NCBI GenBank assembly: GCA_014155875.1
Contig: JACEFZ010004239.1
Location: 182,501-246,500, forward strand
From: Cepaea nemoralis
Lineage: Eukaryota; Mollusca; Gastropoda; Stylommatophora; Helicidae
Direction of reading: 5' to 3'
Length of the DNA stretch: 64,000 nucleotides
Part shown: piece by piece, positions 1-64,000 of the stretch
Numbering within the stretch: position 1 is the first letter of the stretch
How the letters are laid out: each line of letters begins with the position of its first letter
Position numbers and translations under genes: made by a program
The notes under the pieces: generated by a model
Seen by the model: the letters and a program-made list of their open reading frames with translations, nothing else
What the model was told of the DNA's origin: nothing
Database searches by the model: none

Positions 1-382
1 GTTCTCAACCGGTGGGGAATTCCCCCCCCCCTCCGGGGGAGGGGGGAATTTTAGGGTTTCCAGGGAGGGGGGAGGTATGAAGACCATTTCAAGATCGCGT
101 TTATACAAGAACTGATTACTTCATATTGTTTTTCCCTTCATACTTTACAGTTATGTACGTCTCATCCTTCTAAAATTCATTTTATAAAGTAAGTAGACCC
201 ACAAATCATGTTTTATGTAGATGCCTAGACTTGATTTAGTATATGCTATTAAATTTACCTTCCATTTTTACGTATACTGTGTAGAGGTGGGGGATTTTTA
301 GATAGGAAATATGAAAGGGGGGAATGACGTTCTGAAAATATGGCGAAGGGGGGCACGGGCCAAAAAAGGTTGAGAACCACTG
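1..382 (-). mobile_element. hAT-type MITE, copy 1 (cut by the window edge)
   Basis: This is a short non-autonomous DNA transposon with no coding capacity. The right end is a terminal inverted repeat, GGTTGAGAACCACTG, ending at 382. The left end begins inside the matching repeat (GTTCTCAACC), so about five bases lie outside the window. Read on the minus strand it aligns along its whole length with the copy at 4891-5283, including a T-run after the terminus, the ACACAGTATAC core and the C/G-rich far end. The CAGTGGTTCTCAACC terminus is typical of hAT-superfamily MITEs. The expected 8-bp target duplication (TGCTACAG at 383-390) cannot be checked because its partner is off the window. Confidence 0.8.
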
Positions 383-1334
383 TGCTACAGAATACATATG
401 TCCAAGCTGGTCTTACAGGCATCACGTAGATGACACCATACAGATGCTGTCGTGATTCAGCAGCACTTCTAGCAATCACAACTGCCCACCTTGAGCGAAG
501 GCTGTGAAATCCCTTCCTCCAGCTCTTGGGCTTTTCAGTCAGAGGTTGTTGTTAAGGAACATTCACATTGTCTGGAACACTCGTTGACAGATTAGAGTGC
601 CTCCAGAATAAATACTTGCCACAATGCGGCACATGTTTGGCCTGCCCACAAGATCATGGACGCATGTGCTCCAACCAAAGATTGCATACAAGAGACAGCT
701 GATTATGGCCAGTCTGCACACAGAATTATTTAAGTGATAAGGAAGCGGGCGCGTTACCGAAGGTGATAGCAAACTGGGCTGACAATATCATAATCATGGC
801 ACTGGCCGAGGGTTTGGCTCTTGGGCTCTTCTTCTTCTTCTTCGTTCATCCGGAGTTTTTTTTTCGGATGTGATTGCGTTGTGCCTGTTTACAGCAGAGC
901 TGCGTTCTTGCGCCGTTAGGCCGACACATCCGACTTCTGCGGGCATTTGTTGACCGGGTTAACCTTCCCGGGCTCTTGGGCTCGTCGCTCGCGAAAGTGA
1001 AGGAAAGATTGGCCCCTGTGCGCTGAGACAATATAACAGTTGAAATATATAGCCTGTCCATGTCGTTATTTAAATGCCTGAGATAAAATAATATTCCTGT
1101 TCCAAGGCTCAAATGGATTATTTTGTGTCAATATTGCATGTCCTTTTACAGTACGTTGCAAGCAACCCCAGCCTATATTGATGTTCGTGGTTTCCCATGC
1201 AATTTACGTTCAGTAGCAGAGGTCTGCGTGGCCGCGGAGTTTAATATGCTTGCGCGTAAACTTCCGGTGCGCTGACGTCGGAGTATACGGTTAATCCCCT
1301 ACACCGGTCCGTTGGACTTAACGCTGAATTCTCG
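383..1334. other. No recognisable gene
   Basis: The short reading frames here show no recognisable protein. A short (TTC)n tract lies near 827-846, next to GTTCATCCGGAG. The phrase CTTGGGCTC occurs twice, near 811 and 970. Nothing else can be supported. Confidence 0.5.
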
Positions 1335-1425
1335 TTCAGAAATCAATGGCATACTACTGAACGTAAAATTGCCTATTCAAGCAGACTGAAGTTGGAGTGA
1401 TGGCAGCTACCTGCACAGGACGTAC
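1335..1425 (+). mobile_element. SINE-A fragment, 3' half
   Basis: This is a decayed 3' half of the tRNA-derived SINE family that recurs in the window (full copies at 27327-27574 and 50308-50546). The diagnostic words are TTCAGAAATCAATGGCA, CTACTGAACGTAAAATT and GCCTATTCAAGCAG. The tRNA-like head is not recognisable upstream. Confidence 0.6.
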
Positions 1426-1999
1426 GATATTTCATTTGTTATTCCACTCTGAAGGAGAAGTCAGCATTTCATTTCACCTGACCCATCTGTGAAATCGATC
1501 CTCTACGTCACCGTAGGCAGAGAAAGTTTCAGTGGGAGCGCTTCAGATGTCTCGACCGCGCCGACTTTTTGATAACCCTGACTAATTACGGCACCTATAT
1601 AACTGTCTAGTTGGCCGTGCGTCGAAGTGCGATTGCTCCTTCAGGTAGGCGGTGACGTCATTTGTTCTAATCATAATAAGTAAACAATGTTAACTACCAC
1701 CTGCACTAACGGGCCTCATGGCAGTAGGTTAAAGTGGGGATCTTCTCCAAGGTAGGTGCTGACACTGCTGTGGAAACAAATGACCAATAAGAAACTTCAA
1801 CATCAAATACCAACATTCTTTACCAGCTTTACTAGGGGGCGCTGGCGCGCAAATTTTAGCTCATCAGATACATATTTTTGGCCCAGTGCCTTACCAGATA
1901 TATCGACAAAATGTAGATGATAGAGACACGGCCATTGCCCCACACTAGCAGCTGTCAAAGTAGAATGTTTAAAAGCACTCATTTTAGAATGAAATTGGA
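1426..1999. other. No recognisable gene
   Basis: I see no reading frame, RNA gene or repeat that I can name in this stretch. Confidence 0.5.
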
Positions 2000-2230
2000 C
2001 AACGTGTAATGTTTATTATCGATATAGGGAAATGTGACGAAGGCCAGTGTTTTTTATTGTCTTATGACACTCCATATACTGGAGGTAAATGTGACGAGCT
2101 AGCATGTTTACTATCGGCACTTCATATCTTAGAGGGACATGTGACGAAGCAGTGCGTCTGTTAAGAGCACTTCATATCTGAGAAGGAAATGTGACGACGT
2201 AGCGTGTTTGTTATCGACAGTTCATATCAT
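2000..2230. repeat. 50-bp minisatellite, about 4 copies
   Basis: The word ATGTGACGA recurs at about 2032, 2089, 2139 and 2189, so the later units have a 50-bp period. Units share ACTTCATATCT and a GTTATCG/CTATCG phrase. The copies are diverged. The array runs directly into the LINE fragment that follows. Confidence 0.7.
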
Positions 2231-2299
2231 GGCTTTGGTTGTCATCCATTCATCAATCTCAAGACCCCGCACCGTAGTAAATCTATTATCCTGGTGATG

Positions 2300-2848
2300 C
2301 AGATTTCATTTATAACATTAGACGGAAGATGTACAACAGAGATTAAAAGCAGAATAGGGCAAGCAAAAGCCGCATTTCAGAAAATGAAGAGTATCTTATG
2401 CAATAAGTCACTATCACTGAATGTAAGAAAGAGAGTGCTGAAATGCTATGTAGAACCAGTTTTGCTGTATGGCTGTGAATCTTGGAATGTAAATGAACAA
2501 ATTAAGAAATTAGAAGCAACAGAGATGTGGTTCCTGAGACGAATGTTGCGAATTCCTTGGACTGCCAGACTAACTAACAACGACTGCCTGAAACAGGCTA
2601 ATGAAACTAGAACATTATATACAACAATAAGAAAGAGACAAACATCTTTCTTCGGTCATGTGATGAGAAGAGAGGCATTGGAGAGCATCGTGACAACTGG
2701 AAATATCGAGGGGAAGTGAGGGAGAGGCAGACCAAGAGAAAAGATGAGTGGATTGAGACAGTGGCATGGAGGAATATCAGCAGCAGAGTTGATCCAGAAA
2801 ACCAAAGACCGAGATCTATGGAGAGCCATGAACGCCTACGCCAGCTGA
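2300..2848 (+). pseudogene. LINE C-terminus (EN-RT type), frameshifted relic
   Basis: This is the C-terminal, post-catalytic part of a non-LTR retrotransposon reverse transcriptase protein. From about 2318 one frame reads ITLDGRCTTEIKSRIGQAK, then VEPVLLYGCESW and a MLRIPWTARLTN stretch, the usual tail of endonuclease/RT LINEs that lack RNase H. A stop and frameshift near 2717 interrupt it. In the next frame it continues GRGRPREKMSG, KDRDLWRAMNAYAS and then a stop at 2846-2848, the natural end of such proteins. The catalytic RT motifs and endonuclease are missing, so the copy is 5'-truncated and dead. Related C-terminal sequence occurs at 53750-54100. Confidence 0.85.
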
Positions 2849-3001
2849 CAGAGCACTTGATGATGATGACAGATTTCAGTGGTAAGGAGAAAACTAATAG
2901 TTAGAATTCTAACCGACTGTTATTGGCTATCTTCATAAAGGTAAGGGACAATTCTAAACGCATCCCAAGACCGGCTGTTGGAAAACAACGCCTCCGTTGC
3001 T

Positions 3002-3004
<3 letters not shown>

Positions 3005-3097
<93 letters not shown>
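3005..3097. repeat. (CT)n microsatellite
   Basis: A near-perfect CT dinucleotide run of about 93 bp. Its long Leu-Ser and Arg-Glu reading frames are artefacts. Confidence 0.98.
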
Positions 3098-3100
<3 letters not shown>

Positions 3101-3339
3101 TGTCCATCACGTGTGATAAAAACCACTCCTTTCATCCGTCACGAGGTCGTGTCACGTAGTTTCTAGGTCCGGAGTGCCCCAATAAAAACAAAAACAAAGA
3201 CAATAATAATGGTAAATTATCTCGAACGACAACTAGCCAAAAAACATTCCCATATGTGTGGCACGTTACACCTTCCTTGCGTATTTATAATGCCCATGTT
3301 AAATATTGCCTCAGTGAGCCATGTATTAATGATTATTTT

Positions 3340-3519
3340 CATGCGTTTTAATGCTTATTGTTCTTTCGTTGTCAAAGATTTGCTTCATAAGAGATGTTGA
3401 ATGAAAGAATGTTTGAGAGGAAATAGAAAATAAGGGCAGAATGTTAGACGGGCCTTCGTGCCCAATTCTAAACCCTTTGAAAATAAAGATTTTCGTTCGT
3501 TCGTTCGTTCGTTCGTTCG
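3340..3519 (+). mobile_element. 3' end of a retroposon with (TTCG)n tail, copy 1
   Basis: The segment ends with GACGGGCC, then ACCCTTTGAAAATAAAG and a (TTCG)n run at 3492-3519. The same series, in the same order and orientation, occurs at 31000-31133. AATAAA at 3482-3487 sits just before the tail, as expected for a transcript-derived insertion with a microsatellite-like 3' terminus. No coding sequence is attached, so the parent family cannot be named. Confidence 0.65.
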
Positions 3520-3766
3520 ATGCAGGCCAGGAAATATCTTGAATAGTGGAGGGAATGGAATACTCTCTGTAGGTCCTTTAATCGGGTCTTCTTTCTAGCT
3601 TGTCTCCACTGTTCAGCCATCGTATTTCTGGATGCCTTGCAAATCACTGCGCCTGCCCGAATGGATGCATGTCAAGTGATCCGGTCTTGTGTCACAGCAT
3701 CCTGAGTATGGATGATTGTGACGAAGCTGGTGATGGTGACGACGATGATAATCCTCTGTGATGTAA

Positions 3767-4785
3767 TAGTTAGTTAGTTAGTTAGTTAGTCGACAGATCA
3801 TCCTCGTTGCACATCGGACCATTCAGTCCATAAGTGCTCGGATCCCCTCCTCAGCAAATCCCGCAGCGTGTAGCGGCTAACGACGCCAGTTCTGTGTTGG
3901 TTTATCAATCTTCTTTGGCTTCCTGCGTAGTGTTCTTGTTTGGCCACCCCTCTTTTAATTTGCTGCTCTCGCAGTCTGGCCATTGTTGTAGATTCACAGT
4001 CATCACTTGGTTCTTGCAAAAGTCTCACTTCTCGTAGAGCATTCAGAATGTCAGCCTGGTCCATGGCGCGTCCGCCCTCAACAGTAGCCTCACATGCGAG
4101 CTTGTCAGCCCGCTCATTTCCTTGTACTCCCGCATGCCCTGGCACGAAGATGAAACTAATCTTTGCCAGCCGAGACCGCTTCAGAGGCAGCAACCATTCT
4201 CTTCGGATCGATCCCTCCTCTATCCTCTTGATCATGTTCATTGAGTCGCTAAGGAAACAAGCCCTAGTGAATGTCTGTGTCTCGAGCCATGTTATTGCTT
4301 TACTTAATGCCATGACTTCCATGGTCAGGCTACTTGTGGTTTCAGTGAAAGCACCAGAGTCCTCCTTCACAATTCTCCCTCCGGCCCGAGCTGTAAAGGC
4401 CCATGAGCTTCTCACATGTCGGATGACCGACCCATCTGTGTAGATGACCGCGTCACTGTCTAGCGAATTCTCGAAAATCAACGCTTGTACTTCAGCCTCA
4501 ACAGCAGCCGGATTTTCTTGTCTGCATTTTCTATCTAGTTGGATGCAAACTGAAAAGGATGTGCAGAAGTCTGTTGGCACTTGCACCCACTCCTCGCCAG
4601 GTTCTAAGTCCTCAAGTGAACACACCTGTTGAAGAATGTCCTCGGCTTGACCCATCCACGACCGTCCTCTTTTTAACCTGCTGCCCTTCACCTTCCTAAT
4701 TTCACTATGCAGTGGATGCTGTGTGTTTGCGTTAATTCTGAGGTAGGCGCGTGCCCTGCAAACTTGCATTCTCTCTTCAATGTAA
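3767..4785 (-). pseudogene. LINE 3' end with RNase H domain (I/Nimb-like), LINE-N copy 1
   Basis: This is a 5'-truncated copy of a non-LTR retrotransposon ORF2 that keeps an open 323-codon frame (4769 to 3798). It begins after the RT active site (RARAYLRINANTQHPLH) and includes a complete RNase H domain. The four catalytic carboxylates are visible: D112 in YTDGS, E151 in TMEVMA, D175 in LSDS and D222 in GHAGVQGNERAD. The frame ends close to a terminal (TAAC)n tail, seen as TTAG repeats at 3767-3790, which is how I-clade LINEs end. Homologous pieces lie at 6406-6830, 51541-52210 and 62776-63947. With no RT core or endonuclease it cannot move by itself. Confidence 0.9.
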
Positions 4786-4882
4786 TAGATAAATGTGTAG
4801 ACTCATATACAAACTGTTCAATAAAAGTCTTTGTTGGAGTGAGGATAACCCGAGCAAAAGCTCTTCTACAGATGACGGTATA

Positions 4883-4890
4883 CACTAGAC
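4883..4890. repeat. 8-bp target-site duplication of MITE copy 2, left
   Basis: CACTAGAC here matches CACTAGAT at 5284-5291 with one mismatch. An 8-bp duplication is the hAT length. Confidence 0.75.
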
Positions 4891-5283
4891 CAGTGTTCTC
4901 AACCTTTTTTGGCCCATGCACCCCTTTACCATATGTTCAGAATCTCAACCCCCCCCCCCCTCCCCTTTTTTTTCGAATTACCTCCCTATAAATCCCCCTA
5001 ACCCCTACACAGTATACATAAAAATGGAAGCTAAATTTAATAACACATACTAGAACAAGTCTAGACATCTACATAAAACGTGATTTGCGAGTCTACTTAC
5101 GTTATAAAACGAATTTCATTAGAGCGAGAAGTACAGAACTGTAAAATTTAGAGGGAAAAACAATATCAAGTAACCGGTTCTTGTATTAAAGCGATTTTGA
5201 AATAATCTTAATTCCCCCCTGGAAACCCTGAAATTTCCCCTTGGGGAGGGGGGGGGGGATTCCCCACCGGTTGAGAACCACTG
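4891..5283 (+). mobile_element. hAT-type MITE, copy 2 (complete)
   Basis: A 393-bp non-autonomous element. It starts CAGTGTTCTCAACC and ends GGTTGAGAACCACTG, so the terminal inverted repeats match except for one missing G at the left. An 8-bp target duplication flanks it (4883-4890 and 5284-5291). The interior is homologous to copy 1 at 1-382 in the opposite orientation. Both ends are rich in C or G homopolymers. There is no transposase; a hAT enzyme from elsewhere would have moved it. Confidence 0.88.
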
Positions 5284-5469
5284 CACTAGATAGTTTTTGA
5301 CACATCAGTTGTTCCTCATTTAATGTAAAATCATCATCATGAGCCATTCCGGTTGGCGTGAGGGGTGGGGTGTGAGGGGGTGACATAGTTCGCCATTTCA
5401 CACGATTTTCAGAGTCTTGGACAAGCTCTGTGTTCTTGTCATGATTTAGAAGGCATCTGTCAGAAAGAC

Positions 5470-5610
5470 CGTCTGTCATAGCTTTCCTTCTTGGCAATGA
5501 CCATACTGGTCGGTGGCCCTACCCAATATCTTTACACAGAAATCATGCGCCTGCTGTCACGAACGTGAGACCATAATCATAAATTATCCGTCGGCTGCTC
5601 TCTATGTCAA
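5470..5610 (+). repeat. Interspersed repeat family D, copy 1
   Basis: The words GGCAATGACCATACTGG, GAGACCATAA and GTCGGCTGC occur in the same order here and at 31285-31410, with moderate divergence. It resembles the internal body of a SINE, but no tRNA-like head is visible. Confidence 0.55.
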
Positions 5611-5611
5611 T

Positions 5612-6099
5612 ATATCACCGCTAAAAATCTTGGTAGGGAGGGGGTCGGCTAAACGGGTTTTCCACCTTGCACAAGGGTGCCCGCAGGCTAGAGGAGGGAA
5701 AGCCTTACATCTCCTTTGATAAGGGATCCGACTTAGCCTGCCACCCATATAACGTAAACAAGAAATGACAAAAATAAATACACTGTAAGGCATCATCAGG
5801 TAAAATACATACAGCTGAATCAACAGCATAAACCCGAACTTAATCAGAGATGCGTCTCCGAATTATAACTCCGCAGGATCCAGCAGGAAATTCCTGTAAA
5901 AACTGTTGGCACGAGATATGAACTGTAGAACCACTCTCTTCCCTGACAGCCGTGAGTTGTGTTGGAGAGTGAGGGTTAGGGTGGGGCGGGAGGGCAGTAT
6001 TGGTTTCCTGGAGCCAGTCGTAACGAGCAAAAACAGCAACCTATTATAATAAATATTTAGCAACATTCTCCCTCAAGATGTCATCACATATCTCATCTC
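5612..6099. other. No recognisable gene
   Basis: The short frames here match no family I recognise. Confidence 0.45.
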
Positions 6100-6330
6100 A
6101 CTATCTTTCATTGATTGTGTCTCTCTATATAAGGCAGGCGCTGTCTTGGCTGTTTCTCTGTCACTAATTGCGAGTGTCTTTCGGCATAAAACGTCATCGG
6201 GTATATCATCTTTCTATCACTAATTGCTTGCGTCATTTAGGGCAAAACGTTATCAAATAATCACATCGCTATCACTAATCGATTGTGTCTTTCAGCACAA
6301 AGACAATCTCTTTATCTCTATATCACTTTA
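6100..6330. repeat. Degenerate minisatellite of about 55 bp
   Basis: The phrase CTATCACTAAT(T/C)G with a following GTGTC/GCGTC and CTTTC(G/A)GCA recurs about every 55 bp, near 6160, 6214 and 6269, with an older unit upstream. The copies are strongly diverged. The array abuts the (CT)n tract. Confidence 0.5.

Positions 6331-6333
<3 letters not shown>

Positions 6334-6407
<74 letters not shown>
6334..6407. repeat. (CT)n microsatellite
   Basis: About 74 bp of CT repeat, directly followed by RNase H coding remains. Confidence 0.97.
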
Positions 6408-6410
<3 letters not shown>

Positions 6411-6830
6411 GGCGTTTACGGTTCAGGTAGGAGAGAGAACTGTCAGAGAAGTCAGGTGTATTCCTCTTGACAACAAATACCTGACTATAGAGATCATGAC
6501 AGCAACTAAAGCACAGACTGGCTGGAGACGCAGACATGCTTTCTCTGTGGCTGGGTGAGTAAGCTCAGGAAGATCCAGATTAGCCGAGCTTAAAGACAGT
6601 GGGTGGAGTCTTTGAGGAGGTCAAGGCTGTTCGACATCAACGTCATTTTGTGCCAGGCCATGCGGTCGTACAGGCAAATGAACAAGTGGATAAGCTTGAG
6701 AGTCAGGCCACTGCGGGAAGGCGGGTGGGCGATTTACCGGACTGGTACAGCGAACACCCTTAGAGAGGCGGAACGAGTAAACGAATCAAGTCATGACTGG
6801 TAGTTCAGCATGACTGAATGGATAACATCC
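6406..6830 (+). pseudogene. Decayed LINE-N RNase H fragment
   Basis: This is a heavily decayed RNase H piece of the same lineage as 3767-4785. The reading frame opens with WAFTVQVGERTVRE and continues LTIEIMTATKA, matching WAFTARAGGRIVKE and LTMEVMALSKA of the better copy. Downstream, in other frames, come VESLRRSRLFDI, a broken equivalent of VPGHAGVQGNERADKLA, and NTLREAERVNES. The first catalytic Asp is lost at the (CT)n junction and the SDS motif is unreadable, so it is non-functional. Confidence 0.72.
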
Positions 6831-6889
6831 GGTGTGCTGATGCCAAGGTAAGAGATTCAACCCCTAAACCGAACAGTTGGTGTAAAATG

Positions 6890-6970
6890 TTGACCTTTCG
6901 TCCTTGACTTGGGGGCGTAAACTACAAGTGCCTCTGAAGTCTGAGAGGGTTCGCCTGATGTCGAGAGACG
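6890..6970 (+). repeat. Interspersed repeat family E, copy 1
   Basis: The series GTCCTTGACTTGGGGGC, ACTACAAGTGCCTC and GGTTCGCCTGATG matches 34121-34200 at roughly 80 % by eye. The family is unknown. It lies just 3' of the RNase H relic and might be its 3' flank. Confidence 0.5.
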
Positions 6971-7114
6971 CTGTTAATAGTCTTCAGAAAGTTAAAAATC
7001 TCACGGTAGCTGGAAGTCGCAAAGAGCAGACCTGCATGCACCCGCCCTGGCAAAACTGGGAGGCAAGAAAACCAACCCACGGATAGAGAGAACCCGTGGC
7101 CTTGGATGGAATCT

Positions 7115-7265
7115 GTCTAGAGGCAGCAAACCTGACACAAGTGCATGCCAAAGTCAGACACACTGTCTAGGAGGTAGAAAACCTGAGACAAGTGCATGCC
7201 AAAGTCAGACACACTGTCTAGAGGTAGAAAAACTGAGACAAGTGCATGCCAAAGTCAGAGACAGT
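7115..7265. repeat. 50-bp minisatellite, 3 copies
   Basis: The word AAGTGCATGCCAAAGTCAGA occurs near 7140, 7190 and 7241, a period of 50-51 bp. The copies are nearly identical, which suggests recent amplification. Confidence 0.85.
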
Positions 7266-7369
7266 GTCCTTTGATGTGTTTAAACGGTGTGACGCACTCA
7301 TATCGACCGTGAAACGAAGAAGACTATATCTGTGCGCTGCTATCTGTACATGCCATGACGAATGTGTCA

Positions 7370-7412
7370 CACACATACACATGCGCGCGCGCACACGCAC
7401 ACGCGCACACAC
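7370..7412. repeat. Alternating (CA)/(CG) tract
   Basis: A short purine-pyrimidine alternating run of CACAC, GCGCGCGC and CACACGCAC units at the left edge of the Tc1-like element. Confidence 0.85.
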
Positions 7413-7483
7413 TGTCTATACTGTTCCCAAAAAAAAAAAACGCAACATTATTGCAGTTTCAATTTCAAACTTGTACCAACGTG

Positions 7484-7771
7484 TTATTGACGATGCTGAT
7501 TCACCCACTGCAGTCGGTTCTGGCGATGCCGGTCCTTAAAAACAGGACCTCTGTAGGGTCTTCTGGCCCAAAGACCAGCGTCGTGCAGCCGGTTCCTACC
7601 ACTGAGCAGTATTTTTTTTTTAAATCGCCTCCAAAGGCGACTAATGGTGCTTGTAACCACATTAAATTCTCTGACTACTACACTTTGTGACTGTCCAGCC
7701 TGTAAACGTCCAATGATGATGAGTCGTTGTTCTGTAGTGAGATGAGCCATACTTGCGCATTCAATTTTCAA
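7484..7771 (-). pseudogene. Tc1-like transposase relic
   Basis: This 95-codon frame is the DNA-binding start of a Tc1-family transposase. Residues about 8-47 read MAHLTTEQR, IIIGRLQAGQSQ, VVREFNV and STISRLWRRF, which is the helix-turn-helix pair of these enzymes. It then jumps to GLWARRPYRGPVF and RHRQNRLQWVNQHR, which in full-length proteins lies well downstream, just before the DDE catalytic core. So the second DNA-binding subdomain is deleted and the catalytic core is absent. Its position between matching terminal repeats supports the assignment. Confidence 0.88.
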
Positions 7772-7977
7772 CTGAATTTATTCGAGGATTGTCAATCTTT
7801 TATAGGCATTCAGTAATAGGGTTCATTCAGTAAGTTTCAACTGGATTACCATGAACCTGTCACGAGTTATTGTCAGAAATGTTGTTGTGACCTTGACCTC
7901 TTTCATGACCACACGAATCATGAGATGAGTACAATTCAGGTGACCACGAGAAGTTAATGACCAGATTGACACGGTCG

Positions 7978-8204
7978 ATTTTTGTTGTTGTTGCTTATCC
8001 CTTACAGGACGTGCAGTCAACATCAGCATTTTCAGCTGCTGTTGATGTACTAGGCAAGATTACGCTCAGTAGTTTACCATTACTTTCTGAGCGGCCGGCT
8101 CACATACCCCCTAAGTTACCAACGCGGCGAGAACCGCTACCGATTCTCGCGCAGGTTACGGTACTCACGAGAATATACGGGATTGCGGAGAAAGACGTTT
8201 GACT
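7978..8204 (-). mobile_element. SINE-A copy inside the Tc1-like element
   Basis: Read on the minus strand this has the SINE-A body (CGGCCGCTCAGAAAG, CTACTGAGCGTAATC, GCTGATGTTGACTGC) and a tail rich in AAC units, seen as TTGTTGTTGTTG at 7981-7992. A diverged B box is present. The extreme 5' end, with the A box, is truncated at about 8204. It interrupts the Tc1-like element and is therefore younger than it. Confidence 0.8.
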
Positions 8205-8272
8205 GATATCCAATCAGCGAATATCTTTTATAAAAGTAATACCAAAAATGTTGCGTTTCTTTTTTTTAACAG

Positions 8273-8309
8273 TGTGTGTGTGTGTGTGTGTGTGTGTGGG
8301 GGGGGGGGG
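8273..8309. repeat. (GT)n followed by a G run
   Basis: About 25 bp of GT repeat followed by 12 G. It directly abuts the Tc1-like right terminus. Confidence 0.95.
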
Positions 8310-8950
8310 CTTCGTCCCCACAACAACATGAGCTCAGGTTATAATTTAATAATAATAATAATAATTTGTGTCGAGGCAGTTTCCTGTTATGGGTCAGTGA
8401 TGCGCTAGCGCTATCACAGGCTGTATAGATTGTGGGAAATACCTGAATCAGATTGATACTCGCTGTCATGGGTAACCCACACAAACACCAACTTAAGCAG
8501 GGCGTCAAGCCTTACAAATACTATATCAACAGATATACTGTCTCCTTAATCAAACATGTATGTAAATTGTCACCAGCCTGTTATTGTGTTTTCCCACACA
8601 TGCGTGTATGTGTTTACATTATGCGTGTGTGTGAGTGCTAACGCGAGCTTTCTTTCCAAGCTGCTTAAAAACAGACGAATGTGGACAGTGTGGTATACCG
8701 TACATTCCCACCACAAACCTAATACCACAAAGGGAAAACATAACAATACAATCTTTGAATGGCTGGGCAGGAATGTCACGGTCTCCCCAGTCAGCGAGTA
8801 AAATATTAGGGAAAGGGGCGGGCTCTGAATTCCTAGCGGTGTTAACTACTAGAACCACTACCCTTCATATTTGGACGAGCCACGGTACAGGGGCGGTGGT
8901 TTAACCCTCCAGAGTTCAATCAGGCGGCCGTGACTGATCAATTCCTACAG
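8310..8950. other. No recognisable gene
   Basis: A short (AAT)n run lies at 8348-8364. The rest shows no reading frame with a recognisable product. Confidence 0.5.
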
Positions 8951-8954
8951 GGAC

Positions 8955-9035
8955 TTGGAATGTGTGCGCTAGTCGATAGAGCGCTGTTTTGCTGGTCTGA
9001 ACTTTGGAAATTATGATACCGTGTGGTTGAAATCT
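8955..9035 (+). repeat. Possible decayed tRNA-derived SINE head
   Basis: GCTAGTCGATAGAGCGCTG resembles an A-box region and GTGGTTGAAATC resembles a B-box, 50 bp apart as in tRNA-like promoters. No body or tail can be defined, so the call is weak. Confidence 0.3.
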
Positions 9036-9344
9036 ATAAATTTAGTGCTGACTGCTTTAATAATAGACTTTTATTATTCACGGGACTCCAGATAAATTTA
9101 TGTGGTGCTGTAATGAACCGTACACTATAATTGATGGATGACTACCCCGTAATCTATTATTTAATGGTGATTTTGTGTTATTGGCGGTTTTGTCGATGTA
9201 TTATTCTTTTCATTGCGTAGGGCAGTGATGGATGCGGATCTATTTACTAATTAATTGATTTGGCTACTTTTAGAAAACTGGCATGTCTGTATATAATTAA
9301 ATACATATTCATGCATGAACGGACATAGAGAAACACACACGCGC

Positions 9345-9345
9345 A

Positions 9346-9382
<37 letters not shown>
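9345..9382. repeat. (CA)n microsatellite
   Basis: About 38 bp of CA repeat. Confidence 0.95.
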
Positions 9383-9384
<2 letters not shown>

Positions 9385-9425
9385 TAATACCACCACCATT
9401 TTGTAACTACTAGTGTTTGACTCCT

Positions 9426-9558
9426 ATCCACTACTACTACTACTACTACAACTACTACTACTACTACTACTACTACTATTATTATTATTACTATTACTAT
9501 TACTATTACTAACTACTACTTATATTACCATAACTACTGCAACTACTACTACTACTAC

Positions 9559-9630
<72 letters not shown>

Positions 9631-9632
9631 AT
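9426..9632. repeat. (CTA)n imperfect microsatellite
   Basis: Mostly CTA trinucleotides with ATT and CTATTA interruptions and one TATTACCATAAC break. The poly-Leu and poly-Tyr frames are artefacts. Confidence 0.95.
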
Positions 9633-9635
9633 ACC

Positions 9636-10061
9636 ACCACAACTACTGCAACTACTCCACAATTGCTTCTATTTATCATCCACAACACAGTAGTTTGTCC
9701 TGTGAGAACTCTTCCCACGTAACAGAAAGTCCAAATGCCTCTCTATGATGTGTCCTGGCCCTGTTGCCGCCATGTGTACATTATCCGTCACAGCTTGAAT
9801 CCACCTACCTGTGACCTTCTATGTCTCGCCTTCCCCGGTACACATCCACCCACAGTGATCTGTTCCAGACACTCAGACTTGTTAGATGCTCAACATATTT
9901 CACGTTCCCCAGTTACTGTTTGTCTTTATAACTAAACTGCTTCAATATTTAGTTCTTGTTATATATACTGCATATGTATTATATGTATATATATATTCTA
10001 AAGCACATGTCTGCTTTTCAGCTCACTTATTTAATTTGCAAATTTAACGCTGTAAATAGTC
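9636..10061. other. No recognisable gene
   Basis: Nothing recognisable apart from an AT-rich stretch near 9961-10000. Confidence 0.5.
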
Positions 10062-10330
10062 ACAGCAAATAATCAATCAATTAATCAGGTGCCGTCTCCA
10101 CAATGAAGGTTGGATGCGATGCATCTTCAACACTGTCTGTCTCTCTTCCTGACTGTATGTTATGTCAGATTGATATTCGTCCATCTCTTGAAGTTGTCTT
10201 TCCACTTGTATCGCTGTCTACCTCTTGCTCACTTGCCTTCAACCTTACCCTCCAGTGTGGTTTTCTAAAGAGTGTTGTAACGTGACCGAAATTTTCATTT
10301 CCATCACTGACTGGTTCCCCTGCCTCGTGC
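10062..10330 (-). pseudogene. LINE-G C-terminal end and 3' UTR (left flank of the satellite)
   Basis: Read on the minus strand from inside the first satellite unit, codons run DTEDTLDMAVHEAGEPVSD and then GNENFGHVTTLF. This matches the standard C-terminal tail of LINE ORF2 proteins, a pattern like RRW..DI..TL.M.VHEA..LA.DR..FR..V. The sequence then enters a 3' UTR that ends near a short ATTG-repeat tail (CAATCAATCAATTAATCA on the plus strand, about 10071-10088). The upstream half of the same protein lies at the other end of the 14-kb array (24580-24790), in the same orientation. The sequence therefore indicates one LINE copy split by expansion of an internal 62-bp segment. Confidence 0.78.
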
Positions 10331-13300
10331 ACTGCCATGTCCAATGTGTCTTCAGTGTCCCGTGAGAATCTTCGTGCTGGTCGACCCCATGCACTACCAT
10401 GCCCAATGTGTCTTTAGTGTCCCGTGAGAATCTTCGTGCTGGTCGACCCCGTGCACTGCCATGCCCAATGTGTCTTCAGTGTCCCGTAAGAATCTTCGTG
10501 CTGTCGACCCCGTGCACTGCCATGCACCAGTGTGTCTGTAAGTTTCCCGGGAGAATCTTCGTGCTGGTCGACCCTGCACTGCATGCCCAATTGTCTTCGT
10601 GTCCCCGGGAGATCTTCGTCTGGTTGACCCCGTGCACTGCAATGTCCCTGTGTCCTTTAGTGTCCCGGTAGAATTATGTGCTGGTCGACGACCCCGTGCA
10701 CTGACCATGCCCAGTGTCTTTATGTCCGTGAAATCTTCGTGCTGGTCGACCCGTGCACATGCCATGCCCAATGTTTTCTGTAGTGTCCCGTGATAATCTT
10801 CGGGCTAGTCGACCCCGTGCACTGCCATGCCCAGTGTGTCTTTAGTGCCCGTTAGAATCTTTGTGCTAGTCGACCCTGTGCACTGCCATGCCCAATGTGT
10901 CTTTAATGTCCCGTGAGAATCTTCGTGCTGGATCGACCCGTGCACTGCCATGCCATGTGTCTGTAGTGTCCGCGTGAGAATCTTCGTGCTGGTCGCCCCC
11001 GTGCACTGCCATGCCATTTGTCTGTTAGTGTCCCGTGAGAATCTCGTGCTAGTCGACCCCGTGCACTGCCAGCCCAATGTGTCTTTAGTGTCCCGTGAGA
11101 ACTTCGTGCTGGTCGAACCCGTCACTGCCATGCCAATGTTTCTTTATTGTCCGCTGAAACTTCGTGCTAGTCGACCCCGTGCCTGCATGACCAATGTGTC
11201 TGTAGTGTCCCGGGAGAATCTTCGTGCTGGTTCGACATCTGCACTGCCTATGCCAATGTGTCTTTAGTGTCCCGTGAGAATCTTCGTGCTAGTTCGAATG
11301 ACCCCGTGCACTGCCATCCCAATGTGTCTTTAGTGGTCTCCGTGAGAATCTTCGTGCTGGTCGACCCGTCCTGCCGATGCCATGTGTCTGTAGTGTACCC
11401 GGCGCAATCTATCGTGCTGGTCGCCCCGTGCATTGCCATGCCCAAGTGGTCTTTATTGTCCCGGGGAGATCTTTCGTGCCATCGACCCTGTGCACGTGCC
11501 AATGGCAGTGGTCTTTAGTGTCCCGGGAGCATCTTCGTGCTAGTTTGACCCTGTGCACGGCCATGCCCAATGTTTGTCGTTTTCTCCCGTGAGAATCTTT
11601 TGCGGTCGACCATGTGTAGCTGCCATGCCCAATTGTCCTTTAGTGTCCCGTGAGAAATCTTCGTGTTAGTCGATCCCTGTGCACTGCCATGCCCAATGTG
11701 GTCGTTTGTCTCCCGTGAGAATCTTTCGTGCTGGTCGACTGTGTACTGCATGCACAGTGTGTCTTTAAGTTTCCCGTGGAGAATCTTCGAGCTGGTCGAC
11801 CCAGTGCACTGCCATGCCCGAATGTGTCTTCAGTGGCCCGTGAGAATCTTCATGGCCAGTCGACCCCGTGCACTGACAATGCCCAGTTGTCTTTATGTCC
11901 CCGTGAATCTTCGTGCTGGTCTACCCCAGTGGGCACTGCCTGCCAATGTTTCATTAGTTTCCCGTGAGAATCTTCGTAGCTAGTCGACGCCCGTTCACTG
12001 CCATGGCCCAATGTGTCTTTAGTGTCCCGTGAGAATCTTCGTGCTGGTCGAACCCCGTGCACTGCCATGCCCATGTGTCTTATTGTCCCGTGAATCTTTG
12101 TGCTAGTCGCCCTGTGCGACTGCATGCCCAATGTTCCTGTATGTCCTGTGATAATCTTCGTGCTTAGTCGACCCCGTGCCTGCCATGCCCGATGTGTCTT
12201 TAGTGTCCTGTGAGAGTCTTCATTCTTATCGACCCCGTGCAAATGCCATGCCCAATGGTCTTTAAGTGTCCCATGCGAATCCTTCGGTTGCTGTACGACC
12301 CCGTGCACTGCCATAGCCCATGTTTCCTTTAGTGTCCCGCGAGAATCTTCGTGCTGGTCGACCCCTTGCAACATTGCCATGCCAATTGTCTTTAGTGTCC
12401 GTGAAATCTTCGTGCCTAGTCGAACCCGTGCACTCCATGCCCAATGTGTCTTCCGTGTCCGTTAGAATCTTCATTGCTAGTCGACCCTGTGCACTGCCAT
12501 GCCCAGTGTGTCTAGTGTCCCGTATAATCTTCGTGCTAGTCGACCGTGCACTGCCATGCCAATGGTCTGCAGTGTCCGGGAGAATCTTCGTGCCAGTCGA
12601 ACCCCGTGCCTGCCATGCCAGTGTGTCTTTAGTGTCCGTGATAATATTCGGCTGTCGAAACCGCCGTGCACTGCCATGCCCAATGTTTTCATGTAGTGTC
12701 CCGTGAGAATCTCGTGCTGGTCGGCCCCGGGCCACTGCAATCCCATGTGTCTGTAGTGCCCGTGAGAATCTTCCGTGCTAGTCGACCCCGTGCACTGGCC
12801 ATGCCCAATGTGTCTTTAGTGTCCGTGAGAATCTTCATGCTGTCGTCCCCGGCACTGCCATCCCAATGTGTCTTAGTGTCCCGTGAGAATCTCGTGCTAG
12901 TCGACCCTTTGCCTGCCATGCCCGCAATGTGTCTGTACTGTCCCGTGCGAATCTTCGTGCTTGTCGACCCCGGCACTGCCATGCCCAATGTGTCTTTAAT
13001 GTCCCGGAGAATCTTCGTGCTAGTCGACCCCGTGCACTGCGATGCCCAATGTGTCTTTATGTCCCCGTGGAAGATCTTCGTGCTAGTCGACCACGTGCAC
13101 TGCCATGCCAATTGTGTCTTTCAGTGTCCCGTGAGGAATCTTCGTGCTCAGTCGACCCTGTGCCTGCCATGCCTAGTGTGTCTTAGTGTCCTCGTGATGA
13201 ATCTTCGTGCTAGTCGACCCTGTGCACGCCATGCCCAATGTGTCGTTGTCTCCCGTGATAATCTTTTGCTGTCGCCATGTGTACTCTGCATGCCCAATGT

Positions 13301-16300
13301 GTCTTTAGTGTCCCCGTGAGAACTTCGTGTTAGTCGACCCTGTGCACTGCCATGCCCATGTTCCGTTTGTCTCCCGTGAGAAATTCTTCGTGCTAGGGTT
13401 CCCCCAAACCATGTGTACTGCCATGCCGCAGTGTGTCTTTAGTGTCCCGTGAGAATCTTCGGCTGGTCGCCACCCGTGCCTGCCCATTCCAATTGGGTGC
13501 TTCATGTGTCCGTGAGCATCTCATCCAGTCGACCCCCGTGCCTGCCATGCCCAGTGTGTTTTTAGTGTCCCGTGAGAATCTTCGTGCTGGTCGACGCCCG
13601 TGCACTGCCTGCCCAAATGTTTCTGTAGTGTCCCAGAGAATCTTCGTGCCTAGTCGACCCCAGTGCCACTGCCATGCCGCTTGTGCTTTAGTGTCCCGTG
13701 AGACTCTTCGTGCTGGTCGACCCCGTGCAACTGCCATTGCCCAATGTGTCTTTAGTGTCCCGTGAGACTCTTTGTGCTAGTTCGACCCCTGTGCCTGCCC
13801 TGCCCACTGTGGTCTGTAGTGTCCTGTGATGAATCTTCGTGCTAGATCCGAGAACCCCGTGGCACTGCCATGCCCAATGGGTCTTTAATTGTTCCTGGAG
13901 AATCTTCGTGCTAGTCGAACCCCGTGCACTGCCATGCCAATGTGTCTTTTAGTGTCCCATGCGAATCTTCGTGCTGGTCGACCCCGGTGCGACTGCCATG
14001 CCCAATGGTCTTTAGTTGGTCCCGGGAGAATCTTCGGTCTGGTCGACCCCGTGGCTACTGCCATTCAAATGTGTCTTTAGTGTCCCGTGAGAATCTTCGT
14101 GCTTCGATGCCCGTGCACTGCCATGGCCCAATTTGTCTTCGTGTCCGTGAGAATCTCGTGCTAGTCGACCCTGTGCAATGCCATCATACCCAGTGTGTCC
14201 TTTTAGTGTCCGCGTGAGAATTCTTCCGTGCTAGTCGAAGGGACCCCGTGCCTGCCATGCCCAATGTGTCTTCAGTGTCGCTTGAGAATCTTCGTGCTGG
14301 TCGACCCCGTGCACTGCCATGCCAATGTGTCTTTAGTGTGCCGGCGTGAGTTAATCTCGTGCTAGTCCGACCCTGTCCTGCATGCCCAGTGTGTCTTTTA
14401 GTGTCCCGTGAGAATCTCGTGCGCGCCCGTGCACTGCATGCCAGTGTGTCTTTAGTGTCCGTGAAATCTTCGTGCGTGGTCGGCCCGGTCACTAGCCATT
14501 CCCAATGTGTCTTTAGTTCCGCGTGGAGAATCTTTGTGCTAGTCGACCCCGTGCACTGCTACCCAATGTTTCTTTAGTGTCCGGGAGAATCTTCGTGCTG
14601 TCGACCCGTAGCACACTTGCCATGGGCCCATGTGTCTTAAGTATGTCCTCGTGAGAAATCTTCGTGCTATCGACCCTTTGCAACTGCGATGCCAGTGTTG
14701 TCTTTAGTGTCCCGTGAGATCTTCGTGCTAGTCTACCTAGTGCCCGTGCCATGCCCATGTGTCGTTTGTCTCGCCGTGAGAATCTTTTGCTGGTCGACCA
14801 TGTGTACTGCCATGCCCAGTGTGTCTTTAGTGTCCCGGGAGAATCTTCGTGCTGGTCGACCCCGTGCACTGCCTGCCCAATGTGTCCTCAGTGTCCCGGG
14901 AGAATCTTCATGCTGGTCGACCCCGTGCACTGCCATGCCCAATGTGTCTTTAGTGTCCCGTGAGAATCTTCGTGCTAGTCGACCCTGTGCACTGCCATGC
15001 CCAATGTGTCGTTTGTCTCCCGTGAGAATCTTCGTGCTGGTCGACCATGTGTACTGCCATGCCCAGTGTGTCTTTAGTGTCCCGTGAGAATCTTCGTGCT
15101 AGTCGACCCTGTGCACTGCCATGCCCAATGTGTCTGTAGTGTCCCGTGCGAATCTTCGTGCTTGTCGACCCCGTGCACTGCCATGCCCAATGTGTCTTTA
15201 GTGTCCCGGGAGAATCTTCGTGCTAGTCGACCCCGTGCACTGCCATGCCCAATGTGTCTTTAGTGTCCCGTGAGAATCTCGTGCTAGTCGACCCCGTGCA
15301 CTGCCATGCCCAATGTGTCTTCAGTGTCCCGTGAGAATCTTCGTGCTAGTCGACCCTGTGCACTGCCATGCCCAGTGTGTCTTTAGTGTCCCGTGAGAAT
15401 CTTCGTGCTAGTCGACCCCGTGCACTGCCATGCCCAATGTGTCTGTAGTGTCCCGTGCGAATCTTCGTGCTTGTCGACCCCGTGCACTGCCATGCCCAAT
15501 GTGTCTTTAGTGTCCTGGGAGAATCTTCGTGCTAGTCGACCCCGTGCACTGCCATGCCCAGTGTGTCTTTAGTGTCCCGTGAGAATCTTCGTGCTAGTCG
15601 ACCCCGTGCACTGCCATGCCCAATGTGTCTTCAGTGTCCCGTGAGAATCTTCGTGCTGGTCGACCCCGTGCACTGCCATGCCCAATGTTTCTGTAGTGTC
15701 CCGTGAGAATCTTCGTGCTGGTCGACCCCGTGCACTGCCATGCCCAATGTGTCTGTAGTGTCCCGTGAGAATCTTCGTGCTAGTCGACCCCGTGCACTGC
15801 CATGCCCAATGTGTCTTTAGTGTCCCGTGAGAATCTTCATGCTGGTCGACCCCGTGCACTGCCATGCCCAATGTGTCTTTAGTGTCCCGTGAGAATCTTC
15901 GTGCTAGTCGACCCTGTGCACTGCCATGCCCAATGTGTCTGTAGTGTCCCGTGCGAATCTTCGTGCTTGTCGACCCCGTGCACTGCCATGCCCAATGTGT
16001 CTTTAGTGTCCCGGGAGAATCTTCGTGCTAGTCGACCCCGTGCACTGCCATGCCCAATGTGTCTTTAGTGTCCCGTGAGAATCTTCGTGCTAGTCGACCC
16101 CGTGCACTGCCATGCCCAATGTGTCTTCAGTGTCCCGTGAGAATCTTCGTGCTAGTCGACCCTGTGCACTGCCATGCCCAGTGTGTCTTTAGTGTCCCGT
16201 GAGAATCTTCGTGCTAGTCGACCCTGTGCACGGCCATGCCCAATGTGTCGTTTGTCTCCCGTGAGAATCTTTGCTGGTCGACCATGTGTACTGCCATGCC

Positions 16301-19300
16301 CAATGTGTCTTTAGTGTCCCGTGAGAATCTTCGTGTTAGTCGACCCTGTGCACTGCCATGCCCAATGTGTCGTTTGTCTCCCGTGAGAATCTTCGTGCTG
16401 GTCGACCATGTGTACTGCCATGCCCAGTGTGTCTTTAGTGTCCCGTGAGAATCTTCGAGCTGGTCGACCCCGTGCACTGCCATGCCCAATGTGTCTTCAG
16501 TGTCCCGTGAGCATCTTCATGCCAGTCGACCCCGTGCACTGCCATGCCCAGTGTGTTTTTAGTGTCCCGTGAGAATCTTCGTGCTGGTCGACCCCGTGCA
16601 CTGCCATGCCCAATGTTTCTGTAGTGTCCCGTGAGAATCTTCGTGCTAGTCGACCCCGTGCACTGCCATGCCCAATGTGTCTTTAGTGTCCCGTGAGAAT
16701 CTTCGTGCTGGTCGACACCGTGCACTGCCATGCCCAATGTGTCTTTAGTGTCCCGTGAGAATCTTTGTGCTAGTCGACCCTGTGCACTGCCATGCCCAAT
16801 GTGTCTGTAGTGTCCTGTGAGAATCTTCGTGCTAGTCGACCCCGTGCACTGCCATGCCCAATGTGTCTTTAGTGTCCCATGCGAATCTTCGTGCTGGTCG
16901 ACCCCGTGCACTGCCATGCCCAATGTGTCTTTAGTGTCCCGGGAGAATCTTCGTGCTGGTCGACCCCGTGCACTGCCATGCCCAGTGTGTCTTTAGTGTC
17001 CCGTGAGAATCTTCGTGCTAGTCGACCCTGTGCACTGCCATGCCCAGTGTGTCTTTAGTGTCCCGTGAGAATCTTCGTGCTAGTCGACCCTGTGCACGGC
17101 CATGCCCAATGTGTCGTTTGTCTCCCGTGAGAATCTTTTGCTGGTCGACCATGTGTACTGCCATGCCCAGTGTGTCTTTAGTGTCCCGGGAGAATCTTCG
17201 TGCTGGTCGACCCCGTGCACTGCCTGCCCAATGTGTCCTCAGTGTCCCGGGAGAATCTTCATGCTGGTCGACCCCGTGCACTGCCATGCCCAATGTGTCT
17301 TTAGTGTCCCGTGAGAATCTTCGTGCTAGTCGACCCTGTGCACTGCCATGCCCAATGTGTCGTTTGTCTCCCGTGAGAATTTTCGTGCTGGTCGACCATG
17401 TGTACTGCCATGCCAGTGTGTCTTTAGTGTCCCGTGAGAATCTTCGAGCTGGTCGACCCCGTGCACTGCCATGCCCAATGTGTCTTCAGTGTCCCGTGAG
17501 AATCTTCGTGCCAGTCGCCCCCGTGCACTGCCATGCCCAGTGTGTCTTTAGTGTCCCGTGAGAATCTTCGTGCTGGTCGACCCCGTGCACTGCCATGCCC
17601 AATGTTTCTGTAGTGTCCCGTGAGAATCTTCGTGCTGGTCGACCCCGTGCACTGCCATGCCCAATGTGTCTGTAGTGTCCCGTGAGAATCTTCGTGCTAG
17701 TCGACCCCGTGCACTGCCATGCCCAATGTGTCTTTAGTGTCCCGTGAGAATCTTCATGCTGGTCGACCCCGTGCACTGCCATGCCCAATGTGTCTTTAGT
17801 GTCCCGTGAGAATCTTCGTGCTAGTCGACCCTGTGCACTGCCATGCCCAGTGTCTGTAGTGTCCCGTGCGAATCTTCGTGCTTGTCGACCCCGTGCACTG
17901 CCATGCCCACTGTGTCTTTAGTGTTCTGGGAGAATCTTCGTGCTAGTCGACCCCGTGCACTGCCATGCCCAATGTGTCTTTAGTGTCCCGTGAGAATCTT
18001 CGTGCTAGTCGACCCCGTGCACTGCCATGCCCAATGTGTCTTCAGTGTCCCGTGAGAATCTTCATGCTAGTCGACCCTGTGCACTGCCATGCCCAGTGTG
18101 TCTTTAGTGTCCCGTGAGAATCTTCGTGCTAGTCGACCCTGTGCACGGCCATGCCCAATGTGTCGTTTGTCTCCCGTGAGAATCTTTTGCTGGTCGACCA
18201 TGTGTACTGCCATGCCCAATGTGTCTTTAGTGTCCCGTGAGAATCTTCGTGTTAGTCGACCCTGTGCACTGCCATGCCCAATGTGTCGTTTGTCTCCCGT
18301 GAGAATCTTCGTGCTGGTCGACCATGTGTACTGCCATGCCCAGTGTGTCTTTAGTGTCCCGTGAGAATGTTCGAGCTGGTCGACCCCGTGCACTGCCATG
18401 CCCAATGTGTCTTCAGTGTCCCGTGAGAATCTTCATGCCAGTCGACCCCGTGCACTGCCATGCCCAGTGTGTCTTTAGTGTCCCGTGAGAATCTTCGTGC
18501 TGGTCGACCCCGTGCACTGCCATGCCCAATGTTTCTGTAGTGTCCCGTGAGAATCTTCGTGCTTGTCGACCCCGTGCACTGCCATGCCCAATGTGTCTTT
18601 AGTGTCCCGTGAGAATCTTCGTGCTGGTCGACCCCGTGCACTGCCATGCCCAATGTGTCTTTAGTGTCCCGTGAGAATCTTTGTGCTAGTCGACCCTGTG
18701 CACTGCCATGCCCAATGTGTCTGTAGTGTCCTGTGAGAATCTTCGTGCTAGTCGACCCCGTGCACTGCCATGCCCAATGTGTCTTTAGTGTCCTGTGAGA
18801 ATCTTCGTGCTAGTCGACCCCGTGCACTGCCATGCCCAATGTGTCTTTAGTGTCCCATGCGAATCTTCGTGCTGGTCGACCCCGTGCACTGCCATGCCCA
18901 ATGTGTCTTTAGTGTCCCGGGAGAATCTTCGTGCTGGTCGACCCCGTGCACTGCCATGCCCAATGTGTCTATTAGTGTCCCGTGAGAATCTTCGTGCTAG
19001 TCGACCCTGTGCACTGCCATGCCCAGTGTCTGTAGTGTCCCGTGCGAATCTTCGTGCTTGTCGACCCCGTGCACTGCCATGCCAATGTGTCTTTAGTGTT
19101 CCGGGAGAATCTTCGTGCTAGTCGACCCCGTGCACTGCCATGCCCAATGTGTCTTTAGTGTCCCGTGAGAATCTTCGTGCTAGTCGACCCCGTGCACTGC
19201 CATGCCCAATGTGTCTTCAGTGTCCCGTGAGAATCTTCGTGCTAGTCGACCCTGTGCACTGCCATGCCCAGTGTGTCTTTAGTGTCCCGTGAGAATCTTC

Positions 19301-22300
19301 GTGCTAGTCGACCCCGTGCTCTGCCATGCCCAATGTGTCTTCAGTGTCCCGTGAGAATCTTCGTGCTGGTCGACCCCGTGCACTGCCATGCCCCAATGTG
19401 TCTTTAGTGTCCCGTGAGAATCTTCGTGCTAGTCAACCCTGTGCACTGCCATTCGCAGTGTGTCTTTAGTGTCCCGTGAGAATCTTCATGCCAGTCGACC
19501 CCGTGCACTGCCATGCCCAGTGTGTCTTTAGTGTCCCGTGAGAATCTTCGTGCTAGTCGACCCCGTGCACTGCCATGCCCAATGTATCTTTAGTGTCCCG
19601 TGAGAATCTTCGTGCTGGTCGACCCCGTGCACTGTCATGCCCAATGTGTCTGTAGTGTCCCGGGAGAATCTTCGTGCTGGTCGACCCCGTGCACTGCCAT
19701 ACCCAATGTGTCTTTAGTGTCCCGGGAGAATCTTCGTGCTAGTCGACCCTGTGAACGGCCATGCCCAATGTGTCGTTTGTCTCCCGTGAGAATCTTTTGC
19801 TGGTCGACCATGTGTACTGCCATGCCCAGTGTGTCTGTAGTGTCCCGTGAGAATCTTCGTGCTGGTCGACCCCGTGCACTGCCATGCCCAATGTGTCTGT
19901 AGTGTCCCGTGAGAATCTTCGTGCTAGTCGACCCCGTGCACTGCCATGCCCAATGTGTCTTTAGTGTCCCGTGAGAATCTTCATGCTGGTCGACCCCGTG
20001 CACTGCCATGCCCAATGTGTCTTTAGTGTCCCGTGAGAATCTTCGTGCTAGTCGACCCCGTGCACTGCCATGCCCAATGTGTCTGTAGTGTCCCGTGCGA
20101 ATCTTCGTGCTTGTCGACCCCGTGCACTGCCATGCCCAATGTGTCTTTAGTGTCCTGGGAGAATCTTCGTGCTAGTCGACCCCCGTGCACTGCCATGCCC
20201 AGTGTGTCTTTAGTGTCCCGTGAGAATCTTCGTGCTAGTCGACCCCGTGCACTGCCATGCCCAATGTGTCTTCAGTGTCCCGTGAGAATCTTCGTGCTGG
20301 TCGACCCCGTGCACTGCCATGCCCAATGTTTCTGTAGTGTCCCGTGAGAATCTTCGTGCTGGTCGACCCCGTGCACTGCCATGCCCAATGTGTCTGTAGT
20401 GTCCCGTGAGAATCTTTGTGCTAGTCGACCCCGTGCACTGCCATGCCCAATGTGTCTTTAGTGTCCCGTGAGAATCTTCGTGCTGGTCGACCCCGTGCAC
20501 TGCCATGCCCAATGTGTCTTTAGTGTCCCGTGAGAATCTTCGTGCTAGTCGACCCTGTGCACTGCCATGCCCAATGTGTCTGTAGTGTCCCGTGCGAATC
20601 TTCGTGCTTGTCGACCCCGTGCACTGCCATGCCCAATGTGTCTTTAGTGTCCCGGGAGAATCTTCGTGCTAGTCGACCCCGTGCACTGCCATGCCCAATG
20701 TGTCTTTAGTGTCCCGTGAGAATCTTCGTGCTAGTCGACCCCGTGCACTGCCATGCCCAATGTGTCTTCAGTGTCCCGTGAGAATCTTCGTGCTAGTCGA
20801 CCCTGTGCACTGCCATGCCCAGTGTGTCTTTAGTGTCCCGTGAGAATCTTCGTGCTAGTCGACCCTGTGCACGGCCATGCCCAATGTGTCGTTTGTCTCC
20901 CGTGAGAATCTTTTGCTGGTCGACCATGTGTACTGCCATGCCCAATGTGTCTTTAGTGTCCCGTGAGAATCTTCGTGTTAGTCGACCCTGTGCACTGCCA
21001 TGCCCAATGTGTCGTTTGTCTCCCGTGAGAATCTTCGTGCTGGTCGACCATGTGTACTGCCATGCCCAGTGTGTCTTTAGTGTCCCGTGAGAATCTTCGA
21101 GCTGGTCGACCCCGTGCACTGCCATGCCCAATGTGTCTTCAGTGTCCCGTGAGAATCTTCATGCCAGTCGACCCCGTGCACTGCCATGCCCAGTGTGTCT
21201 TTAGTGTCCCGTGAGAATCTTCGTGCTGGTCGACCCCGTGCACTGCCATGCCCAATGTTTCTGTAGTGTCCCGTGAGAATCTTCGTGCTAGTCGACCCCG
21301 TGCACTGCCATGCCCAATGTGTCTTTAGTGTCCCGTGAGAATCTTCGTGCTGGTCGACCCCGTGCACTGCCATGCCCAATGTGTCTTTAGTGTCCCGTGA
21401 GAATCTTTGTGCTAGTCGACCCTGTGCACTGCCATGCCCAATGTGTCTGTAGTGTCCTGTGAGAATCTTCGTGCTAGTCGACCCCGTGCACTGCCATGCC
21501 CAATGTGTCTTTAGTGTCCCATGCGAATCTTCGTGCTGGTCGACCCCGTGCACTGCCATGCCCAATGTGTCTTTAGTGTCCCGGGAGAATCTTCGTGCTG
21601 GTCGACCCCGTGCACTGCCATGCCCAGTGTGTCTTTAGTGTCCCGTGAGAATCTTCGTGCTAGTCGACCCTGTGCACTGCCATGCCCAGTGTGTCTTTAG
21701 TGTCCCCGTGAGAATCTTCGTGCTAGTCGAACCCTGTGCACGGCCATGCCCAATGTGTCGTTTGTCTCCCGTGAGAATCTTTTGCTGGTCGACCATGTGT
21801 ACTGCCATGCCCAGTGTGTCTTTAGTGTCCCGGGAGAATCTTCGTGCTGGTCGACCCCGTGCACTGCCTGCCCAATGTGTCCTCAGTGTCCCGGGAGAAT
21901 CTTCGTGCTGGTCGACCCCGTGCACTGCCATGCCCAATGTGTCTTTAGTGTCCCGTGAGAATCTTCGTGCTAGTCGACCCTGTGCACTGCCATGCCCAAT
22001 GTGTCGTTTGTCTCCCGTGAGAATTTTCGTGCTGGTCGACCATGTGTACTGCCATGCCCAGTGTGTCTTTAGTGTCCCGTGAGAATCTTCGAGCTGGTCG
22101 ACCCCGTGCACTGCCATGCCCAATGTGTCTTCAGTGTCCCGTGAGAATCTTCGTGCCAGTCGCCCCCGTGCACTGCCATGCCCAGTGTGTCTTTAGTGTC
22201 CCGTGAGAATCTTCGTGCTGGTCGACCCCGTGCACTGCCATGCCCAATGTTTCTGTAGTGTCCCCGTGAGAATCTTCGTGCTGGTCGACCCCGTGCACTG

Positions 22301-24579
22301 CCATGCCCAATGTGTCTGTAGTGTCCCGTGAGAATCTTCCGTGCTAGTCGACCCCGTGCACTGCCATGCCCAATGTGTCTTTAGTGTCCCGTGAGAATCT
22401 TCCTGCAGGTCGACCCCGTGCACTGCCATGCCCAATGTGTCTTTAGTGTCCCGTGAGAATCTTCGTGCTAGTCGACCCTGTGCACTGCCATGCCCAGTGT
22501 CTGTAGTGTCCCGTGCGAATCTTCGTGCTTGTCGACCCCGTGCACTGCCATGCCCACTGTGTCTTTAGTGTTCTGGGAGAATCTTCGTGCTAGTCGACCC
22601 CGTGCACTGCCATGCCCAATGTGTCTTTAGTGTCCCGTGAGAATCTTCGTGCTAGTCGACCCCGTGCACTGCCATGCCCAATGTGTCTTCAGTGTCCCGT
22701 GAGAATCTTCATGCTAGTCGACCCTGTGCACTGCCATGCCCAGTGTGTCTTTAGTGTCCCGTGAGAATCTTCGTGCTAGTCGACCCTGTGCACGGCCATG
22801 CCCAATGTGTCGTTTGTCTCCCGTGAGAATCTTTTGCTGGTCGACCATGTGTACTGCCATGCCCAATGTGTCTTTAGTGTCCCGTGAGAATCTTCGTGTT
22901 AGTCGACCCTGTGCACTGCCATGCCCAATGTGTCGTTTGTCTCCCGTGAGAATCTTCGTGCTGGTCGACCATGTGTACTGCCATGCCCAGTGTGTCTTTA
23001 GTGTCCCGTGAGAATGTTCGAGCTGGTCGACCCCGTGCACTGCCATGCCCAATGTGTCTTCAGTGTCCCGTGAGAATCTTCATGCCAGTCGACCCCGTGC
23101 ACTGCCATGCCCAGTGTGTCTTTAGTGTCCCGTGAGAATCTTCGTGCTGGTCGACCCCGTGCACTGCCATGCCCAATGTTTCTGTAGTGTCCCGTGAGAA
23201 TCTTCGTGCTTGTCGACCCCGTGCACTGCCATGCCCAATGTGTCTTTAGTGTCCCGTGAGAATCTTCGTGCTGGTCGACCCCGTGCACTGCCATGCCCAA
23301 TGTGTCTTTAGTGTCCCGTGAGAATCTTTGTGCTAGTCGACCCTGTGCACTGCCATGCCCAATGTGTCTGTAGTGTCCTGTGAGAATCTTCGTGCTAGTC
23401 GACCCCGTGCACTGCCATGCCCAATGTGTCTTTAGTGTCCTGTGAGAATCTTCGTGCTAGTCGACCCCGTGCACTGCCATGCCCAATGTGTCTTTAGTGT
23501 CCCATGCGAATCTTCGTGCTGGTCGACCCCGTGCACTGCCATGCCCAATGTGTCTTTAGTGTCCCGGGAGAATCTTCGTGCTGGTCGACCCCGTGCACTG
23601 CCATGCCCAATGTGTCTTTAGTGTCCCGTGAGAATCTTCGTGCTAGTCGACCCTGTGCACTGCCATGCCCAGTGTCTGTAGTGTCCCGTGCGAATCTTCG
23701 TGCTTGTCGACCCCGTGCACTGCCATGCCCAATGTGTCTTTAGTGTTCCGGGAGAATCTTCGTGCTAGTCGACCCCGTGCACTGCCATGCCCAATGTGTC
23801 TTTAGTGTCCCGTGAGAATCTTCGTGCTAGTCGACCCCGTGCACTGCCATGCCCAATGTGTCTTCAGTGTCCCGTGAGAATCTTCGTGCTAGTCGACCCT
23901 GTGCACTGCCATGCCCAGTGTGTCTTTAGTGTCCCGTGAGAATCTTCGTGCTAGTCGACCCCGTGCTCTGCCATGCCCAATGTGTCTTCAGTGTCCCGTG
24001 AGAATCTTCGTGCTGGTCGACCCCGTGCACTGCCATGCCCAATGTGTCTTTAGTGTCCCGTGAGAATCTTCGTGCTAGTCAACCCTGTGCACTGCCATTC
24101 GCAGTGTGTCTTTAGTGTCCCGTGAGAATCTTCATGCCAGTCGACCCCGTGCACTGCCATGCCCAGTGTGTCTTTAGTGTCCCGTGAGAATCTTCGTGCT
24201 AGTCGACCCCGTGCACTGCCATGCCCAATGTATCTTTAGTGTCCCGTGAGAATCTTCGTGCTGGTCGACCCCGTGCACTGTCATGCCCAATGTGTCTGTA
24301 GTGTCCCGGGAGAATCTTCGTGCTGGTCGACCCCGTGCACTGCCATACCCAATGTGTCTTTAGTGTCCCGGGAGAATCTTCGTGCTAGTCGACCCTGTGA
24401 ACGGCCATGCCCAATGTGTCGTTTGTCTCCCGTGAGAATCTTTTGCTGGTCGACCATGTGTACTGCCATGCCCAGTGTGTCTTTAGTGTCCCGTGAGAAT
24501 CTTCGAGCTGGTCGACCCCGTGCACTGCCATGCCCAATGTGTCTTCAGTGTCCCGTGAGAATATTCGTGCTGGTCGACC
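10325..24579. repeat. 62-bp satellite array, about 230 monomers, derived from LINE coding sequence
   Basis: The monomer contains TGTCCCGTGAGAATCTTCGT, then GCTAGTCGACCCCGTGCACT, then GCCATGCCCAATGTGTCTTT. The 62-bp period is exact in the clean part (for example GCTGGTCGAC at 15841 and GCTAGTCGAC at 15903). Nearly every unit carries GTCGAC. Variant units exist, including a GTCGTTTGTCTCCC type and a GCGAATC type. Read on the minus strand each unit encodes GRPARRFSRDTKDTLGMAVH, the C-terminal LINE motif found once in each flank. Because 62 is not a multiple of 3 the frame shifts at each unit, so the array does not encode a repetitive protein. From 10.3 to about 14.75 kb the units carry many single-base indels; beyond that they are clean. 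Confidence 0.97.
15000..24579. repeat. Higher-order repeat of about 4.64 kb, two tandem copies, in the satellite
   Basis: Variant-unit patterns recur with a constant offset: 15569 with 20210, 16435 with 21077, 17102 with 21746, 18067 with 22714, 18351 with 22998 and 19600 with 24246. The offset is 4641-4647 bp, or about 75 monomers. Even rare changes such as the deletion in CTGCCTGCCC and the CCATTCGCAG variant recur at that distance. A block of many monomers was therefore duplicated as a unit after the array formed. Confidence 0.85.
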
Positions 24580-24790
24580 CTATTCCCTTCTCCCAGGAAC
24601 CACGCCTTCCACCCCTGTTCTCTCCAAACCGCTGTACTTTTTAATATGGTCAAAGTATTTCAGTCTCTGAGACATGATACTGTTTATGTGTCTGTTGTCT
24701 TCGAAGTTTAGATCTTGTAGAATCGCAATTTTGTCTTTTTCGGTATTCCAAGCATGTGTCGGTAACGTTTTAGGTCAAAGGCCGCGATGT
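24580..24790 (-). pseudogene. LINE-G C-terminal region, upstream part (right flank of the satellite)
   Basis: Read on the minus strand, the codons include YRHMLGIP and, after a frameshift, AILQDLNFEDNRHI, then SIMSQRLKYFDHI, KKYSGLERTG and VEGVVPGRRE. After a single stop the frame runs on into GRPARIFSRDTEDTLGMAVH, which is the satellite monomer. This is the order of the post-RT tail of a LINE ORF2 (rRMLgIPW, LQeL, R.L.yFGHi.R, G.vpG.RgRGRP..RW). Together with 10062-10330 it brackets the array. Frameshifts and stops show it is not functional. Confidence 0.82.
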
Positions 24791-24835
24791 TTCCTGTTCT
24801 TCTTTCACCCTTTACCCATCATTGGGGCGTAAGCC

Positions 24836-25030
24836 CTCAGCCCAAACACACAAAGCCACCCTATCTCTAGCTGTCTCATGCAGGCTCTGTCGTCACTGCT
24901 CCTCAACCCAATCACACAAAGCCACCCAATCTTTAGCTATCTCATGCAGCTCTGTCACTCTCCCTCAACTCAATCACACAAAGCCACCCAATCTTTGGCT
25001 ATCTCATGCAGCTCTGTCACTGTCCCTCAT
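24836..25030. repeat. Minisatellite of 62-66 bp, about 3 copies
   Basis: The word CACACAAAGCCACCC recurs near 24847, 24913 and 24975, with CTATCTCATGCAG(G)CTCTGTC in each unit. The period resembles that of the neighbouring satellite, but the sequence is unrelated. Confidence 0.8.
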
Positions 25031-25786
25031 TTCTGTCCTCTTCTATCCTCTTCTCCGTATGTTTTTGAGTCTTTCTCTATTTTCTTTGCCATGTGAATTT
25101 AAGACAAAGCCTTTCTTGTTATACCATTCTCAGGTTTTCTAAATGCATGTCCTATCCAAAACCAGCTACCTTTTCTAACCTCTTAATTTATTGGTATTTG
25201 TTTAGTTGGTGTCATGCCATTTTAGTCCTATTTTGCGCGAGCACCAATTAATGAATAGTTGTAGTTTATTTCTAGTCATTCGTGGTAGCTTAATGTCAGA
25301 ATTGAGCATTCTTATGTTTGGTGCTAAGTTTAATTTCTGTTGACTTCCACAAATGGCCCAGTGCTACAAACGCTTCTCTCGTCTTGTGATGGATTATTCT
25401 CTACCAGCATGGCTGTGACTGTGATGCTGTATCCCTCGACTTCCGTTGACCACATCTGTAGCAGATCATGTCCTTAGCTTCAGCTGTTAAACCTATTTGT
25501 CATCTGTCATTTATTGTTTTAAATTCGTTCGCTCGCTTTAAACTCCAGCGTAGTCCATACACGTGCTACTATTTCTAGTGCTCTGGACTGATTTTTGCTT
25601 GTGGATCAACGTTCTCTATTATCAGTGTCCCTCGCCAATAGGCGAACCCACTCCGACTTCAGAGGTAGTCGCTTATCATAATCTGGATATAATTATGAAG
25701 CCATCATCACGTGGCTAAATACACTGGATGGAAGCAAACAGCTAGAACACAAATTGCTAGGATGTGCTCATTGCAACGATGTTCCA
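25031..25786. other. No recognisable gene
   Basis: AT-rich sequence with no recognisable protein, RNA gene or repeat. Confidence 0.5.
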
Positions 25787-25903
25787 CTTGGCTCCATCAT
25801 GTTTAGCTGTCAAGACTTGGCTCCATCATGTTTAGCTGTCAAGACTTGGCTCCATCATGTTTAGCTGTCAAGACTTGGCTCCATCATGTTTAGCTGTCAA
25901 GAC
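25787..25903. repeat. 29-bp minisatellite, 4 copies
   Basis: Four nearly identical copies of a unit made of TTGGCTCCATCATGTTTAGC followed by TGTCAAGAC. Confidence 0.95.
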
Positions 25904-25995
25904 AGAGTCTATAATAGTACAGAAACGTGTATTTAACACGGTACAAAATAAACACAATTAAACTCAGCAATATTGAATTGCGATACCTGAATGTG

Positions 25996-25997
<2 letters not shown>

Positions 25998-26071
<74 letters not shown>
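25998..26071. repeat. (TA)n microsatellite
   Basis: About 74 bp of TA repeat. Confidence 0.97.
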
Positions 26072-26077
<6 letters not shown>

Positions 26078-27311
26078 GGCGCGGAGCAGGTATTGGAATT
26101 GTAATCTGGACATGCACACGAGTCTACTCGGAAAACGGTATCAGCCTTCGCACGAAGTAGCGAGACAATACAGAAAGTTGTGCCGAATCAGCACACATTT
26201 CACATCTAAGTATTGATCGCCTGTAAGCTCTCGCCGAGTAAACAATATTGGTATTAGAGATGGCAGAAAAGGACAGTTTGATATTGTAGGGAAGCAGGCA
26301 CCGAGTGCGAGATGCACTTTCTCTAATTAAGCCAAGCCCACCAGAAGAAACGCGCGAGAAACGACTACGACCAGACATTTTCTCGTCATGCAAATCTATA
26401 GCACGTGATGTGATCAAGAGAGGAAAGACCATATTTTGCACATTGTTCGGCTGTCTCCGAAAATAGAGGAGACCTGTTATTGAATGTTGCTTTCTTGCTA
26501 CAGTGAGTAAATCAACACAAACGGAACAAGTTATTAGTCAGCTTTACATGAACACAATCAGAAATGTCAGATTGTACGTTGCGGTTAGTACGCTTGCGTC
26601 GGCACACAAGAACAAAAGGTAACTGTTACAAGTACATAACAAAACTACAAAGAAAAAGTAACGTATATAGACTGCGTCCTGCAAACGTTTGCTTGCTTGA
26701 GTTCGCTGGCTGTGAACTCCAGCATGACCTCCAGTATGTCGGATGAAGACATCCTGTTGTCCAACATCAGTGTGAGGTGTGCGTGAGTATCGGTTGTACC
26801 ATGTCTGGCTTATTGGTGTGCAGACTGGTGGTTCCTCGCCGTGCAGGTAGATACTCTCCGACTTCGGAAGAATCAGCGATCCTACTACGTTAGTCAGGAA
26901 CCCGAAGGGACCTGTTGCCCAGGACGCATGGCGAGGACGTGCTATAGTCTGTCCATAAATGAATGCCTTCATTCACGATCAGTTATTTTGAAAACTGTCT
27001 GTTGCATCGTTATGAAATTTTTCCTGCCATCTTATATTTTCCCCCACCCAAGGAATATGTCTTTGATAGATCCAGGAGCAACTTAAATCACGGAAAGCGG
27101 CGACATTTCTTTGATGTTTTGGCGAAAAACTAGTGATTTCTCGCTAACAAGCGTGTTTTACAGTAATGCCCCGTTCCACTATGCGAGGCTCGTGTCATAA
27201 GGCCAATCCCATGACCCACGAGAAAATTAACTATTCAAAGCTGTTTCTGTTTGAAGCCGTAATACATGAAATAATGTGCACTTCATCTCTGACCCGTAAA
27301 TTATATACCGC
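26072..27311. other. No recognisable gene
   Basis: The longest frame (minus strand, 26972-26544, 142 codons) has no motif, signal peptide or repeat that I recognise and no supporting context. I do not call it a gene. Confidence 0.45.
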
Positions 27312-27326
27312 ATATAAATAAACTTT
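27312..27326. repeat. 15-bp target-site duplication of SINE-A, left
   Basis: ATATAAATAAACTTT occurs here and again at 27575-27589, bracketing the SINE exactly. Confidence 0.88.
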
Positions 27327-27574
27327 AGTCGGCTCCCTGGCCGAGCGGTTAGCAGCTTTCTCCGTTAACCCCGAATACTCTCGTGGTTGACGTGCGCGCA
27401 GGAGAATTAGAAGTGGTTCGAGTCGCGCCAGTGACTTATGAGAGTATGGAGCCGGTCGCTCAGAAAGTCGTGGCGTGCTGATGAACGTAATCTAGCCTAG
27501 GAATCAACATACAGCTGAAAGATTCTGGTGTTGACCTCAATATCCTGAAACAAGGTGGAAATTGGGGGGAAAAA
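27327..27574 (+). mobile_element. SINE-A, full length with target-site duplication
   Basis: This is a 248-bp tRNA-derived SINE. The head carries an A box (CTGGCCGAGCGGTTAGCAG) and a B box (GTGGTTCGAGTCGCG), the internal Pol III promoter of tRNA genes. The A box resembles those of the long-variable-arm class (Ser/Leu). The body reads GAGCCGGTCGCTCAGAAAG, then GAACGTAATC and ACATACAGCTGAAAGATTC, ending in an A-rich tail. A perfect 15-bp duplication flanks it. It depends on a LINE for movement; which one is not shown by the tail. Confidence 0.92.
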
Positions 27575-27674
27575 ATATAAATAAACTTTGAAATCTGCTG
27601 TACAATCTTCAGATTTTTTGGGGGGTTTTTTTCGACATTTTTTTGGTGGGTGGACATAATGATAAGGTTATAAT

Positions 27675-27740
27675 AGTAACACTGTTGCCTACCATGCACG
27701 TCGAAAGAGGCGACTAAGGAGGCTATGGTTCCGTCGCCCT
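27675..27740 (+). repeat. Interspersed repeat family F, copy 1
   Basis: GCCTACCATGCACGTCGAAA and then GAGGCGACTAAGGAGG match 56284-56320, where the reading is GCCTGCCATGCAGGTCATAA and GAGGCGACTAAGGAGG. The parent element is unknown. Confidence 0.45.
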
Positions 27741-27860
27741 GCTACTGAGTGCGTGCGTGGCGCGACACTGTGAGCTGTGAATTTCGCGTGGAATGCTTTT
27801 ACATCTGTCCGCGGTTGTTTTTCACGTGAACTGCATATTCAGAACGATGACGGCCGGCTG

Positions 27861-28012
27861 TTGCTGGATTGCCTTTTCGGTTCACGAGTGCATTTTTCAG
27901 GAGACTCCTGGGAGTCGTCGCTGTAGCTACGGAGTTCGTGCTTTGTGCGGTGCTTTCGGTGGGTCGCCCTGCAGAAAGAGACCGAACCATATGGGAAAAA
28001 ACCTCGGTCAAT
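27861..28012 (+). mobile_element. SINE-B fragment (body)
   Basis: TTCACGAGTGCATTTTTC, GAGACTCCTGGGAGTCGTCG, GTAGCTACGGAGTTCGTGC and GACCGAACCATATGGG match the SINE-B body at 55675-55905, which lies in the opposite orientation. No tRNA-like head is recognisable upstream. Farther downstream, near 28252-28268, a short (ACTA)n run follows. Confidence 0.7.
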
Positions 28013-28258
28013 GAAGTCTTTCTGGTGACTGCCGTTTTCATCGACGATGAACTGCATTTTTCGTGGAGGACTTTTGTGTTGGCATTCTGGCGGCGGCATT
28101 ATGCACAGTGTACCTGTGCGGGCTGTTGGCTTGCCGACACTCCTGTCTATTCCATTGTTCACATGGGGCAGTGAGGAGCATTTTGTGATATTCACTGGCA
28201 CAGGAACGGAGCAATATGGGGACGACCCGTTGCCGTGAAGTTGGAACCGCGACTAACT

Positions 28259-28617
28259 AACTAACTATCTCATCATTTTCCCTCAGTTGGTTACTGAGAT
28301 ACGGAATGTTATATTGGGGCAGACAAAAGTAAACAGACTATAGTAGGTCTTGACCTGTATAGTATAGAACCTGGCCCTGGTGTCTTGGAAACACCTCTGC
28401 GTCCCCTGCAAACGTTTACATTCTACGTCCTAAATATCAAAAAGTGTGCTACGAGACTCGTAGGTCAGCTGACAGGAAGTGACACTGTAAGGAAAGTGTT
28501 AACTAAAGCGATATAAAGTTTGTAGCCAGCGGGAGGTGAAGAACGGTCAATCTTGTTCAGGAATAAACGAGACAAGAAAGACGAGAGTACACAAGCAAAG
28601 ATGATGAGATGACAGAG

Positions 28618-28620
<3 letters not shown>
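28259..28620. other. No recognisable gene
   Basis: No reading frame or repeat that I recognise. Confidence 0.5.

Positions 28621-28703
<83 letters not shown>
28621..28703. repeat. (TA)n microsatellite
   Basis: About 83 bp of TA repeat joined to a SINE head. Confidence 0.97.
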
Positions 28704-28706
<3 letters not shown>

Positions 28707-28790
28707 CCTGGTCTAGGGGTTACACGACTTTATTGTATTCCCATATACTCTCGTGAGTAACGTGACGTGTGCGAGAATCGGTAGACATTA
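28704..28790 (+). mobile_element. SINE-A fragment, tRNA-like head
   Basis: CTCCCTGGTCTAGGGGTTAC is the A-box region, followed by CCCATATACTCTCGTGAGT and a degraded B box (GAGAATCGG). The body is missing. Confidence 0.65.
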
Positions 28791-28799
28791 CTCACCCCC

Positions 28800-30700
28800 G
28801 TCTCACACCTCTCTTAATAGGCTGATATTGACCCACTTCATTATCAGTCCTTGTGCTGCTTTTTGTTTCCAATATACGTTTTTTTTTTTTTTTATAAGTC
28901 TTATGTCTTTCCCATCAATTTGTAGATCTGCAAGCATCTCTACCATGTTGACATGTCTTACTTTATCGAAAGCCTTTGTGTAGTCACAAAGCAAAGATAT
29001 ATATCTTTGTTTACTTCTACGGAACGTTCAATTACTGATCGCAGCATATACACATCATTTATTGTACCCTTTCCTTCTATAAACCCACATTGTTCTTCTT
29101 CTATTTCAGGTTGTGTTTTCTTCCTCATTCTTTGCATGATAATTCGTAGCAAAATCTTCGTGATGTGACTCATTATACTAATTGTTCGATGTTGATCACA
29201 TTCCAAGGCTCCTGATTTCTTTGGGGTTGCAATAAATACAAAATTACATAATTCAGAAAGTATATCTCCGATATCATACATTATGTTCAGCAGTCTGGTG
29301 ACTTGATCTATTCCATATTCTTTTAAAGCATTACTCATTTCTGTTGTGATGTTATCAAAACCAAGGGGTTTTGCCAGATTTCATATGCTTAAGAACATTC
29401 CGAACCCCCATCTTCAAAATTGGTGGTCCTTCATTATTAATTCGAATATCATACTGTTGATCTCTGTTATCATATCATCATACAGGTTTTTTACATAATC
29501 TGACCATACATGTAGAATCTGATCTATTTCTATTATGATCTTGCCATCTTCTGTTTTTAGACAGCCAGCTGATGTACGTGTTATTTTATTAGTAAGTTCC
29601 TGCATTCTTTTGTGTATTGATTTGGTGATTTGACTGTTGTGTTGTTTTTTAATATCTATGCAATTTTTCTCAAGCCATGGTTTTTGTTTTTTTGTTGTTG
29701 GTTTTTTTTTTTTTTTGCCTCCTTACGTAATATTCTGACTTGTCTGTGAATTTTTTTAATATTTGGCAGGATCATATTGAGTCTTCTTGTTTCAATTAGT
29801 TGTAAAATTGCTCCAGTCATCCATTTCTTATGACCCACCTTCTTTAATTTTGGGATTGTTGTTTCTGCAGCCAAACTGATTGAATTCTTCAACATTTCCC
29901 ATTGATCATCCACAACTTAAAATAGGGTATCTAGATCAGACAATATATAAAATCTGTTCTGTACTTCAATGTTGAATTTGTTTTGTATTTCCTTGTCGTT
30001 TTTTAATGTACACAGATCATAATTTGTGTTTCCTGTTATATAATTGATTTTCGTTAACTTTACCCTCAATGTACCTGTAAGTAATCTGTGATCACTGTAA
30101 CAATCAGCATTGGGAACTATTTTTGCAATTGTTAACGCATTTCGAAACCTTCTGCTAATCAGAATGTAATCAATCTGGTTTCTATTCCTGCTGTCAGGAC
30201 TTCTCGATGTCCATAATCTTCAAGGATGTTGTTTAAACCATGTTTTCCTACAATCATTCCTGCTCTTTTGCCCATTCCATGAGTCTGTATTCTCTTTCGC
30301 TTTTCTCTCTCCCAAACCATGGTTTCCCACTGTGCATCCATCACCTTGATTTCCTACTTTTGCATTGATATTTATTTCTGGATTTTTACATTTCTTCAAA
30401 GGAAACTCTGTCATTATAAAATTCCTCTATAATATTTTCACTGGATTCTCCTGTTGTGGCATATATCTGAATTACGTTTATGTTCAAAGGTTTTCTGATA
30501 AATGTAACTAGTAGAACTCTGTCTGACACAGCCCAATATCCTTGAACAGATTTTGATGTTTGCCGATCCAAGATACTTGCTACACCTCTTTGTCGTTCTT
30601 CTCCCTCAGAATAAACAATCTTGAAATCTTAATTTGTCTTAATTACTGCTCCTTCCCATCTCATTTCGCACATCCCTAATGTATTGATCTTCTCTCTTTC
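28800..30700 (-). pseudogene. LINE-A copy 1: AP endonuclease plus reverse transcriptase, decayed
   Basis: A minus-strand non-LTR retrotransposon of the endonuclease/RT type without RNase H. From 5' to 3', in several frames: LGMCEMRWEG; DRQTSKSVQGYWAVSDRVLL; INVIQIYATTGESSE; NAKVGNQGDG; FRNALTIAKIVPNADCYSDH, whose SDH ends the endonuclease; VDDQWEMLKNSISLAAET; then the RT with LKEYGIDQVTRLLNIMYD, ATPKKSGALECDQHRTISIM, EEEQCGFIEGKGT and YTKAFDKVRH, the last being RT motif A with a catalytic Asp. It stops before the second catalytic motif, and many frameshifts and stops are present. It is truncated at both ends. Homologues lie at 52604-54150 and 60540-61780. Confidence 0.9.
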
Positions 30701-30711
30701 CATTTCTGTTG

Positions 30712-30728
30712 GTGGGGGATGTGTGTAT

Positions 30729-30763
<35 letters not shown>

Positions 30764-30925
30764 TGTGTGGTGAGTGGGAGATGTGTGTGTGGGGGTGGGG
30801 AGATGTGTGTAGGTGGGGGGTGTGGGTGGGGGATGGTGGATGGGTGGGAGCATGTATGTGTGTTGGGGGGGGGGCGGGGGTTGTGGTTGGGGGGGATGTG
30901 TGGGTGGATGGGGGATGTGTCTCAT
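30712..30925. repeat. G-rich simple repeat with a 35-G run
   Basis: The plus strand carries an unbroken run of about 35 G (30728-30762) followed by diverging GGGGATGTGTG-like units. It sits at the 5' end of LINE-A copy 1. Confidence 0.95.
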
Positions 30926-30999
30926 AACATGGTAATATGCATTGTTTGTTACAACAGTCTTTTGACAATGTTTTTTTTTTTCCTATGTGAATGTATTAT

Positions 31000-31133
31000 G
31001 CACTATTGATGAACGAAAGATGAGTGGTTTGAAGGGCTGAATGTAAGACGGGCCAGCGTGCCAAATTTGTTACCCTTTGAAAATAAAGTCCGTTCGTTCG
31101 TTCGTTCGTTCGTTCGTTCGTTCGTTCGTTCGT
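31000..31133 (+). mobile_element. 3' end of a retroposon with (TTCG)n tail, copy 2
   Basis: GAATGTAAGACGGGCC, ACCCTTTGAAAATAAAG and a perfect (TTCG)n run at 31092-31133, as in the copy at 3340-3519. Confidence 0.65.
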
Positions 31134-31284
31134 TTCTTGTTTGATGTTATCTAATTTTCCGTCGCCGCTTAATGTCCGATCATTCTAAGTTGGTTTTTTC
31201 AGTGTCAATGTCCTTTTCTTGTGATGATCTGTAATTAGGCGAATAATGATAAACTAGGCAACTTTAAAGAAGGTAGTTTACCGT

Positions 31285-31410
31285 TGCTTTCCTTCCTGGC
31301 AATGACCATACTGGCCAGGTGACCATAGCCATTGTCTCGTTAAAGATATCGCCTGCCTGCTTGAGACCATAACCAACAACTATCTGTCGGCTGCCCTCAA
31401 AATTTCATCC
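31285..31410 (+). repeat. Interspersed repeat family D, copy 2
   Basis: GCTTTCCTTCCTGGCAATG, ACCATACTGGCCAGG, GAGACCATAACCAAC and CTGTCGGCTGCCCTC match 5470-5610 in order and orientation. Confidence 0.55.
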
Positions 31411-31545
31411 ACCACCTGCCTTCCGTGGCTTCTTGTGAACAACTTCCAAAAACGAATACGAAATAACAACACATAATCCACAGAAAAACACTAAAAACAG
31501 CGTCTCCTGAGGAATGAGCGCTACATCACCGCCATTTTCACCGGA

Positions 31546-31650
<105 letters not shown>

Positions 31651-31756
31651 ATACGCATATATCATCATCATCATAAATTGTAAAATATGTTGTTTGTTTC
31701 TTCATAAATATATATATATAAACAAGAGTCGTAGCATTAACCTGCTGTGGGTATGT

Positions 31757-31800
31757 ACACACACACACACACACACAGACACACACACACACACACACAT
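31757..31800. repeat. (CA)n microsatellite
   Basis: About 44 bp of CA repeat with one interruption. Confidence 0.95.
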
Positions 31801-32084
31801 ACAAATACACACGCGCGGGCGGGACGGTCAAAAAGTAATGAACTTGGTCTTATCCTGCTAATAATAAAGACAGAAACATGCAATTTTGCACACTTCATAT
31901 TTGGGATATCTCTTGCTTGCATGAAATTGCACCACATTTTGACAATTAGAAAAATTATGGTTGTGGAAAAAGAAATTGAGGTGAACATTCACAAACAATT
32001 GTGTGCTGTGTATAGAAGTTGTACATTCAATAGAAGCACCATCAGTCCCTGAGCTCAGAGAGCTAACACTTTAGAAAGCCAAGA

Positions 32085-32222
32085 GACGGAAGTGCGTGAT
32101 TACCCGCGTTCTGTCATGACTACCAGCCCAGACATGCTGAACTGCGATAGTGTCATTCTTCGTGATGATAATGCATTATAAGTCTTCAGTTGGCGTTGCC
32201 GCTGTCAGTCAGCAAGGGAAGT
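32085..32222 (+). pseudogene. Mariner transposase, N-terminal remnant
   Basis: One frame reads EVRDYPRSVMTTSPDMLNCD followed by SVILRDD, and then, after a shift, SVGVAAVSQQGKY. In mariner transposases the linker between the two DNA-binding domains reads like DPRSGRP..ATSPD and is followed by a hydrophobic helix and a SKGSV-like turn. The fit is good but short. The sequence breaks off at the LINE's (TTC)n tail and resumes at 33121. Confidence 0.6.
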
Positions 32223-32322
32223 ATTCTTCTTCTTCTTCTTCTTCTTCTTCTTCTTCTTCTTCTTCTTCTTCTTCTTCTTCTTCTTCTTCTTCTTCTTCCT
32301 TCTTCTTCTTCTTCTTCTTCTT
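32223..32322. repeat. (TTC)n tail of the inserted LINE
   Basis: About 100 bp of TTC with one slip near 32299. On the minus strand it is (GAA)n directly following the LINE's last codons (LNGSERRR), so it looks like the LINE's own 3' tail. Confidence 0.85.
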
Positions 32323-33120
32323 CGGCGTTCCGAGCCATTGAGGTTCTTTGCTGCAGATACAATCCGTCTCCATTCGTCTCTCTGGTTGACCTTCTCTTGC
32401 CAGTCGTTGATTCCAAGTGCTTGTAGGTCTGTATATATATTATCTCTCCACCGTCTTCTTGGTCTACCTCGGGGTCTACGGTCATTTATTTCCTGATGTA
32501 AGCGAGTTTTGTTTCCCTATTATCTTCCATTCTTTCTATATGCCACCAGCCATTGTAGTCTATTAGCCTTTATGATACTAGTGATTAGCGGGGACTTAAA
32601 CAGATCATAAATGTCTTTGTTACTTCTTCTTTTCCACTCTCCACTTTGTGTATCCCTAATGGGTCCAAAGATGCGTCTTAAAACTTTGTTCTCAAAGGTT
32701 TGTAATAAGGCTTCGTCTCCTGTCGTTGTACTCCAGGTTTCAGAGCCATACAGCACAACTGGTCTGATCAGTGTTTTGTATATTGTGATCTTGGTGTTAC
32801 GAGATAGCGCCTTTGATTTTAGTAGATGTTGTAGTGCATAGTATATATTATTTCCAGAATTGATTCTAGTTTGTATTTCTTCCCTTATGATGTTGGAGCA
32901 GTTGAAGATTGTACCCAGGTATTTGTATGTTTCCGTTCTTTTAATGGCCATATTATCTATTTGTATGTGGCCAGAGTTTTTAGCATAGAAATTACCATAT
33001 ATTCTGTCTTATCTTGGTTGATAACCAGCCCCATCTGTTGGGTTTTTTCCTTTAAGTGAGTCAATATTTCCAATGTCTTTTGTTCATTTTCCCCTATAAT
33101 GTCTATATCATCTTCAAAAG
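32323..33120 (-). pseudogene. LINE-T: RT C-terminal half, inserted in the mariner relic
   Basis: Minus-strand LINE relic. It begins with FEDDIDIIGENE, a form of the F/Y-A-D-D catalytic motif with Ala changed to Glu, followed by MGLVINQDKTEYM. After a frameshift it reads MAIKRTETYKYLGTIF, RPVVLYGSETWS and NKVLRRIFGPI, then RLQWL. The last part, in another frame, is PRGRPRRRWRDNI, NDWQEKVNQRDEWRRIV and NLNGSE, running straight into (GAA)n. The set is typical of RT C-termini in LINEs without RNase H. The 5' part is missing from 33120 upward. Confidence 0.88.
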
Positions 33121-33900
33121 TCTGGCATGTTTAAAATTTTGCGCAATATGAGTTCCACATTGTCTCACAAAGGAGAACATATTTCAAAGAAAAACAATGT
33201 GTTCTGAAATACTGGAGAGTTTTGATGTCAAAGGAGAGAATTTCGTTTGTCAAAGATCGTTACAGGTGACGAAACCAGAGCTCGCCATTATTTGCCTGAG
33301 ATGAAAAAAATGCAGTCAATCCACAATCACACAGATTCACACACAATCACACAGATTCACACACAATCACACAGATTCACACACAATCACACAGATTCAC
33401 ACAGATTCACACACAATCACACAGATTCACACACAATCACACAGATTCACACACAATCACACAGATTCACACAGTCACACAGATTCACACACAATCACAT
33501 AGATTCACACACAATACCTCCTTCATCAGGGAAGAGTGTGGTCACTGTTTTGTGGGACATTGGTTGGGTGATTCTTGTGGAAGTCAAGCCAAGAGATAAG
33601 ACAACAAATTCTGAAGCTTACATTAAAACACTAACAAAATTCAGTAAGCGGCTCCACATCGTTGGGTCGAACAACAATCCAGCAGAACTGTAGCTCCAGC
33701 ACGTCAATACACGCCCTCACATAAGTCGGAAAACACAGGAGGTAATTGTCAAATTGGACTGGACTGTATTTCGTCATTCATCCTATAGCCTCGATCTGGA
33801 TTCTCATCTGTTAAGCCCACTTAAAAGTGCCAGGTCTTATGACGATAAGGCTGAGATTCATGCAGTTTAAAAACATTGCTGCTTGAGCAGGAGGACAAAA
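33121..33900 (+). pseudogene. Mariner transposase, catalytic-domain remnant
   Basis: One frame reads LSKIVTGDETRARHYLPEMK. IVTGDET carries the first catalytic Asp of mariner DD34D enzymes. A 20-bp tandem repeat (33321-33510) has expanded inside the gene, and the frame then reads GKSVVTVLWDIGWVILVEV, corresponding to the usual GKVM.TVFWD..G..LVDF. Further decayed parts read NTRPHISRKTQEVIVKLDW, where the family has the second Asp (HDNARPH), and SSYSLDLD for the family's YSPDLAPSD. At least two catalytic positions are damaged, so it is inactive. Confidence 0.85.
33321..33510. repeat. 20-bp minisatellite inside the transposase relic
   Basis: About nine copies of ACAGATTCACACACAATCAC with some 10-bp slips. 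It expanded inside what was coding sequence. Confidence 0.93.
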
Positions 33901-34120
33901 CCGGTTAAAGTCAATCCAAGCATGCTCTTGTTTCGCGCTTAGAGTACAGCTGTACAAGTTGATGGCCGTTAAGTAGTAAACTAGTGTGTGTAGAGGAAAT
34001 GTTCACGAATATTGTTTTTAAATTTCATTTAAGTTGAAGGGATAGTCTCCGAAAACAGTTGTGTTTCATTACTCTCTGGCCGTTCCTCGTGCCCGCGCGC
34101 GCGTGTGTATATTGACTTCT

Positions 34121-34200
34121 TGTCCTTAACTTGGGGCCTTAAATTACAAGTACCTCAGAGGTATGAGTGGATTCGCCTAATGGTGAGGGACACTGGTTAC
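34121..34200 (+). repeat. Interspersed repeat family E, copy 2
   Basis: GTCCTTAACTTGGGGCC, ATTACAAGTACCTC and GATTCGCCTAATGG match 6890-6970. Confidence 0.5.
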
Positions 34201-34282
34201 ACGGAAAGCTAATCTACATGCAAACATCAGTCCAGTGCACTAGAAGTAGTAGCACGTGTGTGGGCTATGCTTGTGTGTGAAC

Positions 34283-34347
34283 GCACACACACACACACAC
34301 ACACACACAATTCTCATGTGTGTACGTGTGTGTGTGTGTGTGTGTAC
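34283..34347. repeat. Inverted (CA)n / (GT)n pair
   Basis: A (CA)n run at 34283-34309 is followed after a few bases by a (TG)n run to 34347. The two could pair into a hairpin. Confidence 0.85.
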
Positions 34348-34349
34348 AC

Positions 34350-34957
34350 ACAAAGTGCTCATGTGATCTGTTAAAACACCTCCCATGTTACGCGCGGTTC
34401 CCCGTGGCCCGCATACACCAGAAGCTAGTCGTCGGCGACACCACAATGGGTTCCTGATGTTTTGGCAGAGTAAAGCAAATATGCTCTTTCTTTCATCCAC
34501 ACACGACACACAAGTGCAAGAGTAACCGCTAAAACGTTCCCCGGGCTGGATATTGTACGCTGACTTTATATGAAAGCTGGTCGTTTCTATATACTCTAGA
34601 ATGCATACACACGTTTGCGTATGCATACACACACTCACGTAGACAACCTCATCGCCCTTGACAACCATTCCCTGAGAATCATTTTTCTAAAACGTTTGTT
34701 CCATACTCCCAGTCGTCTGGGCCCATTCTTCCCCCCTAGGATGTCTAAGCCAGACACGTGTCTGCAGTTGTGAGTGTGTTCCTTGTGTGTAGTGATTTAT
34801 TGCGGCCTATGACTTTCTAGACACCGAGCACAGTACACACTTCACCCCCGCCCTTCTCCCCGCCCCACAGATGAAATATATACTAGATAGATACACTGGT
34901 GATATGTTGCCACTAAGAAGCCGGCTGCATGCACAGACTACAAGTATGTTCTAACGG
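34350..34957. other. No recognisable gene
   Basis: No product or repeat that I recognise. Confidence 0.45.
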
Positions 34958-35150
34958 ATACTGGCGGCAGCGGTAGTGTAGTGGGTAGATTTCGCCTGCC
35001 AGCTGGGTTATCATGGGTCGAATCCCTATCGGGGCGGATTTGTACAATTAACCTGGCTCCCAGGTCGATCCAGTCCAATACTGATACCGCGACATGTCTG
35101 AGAAAGTACAGTCGGCCGACATCACCACCCAGCCGCGGGCCCAACGGTCT
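34958..35150 (+). mobile_element. SINE-C, tRNA-Gly-like head
   Basis: GTAGTGTAGTGGGTAGATTT and CGCCTGCC resemble the 5' half of tRNA-Gly, with an A box. GGGTCGAATCCCTATCGG is a B box about 40 bp downstream. An unrelated body follows (GGTCGATCCAGTCC, CTGAGAAAGTACAGTCGG), and it ends near a short CTATACTCTATACTC repeat. The body excludes a genuine tRNA gene. Confidence 0.7.
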
Positions 35151-35317
35151 ATACTCTATACTCTATACACATGTGCATCCAGAACCTCATGCTCAGTGGG
35201 TCTTAACGCGAGTACAATCTGATGTGACTTTACCATAACATGCACGTCTCTAATCGTTACTTCTCTAGTCTATGTTCTAAGACACTATGCTTCTTTAGTC
35301 AACTCTTCTTCTTTGTT

Positions 35318-35548
35318 CTCCTCCTCCTCCTCCTCCTCCTCCTCCTCCTTCTTCTTCTTCTTCTTCTTCTTCTTCTTCTTCTTCTTCTTCTTCTTCTTCT
35401 TCTTCTTCTGCTCTTCTTCTTCTTCTTCTTCTTCTTCTTCTTCTTCTTCTTCTTCTTCTTCTTCTTCTTCTTCTTCTTCTTCTTCTTCTTCTTCTGCTGT
35501 TCTTCTTCTTCTTCTTCTTCTTCTTCTTCTTCTTCTTCTTCTTCTTCT

Positions 35549-35583
<35 letters not shown>

Positions 35584-35682
35584 TGCTTCTGTTCTTCTTC
35601 TTCTTCTTCTTCTTCTTCTTCTTCTTCTTCTTCTTCTTCTTCTTCTTCTCCTTCTTCTTCTTCTTCTTCTTCGTCTTCTTAA
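35318..35682. repeat. (TCC)n(TTC)n homopyrimidine tract, about 365 bp
   Basis: CTC units pass into TTC units, broken only by a few G-containing interruptions (TGCTC, TGCTG, TCTGC, TCGTC). All long Ser/Phe/Leu and Lys/Glu/Arg frames in it are artefacts. Confidence 0.98.
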
Positions 35683-35884
35683 GCAAACATTAGCGATCAT
35701 GATTCTCCGAACCTCTCTGTCAGCGCATATTTTGGTTATGTTCATTTCACTCAGATGTTTACAATGCCTACAAAGACATTTCCCAGCCTTCCCGTGCTTC
35801 TATTTCCCAGCGTTTACCTTTATGCGATGAACTTCTCCATTTAACCTCTTATATTCCAACAATATCGTGCGTGTTTTTCTTTTT

Positions 35885-36500
35885 GATTTATGAGTGATCT
35901 AGTTACAGGATTGTGTATGATTGTTTTGTGGGTGATCTGGTGACAGAATTGTGTGTTATTGTTCTACGGGTGATCTAGTCAGGGGCGTGTATGATTGTTT
36001 TATGGGTGATCTAGTGACAGCATCGTGAATGATTGTTTTATTGGTGATCATGTGACAGCATCGTGTATGATTGTTTTATTGGTGATCTAGGGCAGGGTCG
36101 TGTATGATTGTTTTATGGGTGATCTAGTGGCAGGATCGTGTATGATTGTTATGTGTGTGTGTTATATAGCGACAGGATTGTGTGTGATTGTTTTATGGGT
36201 GATCTAGTGACAGGATCGTATATGATTGTTTTATGGGTGATCTAGTAACAGGATCGTATATGATTGTTTTATGGGTGATCTAGTGACAGGATCGTATATG
36301 ATTGTTTTATGGGTGATCTAGTGACAGGATTGTGTGTGATTGTTTTATGTGTGATCTAGTGACAGGATTGTGTATGATTGTTTTATGGGTGATCTAATGA
36401 CAGGATTGTATATGGTTGTTTTATGGGTAATCTAGTGACAGGATCGTGTATGATTGTTTCATGGGTGATCTAGTAGCAGGATCGTATGTGATTGTTTTGG
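35885..36500. repeat. 39-bp minisatellite, about 15 copies
   Basis: The unit is GTGATCTAGTGACAGGATCG followed by TGTATGATTGTTTTATGG(G). Copies differ by point changes and small indels. Confidence 0.93.
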
Positions 36501-36739
36501 ACAGCGTGTTTAGTTTGCATGTTAACTACATGAGCCTTCTTTTTGCCGAGGCTTTAGTTGGATCTAACAATACCCCACTATTTCGTCGGACTAGGCGCCA
36601 GAGTACTGGCGAAGAGCGACAAAAAAAAACAACCTGGTCTTCAACTTGTATATTACATGAAATGAATTGCATGTCACTTACAGAATATTCCTGTCAACCT
36701 CAGCAATTATTGCCTGTTCGTGCTTTATTAGGTAATTTT

Positions 36740-36840
36740 TATTCAGTAGCTTGTCATTTCTTTCTGAACGGCCGACGTCTCATACCATGGGCTCTGATTC
36801 CAAATCGAACCCTCTACTCGATGTATCGGGGCGTGATGAA
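36740..36840 (-). mobile_element. SINE-A fragment
   Basis: TTCAGTAGCTTGTCATTTC, TTTCTGAACGGCCGACGTC and AAATCGAACCCTCTACTCG match the minus-strand order of the full SINE-A at 50308-50546, through the B box. Confidence 0.65.
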
Positions 36841-37569
36841 ACTGCGAGTCTCACTTGCCAGTTCATAAACCCATTAGGGCTCCGGCAGTTTGTAAATAGT
36901 TAACTACTTGTGAATGTCTGCAACACCCGGCTAAACAGAAATACAATAACCAAACATTCACTAAACAAAACCTAAACAGACTATTGTTTCTTTCTTCCAT
37001 AAGTGGGCTGTGAGTTTCTACACTGAGTTCACGTGGTGAGTTGTATTTAGTTGACAGTGAGAAACAAACTTGAGCTTTCAACTACTCCAGAACGACGGCA
37101 ATAGAAAATATCGCGAGGGAGTCAATAACAAACAGCCGCGATAGAGCGGGCCACTGCTGACAATGTTTAACTGGTCTGTAATTGATCAGCGCTGATGTAG
37201 AAGGGTATTGCTGTCGTTTGTTTAGCCTGTACTTAACTTAGTTCCGTGCCTGTATCCTGTGGAAGAACGGGCGTCTTTCAATGCTCATAGTGTATTTCAC
37301 GTATGCTTTACATTGTCGTACGCTGCAGGTTTATACATGAACGTAACCAGCAGTCATGTTAGAGCCGACTTTCTGAGATCTTTCCAGAAGCACCCCTGCG
37401 GGCAGCAGCGGCGTTCAACAATATGATGTTGTTTTATTTCTTGTTTCAAATACCCTACACTTTGTGCCTCGTTCTCGGCAGGTTGGAGTAGTGAACAAAT
37501 AATACAAAAGTCAGTACTAAAATGGGTACTTAACAAATAACACGAAAAATAAAAAATGCAATGTTAGTT
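36841..37569. other. No recognisable gene
   Basis: Short frames only; no family recognised. Confidence 0.45.
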
Positions 37570-37662
37570 GCGCTGTCCTTTACATGACGTCGCAGTTAAT
37601 CCCAGTATTTTTGGTTGTGTGTGGTTTATTAAGCAAGTTACGTTAGTAGTTTGCAGACCGTG
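37570..37662 (-). mobile_element. SINE-A 3' half, inverted partner
   Basis: TCCTTTACATGACGTCGCAG and, further on, TTACGTTAGTAGTTTGCAG match the SINE-A 3' half read on the minus strand. It faces the plus-strand copy 25 bp away. Confidence 0.6.
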
Positions 37663-37686
37663 TCGCGTTGTGTTATAACGTGTTGG

Positions 37687-37812
37687 TATGGGAGCCGGTC
37701 GTTCAGAAAGCAATGGCAAACTACTGAACGTAAAATTTGCCTAGTACATTCAACAGCAGCTGAAAAATGCTGATGTTGACTGCAACGTCCTGCAAGGAAT
37801 ATGCAACAACAA
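37687..37812 (+). mobile_element. SINE-A 3' half
   Basis: GGGAGCCGGTCGTTCAGAAA, GCAATGGCAAACTACTGAAC and ATGCTGATGTTGACTGCAAC, ending GCAACAACAACAAAA. The tRNA head is missing. Confidence 0.8.
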
Positions 37813-38284
37813 CAAAATGTTTGCTATTGGAATAACGTGTAACATTAGATAACTTATTATTTTTGAAATTCTTCTTGCACTTCTTCTTTCTCGTCTTCAA
37901 CTCCTGCCACACGGCTTCCTCTTCACAATCTTGCTGCTGCGCTTCATTCTCTCTTTCGTTCATACATGTTAATATGTTAATCAACCGCAGTATTTAGTGA
38001 GCCCGTGAACTACTTCGTGTAAAGACGTGGATTTGTTTCGTTATCTCATGAGACACTCGCCACTTGTTGTTGGTGACATTGTATAGACGTTTCTGGTGGC
38101 AGTCAAACAGGACATTGTGAAAAATGATCACCCAGTATGCCATATTATTATGACCTGAGGATATTCAAGTGGTTTACGGGTGGAACCAGAAGAAATAAAC
38201 TGGACCGCGCACCACGTACAAGTCCAAGGTGTAGGTGAGTTGAACCTGTTGATTTGAGATAGTAATTGTCGGTCATGGGGTTTG
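37813..38284. other. No recognisable gene
   Basis: No gene or repeat that I recognise. Confidence 0.45.
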
Positions 38285-39340
38285 TACTCCGCAGCCGCTG
38301 GTAAGTGGGATGTGTTGATTTGAGATAAAGCAATGGCCAATTGTAAGTGGGATGTGTTGATTTGAGATAAAGCAATGGCCAATTGTAAGTGGGATGTGTT
38401 GATTTGAGATAATGCAATGGCCAATTGTAAGTGGGATGTGTTAATATGAGATAAAGCAATGGCCAATTGTAAGTGGGATGTGTTAATATGAGATAATGGC
38501 AGTGGCCAATTGTAAGTGGGCTGTGTTAATATGAGATAATGGCAATGGCCAATTGTAAGTGGGATGTGTTGATATGAGATAAAGCAATGGCCAATTGTAA
38601 GTGGGATGTGTTAATATGAGATAATGGCAGTGGCCAATTGTAAGTGGGCTGTGTTAATATGAGATAATGGCAGTGGCCAATTGTAAGTGGGATGTGTTGA
38701 TATGAGATAAAGCAATGGCCAATTGTAAGTGGGATGTGTTAATATGAGATAAAGCAATGGCCAATTGTAAGTGGGATGTGTTAATATGAGATAAAGCAAT
38801 GGCCAATTGTAAGTGGGATGTGTTAATATGAGATAATGGCAGTGGCCAATTGTAATTGGGATGTGTTAATATGAGATAAAGCAATGGCCAATTGTAACTG
38901 GGATGTGTTAATATGAGATAAAGCAATGGCCAATTGTAAGTGGGCTGTGTTAATATGAGATAATGGCAGTGGCCAATTGTAAGTGGGATGTGTTGATATG
39001 AGATAAAGCAATGGCCAATTGTAAGTGGGATGTGTTAATATGAGATAAAGCAATGGCCAATTGTAAGTGGGATTTGTTAATATGAGATAAAGCAATGGCC
39101 AATTGTAAGTGGGATGTGTTAATATGAGATAAAGCAATGGCCAATTGTAACTGGGATGTGTTAATATGAGATAAAGCAATGGCCAATTGTAAGTGGGATG
39201 TGTTAATATGAGATAATGGCAGTGGCCAATTGTAATTGGGATGTGTTAATATGAGATAAAGCAATGGCCAATTTTAAGTGGGATGTGTTGATTTGAGATA
39301 ACGGCAATTGCCAATTGTAAGTGGAATGTATTGATATGAG
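38285..39340. repeat. 42-bp minisatellite, about 25 copies
   Basis: The unit is CAATGGCCAATTGTAAGTGG, then GATGTGTTAATATGAGATAA and AG. A 43-bp variant reads ATGGCAGTGGCC. Because 42 is divisible by 3, the minus strand carries a repeating HINTSHLQLAIALS frame, broken wherever the 43-bp variant occurs. There is no sign that it is translated. Confidence 0.95.
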
Positions 39341-39589
39341 ACAGAATATTGTTGATATAGTCAGTATTAACTAATCACTGGTAAGTACGTTGTGTTGATC
39401 TCAGAGAGCAAGTGATGGTGTAATCAGTGCTGACTAACTGCTAGTATGTGGGATGTGTTGATCTAAGATAGCTAGATGTTAATCTAGACAGTTAGTCAGT
39501 ATTTTATAATCGTTGGTAAGTGGGGGTGTGTTGATCTGCGAAAGCAAATTGCTGGTGTAGTCAGTTAGTGTAACCTTTGGCAAGTGGGA

Positions 39590-39712
39590 TATGTTGATCT
39601 CAGATAGCAAGATGTTGATGTACTCAGTACTCAGTTGATCTCAGATAGCAAGATGTTGATGTACTCAGTACTCAGTTGATCTCAGATAGCAAGATGTTGA
39701 CGTACTCAGTAC
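39590..39712. repeat. 41-bp minisatellite, about 3 copies
   Basis: GTTGATCTCAGATAGCAAGA followed by TGTTGATGTACTCAGTACTC, three times. The stretch from 39340 holds older, diverged units of a similar kind. Confidence 0.85.
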
Positions 39713-39735
39713 ACACTAACAATTGATGAGTTGGT

Positions 39736-40690
39736 CTTGTTCACCTCCCCAGACACACTATCATATCACGGTGGTCTTGTTCACAGTCCCAGACACACTC
39801 TCACACCATACTGGACATGTTCACCGCCCCAGACACACTCTCACATCATGCTGGACATGTTCACCGCCCCAGACACACTCTCACATCATGCTGACATGTT
39901 CACCGCCCTAGACACACTCTCACACCATGCTGGACATGTTCACCGCCCCAGACACACTCTCACACCATACTGGACATGTTCACCGCCCCAGACACACTCT
40001 CACATCATGCTGGACATGTTCACCGCCCCAGACACACTCTCACACCATACTGGACATGTTCACCGCCCTAGACACACTCTCACATCATACTGGACATGTT
40101 CACCGCCCTAGACACACTCTCACACCATACTGGACATGTTCACCGCCCCAGACACACTCTCACACCATACTGGACATGTTCACCGCCCCAGACACACTCT
40201 CACACCATACTGGACATGTTCACCGCCCCAGACACACTCTCACACCATGCTGGACATGTTCACCGCCCCAGACACACTCTCACACCATGCTGGACATGTT
40301 CACCGCCCCAGACACACTCTCACACCATACTGGACATGTTCACCGTCCCAGACACACTCTCACACCATGCTGGACATGTTCACCGCCCCAGACACACTCT
40401 CACACCATGCTGGACATGTTCACCGCCCCAGACACACTCTCACACCATACTGGACATGTTCACCGCCCCAGACACACTCTCACACCATGCTGGACATGTT
40501 CACCGCCCCAGACACACTCTCACATCATACTGGACATGTTCACCGCCCCAGACACACTCTCACACCATGCTGGACATGTTCACCGCCCCAGACACACTCT
40601 CACACCATGCTGGACATGTTCACCGCCCCAGACACACTCTCACACCATACTGGACATGTTCACCGTCCCAGACACACTCTCACATCTCAG
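39736..40690. repeat. 40-bp array P, copy A (about 24 units)
   Basis: The unit is CATGTTCACCGCCCCAGACA followed by CACTCTCACACCATACTGGA. The period is exactly 40 bp. The unit has no stop in any plus-strand frame, so three overlapping frames of up to 262 codons run through it. A homologous array lies at 56405-57620. Confidence 0.96.
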
Positions 40691-40884
40691 TGGTCTTACT
40701 CTGCCAACAGTTTGAGATCAGCTGATCCAGATCACCATATCGACCCTTGTGTTGTACGATATATGTAGGTTACAGAGCAGAAAGAGCTGTCTGTATTTAC
40801 TCGGTCACATACAAGGACGCTCTCCCCGCTACAGCCTTCCTACGATATGCCAGCTAATACGCATGTTCTTTGTCTTACTTAGTA

Positions 40885-41110
40885 CAGCGGGCGCGTTGGT
40901 ATAACGGCTAGGAAGTTTCACCAACAATGGCATGGCCGCGGTGGGGCGAAAGTTCGATTCCTGGACTCGCCGCTCAACACGGGAGGGAAAGACGATCCAC
41001 CTAATCCTCCATGCACCCACATACCCACATACAAAATGTGCTGGCTCTAGCACATCATAGACCATCCCAGGTTCCTGAGAAGTGTCAACCATGTTTTGTC
41101 TGTAGTGATG
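40885..41110 (+). mobile_element. SINE-D, copy A
   Basis: GCGTTGGTATAACGGCTAGG resembles an A box, and GCGAAAGTTCGATTCCTGG carries a B box. The body reads CACGGGAGGGAAAGACGATC and runs to a TTTTGTCTGTAGTG end. It is also present at 57815-58070, so it predates the duplication. Confidence 0.6.
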
Positions 41111-41139
41111 TATGTTCACGTAGAACACAACCATTATCA

Positions 41140-42081
41140 TTAGAGTAATATATAGTTCCTCTAGAGGAAACTACTTGTGTAATGTATGTTCCCGTAGACA
41201 AGCAGATGATTTGCCATCTAAAGAAATATATGTTCCCCTACACTAGCAGCTTAGCAGCTGACATTGTCTAAAGAAATATGTGTTCCCAAAGACCCACAGA
41301 AGGCATTTTATCTAAAGAAATATATGTTTCCGTAGACCAGCAGATGACATATTATCTAAAGAAATATATGTTCTCTTAGACCAGCAGATGACATATTATC
41401 TAAAGAAATATATGTTCTCTTAGACCAGCAGATGACATATTATCTAAAGAAATATATGTTCTCTAAGACCAGCAGATGACATATTATCTAAAGAAATATA
41501 TGTTCTCGTAGACCAGCAGATGACATATTATCTAAAGAAATATATGTCCCCATAGACCAGCAGATGACATATTATCTATAAAAAAATATATGTTCTCGTA
41601 GACCAGCAGATGACATATTATCTAAAGAAGTATATGTTCTCGTAGTCCAGCAGATGACATATTATCTAAAGAAATATATGTTCTCGTAGACCAGCAGATG
41701 ACATATTATCTAAAGAAATATATGTTCTCTTAGACCAGCAGATGACATATTATCTAAAGAAATATATGTTCTCGTAGACCAGCAGATGACATATTATCTA
41801 AAGAAATATATGTTTCCCTAGACCAGATAAGATTTTATCTATAGAAATGTATGTTCCCGTAGACCAGCAGATGACGTGTCATCTAAAGAAACATGTGTTC
41901 TCTGTGAACAGCAGACGACATTTTGTCTAAAGAAATATATGTTCCAGTAGAACACATAAGAGAACATTTTATCTATAGAAATGTGTTCCCGTAGAACACA
42001 GACGACATTTTACACAGAGAAATATGTTCCCGTAGAGCTTAGGCAATATTTTACATAGATAAATATGTTCCCATAGAACAT
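41140..42081. repeat. 44-bp array Q, copy A, left part
   Basis: The unit is CATATTATCTAAAGAAATAT followed by ATGTTCTCGTAGACCAGCAG and ATGA, 44 bp. Towards the right the units change to a TTTTACACAGAGAAATATG, TTCCCGTAGAACACAGACG type. The LTR element interrupts the array; it resumes at 50547. Confidence 0.94.
42077..42081. repeat. LTR element target-site duplication, left (AACAT)
   Basis: AACAT here and at 50293-50297 immediately flank the TG...CA ends of the element. Confidence 0.9.
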
Positions 42082-44770
42082 TGTCAGAAGTCGGGGTGGC
42101 CCACCGGCTAGATGAAAGTATTATTCACTGGCGAGCAACCCCAAATAGTCAGAATCTGACTAGGGACAAAATCTATATGGCTGAACTACAGATTAAGCCC
42201 ATGAATATCCAACGTACAGCTCCAAGTGGCTCGTTACAAAATGAAATGAACTGTGCTGAATATTCGCCAAGGAATGGGAAAGAGAAGGTTAGCTAAGATA
42301 GATGTTTAAGTCTAAATATATGAGTATAGACAACTATCTCAGTACAGGTTTTTCTCCCTGACTGCTCCCTTCCTTGGTGTCTAAGTGAACCCCCACCAAT
42401 GTACACAACAACACGTATGCACAATTGGAAAAAATATAATGACAGAACTATGATACTACAACATTTATTTACTAATCATAAAAATAGACATATGATGGTT
42501 TGTACGATGATGATGATGAAATCATATAACATATTGTTATTGATGACAAACATTACGTAACTTATGTTACTTGACTATCTGGATTGGTGGTCCAGATCCC
42601 CACTCTCCAGTAGACTCAACAAAGAACAGCTTGCCGGTATTCTGACGAATCCTGTCAGTCCTGAAACTACCTAGTCTGTAGTCTCTAGTCTTGAGATCTA
42701 TAACATAGGTGCTCCTTGTGAGAGCTTGAAAGAAAGTCAAGAATGTGTTATATCTAGTTCTACATCAGCGCAATCCTAATTAAAACATATCATAACACAG
42801 ACATATACAATGACCAGTCTGGCCAAGTTTATCTTCCAGCTCTACTGCGTTCACCATCCTCCTTCTCCCTACTGTCTTTAGTCTGGGACGGGCTTTTCAA
42901 TTGTCTCACACGCCTGTAATTATTCCATTTCTGCCGCCCCATGTCCATGTCGCTAATACAGAAATTGTGTCATACAGCCGCTCCGTCCAAAGTTGGTTTA
43001 GCAGCTTACAGTGTCGGTAATGGTATTATAATACTGCCTGATCATCAGAGCTAAACAAGCCGTGACCAGTAGCTGTGCCAGGATTCCCATGCATTACCGT
43101 GAACGCACGCCCACAATACACTGAGAAAGGTTTAGCACCATATACCCTATACCAATTGTGGGTAATGTCTGTACCATTACACCTCTGATTCCAACACAAT
43201 CGTTGGCCAATGTGCCAATGCGCAGACAATAGCATAACACTTCATATTGGTAGGTTTGCATATGACAAATCAATATATCAAACATCCAATACACATAAAC
43301 ATATTGATTAAACTAGACATATTATGATACTTTAACATCATAGCATAATGCACTAGTTAGTTTGTATGTATACGAAATGAGACGTATATACACAAAAAGA
43401 ATATGTACGAAGCATATTCCTAGCATCGTATATTCATATGAAATTACACATACATACATCCAACATATCCATAAACATTATATTACTTCAAGATGGACAT
43501 CTAATGATACTCAACATAATAGCATCAGGCATTATTAATGAGTACTAATATTGTATAGCTACAAAATGAGATATACAACAAGTCTAATTGAAGTGACCAC
43601 ACAGACCAGCCATATTTGCTGATATGCCCGGTTTAATCACCACTTAGTTACTGCTGTTGTAAGAATTAAATAAATAGTCAGTTGACTATATTCTGTACAA
43701 CCAATGCACACAACAAAAAGGAGACTAGTCTAGTTTAGAAAGAAATGGCAAGCATCTGCTACGACACCTCAAGTATATCTAGACAAGATCTGCCTTTCAC
43801 AAGTTTCTCCTTCTCAGAAGAGTACTACATGAAGCACAATGATATTGAACACAGAACTTAGAAGGAACACTCAAGTAACCTACGACAATGATAGTTCTTG
43901 CGATAACCTAGATCAGATATAGACTGACTAGTTACTAAGAAATAATTCTCCTAGTGAAATCTAGCAACATAAGAATCATAAATGTGACCATAGAACATTG
44001 AGATAGTTCCTACCTGTTCAGAGATTTTTTTCGTTTCTAACATGACCAGAGCTAGGGACCCTTATTTAAGCTGAGTCCAGCAGACCCTATTATCTCCTTG
44101 GCACCTTTCTGTCTGGTATGACAGAAACATGCTGACCTCCTATAGGTAACTAATTCTATTCAAGTGTTGGGCTAGTTCACGCCTCTTTTCCCATACAGGC
44201 TGACTTATCTCCCCCTGGCAGTCATAATGCTTTCTGAACCACTAACCATCACCATAGTGTCACACCTGGATGGTTTTGAGTTGCCAGCCCCAGATCAGTT
44301 TCACAGTTTGCTCTCCAGTGTCTGGTACAAAGTCCACAGGCCCAGTGTTAATTGCCTCTGCCAGACATCCAACACCTAATTTCTGAATCCAGTCCGAATG
44401 GTTTATTATCCTTCTAACACCCCGCCTTTCTACCTGTCTACAGGAGTTACTAGCCTCTAGTCAAGTTTAGGATCAGTTTTACAAGGTCTGTTCACACTCT
44501 GTTGAGTCTGTGTGAATGGCTGGACTTGGCATGTTTATAGCTCCAGGTTGCTTGTGTCAGGCCTGGGCAGTTTTAATTTCCACTCACAGTCGCGGTTCAT
44601 TTAACACTGCATAACTGTGTGGTGTTATTATCAATTCTGGGTCTATTTCTCCTTTCCCCAGCATTCTTTATGATAGAGAATTTCATTCCTTGTTCTGTAA
44701 TATCTCTACATTGTTCATCAAAAGTGAACCGAAATTTGTTCTGGGAAGTAAAGGCTGCCAATTCGTGACA
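42082..44770 (-). repeat. 3' LTR
   Basis: Length 2689 bp, with TGTCA/TGACA short inverted ends. A minus-strand AATAAA lies near 42463-42470 (seen as TTTATTTA), close to the transcript's far end. It contains no recognisable gene. Confidence 0.93.
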
Positions 44771-44790
44771 GAGCTTCCCCCTAAAAAAAA
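44771..44790 (-). other. Polypurine tract of the LTR element
   Basis: On the minus strand the sequence just 5' of the 3' LTR is a T-run followed by AGGGGGAAGCTC. It abuts the LTR, the expected place for the plus-strand primer. Confidence 0.8.
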
Positions 44791-44842
44791 GTTTCTGCCA
44801 GAAATCTTTTGTCAAAGCACGCCGTACATCCCAGAATAATGC

Positions 44843-46972
44843 CTAAGCACTCTCCGTTCTGTATCTGCCTAAAGGTTTCCAATATTCCTTGTGGCAGTGG
44901 GTTGTCCTGCATCTGCATAAAGACGTCCCATTTCCATAATCGAAGGATACTCTGGATAGGTCCTTGTACTTGGTCTTCGGCCAGGATTCCATGCAATAGC
45001 TTGGTAAAATCCGGTAATTGTCAGGAGGTTGTAATTTTACCCCTCTGGGAAAGATCACAATCAACGGGATTCTTCTACGCCTCTGGGCAGCAATTGTTTT
45101 ACACCATTCACTCACGTGATTTACTCCTTTCAGCCGAGGATGTACCCGTAGTGAGGTCTTGCATAAGCTGGCCACAGCAAAGCTTGTCTCCGTGATATTC
45201 CTCCATCCTTTATAGATCCTTAACAGATCCATCAATAGCTTCCTTTTAAAAGGAATAATGTTACACATCATGGTCCCATGATATAAATTCAACTGGCGCT
45301 TTCCTCCTTCAAAGTCGGGCGTAACAATCGTCCCTCCTCGGTGTCGCGGTTTCTTCCCCTGATATTCAGTTAATGGGCTGAGTTTCTCTGCATTAGAGTT
45401 TCTTGTACAAACCGTGCTAGAAATTGGAAATTTAGTGTGCCAAGTTGTCCTGCCTTGAGAAATAACATAGTTACTCCAGGGCGATAAAGTGGTGTTACTT
45501 TTGAATAAAGTATCCACAAATAGCTGATCTACTCCTATCAAATCGACCTGACTGAAGGGTAGATTGAGTCCTAAGAGTGTTGATTCCAAACCACTCTTGA
45601 CTTCTGTTACTTCAGGTCCCTGTTGCTGGAATTCCCTGATAACTTCAGCTAATGAGATGATAGGCGTTTCTTCCTCCATCTTGTGCAAAGAATTTTCTTC
45701 TTTAGCAACTACAGACAATGTTGTCTGCACAATATCAGAGTCCATATTCTGGCTCCTAACAATTCCCTGTGTTTCCTGAGTCTCCGAACTGGTATACTGT
45801 GAGATAACAACTGGAAATGTTTCCTGGTCTGGATGTTCCTCTCTGGTCGTGCTTTCATGGGCTAAGTCCAGTTGAGGTAAATCCGGTGGTGGGCTGTCTA
45901 AGCAATCCATCACAATAGGTAAATGATTTGAACTGAGATCTAGTGTCTTGTCCTGAGCTGCAGCCTCAAAGATCACAAGGGGTTCCGGGTCGTCCTTCAT
46001 CCCACTGTCAGTCAAATTTAATCCCACTTCTTCCTCATCTGGGCTGAAGGGAATACTAAGGTCGGTTCCCTCTCGATCTCCGACCTCCTTAAAAGATGTC
46101 CTCAGGTAATCTTCCTCTTGAGTTTCACCTCTCGTTGAAGTAAAATGAGATTCCTGGGAGTCTTGTACTGGCGGACCAGTTAACCCACTAATCTTGTGGC
46201 ACAAACAGTTGTCCTCTAGGTAACTGTTACTAGGTAAATTATCTGAACTGATAATTAGTGACTCTTCCCGCGTTGCAGCAGTGAAATTCATCTGGGATTC
46301 CGTTTCTTCCTTCCTCCCTATTTCAGTCATATGTAATTCCACTTCGTGATTCTGTGAACAGAAGGGAATGTGAGAATCGGCTAGGTCTCCGCCTGCGACC
46401 TCATTAAAGGTTGTCTTCAGTTCCTCTTTCTCTCGAGATTCATTTCTCGTAGACGTTAAGTGGTTTTCCTGAAGGTCCTGTACTGCAGTTAAACCACTAT
46501 TGCCGTGGTGCAAACAGTTATCACGTTTGTGACTGTTTGAAATGCCCTTGGCACGTTTTTTCTTCCCTCTTTTCCGTTTAGGACTGGGTCGAATGAGAAC
46601 CTGTAGTTCCCGGTCCACTAACTCTGATTCCGCGGTGGGTGGCAAAGATGTCCCTTCCTTCCTGGTTGGGTGAGCATCCATATCTCCTACCTTATGTTCC
46701 GCTAGAAAGGTTAGCTTCTCTGCATTGACTACTTCCATATGCTTTTTATTAATCTCTGCTTCTTCAGTTTTGCTACGCTCTTTTGCTTCAAATAACTCAT
46801 TAATTGTTTTAGTCATCTGTTCCTCCGCCATGTCCCACTCTTTCATCTCGTCTCTGATGTATATTTCTAATTGTTCTCCTGTTAAGCCCTCTATTATGCC
46901 TAACCTTCTCGTGGACTCTAAGTAATCTGTGCGCGCCTTCAGATAATCTAGATCCTGGGAAGGTGAGTCCAT
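44843..46972 (-). CDS. 709-aa protein of unknown function in the LTR element
   Basis: This is the only large intact frame in the window not explained by a simple repeat. The ATG at 46972 is 637 bp after the 5' LTR and the stop is 72 bp before the 3' LTR, so it fills the element's coding space. Residues about 1-95 are charged and probably helical (LTGEQLEIYIRDEMKEW), reminiscent of the start of some retroelement Gag proteins; this is an impression only. Residues 132-143 (KRKRGKKKRAKG) look like a nuclear localisation signal. Residues 151-252 and 254-355 are a tandem duplication of one acidic, Ser/Thr-rich unit: DNCLHHGNSGLT and DNCLCHKISGLT, HLTSTRNES and HFTSTRGET, LKTTFNEV and LRTSFKEV. The C-terminal 170 residues are basic. 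I see no CCHC knuckle, D(S/T)G protease, YxDD or HHCC motif. The function is unknown. Confidence 0.75.
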   Translation of the reverse strand: MDSPSQDLDYLKARTDYLESTRRLGIIEGLTGEQLEIYIRDEMKEWDMAEEQMTKTINELFEAKERSKTEEAEINKKHMEVVNAEKLTFLAEHKVGDMDAHPTRKEGTSLPPTAESELVDRELQVLIRPSPKRKRGKKKRAKGISNSHKRDNCLHHGNSGLTAVQDLQENHLTSTRNESREKEELKTTFNEVAGGDLADSHIPFCSQNHEVELHMTEIGRKEETESQMNFTAATREESLIISSDNLPSNSYLEDNCLCHKISGLTGPPVQDSQESHFTSTRGETQEEDYLRTSFKEVGDREGTDLSIPFSPDEEEVGLNLTDSGMKDDPEPLVIFEAAAQDKTLDLSSNHLPIVMDCLDSPPPDLPQLDLAHESTTREEHPDQETFPVVISQYTSSETQETQGIVRSQNMDSDIVQTTLSVVAKEENSLHKMEEETPIISLAEVIREFQQQGPEVTEVKSGLESTLLGLNLPFSQVDLIGVDQLFVDTLFKSNTTLSPWSNYVISQGRTTWHTKFPISSTVCTRNSNAEKLSPLTEYQGKKPRHRGGTIVTPDFEGGKRQLNLYHGTMMCNIIPFKRKLLMDLLRIYKGWRNITETSFAVASLCKTSLRVHPRLKGVNHVSEWCKTIAAQRRRRIPLIVIFPRGVKLQPPDNYRILPSYCMESWPKTKYKDLSRVSFDYGNGTSLCRCRTTHCHKEYWKPLGRYRTESA

Positions 46973-47609
46973 ATTTGCTAATGGCTATATTCAGGTAAGC
47001 TCCTATGTATCTATCAAATTCAGAGCTAAGCTAGAAAGACAAGAGTGAACCAATGACAGCAGAACCTAAACCAATGTGTAGAGTTTAGCCTCAGCAGTGA
47101 AAGACAACTGAAAGTAATATTCAAGTAGTTTCTGGCGACCGCAGTGAAGTAAGTGTGAGAGATATACTACACAGTAATCAATACTAATATTTACCTAAAT
47201 AAATATTAAAATGCACTGCATACATGTCATAATAAAACTGGCATAAGTAAGCATAAAATGGCAAATCAGTCAAGCAGTTAAATCATCAAACACATCAACG
47301 TAAATATGATTAAAGTGATCAGTTATCATTAAATGATGAATGATACACTAATTGATATGAATTAAAATAATTATCAATAAATGATAGATAATGGTAGTTT
47401 TCTCATAAGTTCTTATCTGTTATACTTTTAAAAAGTTATATTTGTACTCTGTAACTTCCTCAACTAAAATTAGCTACATCTGATGATAGTCTATTTTGAT
47501 GACTGAAGATTACAAGAGTTAACTTTTAAAATCGTATGTCTAGGGTCTAGTACCGGAGTCTATTGAAAGCGGGAAGTCCGAATTCAAATACCGTACGAGA
47601 AGCCCAATC
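46973..47609 (-). other. 5' leader of the LTR element with possible primer-binding site
   Basis: A 637-bp AT-rich leader with no long frame. Next to the LTR, the minus strand reads GAT and then TGGGCTTCTCGTACGG, a TGG start suited to pairing with a tRNA 3' end of the form CCGTACGAGAAGCCCA. The cognate tRNA cannot be identified from here. Confidence 0.55.
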
Positions 47610-50292
47610 TGTCAGAAGTCGGGGTGCCCCACCGGCTAGATGAAAGTATTATTCACTGGCGAGCAACCCCAAATAGTCAGAATCTGACTAGGGACAAAAT
47701 CTATATGGCTGAACTATAGATTAAGCCCATGAATATCCAACGTACAGCTCCAAGTGGCTCGTTACAAAATGAAATGAACTGTGCTGAATATTCGCCAAGG
47801 AATGGGAAAGAGAAGGTTAGCTAAGATAGATGTTTAAGTCTAAATATATGAGTATAGACGACTATCTCAGTACAGGTTTTTCTCCCTGACTGCTCCCTTC
47901 CTTGGTGTCTAAGTGAACCCCCACCAATGTACACAACAACACGTATGCACAATTGGAAAAAATATAATGACAGAACTATGAGTTACAATACTACAACATT
48001 TATTTACTAATCATAAAAATAGACATATGATGGTTTGTACGATGATGATGATGAAATCATATAACATATTGTTATTGATGACAAACATTACGTAACTTAT
48101 GTTACTTGACTATCTGGATCGGTGGTCCAGATCCCCACTCTCCAGTAGACTCAACAAAGAACAGCTTGCCGGTATTCTGACGAATCCTGTCAGTCCTGAC
48201 ACTACCTAGTCTGTAGTCTCTAGTCTTGAGATCTATAACATAGGTGATCCTTGAGAGAGCTTGAAAGAAAGTCAAGAATGTGTTATATCTAGTTCTACAT
48301 CAGCGCAATCCTAATTAAAACATATCATAACACAGACATATACAATGACCAGTCTGGCCAAGTTTATCTTCCAGCTCTACTGCGTTCACCATCCTCCTTC
48401 TCCCTACTGTCTTTAGTCTGGGACGGGCTTTTCAATTGTCTCACATGCCTGTAATTATTCCATTTCTGCCGCCCCATGTCCATGTCGCTAATACAGAAAT
48501 TGTGTCGTACAGCCGCTCCGTCCAAAGTTGGTTTAGCAGCTTACAGGGTCGGTAATGGTATTATAATACTGCCTGATCATCAGAGCTTACAAGCCGTGCC
48601 CAGTATCTGTGCCAAACTTCCGTGAATTACCGTCCACCATACGATGAAAAGGTTTAGCACCATATACCCTATACCAATTGTGGGTAATGTCTGTACCATT
48701 ACACCTCTGATTACAACACAATCGTTGGCCAATGTGCCAATGCGCAGACAATAGCATAACACTTCATATTGGTAGGTTTGCATATGACAAATCAATATAT
48801 CAAACATCCAATACACATAAACATATTGATTAAACTAGACATATTATGATACTTTAACATCATAGCATAATGCACTAGTTAGTTTGTATGTATACGAAAT
48901 GAGACGTATATACACAAAAAGAATATGTACGAAGCATATTCCTAGCATCGTATATTCATATGAAATTACACATACATACATCCAACCTATCCATAAACAT
49001 TATATTACTTCAAGATGGACATCTAATGATACTCAACATAATAGCATCAGGCATTATTAATGAGTACTAATATTGTATAGCTACAAAATGAGATATACAA
49101 CAAGTCTAATTGAAGTGGACCACACAGACCAGCCATATTTGCTGATCTGCCCGGTTTAATCACCACTTAGTTACTGCTGTTGTAAGAATTAAATAAATAG
49201 TCAGTTGACTATATTCTGTACAACAAATGCACACAACAAAAAGGAGACTAGTCTAGTTTAGAAAGAAATGGCAAGCATCTGCTACGACACCTCAAGTATA
49301 TCTAGACAAGATCTGCCTTTCACAAGTTTCTCCTTCTCAGAAGAGTACTACATGAAGCACAATGATATTGAACACAGAACTTAGAAGGAACACTCAAGTA
49401 ACCTACGACAATGATAGTTCTTGCGATAACCTAGATCAGATATAGACTGACTAGTTACTAAGAAATAATTCTCCTAGTGAAATCTAGCAACATAAGAATC
49501 ATACATATGACCACAGAACATTGAGATAGTTCCTACCTGTTCAGAGATTTTTACGTTTCTAACATGACCAGAGCTAGGGACCCTTATTTAAGCTGAGTCC
49601 AGCAGACCCTATTATCTCCTTGGCACCTTTCCGTCTGGTATGACAGAAACATGCTGACCTCCTATAGGTAATTAATTCTATTCAAGTGTTGGGCCAGTTC
49701 ACGCCTCTTTTCCCATGCAGGCTGACTTATCTCCCCCTGGCAGTCATAATGCTTTCTGAACCACTAACCATCACCATAGTGTCACACCTGGATGGTTTTG
49801 AGTTGCCAGCCCCAGATCAGTTTCACAGTTTGCTCTCCAGTGTCTGGTACAAAGTCCACAGGCATAGTGTTAATTGCCTCTGCCAGACATCCAACACCTA
49901 ATTTCTGAATCCAGTCCGAATGGTTTATTATCCTTCTAACACCCCGCCTTTCTACCTGTCTACAGGAGTTACTAGCCTCTAGTCAAATTTAGGATCAGTT
50001 TTACAAGGTCTGTTCACACTCTGTTGAGTCTGTGTGAATGGCTGGACTTGGCATGTTTATAGCTCCAGGTTGCTTGTGTCAGGCCTGGGCAGTTTTAATT
50101 TCCACTCACAGTCGCGGTTCATTTAACACTGCATAACTGTGTGGTGTTATTATCAATTCTGGGTCTATTTCTCCTTTCCCCAGCATTCTTTATGATAGAG
50201 AATTTCATTCCTTGTTCTGTAATATCTCTACATGGTTCATCACAAGTGAACCGAAATTTGTTCTGGGAAGTAAAGGCTGCCAATTCGTGACA
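47610..50292 (-). repeat. 5' LTR
   Basis: Length 2683 bp, nearly identical to the 3' LTR except for scattered substitutions, a small insertion (GAGTTACAATACTAC near 47969-47990) and a divergent patch at about 48581-48652. As the 5' LTR it should carry the promoter; AGCTTAAATAAGGG near 49582-49596, read on the minus strand, is a TATA-like candidate. Confidence 0.93.
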
Positions 50293-50297
50293 AACAT
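50293..50297. repeat. LTR element target-site duplication, right (AACAT)
   Basis: Matches AACAT at 42077-42081. Confidence 0.9.
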
Positions 50298-50307
50298 AAA
50301 CGGCATT

Positions 50308-50546
50308 TTTTTGTGCATATCCTTTACAGGACATCGCTGTCAACATCAGCATCTTTCAGCTGTATGTTGATTTCTTGGTAAGATTACGCTCAGTAGTTTG
50401 CCATTGCTTTCTGAGCTGCCGGCTCAGTTATCCCGCAAGTCACCAGCGGGGATCGAACCGCTCCCAGCTCTCGCCCCGCTACGAGACTCTGCATGATAAA
50501 CGGGATTACGGAGAAAGTGTTGTAACCCCTCGGCCAGAGAGACCGG
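50308..50546 (-). mobile_element. SINE-A, full length, in array Q copy A
   Basis: A 239-bp SINE. On the minus strand it starts with GGTCTCTCTGGCCGAGGGG (A box), has GGTTCGATCCC as a perfect B box, and ends GCACAAAAAAA. A perfect 13-bp duplication, CATAAACGGCATT, flanks it (50295-50307 and 50547-50559). Part of its left duplication is also the LTR element's duplication, so the LTR element landed beside an already inserted SINE. Copy B of the array lacks both. Confidence 0.93.
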
Positions 50547-50760
50547 CATAAACGGCATTATACATAGATAAATATGTTACCATAGAACATAGACGACATT
50601 TTATCAGGAGAAATATGTGTCCGTAGAACATAGACGACATTATACATAGATGAATATGTTCCCATAGAACATAGGCGACATTATAAATAGATAAATATGA
50701 TCCCATAGAACATAGATGACATGTTACATACAGACATATGTAGAAGATGGCTGACATTTG
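50547..50760. repeat. 44-bp array Q, copy A, right remainder
   Basis: ATACATAGATAAATATG, CCATAGAACATAGACGACAT units continue the array after the two insertions and align with 59270-59395. Confidence 0.88.
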
Positions 50761-51540
<780 letters not shown>

Positions 51541-52210
51541 CAGTCAGTTATCAGTTATCAGTTGGGGTATCTTCATTGCACTCCGGACAGGTCCATAGAT
51601 GCTCAGACCCTCACCCCAGCATACGCATCAGCGTCCGGTGGCTAATAGTGCCAGTTCTGTGTTGGTTGACGAGGCACCTCTTTTTCCCGATGTACCTCTC
51701 GCGTCTGGCCGTGCCGATTCTTACTCCCAAGTCTTTCATCATGGACAGCAATGTGGATTCACTGACGTCAAAGTCCTCTGTTCTCGCCATATCTTTAAGG
51801 ACGTTAATAACATCGGCACGATCCATGGGCTGGCCATCTACAGGGGGTGCAGAGCCAGCCAGTTTATCAGCTCGTTCATTTCCTTCGACTCCCGCATGTC
51901 CCGGGACGAAGATGAAGGTGACTTTACGGACAACAGACTTCCGCAGCGACTCAGTCCACTGTCTACGTACAAATCCAGCTTCGACCTTCTGAATCATGCT
52001 CATTGAATCACTTAGTACACACACGTTGGTATAATGCTGTGATTCCAGCCATATGAAAGCCTGTGTAACTGCCATCACCTCCATCGTCATGCTGCTCGTG
52101 GTCATAGAGTGAGCACCACTGGATTCTTGAACTGTTCGGCCCGCTGAACGGGCTGTAAATGCCCACGCACTTCTCTGCTGCTTTACAACAGATCCATCTG
52201 TATAGATCTC
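51541..52210 (-). pseudogene. LINE-N copy: RNase H domain with 3' tail
   Basis: The minus-strand frame starts abruptly at EIYTDGSVVKQQRSAWAFTA and carries the RNase H residues: D in YTDGS, E in TMEVMAV, D in LSDS and D in GHAGVEGNERAD. It continues CLVNQHRTGTISHRTLMRML, then a stop, then GSEHLWTCPECNEDTPTDN and another stop. A tail of CTGATAA-like units follows (TTATCAGTTATCAG on the plus strand). One in-frame stop and the lost 5' part make it dead. It sits exactly between the duplication edge (51540) and hAT sequence. Confidence 0.88.
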
Positions 52211-52603
52211 AACTCGAACCTTGAGCATGTTTGGTAGCACATATCTGTGTGAGCAGCTGTTTTCTGTGATAAAGATTAACAAACCATCACACAGGAGTCG
52301 TCTCACTGGTGAACATTTGCAATCCATTATGAGAATCTCATTGACACAAAACATTACTCCCAACATAAAGGAACTTGTAGTCAAGAAAATATGCCAAACA
52401 TCGTGCACTGACAAATTGACATAAGAATGAAAATGTGTATACCAATGATGTTTTATTATTAAAACTTTTTTTTCTGTTTTTATTTATATTAATGTTTAAG
52501 AAAGGTTTAATTTTCGGCTTATTGAATGTTTATCATGTCTGGCTTGCAACCTAACGTGTGATTTGAGTTTTGGCCCGCTGAGCGATTCAGTTTGACACCC
52601 CTG
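52211..52603 (+). mobile_element. hAT transposon, right part with C-terminal transposase and right terminus
   Basis: The frame from 52221 reads MFGSTYLCEQLFSVIKINK and HRSRLTGEHLQS, then TQNITPNIKELVVKK. This is the C-terminal dimerisation region of hAT transposases of the type that gave rise to vertebrate GTF2IRD2/ZBED-like proteins. An AT-rich 3' UTR follows and the element ends CAGTTTGACACCCCTG at 52603. The 8-bp CCTTAGAA at 52604-52611 follows directly. The catalytic core and everything upstream are missing, replaced by LINE-N. The matching left end is at 61781. Confidence 0.88.
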
Positions 52604-54150
52604 CCTTAGAAGAATATGAAATAGACCAGGTCATCAGACTGCTGAACGCAATATATGATACCTCCTGACTTTTTAATTCGATATTTATTGCTATTCCGAA
52701 GACATCAGGAAACTTGAAATGTGATCAACATCGAACGATTACTATAATGAGCCACATCACGAAGTTTTTGCTAAGAATTATCATGCAAAGGGTTAGGAAG
52801 AAAATACAACCCGAAGAGCAATGTGGGTTCGTAAACGGCAAGGGTACAGTAAATGCTGTATATTTGCTGAGAACATTAATCAAACGTTCTGTAGAAGTAA
52901 TGTAAATGTAGTAAATACATGTAATGTAAAAAATAGTAAATGTAAGAGTAGTAAATACATGGATGGCTTGGCCATGTGGCGTGGTCCAGACACTGAGCTG
53001 ATCCACGACTCTGGTGATCGAGTGAGATGGCGAAACATGACCGTCCACGCTTATCGGCATTGAGCATGATGATGATGATTGAGAAAAGGCTTTAAAAGTA
53101 AAAACATATATGTACGTATCTTTAATATACTACATAAAAGCGTTTGACAATGTGATACACGAGGACATAATCGTAACTACTAGAACAATTAAACACTTAT
53201 GGCAAACATCTACGAATAATAAAGGACATATACTGGCAGAAAACAGAAACCATATGAATCAACAACCATTTAGGAACATTTCAGTGCATAAAGAATGGTA
53301 TCAGACAAGGAAGTGTACTGGCTCCTGGTTTGTTTTCATTATACAGTTAGAAAATGAGATATATAGAAAATATGCCAGGGATAACGGTTGGTGATCGTAA
53401 TATAAATAACCTACGTTGTACCGATGCCACCGTCTTGATAGCAGCAGGTCAGGTAGCAATTCACAACAATGGTCCTCAGTTCGAATAATGGAAAGGCAGA
53501 AATAATATCATTTAATTAAAAAAATAATAATAACTATAGAAATGTATCCCAATGGGTCTGAGGTGTGATAATGCCATCACATGTTGTTGGCCGGAGAGCA
53601 AGGAGGGATAGGTGCCAGTCTTTCTTTCACTTTGGCAGGTGACGAATTCAGACTCGAATCCGCATCCGGACATGCTCAAGACATTATCAGTATAGTAGTA
53701 TCCAACAAATGGGGCCTGCCTATCAAACAAACAGATCGTGCGAAATGTACGGCTATGGTAAATGGTGTTGATTTGGGGAAGGTGCAGGAATTCAGATATC
53801 TAGACACATGAATAACATGAAATGAAAGATATATCAAAGAGATCAAGACCACAACTGGACAAGGAAAAACTAAATTTTATAAAATGAAAAACGCCATATT
53901 CATTAAATCCTTGTCATTGGAGATTTGAAAAAGAATTTTTGAATGTTACATAGAAACCATTTTAACACACGGCTAAGAATCGTGGACAATTAGTAAACAA
54001 GCAAAAACAAGTCCCAAGAAGGTTCAGAGATGTGCTTGTACAGCAGAATGCTGGACATTACTTGGACAGCCAGAATTAGTAATCTAAGCATTTTGAAAAA
54101 GGATGTGATTACGAAATGGTCCATGATCACATCCGTATGTTGGCATGGAA
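52604..54150 (+). pseudogene. LINE-A copy 2, 3' half (reverse transcriptase)
   Basis: From the hAT target duplication onward the codons read ALEEYEIDQVIRLLNAIYD, then SGNLKCDQHRTITIMSHITK, EEQCGFVNGKGTVNAVYLL and IKRSVEV. After an intervening (ATGTAGTAA)-like stretch come YIKAFDNVIHEDI (RT motif A), QRYQTRKCTGSW in a broken motif B, RCTDATVLIAA in place of the YADD motif, and VQEFRYLDT, SLSLEI and ESWTISKQA. Stops are frequent and the catalytic DD is not intact. The LINE begins here only because the hAT split it; the upstream half of the same family lies at 60540-61780. Confidence 0.82.
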
Positions 54151-54224
54151 AATATTCATGCTCTCAACAGTGTTACTTTAATGTGTTTGCTGGCCTGGTG
54201 CCATGGGATCTTAAAACCTATCAT

Positions 54225-54610
54225 TGGTAAACCCATGCACTGCTTCACCTTGGGATCTGAATGTTGGTAAACCCATGCACTTCTTTGCCATGGGATCTGA
54301 ATGTTGGTAAACCTAAGCACTTCTTTGCCATGGGATCTGAATGTAGGTAAACCCATGCACTTCTTTGCCATGGGATCTGAATGTTGGTAAACCCATGCAG
54401 TGCTTTGCCATGGGATCTGAATGTTGGTAAACCCATGCACTTCTTTGCCATGGGATCTGAATGTTGGTAAACCCATGCACTTCTTTGCCATGGGATCTGA
54501 ATGTTGGTAAACCTATGCAGTGCTTTGCCATGGAATCTGAATGTTGGTAAACCCATGCACTGCTTTGCCATGGAATCTGAATGTTGGTAAACCTATGCAG
54601 TGCTTTGGGC
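54225..54610. repeat. 40-bp minisatellite, about 9 copies
   Basis: The unit is TGGGATCTGAATGTTGGTAA followed by ACCCATGCACTTCTTTGCCA, for example at 54251 and 54291. Units alternate ACTTC and AGTGC variants. The sequence is unrelated to the other 40-bp array. Confidence 0.94.
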
Positions 54611-54611
54611 A

Positions 54612-54720
54612 GTCTACGCTGACCTCTTTTGAACAGGTCAGCGCCTAGACGGTGATTCGAACACATGATCAGCGAACCGGCAAGCAAGAGTCTTAGCCAC
54701 TGAGCTTCAGTGTCTCCCAA
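54612..54720 (-). mobile_element. tRNA-derived SINE or tRNA pseudogene
   Basis: On the minus strand GGGAGACACTGAAGCTCAGT and GGCTAAGACTCTTGC include an A-box-like AGCTCAGTGGC, and GTGTTCGAATCACCG is a B box. A short stem (AGGTCAGCG with CGCTGACCT) follows. There is no acceptor-stem match, so it is not a functional tRNA gene. Confidence 0.55.
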
Positions 54721-54879
54721 TATTATATGTGGTGCATTTCCTAAATATTGCCTTGTAGGTCATTTATTGTGTCAATTCGTGTATACAATTATATCCATAG
54801 TGTTTAAGTCTTTGCATCTGCTTTCAATCCATTGTTGTTGGGATTAAATCATCACAATAGTTTTATCCTTCTTTATATG

Positions 54880-55640
54880 ATAATGTATATTCATGTGTGT
54901 TTTTCATTGTTGTCCTTTCTGCTAATTTGCTATGAATTTCTCCTCTCATCCAAAACTTTGTTCTTTGTTTTCTCCTCAGGTAAATGTTAGTTGCTGGTGT
55001 GTATACTTTGCTTTTTCTTTTTGACAATCCCATTTGGCAATGACATTTTCTTCTGGGTTTTCTTTTTGTTCCTGCTCAATTATTCCAATCAGGAGCTTTT
55101 CGCGGTTGTATTTTTTATTTCTGTAGAAAATGTTTCTTTCATTTTAAGTTTGTGTAGTGCTGATAAAGCAGTCTGGATTCTTTATTCCTCTTTGTTTTCT
55201 GAACCTTTCAACGCCGGCTTAGTTCTGACAATGAGTTTATTTACGTCAGCTCCTATGCTATGTTTTTGCGCCACGCGACGCAATTTCTAAGTCTTTCTTT
55301 TGTCATTATAACATCAACCTGTTTTCTGCCGATACCTCCAGAGCTTGTGGATTGTGTTTACAAACTGTGTTACGAACTACAAGTCTATTTACTTCACAGA
55401 AGTGAACCAGTCGTTGATATCTTTCATGTCTTGTCTCTGGTTACCCCAATATTTTCCTTTTTCCAATTTTAGCATTCATGGTTTGGTTTGTAAAGGATTA
55501 CTTTCGTTGTACACAGATATCTCTATACGTGCTCCAGTCTCCTCTCAATTATCACACAAGGCGAGTCCCAGCACAGCGCACGAAATGTGTGGCACCAGCA
55601 GGTGTCAAAATGTGCGTAGCAGAATTACACGTGTTATCAT
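54880..55640 (-). pseudogene. Heavily decayed LINE endonuclease/linker relic
   Basis: On the minus strand, in broken frames, I can read MNAKIGK, a VNRLVI-like word and NTVCKHNP, LWRYRQKT, MTKERLRNCVAWRKN and GADVN, then KLIVRTKPALKGSENKE. These fall in the order found at the end of LINE AP-endonuclease domains: DFNAKIG, then RQIDYI..., then GADCYSDH-like. Stops occur every few codons. The assignment rests on this order rather than on any intact motif. Confidence 0.5.
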
Positions 55641-55674
55641 TGTTTGTTGTGGGTAGCTTAAAGTCTTAAAAGTC

Positions 55675-55905
55675 CGATAGGATCGACTCATTGCATCGGG
55701 TTTATCCCATATGGCTCGGTTTCTTTCCGCAAGGCGACCTGCCTAAAGCGTCGCACAAAGCACAAACTCCGTAGCTCTAGCGACGACCCCCATGAGTCTC
55801 AGAGAAAAATGCACTCGTGAACTGAAAGACGTAACCCGGAATCGAAAGCACAACCTTCGGAGCACGAGGCAAACGGCTTGACCACTTCGCCACAGAGACT
55901 ACCTA
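55675..55905 (-). mobile_element. SINE-B, near full length
   Basis: On the minus strand the head reads GTCTCTGTGGCGAAGTGGTC (A box TGGCGAAGTGG) and GTGCTTTCGATTCCGGG (B box). The body, TTCACGAGTGCATTTTTC, GAGACTCATGGGGGTCGTCG, AGCTACGGAGTTTGTGC and ACCGAGCCATATGGG, matches 27861-28012. It ends near GCAATGAGTCGATCC. The family is tRNA-derived. Confidence 0.82.
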
Positions 55906-56281
55906 AAGACTGAAGACTTTTGTGTTCATTTCCAACTGGCGATGGATTTGTCATGTGCGCAACGTGCACATGAATCCCCCATATTGTTGACCTTATCCGG
56001 GAAGGTTAAATGTCCGATCCACTACCTCGAGATGGGGGGGGGCACAAGGTGAGGGGAGATATACCATGGACCATTCTTTAACTTATATTCGTGAAAATCT
56101 CAACCGGCAACAACCAACAGCGTGAGACGATTCTGGTCTTCTCCATTGCTAGATAGACACCGTTACCGTGACCTCTGGTCCACTCCGCCCCCCCTTAGCA
56201 TTCATGACTCCCATAGCAGTTAGAATGTCTGCAGATTGTACAGCCCTGAGACATTCCAATCAGAAAATAATCACACTGGAG
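55906..56281. other. No recognisable gene
   Basis: No product or repeat that I recognise. Confidence 0.45.
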
Positions 56282-56283
56282 CC

Positions 56284-56345
56284 TGCCATGCAGGTCATAA
56301 GAGGCGACTAAGGAGGGTTGGTGTGGGACTGCCTTGTCCAGTAGA
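56284..56345 (+). repeat. Interspersed repeat family F, copy 2
   Basis: GCCTGCCATGCAGGTCATAA, GAGGCGACTAAGGAGG; see 27675-27740. Confidence 0.45.
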
Positions 56346-56404
56346 AAGTTATAACTGAAGAATCTAACCAAGCATGAACAGATCTACGGGCATCGGCTGG
56401 GCCA

Positions 56405-57620
56405 ACACATTCTCAACACCATACTGACATGTTCACCGCCCCAACACAACTACTCACAGACACACCATGGCTGGACTATGTTCTACCGCCCTAGACACAC
56501 TCTCACACCATCCTGTACATGTTCACCGCCCCAGACAACACTCTCACACCATGCTGCACATGTTCACCGCCCCAGACACACTCTCACACCATACTGGACA
56601 CTCTTTTCACCGCCCCATGACACACTCTCCACCATGCCTTGGACATGCTCACCGCCCCAGACACACTCTCACACCATACTGGACACGCTTACCGCCCCAG
56701 ACACACTCTCACACCATACTGGACATGTTCACCGCCCCAGACACACTCTTGCACCATACTGGACATGTTCACAGCCCTAGACACACTCTCACACCATTCT
56801 GGACATGCTCACCGCCCCAGACACACTCTCACACCATACTGGACATGTTCACCGCCCCAGAGACACTTCACACACCATGCTGGGCATGCTCACCGCCCTA
56901 GACACACTCTCACACCATGCTGGGCATGTTCACTGTCTCAGACACACTCTCACACCATACTGGACATGTTCACCGCCCTAGACACACTCTCACACCATGC
57001 TGGACACGCTTACCGCCCCAGACACACTCTCACACCATACTGGACATGTTCACCGCCCCAGACACACTCTTACACCATACTGGACATGTTCACCGCCCCA
57101 GACACACTCTTACACCATACTGGACATGTTCACAGCCCTAGGCACACTCTCACACCATTCTGGACATGTTCACCGCCCCAGAGACACTCTCACACCATGC
57201 TGGGCATGCTCACCGCCCTAGACACACTCTCACACCATGCTGGGCATGTTCACTGTCTCAGACACACTCTCACACCATACTGGACATGTTTACCGCCCCA
57301 GACACACTTTCACACGATGCTGGACATGTTCACAGCCCCAGACACACTCTCACGTCATGCTGGACATGTTCAGCGCTCCAGACAGACTCTCATGTCATGC
57401 TGGACATGTTCAGCGCTCCAGACACGGTGATCTTGTTCACCACCCCAGACACACTCTCACACGATGCTGGACATGTTCACCGCCCCAGACACACTCTCAC
57501 GTCATGCTGGACATGTTCACCGCCCCAGACACACTCTCACGTCATGCTGGACATGTTCCCCACCCCAGACACACTCTCACACCATGCTGGACATGTTCAC
57601 CGCCCCAGACACACTCTCAC
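56405..57620. repeat. 40-bp array P, copy B (about 30 units)
   Basis: The same 40-bp unit as 39736-40690, with more variants (GGGCATGCTCACC, CACTGTCTCAG, CAGCGCTCCAG) and small insertions at the left edge. Frames of up to 263 codons result from the stop-free unit. Confidence 0.95.
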
Positions 57621-57814
57621 ATCTCAGTGGTCTTACTCTGCCAACAGTTTGAGATCAGCTGATCCAGATCACCATATCGACCCTTGTGTTGTACAGTACA
57701 TGTAGGTTACAGGGCAGAAAGAGCTGTCTGTATTTACTCGGTCACATACAAGGACGCTCTCCCCGCTACAGCCTTCCTGCGATATGCCAGCTAATACGCA
57801 TGTTCTTTGTCTTA
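57621..57814. other. Unique spacer of the segmental duplication, copy B
   Basis: Matches 40690-40884 with few differences (TCAGTGGTCTTACTCTGCC, CTCGGTCACATACAAGGACG). No gene is seen. Confidence 0.85.
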
Positions 57815-58070
57815 GTACAGCGGGCGCGTTGGTATAACGGCTAGGAAGTTTCACCAACAATGGCATGGCCGCGGTGGGGCGAGAGTTCGATTCCTGGGCT
57901 CGTCGCTCAACACGGGAGGGAAAGACGATCCGCCTAATCCTCCATGCACCCACATACAAAATGTGAAGGCTCTAGCACATCATAGACCATCGCAGGTTCC
58001 TGGGCCAGCACTTGACTTAGTACATGTTGTTCCTTAGAACTGTCAACCATGTTTTGTCTGTAGTGATATG
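57815..58070 (+). mobile_element. SINE-D, copy B
   Basis: Same element as 40885-41110, with B box GAGAGTTCGATTCCTGG. An insertion-like stretch near 58001-58025 (GGGCCAGCACTTGACTTAG) is absent from copy A. Confidence 0.6.
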
Positions 58071-58079
58071 AGTCCACGT

Positions 58080-59395
58080 AGAACACAACCATTATCATTA
58101 GAGTAATATATATTTCCTCTAGAGGAAACTACTTGTGTAATGTATGTTCACGTAGACAAGCAGATGACATGCTATCTAAAGAATTATATGTTTCTGTAGA
58201 CAAGCTGATGACATGCTATCTAAAGAATTATATGTTTCTGTAGACAAGCTGATGACATGCTATCTAAAGAAAAATATGTTGCCGTAAATCAGCAGATGAC
58301 ATGCTATCTAAAGAAATATATGTTCTCGTAAACCAGCAAATGACATGCTATCTAAAGAAATATATGTTCTCGTAAACCAGCAAATGACATGCTATCTAAA
58401 GAAAAATATGTTGCCGTAAATCAGCAGATGACATGCTATCTAAAGAAATATATGTTCCCTTAAACCAGCAGATGACATGCTATCTAAAGAAATATATGTT
58501 CCCGTAGACCAGAAGATAACATTATCTAAAGAAATATATGTTCCCGTAGACCAACAGATGACTTGCTATCTAAAGAAATATATGTTCCCATAGACCAGAA
58601 GGTGACATTTTGTCTAAAGAAATATATGTTTCCCTAGACCAGCAGATAAGATTTTATCTATAGAAATGTATGTTCCCGTAGACCAGCAGATTCACATTAT
58701 CTAAAGAAATTATGTTCCCGTAGACCAGCAGATGGCGTGTCATCTAAAGAAACATGTGTTCTCGGTGAACAGCAGACGACATTTTGTCTAAAGAAATATA
58801 TGTTCCTATAGAACACATAAGAGAACATTTTATCTAGAGAAATATGTTCCCGTAGAACACAGACGACATTTTACACAGAGAAATATGTTCGCGTAGAACA
58901 CAGACGACATTTTACACAGAGAAATATGTTCCCGTAGAACACAGACGACATTTTACACAGAGAAATATGTTCCCGTAGAACACAGACGACATTTTACACA
59001 GAGAAATATGTTCGCGTAGAACACAGACGACATTTTACACAGAGAAATATGTTCCCGTAGAACACAGACGACATTTTACACAGAGAAATATGTTCCCGTA
59101 GAACACAGACGACATTTTACACAGAGAAATATGTTCCCGTAGAACACAGACGACATTTTACACAGAGAAATATGTTCCCGTAGAACACAGACGACATTTT
59201 ACACAGAGAAATATGTTCCCGTAGAGCATAGCCAATATTTTACATAGATAAAAATGTTCCCATAGAACATAGACGACATTATACATAGATGAATATGGTC
59301 CCATAGAACATAGGCAACATTATAAATAGATAAATATGATCCCATAAAACATAGATGACATTTTACATAGAGATATATGTAGAAGATGGCTGACA
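58080..59395. repeat. 44-bp array Q, copy B (uninterrupted)
   Basis: The same two unit types as 41140-42081, running without a break. Near the right end, CCCATAGAACATAGACGACAT at about 59269-59288 is the counterpart of the LTR/SINE insertion site in copy A. A block of nearly identical 44-bp units at 58850-59220 shows a recent local expansion. Confidence 0.95.
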
Positions 59396-59748
59396 TTTGA
59401 TCTCAAAGATTTATAACAGCAGTCGTGGTCTCTTCCCTCACACCTTTTGATATGGGCCAGGCGAAGGCTAGCTTCTCTAATTGGCCAATAGGCTTCTGTC
59501 ACATCCTTTGTCTCCAGGACAGCATCTTCGTACTCAGCCTCGAACTGAAGGTGCTGGACATCCCCGCGCACCCAGAGAAAGCCAGCTCTTTACCTTGGTT
59601 GTTAACGCGTACTGTCGAGCTAGACTAGAACCATCCTACCCTCATCCTTCTTTTTCCAATACACAAAGCGGCCTCCATTGAGCGGCTTTTTCTGCCACTA
59701 GTATCGTGTTGCACTGACCTGGTGGCGATGGTTAGACTCGGGACAACA
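59396..59748. other. Unique part of the segmental duplication, copy B
   Basis: Counterpart of 50761-51115. No coding sequence is recognised. Confidence 0.8.
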
Positions 59749-59749
59749 G

Positions 59750-59833
<84 letters not shown>

Positions 59834-59873
59834 CCTCCCTCCCTCCCTCCCCCTCTCTCCCCCCCCTCTCTCT

Positions 59874-59922
<49 letters not shown>
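59749..59922. repeat. (CT)n with CCT/CCC interruptions, copy B
   Basis: About 174 bp. Unlike copy A it contains a central CCCTCCCT-rich stretch (59830-59880). Confidence 0.97.
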
Positions 59923-59927
<5 letters not shown>

Positions 59928-60220
59928 GTTCCTGTGTGATCTACCACTATATAACATAGTCCTTCCTTTGCACAGACTGTATAGGTTAGTCTTCCACTAT
60001 TGATGACGAACAGAGTTTAAGAGATTTAGGTTAGGAGGATGTTCTTAGACAGAAATACCTAGAGCGCAACGCAATGTTACTGCATCGATTGGTTCAACTG
60101 ACTGTTACAATTTATTTGGGTGGCGGGGTAGGGATATCCCCTATTAAATGAGAAGTAAGGTGTGTCCTTCCCTCCGCTAGCCCACGGGACACCTTTGGGC
60201 AAGGTGGAATACCCGCTTAG
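59923..60220. other. Unique flank of the segmental duplication, copy B
   Basis: Matches 51223-51540 and ends at GGAATACCCGCTTAG, where the two copies part. A G run lies further on at 60363-60380. Confidence 0.82.
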
Positions 60221-60539
60221 CTTCCCAATCAGGGTTACGTGAAGCCATGTGTGCAGGTGGTGGATGAAGCTGAACAGCAGCCAACAGATAGTTGTAGGTT
60301 ATGGTCCTCCAGCTTCACGAAGGTAGGCAGAGGATCTCTTTTTTTTGTTGTTGGGGGAGGTTGGGGGGGGGGGGGGGGGGGAGAAACCAGTCATAGATCA
60401 GTATGGTCACTGCTAAGAAGGAAAGCAACTGCAACCTATCTTCTGGACAGATGCCAAGAAAATCAAGTTTTGTAATCTCATCGAAAATCAGAGAAACGGC
60501 GCAAATGGGTGCGCCATAGGAGCAGCCTCGCCCAGTGGG

Positions 60540-61780
60540 GTAGTCATGTGCACTGTCAGCAAGCGACTGAGTGCAAAAGAGTATCAACATTGAAAGTGGG
60601 AACTTGGAATGCAAGAACTATGAGTGAAGATGTGACATTTGATAACATTAAGAATGAAATGAGAAGACTAAATATTAACATGTTAAGTATATGTGAGACC
60701 AGGTGGAAAGGAATGGGCATTATAACATCTGAGGAATATAGCATAATTCATTCTGGTGGAGAGAAAAAAAAACAGCGGGGGGAGGGGGTATGTACGGTGT
60801 GCAAAACCGAATCTACGAATCTACGAATAATAAAGGACATATACTGGCAGAAAACAGAAACCATAAGAATGATGACACTATGATTATTGGGTACACCTAG
60901 TATCAATATCACCCAAGAAGATTATGCACATGGAGAAGTCCTGATCATAAGATCAGAAATCACACTGATTACATTCTCATCAATAGTAGATTTCGAAATG
61001 CCCTAAAAGTCGCCAAAACTATACCAAGCGCAGACTGCTACAGTGATCATAGATTAATCATAAGCAATATACATATAAAATTGAAGAAAATAAAATATAC
61101 ACCAAGAAACCCAAAATTTGATCTACGGAAGAGTGTGGACATAAAAGCTAAATTCAACGTAGAGGTAAAGAACAAATTTGATGCATTGTCCGATATGGAA
61201 ATATTATTTCAAGATGTCAGCGGCCAATGGGAAATATTAAATAAATCAGTCAACCAAGCTGCAGAACCAGCCATCCCAAAAATAAAGATAATGGAACGTT
61301 AGAAATGGATGGCGGAAGGCATCTTAAAACTCATGGAAGTAAGAAGAAATAACAAAAATAACCATGAAAAATAAGAAAGAAGATTCACAGGAAAATTAGG
61401 AAACTATGCAAAGAGACAAAAGAAGCATTTCTTGGGGAGAATTGCAAGGAAATTGAAAACCAAGACAACACCCGGAATACCAACATAATGCAGAAAAGAA
61501 TTAATGACATCACTAACACACGAACACACACATCAACGGGTTGCCTAAAAACCAAAGATGTCAAAATCATAAAAGACAAAGTTCAGATTTTATATGCCTG
61601 GTCAGATTATGTGGAAGACATTTCTGATGAAACAAGAGAAGAACAGTATGATATTCGGAATAATAATGAAAGAAAACATACAATTTGAAGATGGAAGTTC
61701 AAAATGCTCTTAACCATATGAAAACTGGCAAGACCCCGGATACAGATAACATCACAATAGAAATTATCAATGCCTTAGAA
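60540..61780 (+). pseudogene. LINE-A copy 3, 5' half (endonuclease and start of RT), rearranged
   Basis: The frame starts LKVGTWNARTM, the N-terminal strand of AP-type endonucleases, then FDNIKNEMRRLNINMLSICE, TRWKGMG (catalytic Glu in CETRW) and YSIIHSGGE. Near 60812-60880 a piece that belongs in the RT (LRIIKDIYWQKTETIR; compare 53208-53260) is spliced in out of order. After a gap the endonuclease ends with TDYILINSRFRNALKVAKTI and PSADCYSDHR, followed by the linker and the first RT residues (MKTGKTPDTDNITIEIINAL). The copy is then cut at CCTTAGAA by the hAT left end. Internal stops are present. Confidence 0.85.
61773..61780. repeat. 8-bp target-site duplication of the hAT element, left
   Basis: CCTTAGAA, identical to 52604-52611, which follows the hAT right terminus 9.2 kb away. 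Confidence 0.8.
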
Positions 61781-61938
61781 CGCATGTGTCAAACTCAAGG
61801 CCCACGGGCCATATCCGACCCGCCGTACAATCATATCAGGCCCGAGAGGTCTCAACCGACGTACAAATATATTTGGCCCAAGAGAGAATTTTAGGCAAAA
61901 TTTTTTTATGGTCACGATATAAAGTGCAAATCAAATTC
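61781..61938 (+). mobile_element. hAT transposon, left terminus and 5' flank
   Basis: Begins CGCATGTGTCAAACTCAAGG. The right terminus at 52603, read on the minus strand, is CAGGGGTGTCAAACTG, so the inner part of the inverted repeat matches. CAAGGCCCACGGGCC follows, a common hAT subterminal feature. It is interrupted by SINE-E at 61939 and resumes at 62344. Confidence 0.78.
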
Positions 61939-62336
61939 AGGGGGCTGCGTGGGCTCGAGGTATGGTGTCCGCCTCGAGTGCCGGAGGTCCCAGGTTCAAG
62001 CCCCGGTGATGACCGGGATTTTTTCTCGTGGACTTCTAGTAATAACATTTCCCCTGGTCTCTGGGTAGTGAGATCGGACGCCCGTGTGTATTGTTGCGCA
62101 CGTAAAAAATCCCTTGGCAGTTGGAAATCGAAAAAGAGTAGCCTAACGGCGCTGCCCGGGCAAAATTTCGAGTTAAAAATCTACCCAAAGTATTTCAGGA
62201 TCCTCGCCGGTGCTACGGTGTTCGTGCACTGAGTTGAGTTTCTCCAGACTCAAGTTTGAGTTAGGAGGAGAACGGAGCACTTATGGGTTGCACCCGTGTG
62301 CCGTGGTGTTGATCTATTGACTAAACTAAACTAAAC
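61939..62336 (+). mobile_element. SINE-E, tRNA-Pro-like head, with target-site duplication
   Basis: A 398-bp SINE. The head reads GGCTGCGTGGGCTCGAGGTA, then GGAGGTCCCAGGTTCAAGCC, which resembles tRNA-Pro with A and B boxes. The body includes GGTCTCTGGGTAGTGAGATC and GTGCCGTGGTGTTGATC. The tail is ACTAAACTAAACTAAAC. A 7-bp duplication, CAAATTC, flanks it (61932-61938 and 62337-62343). It lies inside the hAT element and is therefore younger. Confidence 0.86.
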
Positions 62337-62343
62337 CAAATTC

Positions 62344-62616
62344 CCTATTTAGCAGTCTTCCGAATGATAGGCTGCCTGAGAGCGTTCTCGCTTCGATCAG
62401 AATAACTGAAAAAAAAAGTTGTGTAGTGAGTTAGTGTTCATCGTTATAGTTACCTAGCAATGTTCAGGTGCTCGTTTTGGATTGGCGCATAAAATAAAAT
62501 GAAAGTAGTGTAATGCCCGGATATTACATCACCTTTTCCCGCTACAGCTAACATGATATCAATCAAGCGTCTGTCGGTAGAAGCACAATCTTTTAAAATC
62601 AAAACTAGCCTTTAAA
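62344..62616 (+). other. hAT 5' non-coding region
   Basis: Continuation of the hAT element between the SINE and the transposase start codon. It is AT-rich, with no frame of its own. Confidence 0.55.
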
Positions 62617-62775
62617 ATGGTCAAGAGAAAAGTTGATTCTGAAAATAGAGCCTTTAAAAGCCGCCGGGAGGCTGAATATATGACAATTAATTTCGAGCTG
62701 TTTGGCAATCCATTTGCGATAGATGTGGAAACTGCACCTGTAAATGTGCAGATGGAGTTAATAGAGCTGCAGGCA
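62617..62775 (+). pseudogene. hAT transposase, internally deleted N-terminal piece
   Basis: The ATG at 62617 begins VKRKVDSENRAFKSRREAEY, the usual start of GTF2IRD2-like hAT transposases. After residue 22 it jumps to NFELFGNPFAIDVETAPVNV and QMELIELQ, which in full-length proteins lies only some tens of residues before the C-terminal dimerisation motif found at 52221. The BED finger and most of the DDE domain are gone. LINE-N begins immediately after ELQ. This was a non-autonomous deletion derivative. Confidence 0.82.
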
Positions 62776-63947
62776 CTACTGTCACCAGTACTATTCAACG
62801 CGTATACAGTGCCGATCACTGAACAACAGTTTGACGGGAGTGGTGAGACTGTTATTTGCTGACGACATTCTCGTATATCGACAGGGTCGAGATAGACAGG
62901 CGGTTGCCAATGATATGCAGGGCGAACTAGATCGAATTTCCTCATGGTGTGCTGATGCCGGTGCCCTTGTCAACCCTGCAAAGGCATCGGTTACATGGTT
63001 CTCCCTAAACAACCATGTTGTGAACACAGACCTGCCGGCAGTAAGAATGGATGGGATCATTTTGAGTAGAACCCAGTCAATGGCATATCTTGGCGGAGGC
63101 TTGATCGTAGCCTGTCCTTCAGAGATCGTGTCGATTATGTCATAATGAAAGCTCGAAAAGGTTTGTCAGCAATGAGAGTCATGGCGACTGCCAATATCGA
63201 ACAAAGACTGTTAATACTTCTGTTCCCGGGACTGATGCTTTCACGCATCGAGCATGCCCTGGCCATCCTGACTGTCAGCCCTACACAGATTGGAAGACTT
63301 GAAAAGGTACAAAACGAAGCCATGCGCATCATTTTGGGCTGCACGAGAGACACCAGCTGTGTAGCAATGAGATACCTCCTTGACTTCCCGACAATGGAAC
63401 ACAGGATCAAGATATGGAGAGCGTGTGCATACTTAAAAATAAGTGCAGATGATCAGCACCCTCTGCATGACGCTATATTCAGAGAAAAGGGTGACAGGCT
63501 AAAGAGGGGCAAATCATGGATGGGTCGGGCGGAAGATGTCGTCAGACAGGTCTGAAGTCTTACCAGTATCAACCCCGGCAAGGAATGGGTGCTGGTGCCT
63601 CCATCTTTTAAATGCACTTTCTCCTGCATTATCATACTCGACAGACGGTGCCAGAGAGCAGAACCCTGCCGCTGTCAATGCAGAGGTTAACGCGCTCATC
63701 TATGAACACTCAGATAGCCCGAAGTGCTTCATCTATACAGATGGATCTGTTGTAAAGCAGCAGAGAAGTGCGTGGGCATTTACAGCCCTTTCAGCGGGCC
63801 GAACCGTTCAAGAATCCAGTGGTGCCCACTCTATGACCACGAGCAGCATGACGATGGAGGTGATGGCAGTTACACAGGCTTTCATATGGCTGGAATCACA
63901 GCATTATACCAACGTGTGTGTACTAAGTGACTCAATGAGCATGATTC
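62776..63947 (+). pseudogene. LINE-N copy: RT core to RNase H, frameshifted, inserted in hAT
   Basis: This copy starts inside the RT at ALLSPVLFNAYTVPIT (motif B region). Then, one frame over, VRLLFADDILVYRQ carries the catalytic DD. RISSWCADAGALVNPAKAS, RSRTQSMAYLGG-like words, SRIEHALAILTVSP, QIGRLEKVQNEAMRIILGC, PTMEHRIKIWRACAYL and LKRGKSWMGRAED follow, and then RNase H from IYTDGSVVKQQRSAWAFTA to VLSDSMSMIQ. It breaks at 63947, before the last RNase H motif. At least three frameshifts are present. It is the longest LINE-N copy here and shows that RT and RNase H belong to one protein. Confidence 0.88.
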
Positions 63948-64000
63948 AGAATTTACTTGTTGAAATTCGCATGACAGCATGCAAGTTGCAGTCCGACAAT
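63948..64000. other. Unassigned sequence at the window end
   Basis: The RNase H frame ends abruptly here and the following bases (AATTTACTTGTTGAAATTCG onward) match nothing I can name. This may be another insertion. Confidence 0.4.

What the first reader, a model, noticed from the sequence alone, without database searches (positions are those of the whole stretch)
10062..24790. A 14-kb satellite that appears to have grown inside the coding end of a LINE
The 62-bp monomer, read on the minus strand, is GRPARRFSRDTKDTLGMAVH. The right flank reads LKYFDHI, GVEGVVPGRRE and then runs in frame (after one stop) into GRPARIFSRDTEDTLGMAVH. The left flank leaves the array as DTLDMAVHEAGEPVSD and NENFGHVTTLF, then a 3' UTR. 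Both flanks are in the same orientation and are complementary halves of one LINE ORF2 C-terminus. So a single 62-bp coding segment seems to have amplified in place about 230 times. That gives a satellite whose birthplace can be read directly, which is rare.
Basis: partly seen in the sequence, partly recalled or inferred. Interest (0 to 1): 0.9.

Follow-up and report, generated by a model that had tools for sequence, protein, structure and literature searches.

The report
Satellite born inside a dead LINE
In a snail genome a 62-base piece from the coding end of one decayed jumping gene has multiplied in place into a long tandem array found at no other place in the assembly, and other copies of the same jumping gene have grown their own, different arrays, so the start of a satellite can be read directly.

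Summary
The array is real: 62 bp x about 230 at 10326-24580. Genome searches support the core idea. The LINE family ("LINE A") carries the monomer segment once in its ORF2 C-terminus; right flank + one unit + 26 bp of left flank is one collinear LINE A stretch. The unit-unit junction (up to 3 mismatches) occurs 155 times in the 3.47-Gb assembly, all 155 in this array, so it grew here. Three corrections. (1) The flanks are not two halves of one LINE: beyond 26 bp the left flank is a second LINE ("B", 10071-10300) covering the same ORF2 positions. (2) The copy number is soft: about 10450-14800 has an abrupt excess of indels typical of unpolished long reads, and a 4.65-kb block is present twice at about 99.7%. 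(3) Such birthplaces are not rare here: 14 of 39 other LINE A loci carry arrays made of LINE A's own C-terminus, units 25-110 bp. A built-in imperfect 10-bp direct repeat 68 bp apart probably seeded two of the other arrays and perhaps this one. The host is almost certainly Cepaea nemoralis. LINE-derived tandem arrays are a known kind.

The parts
10326..24580 (-). 62-bp tandem array, about 230 units as assembled, found at this locus only
   Evidence: TRF; wrap-around alignment, 230 units plus 3 bases over 10323-24580; junction 35-mer: 155 matches in the genome, 155 in this array
14801..24580 (-). clean part of the array, 158 units; a 75-unit (4.65-kb) block is present twice, with weaker periods of 31 and 44 units
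   Evidence: indel profile; lag-75 identity 0.99, lag 31 and 44 peaks; 13 differences over 71 units
10450..14800 (-). interior stretch with a raw-read-like indel rate; several blocks of it carry the same unit variants as the clean part
24584..24779 (-). right flank: 5'-truncated LINE A, ORF2 C-terminal linker (positions 24-229 of the LINE A consensus)
   Evidence: 79.6% identity to consensus; HMM 61.9 bits; 2696 first-look candidates in the genome, 40 scored
10301..10326 (-). remnant of the same LINE A just beyond the array (EAGEPVSDG)
   Evidence: protein extension control: 1 of 300 shuffles and 1 of 700 random 10-mers as good; DNA control 2 of 1000; of 40 other LINE B matches none reaches bases 1-17 of the left-flank query and only 3 begin before base 27
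10071..10300 (-). second LINE (LINE B), C-terminal coding end and 3' end
   Evidence: 40 other places matched, 39 of them at 83-89% identity; 5584 first-look candidates, 40 scored
25030..25208 (-). third repeated element ('LINE C'), read by eye as an ORF2 C-terminus
   Evidence: 39 other places matched, 1449 first-look candidates; its protein is not significantly similar to A or B, so calling it a LINE rests on motif reading from recall
24834..25029 (-). 3.1 x 62-bp array at the end of LINE C; its unit is unrelated to the main unit
   Evidence: TRF; unit comparison: 64 of 300 shuffles as good, 47 of 300 in reverse complement; 0 of 9 fetched LINE C relatives has an array

Best explanation
A 5'-truncated, decayed copy of LINE A, followed within 26 bp by the 3' end of a LINE B copy, underwent a tandem duplication of a 62-bp piece of its ORF2 C-terminal coding sequence. 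Later unequal exchange or copying enlarged it to well over a hundred units; the last visible step is a copy of a 75-unit block. Shown: one LINE A ancestor for right flank, monomer and 26 bp of left flank; a single unit in relatives; confinement to this locus in the assembly. Inferred: the seeding step. In the LINE A consensus GAGACAGGGG and GAGGCAGGAG lie 68 bp apart. Slippage or template switching between them explains the 68-bp array at L031 and fits the 63-bp array at L075. The 62-bp unit here looks like the 68-bp product minus 6 bp, or a join inside the same pair. The unit shifts the reading frame, so a coding role is unlikely.
For: LINE A HMM from 13 external proteins: right flank 61.9 bits; joined with one unit and the left remnant 97.3 bits over positions 14-113, with one 3-residue gap that is outside the monomer. 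Adding EAGEPVSDGN raises the score from 89.2 to 96.8 (residues that follow inside the array: 91.3); 1 of 300 shuffles and 1 of 700 random 10-mers reach it. A consensus from 17 loci has the segment once and then EAGEMARDRETF. Empty site against consensus: 230 of 286 aligned bases identical, 22 gap positions. Junction 35-mer: 155 of 155 genome matches here. The four loci nearest in tree distance (L066, L058, L070, L043) each have the segment once by HMM and none has the 62-bp array. Direct repeat spacing 68; L031 shows GAGGCAGGGG before its array and GAGGCAGAGG after it.
Against: The right flank no longer shows the direct repeat and no 68-bp junction survives: GAGGCAGGGG occurs only at the left edge, so the seeding model is not proven here. 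The left remnant is only 26 bp. Most other LINE A arrays use units elsewhere in the C-terminus, so the pair is not the only seed. The two edge units are 60 of 62 identical and share a minority base, but interior units 69 and 144 are closer to each (61 of 62), so the edges are not clearly the oldest units. Tree supports around the window copy are 0.45-0.82 and rest on about 157 bp. The external relatives were found with a query that included a row guessed by me. The assembly may misstate the array size.
Confidence: 0.87

Rival explanations
1. The satellite arose elsewhere and was inserted into, or copied to, this LINE copy.
For: Satellites often spread (general knowledge); monomer-like matches exist at other places at 80-83% identity.
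Against: All 155 junction matches in the genome are in this array. The other places were fetched (L029-L034): they carry single LINE A-like segments, one duplicated fragment (L030) or, at L031, an array with a different unit. The flanks are collinear with the monomer.
Confidence: 0.04
2. LINE A carries a variable tandem repeat in ORF2 as a family feature, spread by retrotransposition, and the array is inherited.
For: 14 of 39 loci have LINE A-derived arrays; three pairs (L045/L046, L050/L072, L053/L055) share theirs.
Against: Units differ (25 to 110 bp) and map to different parts of the consensus, between about 65 and 327. Carriers are scattered over the tree. The 17-locus consensus has one unit. 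L031 and L075 cluster with support 0.0, so a shared origin of those two is neither shown nor excluded.
Confidence: 0.06
3. One reading: both flanks are the complementary halves of a single LINE copy.
For: Same orientation; 26 bp of left flank does continue LINE A.
Against: The rest of the left flank is LINE B and covers the same HMM positions 60-118 as right flank plus monomer; A-B alignment score 63 against a maximum of 36 in 500 shuffles; LINE B occurs as its own family; the LINE A tail was not found in the window.
Confidence: 0.02
4. Not exclusive with the best explanation: the array is real but much of its length is an assembly product, a smaller array inflated by merging assemblies.
For: Abrupt indel change at about 14800; a 71-unit block repeated with 13 differences; the source assembly merged three reduced assemblies (passages of PMC8022989).
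Against: 57 distinct unit types among 155 clean units and a mean unit-to-unit identity of about 0.93 are not what assembly duplication alone gives.
Confidence: 0.35

Closest known systems
LINE-derived satellites: PROsat (Phodopus, L1 ORF2), Pvc 20 (seal, L1 ORF2), HinfI/SCR1 (chicken, CR1 3' UTR and partial ORF2), common cetacean satellite (L1 3' end); as listed in PMC9659126 (passages seen)
   Same: satellite monomer related to a LINE, often near its 3' end
   Different: here the founding copy and both edges of the array are visible, the unit is a 62-bp coding piece, and the array is at one locus; whether the founding copies of the listed satellites are known was not checked
TE-derived tandem repeats of the human genome (PMC3389668; abstract and sections 3.3 and 3.4 read)
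   Same: tandem repeats started inside individual TE copies, some flanked by 5-20 bp direct repeats; some TE regions hit more often than others
   Different: there two known start mechanisms explain 6%, and most of the unexplained have two units; here one LINE family shows a series of arrays from one ORF2 end, up to about 230 units
Minisatellite birth between short flanking repeats (Haber and Louis model, as cited in PMC3389668 section 3.4; 5-10 bp repeats in PMC6947457, passages seen)
   Same: L031: the 68-bp unit equals the spacing of an imperfect 10-bp direct repeat in LINE A
   Different: in the window the unit is 62 bp and the repeat survives only on the left edge
Oyster satellite-like arrays carried by Helentrons (PMC7492417; search listing and start of abstract only)
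   Same: mollusc arrays linked to mobile elements
   Different: there the arrays are carried by the element; here they seem to grow separately in individual LINE copies

Membership tests
satellite / minisatellite array | head-to-tail copies of one unit, far beyond chance | tested here: met
satellite DNA in the strict sense (abundant, at many loci) | presence at more than one locus | tested here: not met
   155 of 155 junction matches at one locus; by this measure it is a very large single-locus minisatellite; raw reads and heterochromatin were not examined
TE-derived tandem repeat | unit homologous to a repeated element that exists as single-unit copies | tested here: met
in-situ origin | both flanks collinear with the same element copy | tested here: met
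   right flank about 200 bp, left flank 26 bp
non-LTR retrotransposon (LINE) for elements A and B | reverse transcriptase linked to this C-terminus | tested here: inconclusive
   A matches 38 of the 120 listed proteins at E < 1e-3 in a search of just those 120, B matches as low as 1e-10; several members of that family are named endonuclease-reverse transcriptase or carry PF00078; no RT was recovered for LINE A itself and Pfam was blank or below cut-off on the 5 pieces tried
non-LTR retrotransposon (LINE) for element C | similarity to other LINE C-termini | tested here: inconclusive
   no significant similarity to A, B or the LINE at 2321; reading as a LINE end is from recall
RTE-type LINEs | RT phylogeny | not tested
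   RTE/Bov-B is the largest LINE class in the Cepaea nemoralis table (PMC8022989 passage), but the elements here were not classified
direct-repeat-seeded duplication (Haber and Louis type) | short direct repeat at both ends of the founding unit | tested here: inconclusive
   met in L031 and in the LINE A consensus; only the left copy remains in the window

The most novel reading that the evidence does not exclude
The C-terminal coding end of LINE A is a recurrent nursery of minisatellites in this genome: its many copies act as replicate starting sequences in which tandem arrays are born independently, partly through a direct repeat that the protein code itself supplies (the RGRGRP and EAGE codons), and one of them has grown to satellite size.
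Probability: 0.4. Interest if true: 0.7.

Novelty: new member of a known kind. Interest (0 to 1): 0.55.

Why it matters
How a satellite starts is usually hidden, because old arrays have lost their founding context. Here the founder is a LINE family with first-look candidates in the thousands, so single-unit, two-unit and many-unit stages of nearly the same sequence can be lined up and the join of each duplication read base by base. That makes competing start mechanisms (slippage between direct repeats, joins without homology, exchange) countable in one genome, and it raises the question why this genome makes so many arrays (about 0.4 per kb in the stretches examined).

Tried and rejected
Protein search with the joined flanks alone found nothing; a two-row alignment found 26 relatives among 97 candidates. 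A 26-base and a 23-base core of the monomer have no exact match in viral contigs and genome contigs, as expected for an animal sequence. tRNA and Rfam scans of the window were empty. A link between the two 62-bp units (main array and LINE C array) was rejected. A simple insertion of LINE B into LINE A was not supported, since the LINE A tail was not found in the window; template switching or deletion remain open. The first LINE B control (L010-L028, 19 loci: 0 arrays overlapping the matched stretch) was set aside because its query spanned the whole LINE B end and so favoured uninterrupted copies; it was replaced by an upstream query. Rows dropped from the count of 14: arrays near LINE A whose unit does not score above shuffles (L040 54 bp, L042/L044 45 bp, L043 40 bp, L071 52 bp), the weak L067 (72 bp, score 40 against a shuffle maximum of 34) and L054 (20 bp, not scored). 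Pfam gave nothing useful on LINE A pieces.

Full report
What is there. TRF reports a 62-bp array at 10326-24580, 230 units, 87% matches. A wrap-around alignment gives 230 units plus 3 bases over 10323-24580. The first 155 clean units hold 57 distinct types, with a mean unit-to-unit identity of about 0.927 over lags 1-119.

Length caveat. In ten-unit bins insertions plus deletions are 0-0.4 per unit in the clean part and 2.8-6.7 below about 14800; mismatches are 1.6-3.8 and 2.7-4.7. The switch lies at units 157-158, and the last two units at the left edge (10326-10449) are clean again. Several blocks of the noisy stretch carry variant patterns of the clean part; others match weakly. This fits unpolished long-read sequence better than biology. 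In the clean part units 75 apart are 0.99 identical on average, with lesser peaks at 31, 44 and 106. Units 2-72 differ from units 77-147 at 13 places. So either a recent 4.65-kb duplication or an assembly duplication is present.

Host. G000 has 3,472,891,610 bases in 26,579 contigs, and contig C23255 is 3,510,238 bases long. The final Cepaea nemoralis draft has 26,580 contigs over 10 kb, a longest contig of 3,510,238 bases, and 3,490,924,950 bases in all 28,537 contigs (passages of PMC8022989). I take the host to be that snail. The same passages say that three reduced assemblies were merged and that the result was polished with PacBio and Illumina reads, which fits the noisy stretch.

One LINE, one unit. 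A profile search gave 26 proteins; 13 of them made the HMM Afam. In the 15 relatives aligned the monomer segment occurs once each, as in P0123: GRPARRWTQDIGDTLGMTIH followed by EAGRLAGDRESF. Right flank alone scores 61.9 bits; right flank + unit + left remnant scores 97.3 bits, collinear. Adding EAGEPVSDGN raises the score from 89.2 to 96.8, while the residues that follow inside the array give 91.3; 1 of 300 shuffles and 1 of 700 random 10-mers reach 96.8. In the genome the right flank has 39 other scored matches besides itself, all 39 in hand as L040-L078. A 443-base consensus of 17 of them reads ...VVPGRRDRGQPA*RWTQDIADTLGMRVHEAGEMARDRETF...CKGPAT**, one unit only. The empty site matches it at 230 of 286 aligned bases with 22 gap positions.

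Confined to one locus. The 35-base unit-unit junction with up to 3 mismatches has 155 matches in the genome (100 are listed) and 155 in the window, all in the array. At this sensitivity the array is not a dispersed satellite in this assembly.

The flanks. LINE B begins at about 10300: of 40 other matches to the left-flank query, 37 start at base 27 or later, three at 18, 21 and 26, and none covers bases 1-17. LINE B covers Afam positions 60-118, the same stretch as the right flank plus unit, and LINE A and LINE B proteins align with score 63 against a maximum of 36 in 500 shuffles (LINE B bridged across its frameshift). The rest of the LINE A tail was not found in the window. Upstream of LINE A stands the end of a third repeated element, C, with its own 3.1 x 62-bp array. 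The two units are not related, and 0 of 9 fetched C relatives has an array. C showed no significant similarity to A, B or a fourth LINE of the window, so its LINE status is by motif reading. The shared period of 62 is unexplained and may be chance.

Recurrent births. Among the 39 other LINE A loci, 14 hold arrays whose unit derives from LINE A: L045 and L046 (57 bp), L048 (25), L050 and L072 (110), L053 and L055 (96), L056 (67), L064 (48), L066 (46), L070 (31 and 42), L073 (58), L075 (63), L076 (34); each unit scored above all of 100 shuffles against the consensus. Counting the three pairs once gives 11. L031, found by the monomer query and so not part of this count, has 8.1 units of 68 bp. 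Units lie at different places of the consensus and the carriers are scattered in the tree. Nearest to the window copy by tree distance are L066 (own 46-bp array elsewhere in the C-terminus), L058, L070 (own 31- and 42-bp arrays) and L043; each has the monomer segment once by HMM, and L058 and L043 have no LINE A-derived array.

Is LINE A special? In matched 0.9-kb stretches any array is seen in 19 of 39 LINE A, 6 of 20 LINE B (three of them with the same flank) and 0 of 9 LINE C loci; A against B alone gives p 0.14, A against B plus C p 0.016. Arrays in the LINE's own sequence within the same geometry, so without L066: 13 of 39 against 2 of 29 (LINE B 2 of 20, judged by position, two units each; C 0 of 9), p 0.008; with pairs counted once 10 of 36, p 0.03; against LINE B alone p 0.047, or 0.11 with pairs counted once; in the strictest form, which also drops L076, 9 of 36 against 2 of 29, p 0.052. 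By an earlier zone count the density is 0.96 per kb in the LINE A zone (15 arrays) and 0.41 outside it (36 arrays), p 0.007, or 0.028 for 13 arrays; that count included L071, not made of LINE A, and a second, unscored array at L076, and missed L053 and L055. Background is 0.40 per kb around LINE B and 0.43 in the window. Cautions: loci are best matches, not a random sample; zones were chosen after looking; LINE A matches are 73-85% identical to their query and LINE B matches 86-89% to theirs, so LINE A copies are probably older and had more time. LINE A may be only moderately special in a genome that makes arrays everywhere.

Mechanism. In the consensus GAGACAGGGG (226) and GAGGCAGGAG (294) are 68 bp apart. 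L031 has GAGGCAGGGG before its array and GAGGCAGAGG after it, with a 68-bp unit. L075 has GAGGCAGGGAAG at its unit junction. In the window the left edge reads GAGGCAGGGG (from 10326) and there is no other copy in the array; the unit junction GTGCAC-GGGGTCGACC is the 68-bp form lacking six bases. I infer the same seed with a later 6-bp loss, or a join within the same pair; this step is not shown. Growth by unequal exchange or copying is inferred from the 31/44/75-unit blocks.

Known or new. LINE-derived satellites, ORF2-derived ones included, are on record (PMC9659126 passages). TE-derived tandem repeats and regions more often hit are on record for human (PMC3389668 abstract and sections 3.3-3.4). 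The listings of searches showed no title or abstract start describing this array or recurrent arrays in a snail LINE; they cover an open-licence library only, and only the papers named here were opened. So this is a new, unusually legible member of a known kind; the series of arrays in one LINE family is the more interesting part.

Noticed in passing
window 39738-42036 and 56461-59225: A 40-bp array followed by a 44-bp array occurs twice with near-identical units about 16.7 kb apart, which looks like a segmental duplication.
   Followed up: no
window 24834-25029: The end of LINE C carries 3.1 copies of a 62-bp unit unrelated to the main unit but of the same length.
   Followed up: partly
L056 (G000:C3924:7143), L056 1682-3156: On the same contig as the window, another LINE A copy holds a 67-bp array of at least 22 units running to the end of the fetched stretch.
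   Followed up: partly
L048 1735-2926: A 25-bp array of 47.7 units made from the DTFGMRVHK codons of LINE A.
   Followed up: partly
L030 (G000:C15296): The same LINE A fragment appears twice, 1.43 kb apart.
   Followed up: no
window 27330-27450: Stretch that by eye resembles a tRNA-like SINE head; ARAGORN and Rfam found nothing.
   Followed up: no
window 10450-14800: Raw-read-like indel rate inside the array, a marker of unpolished assembly.
   Followed up: yes
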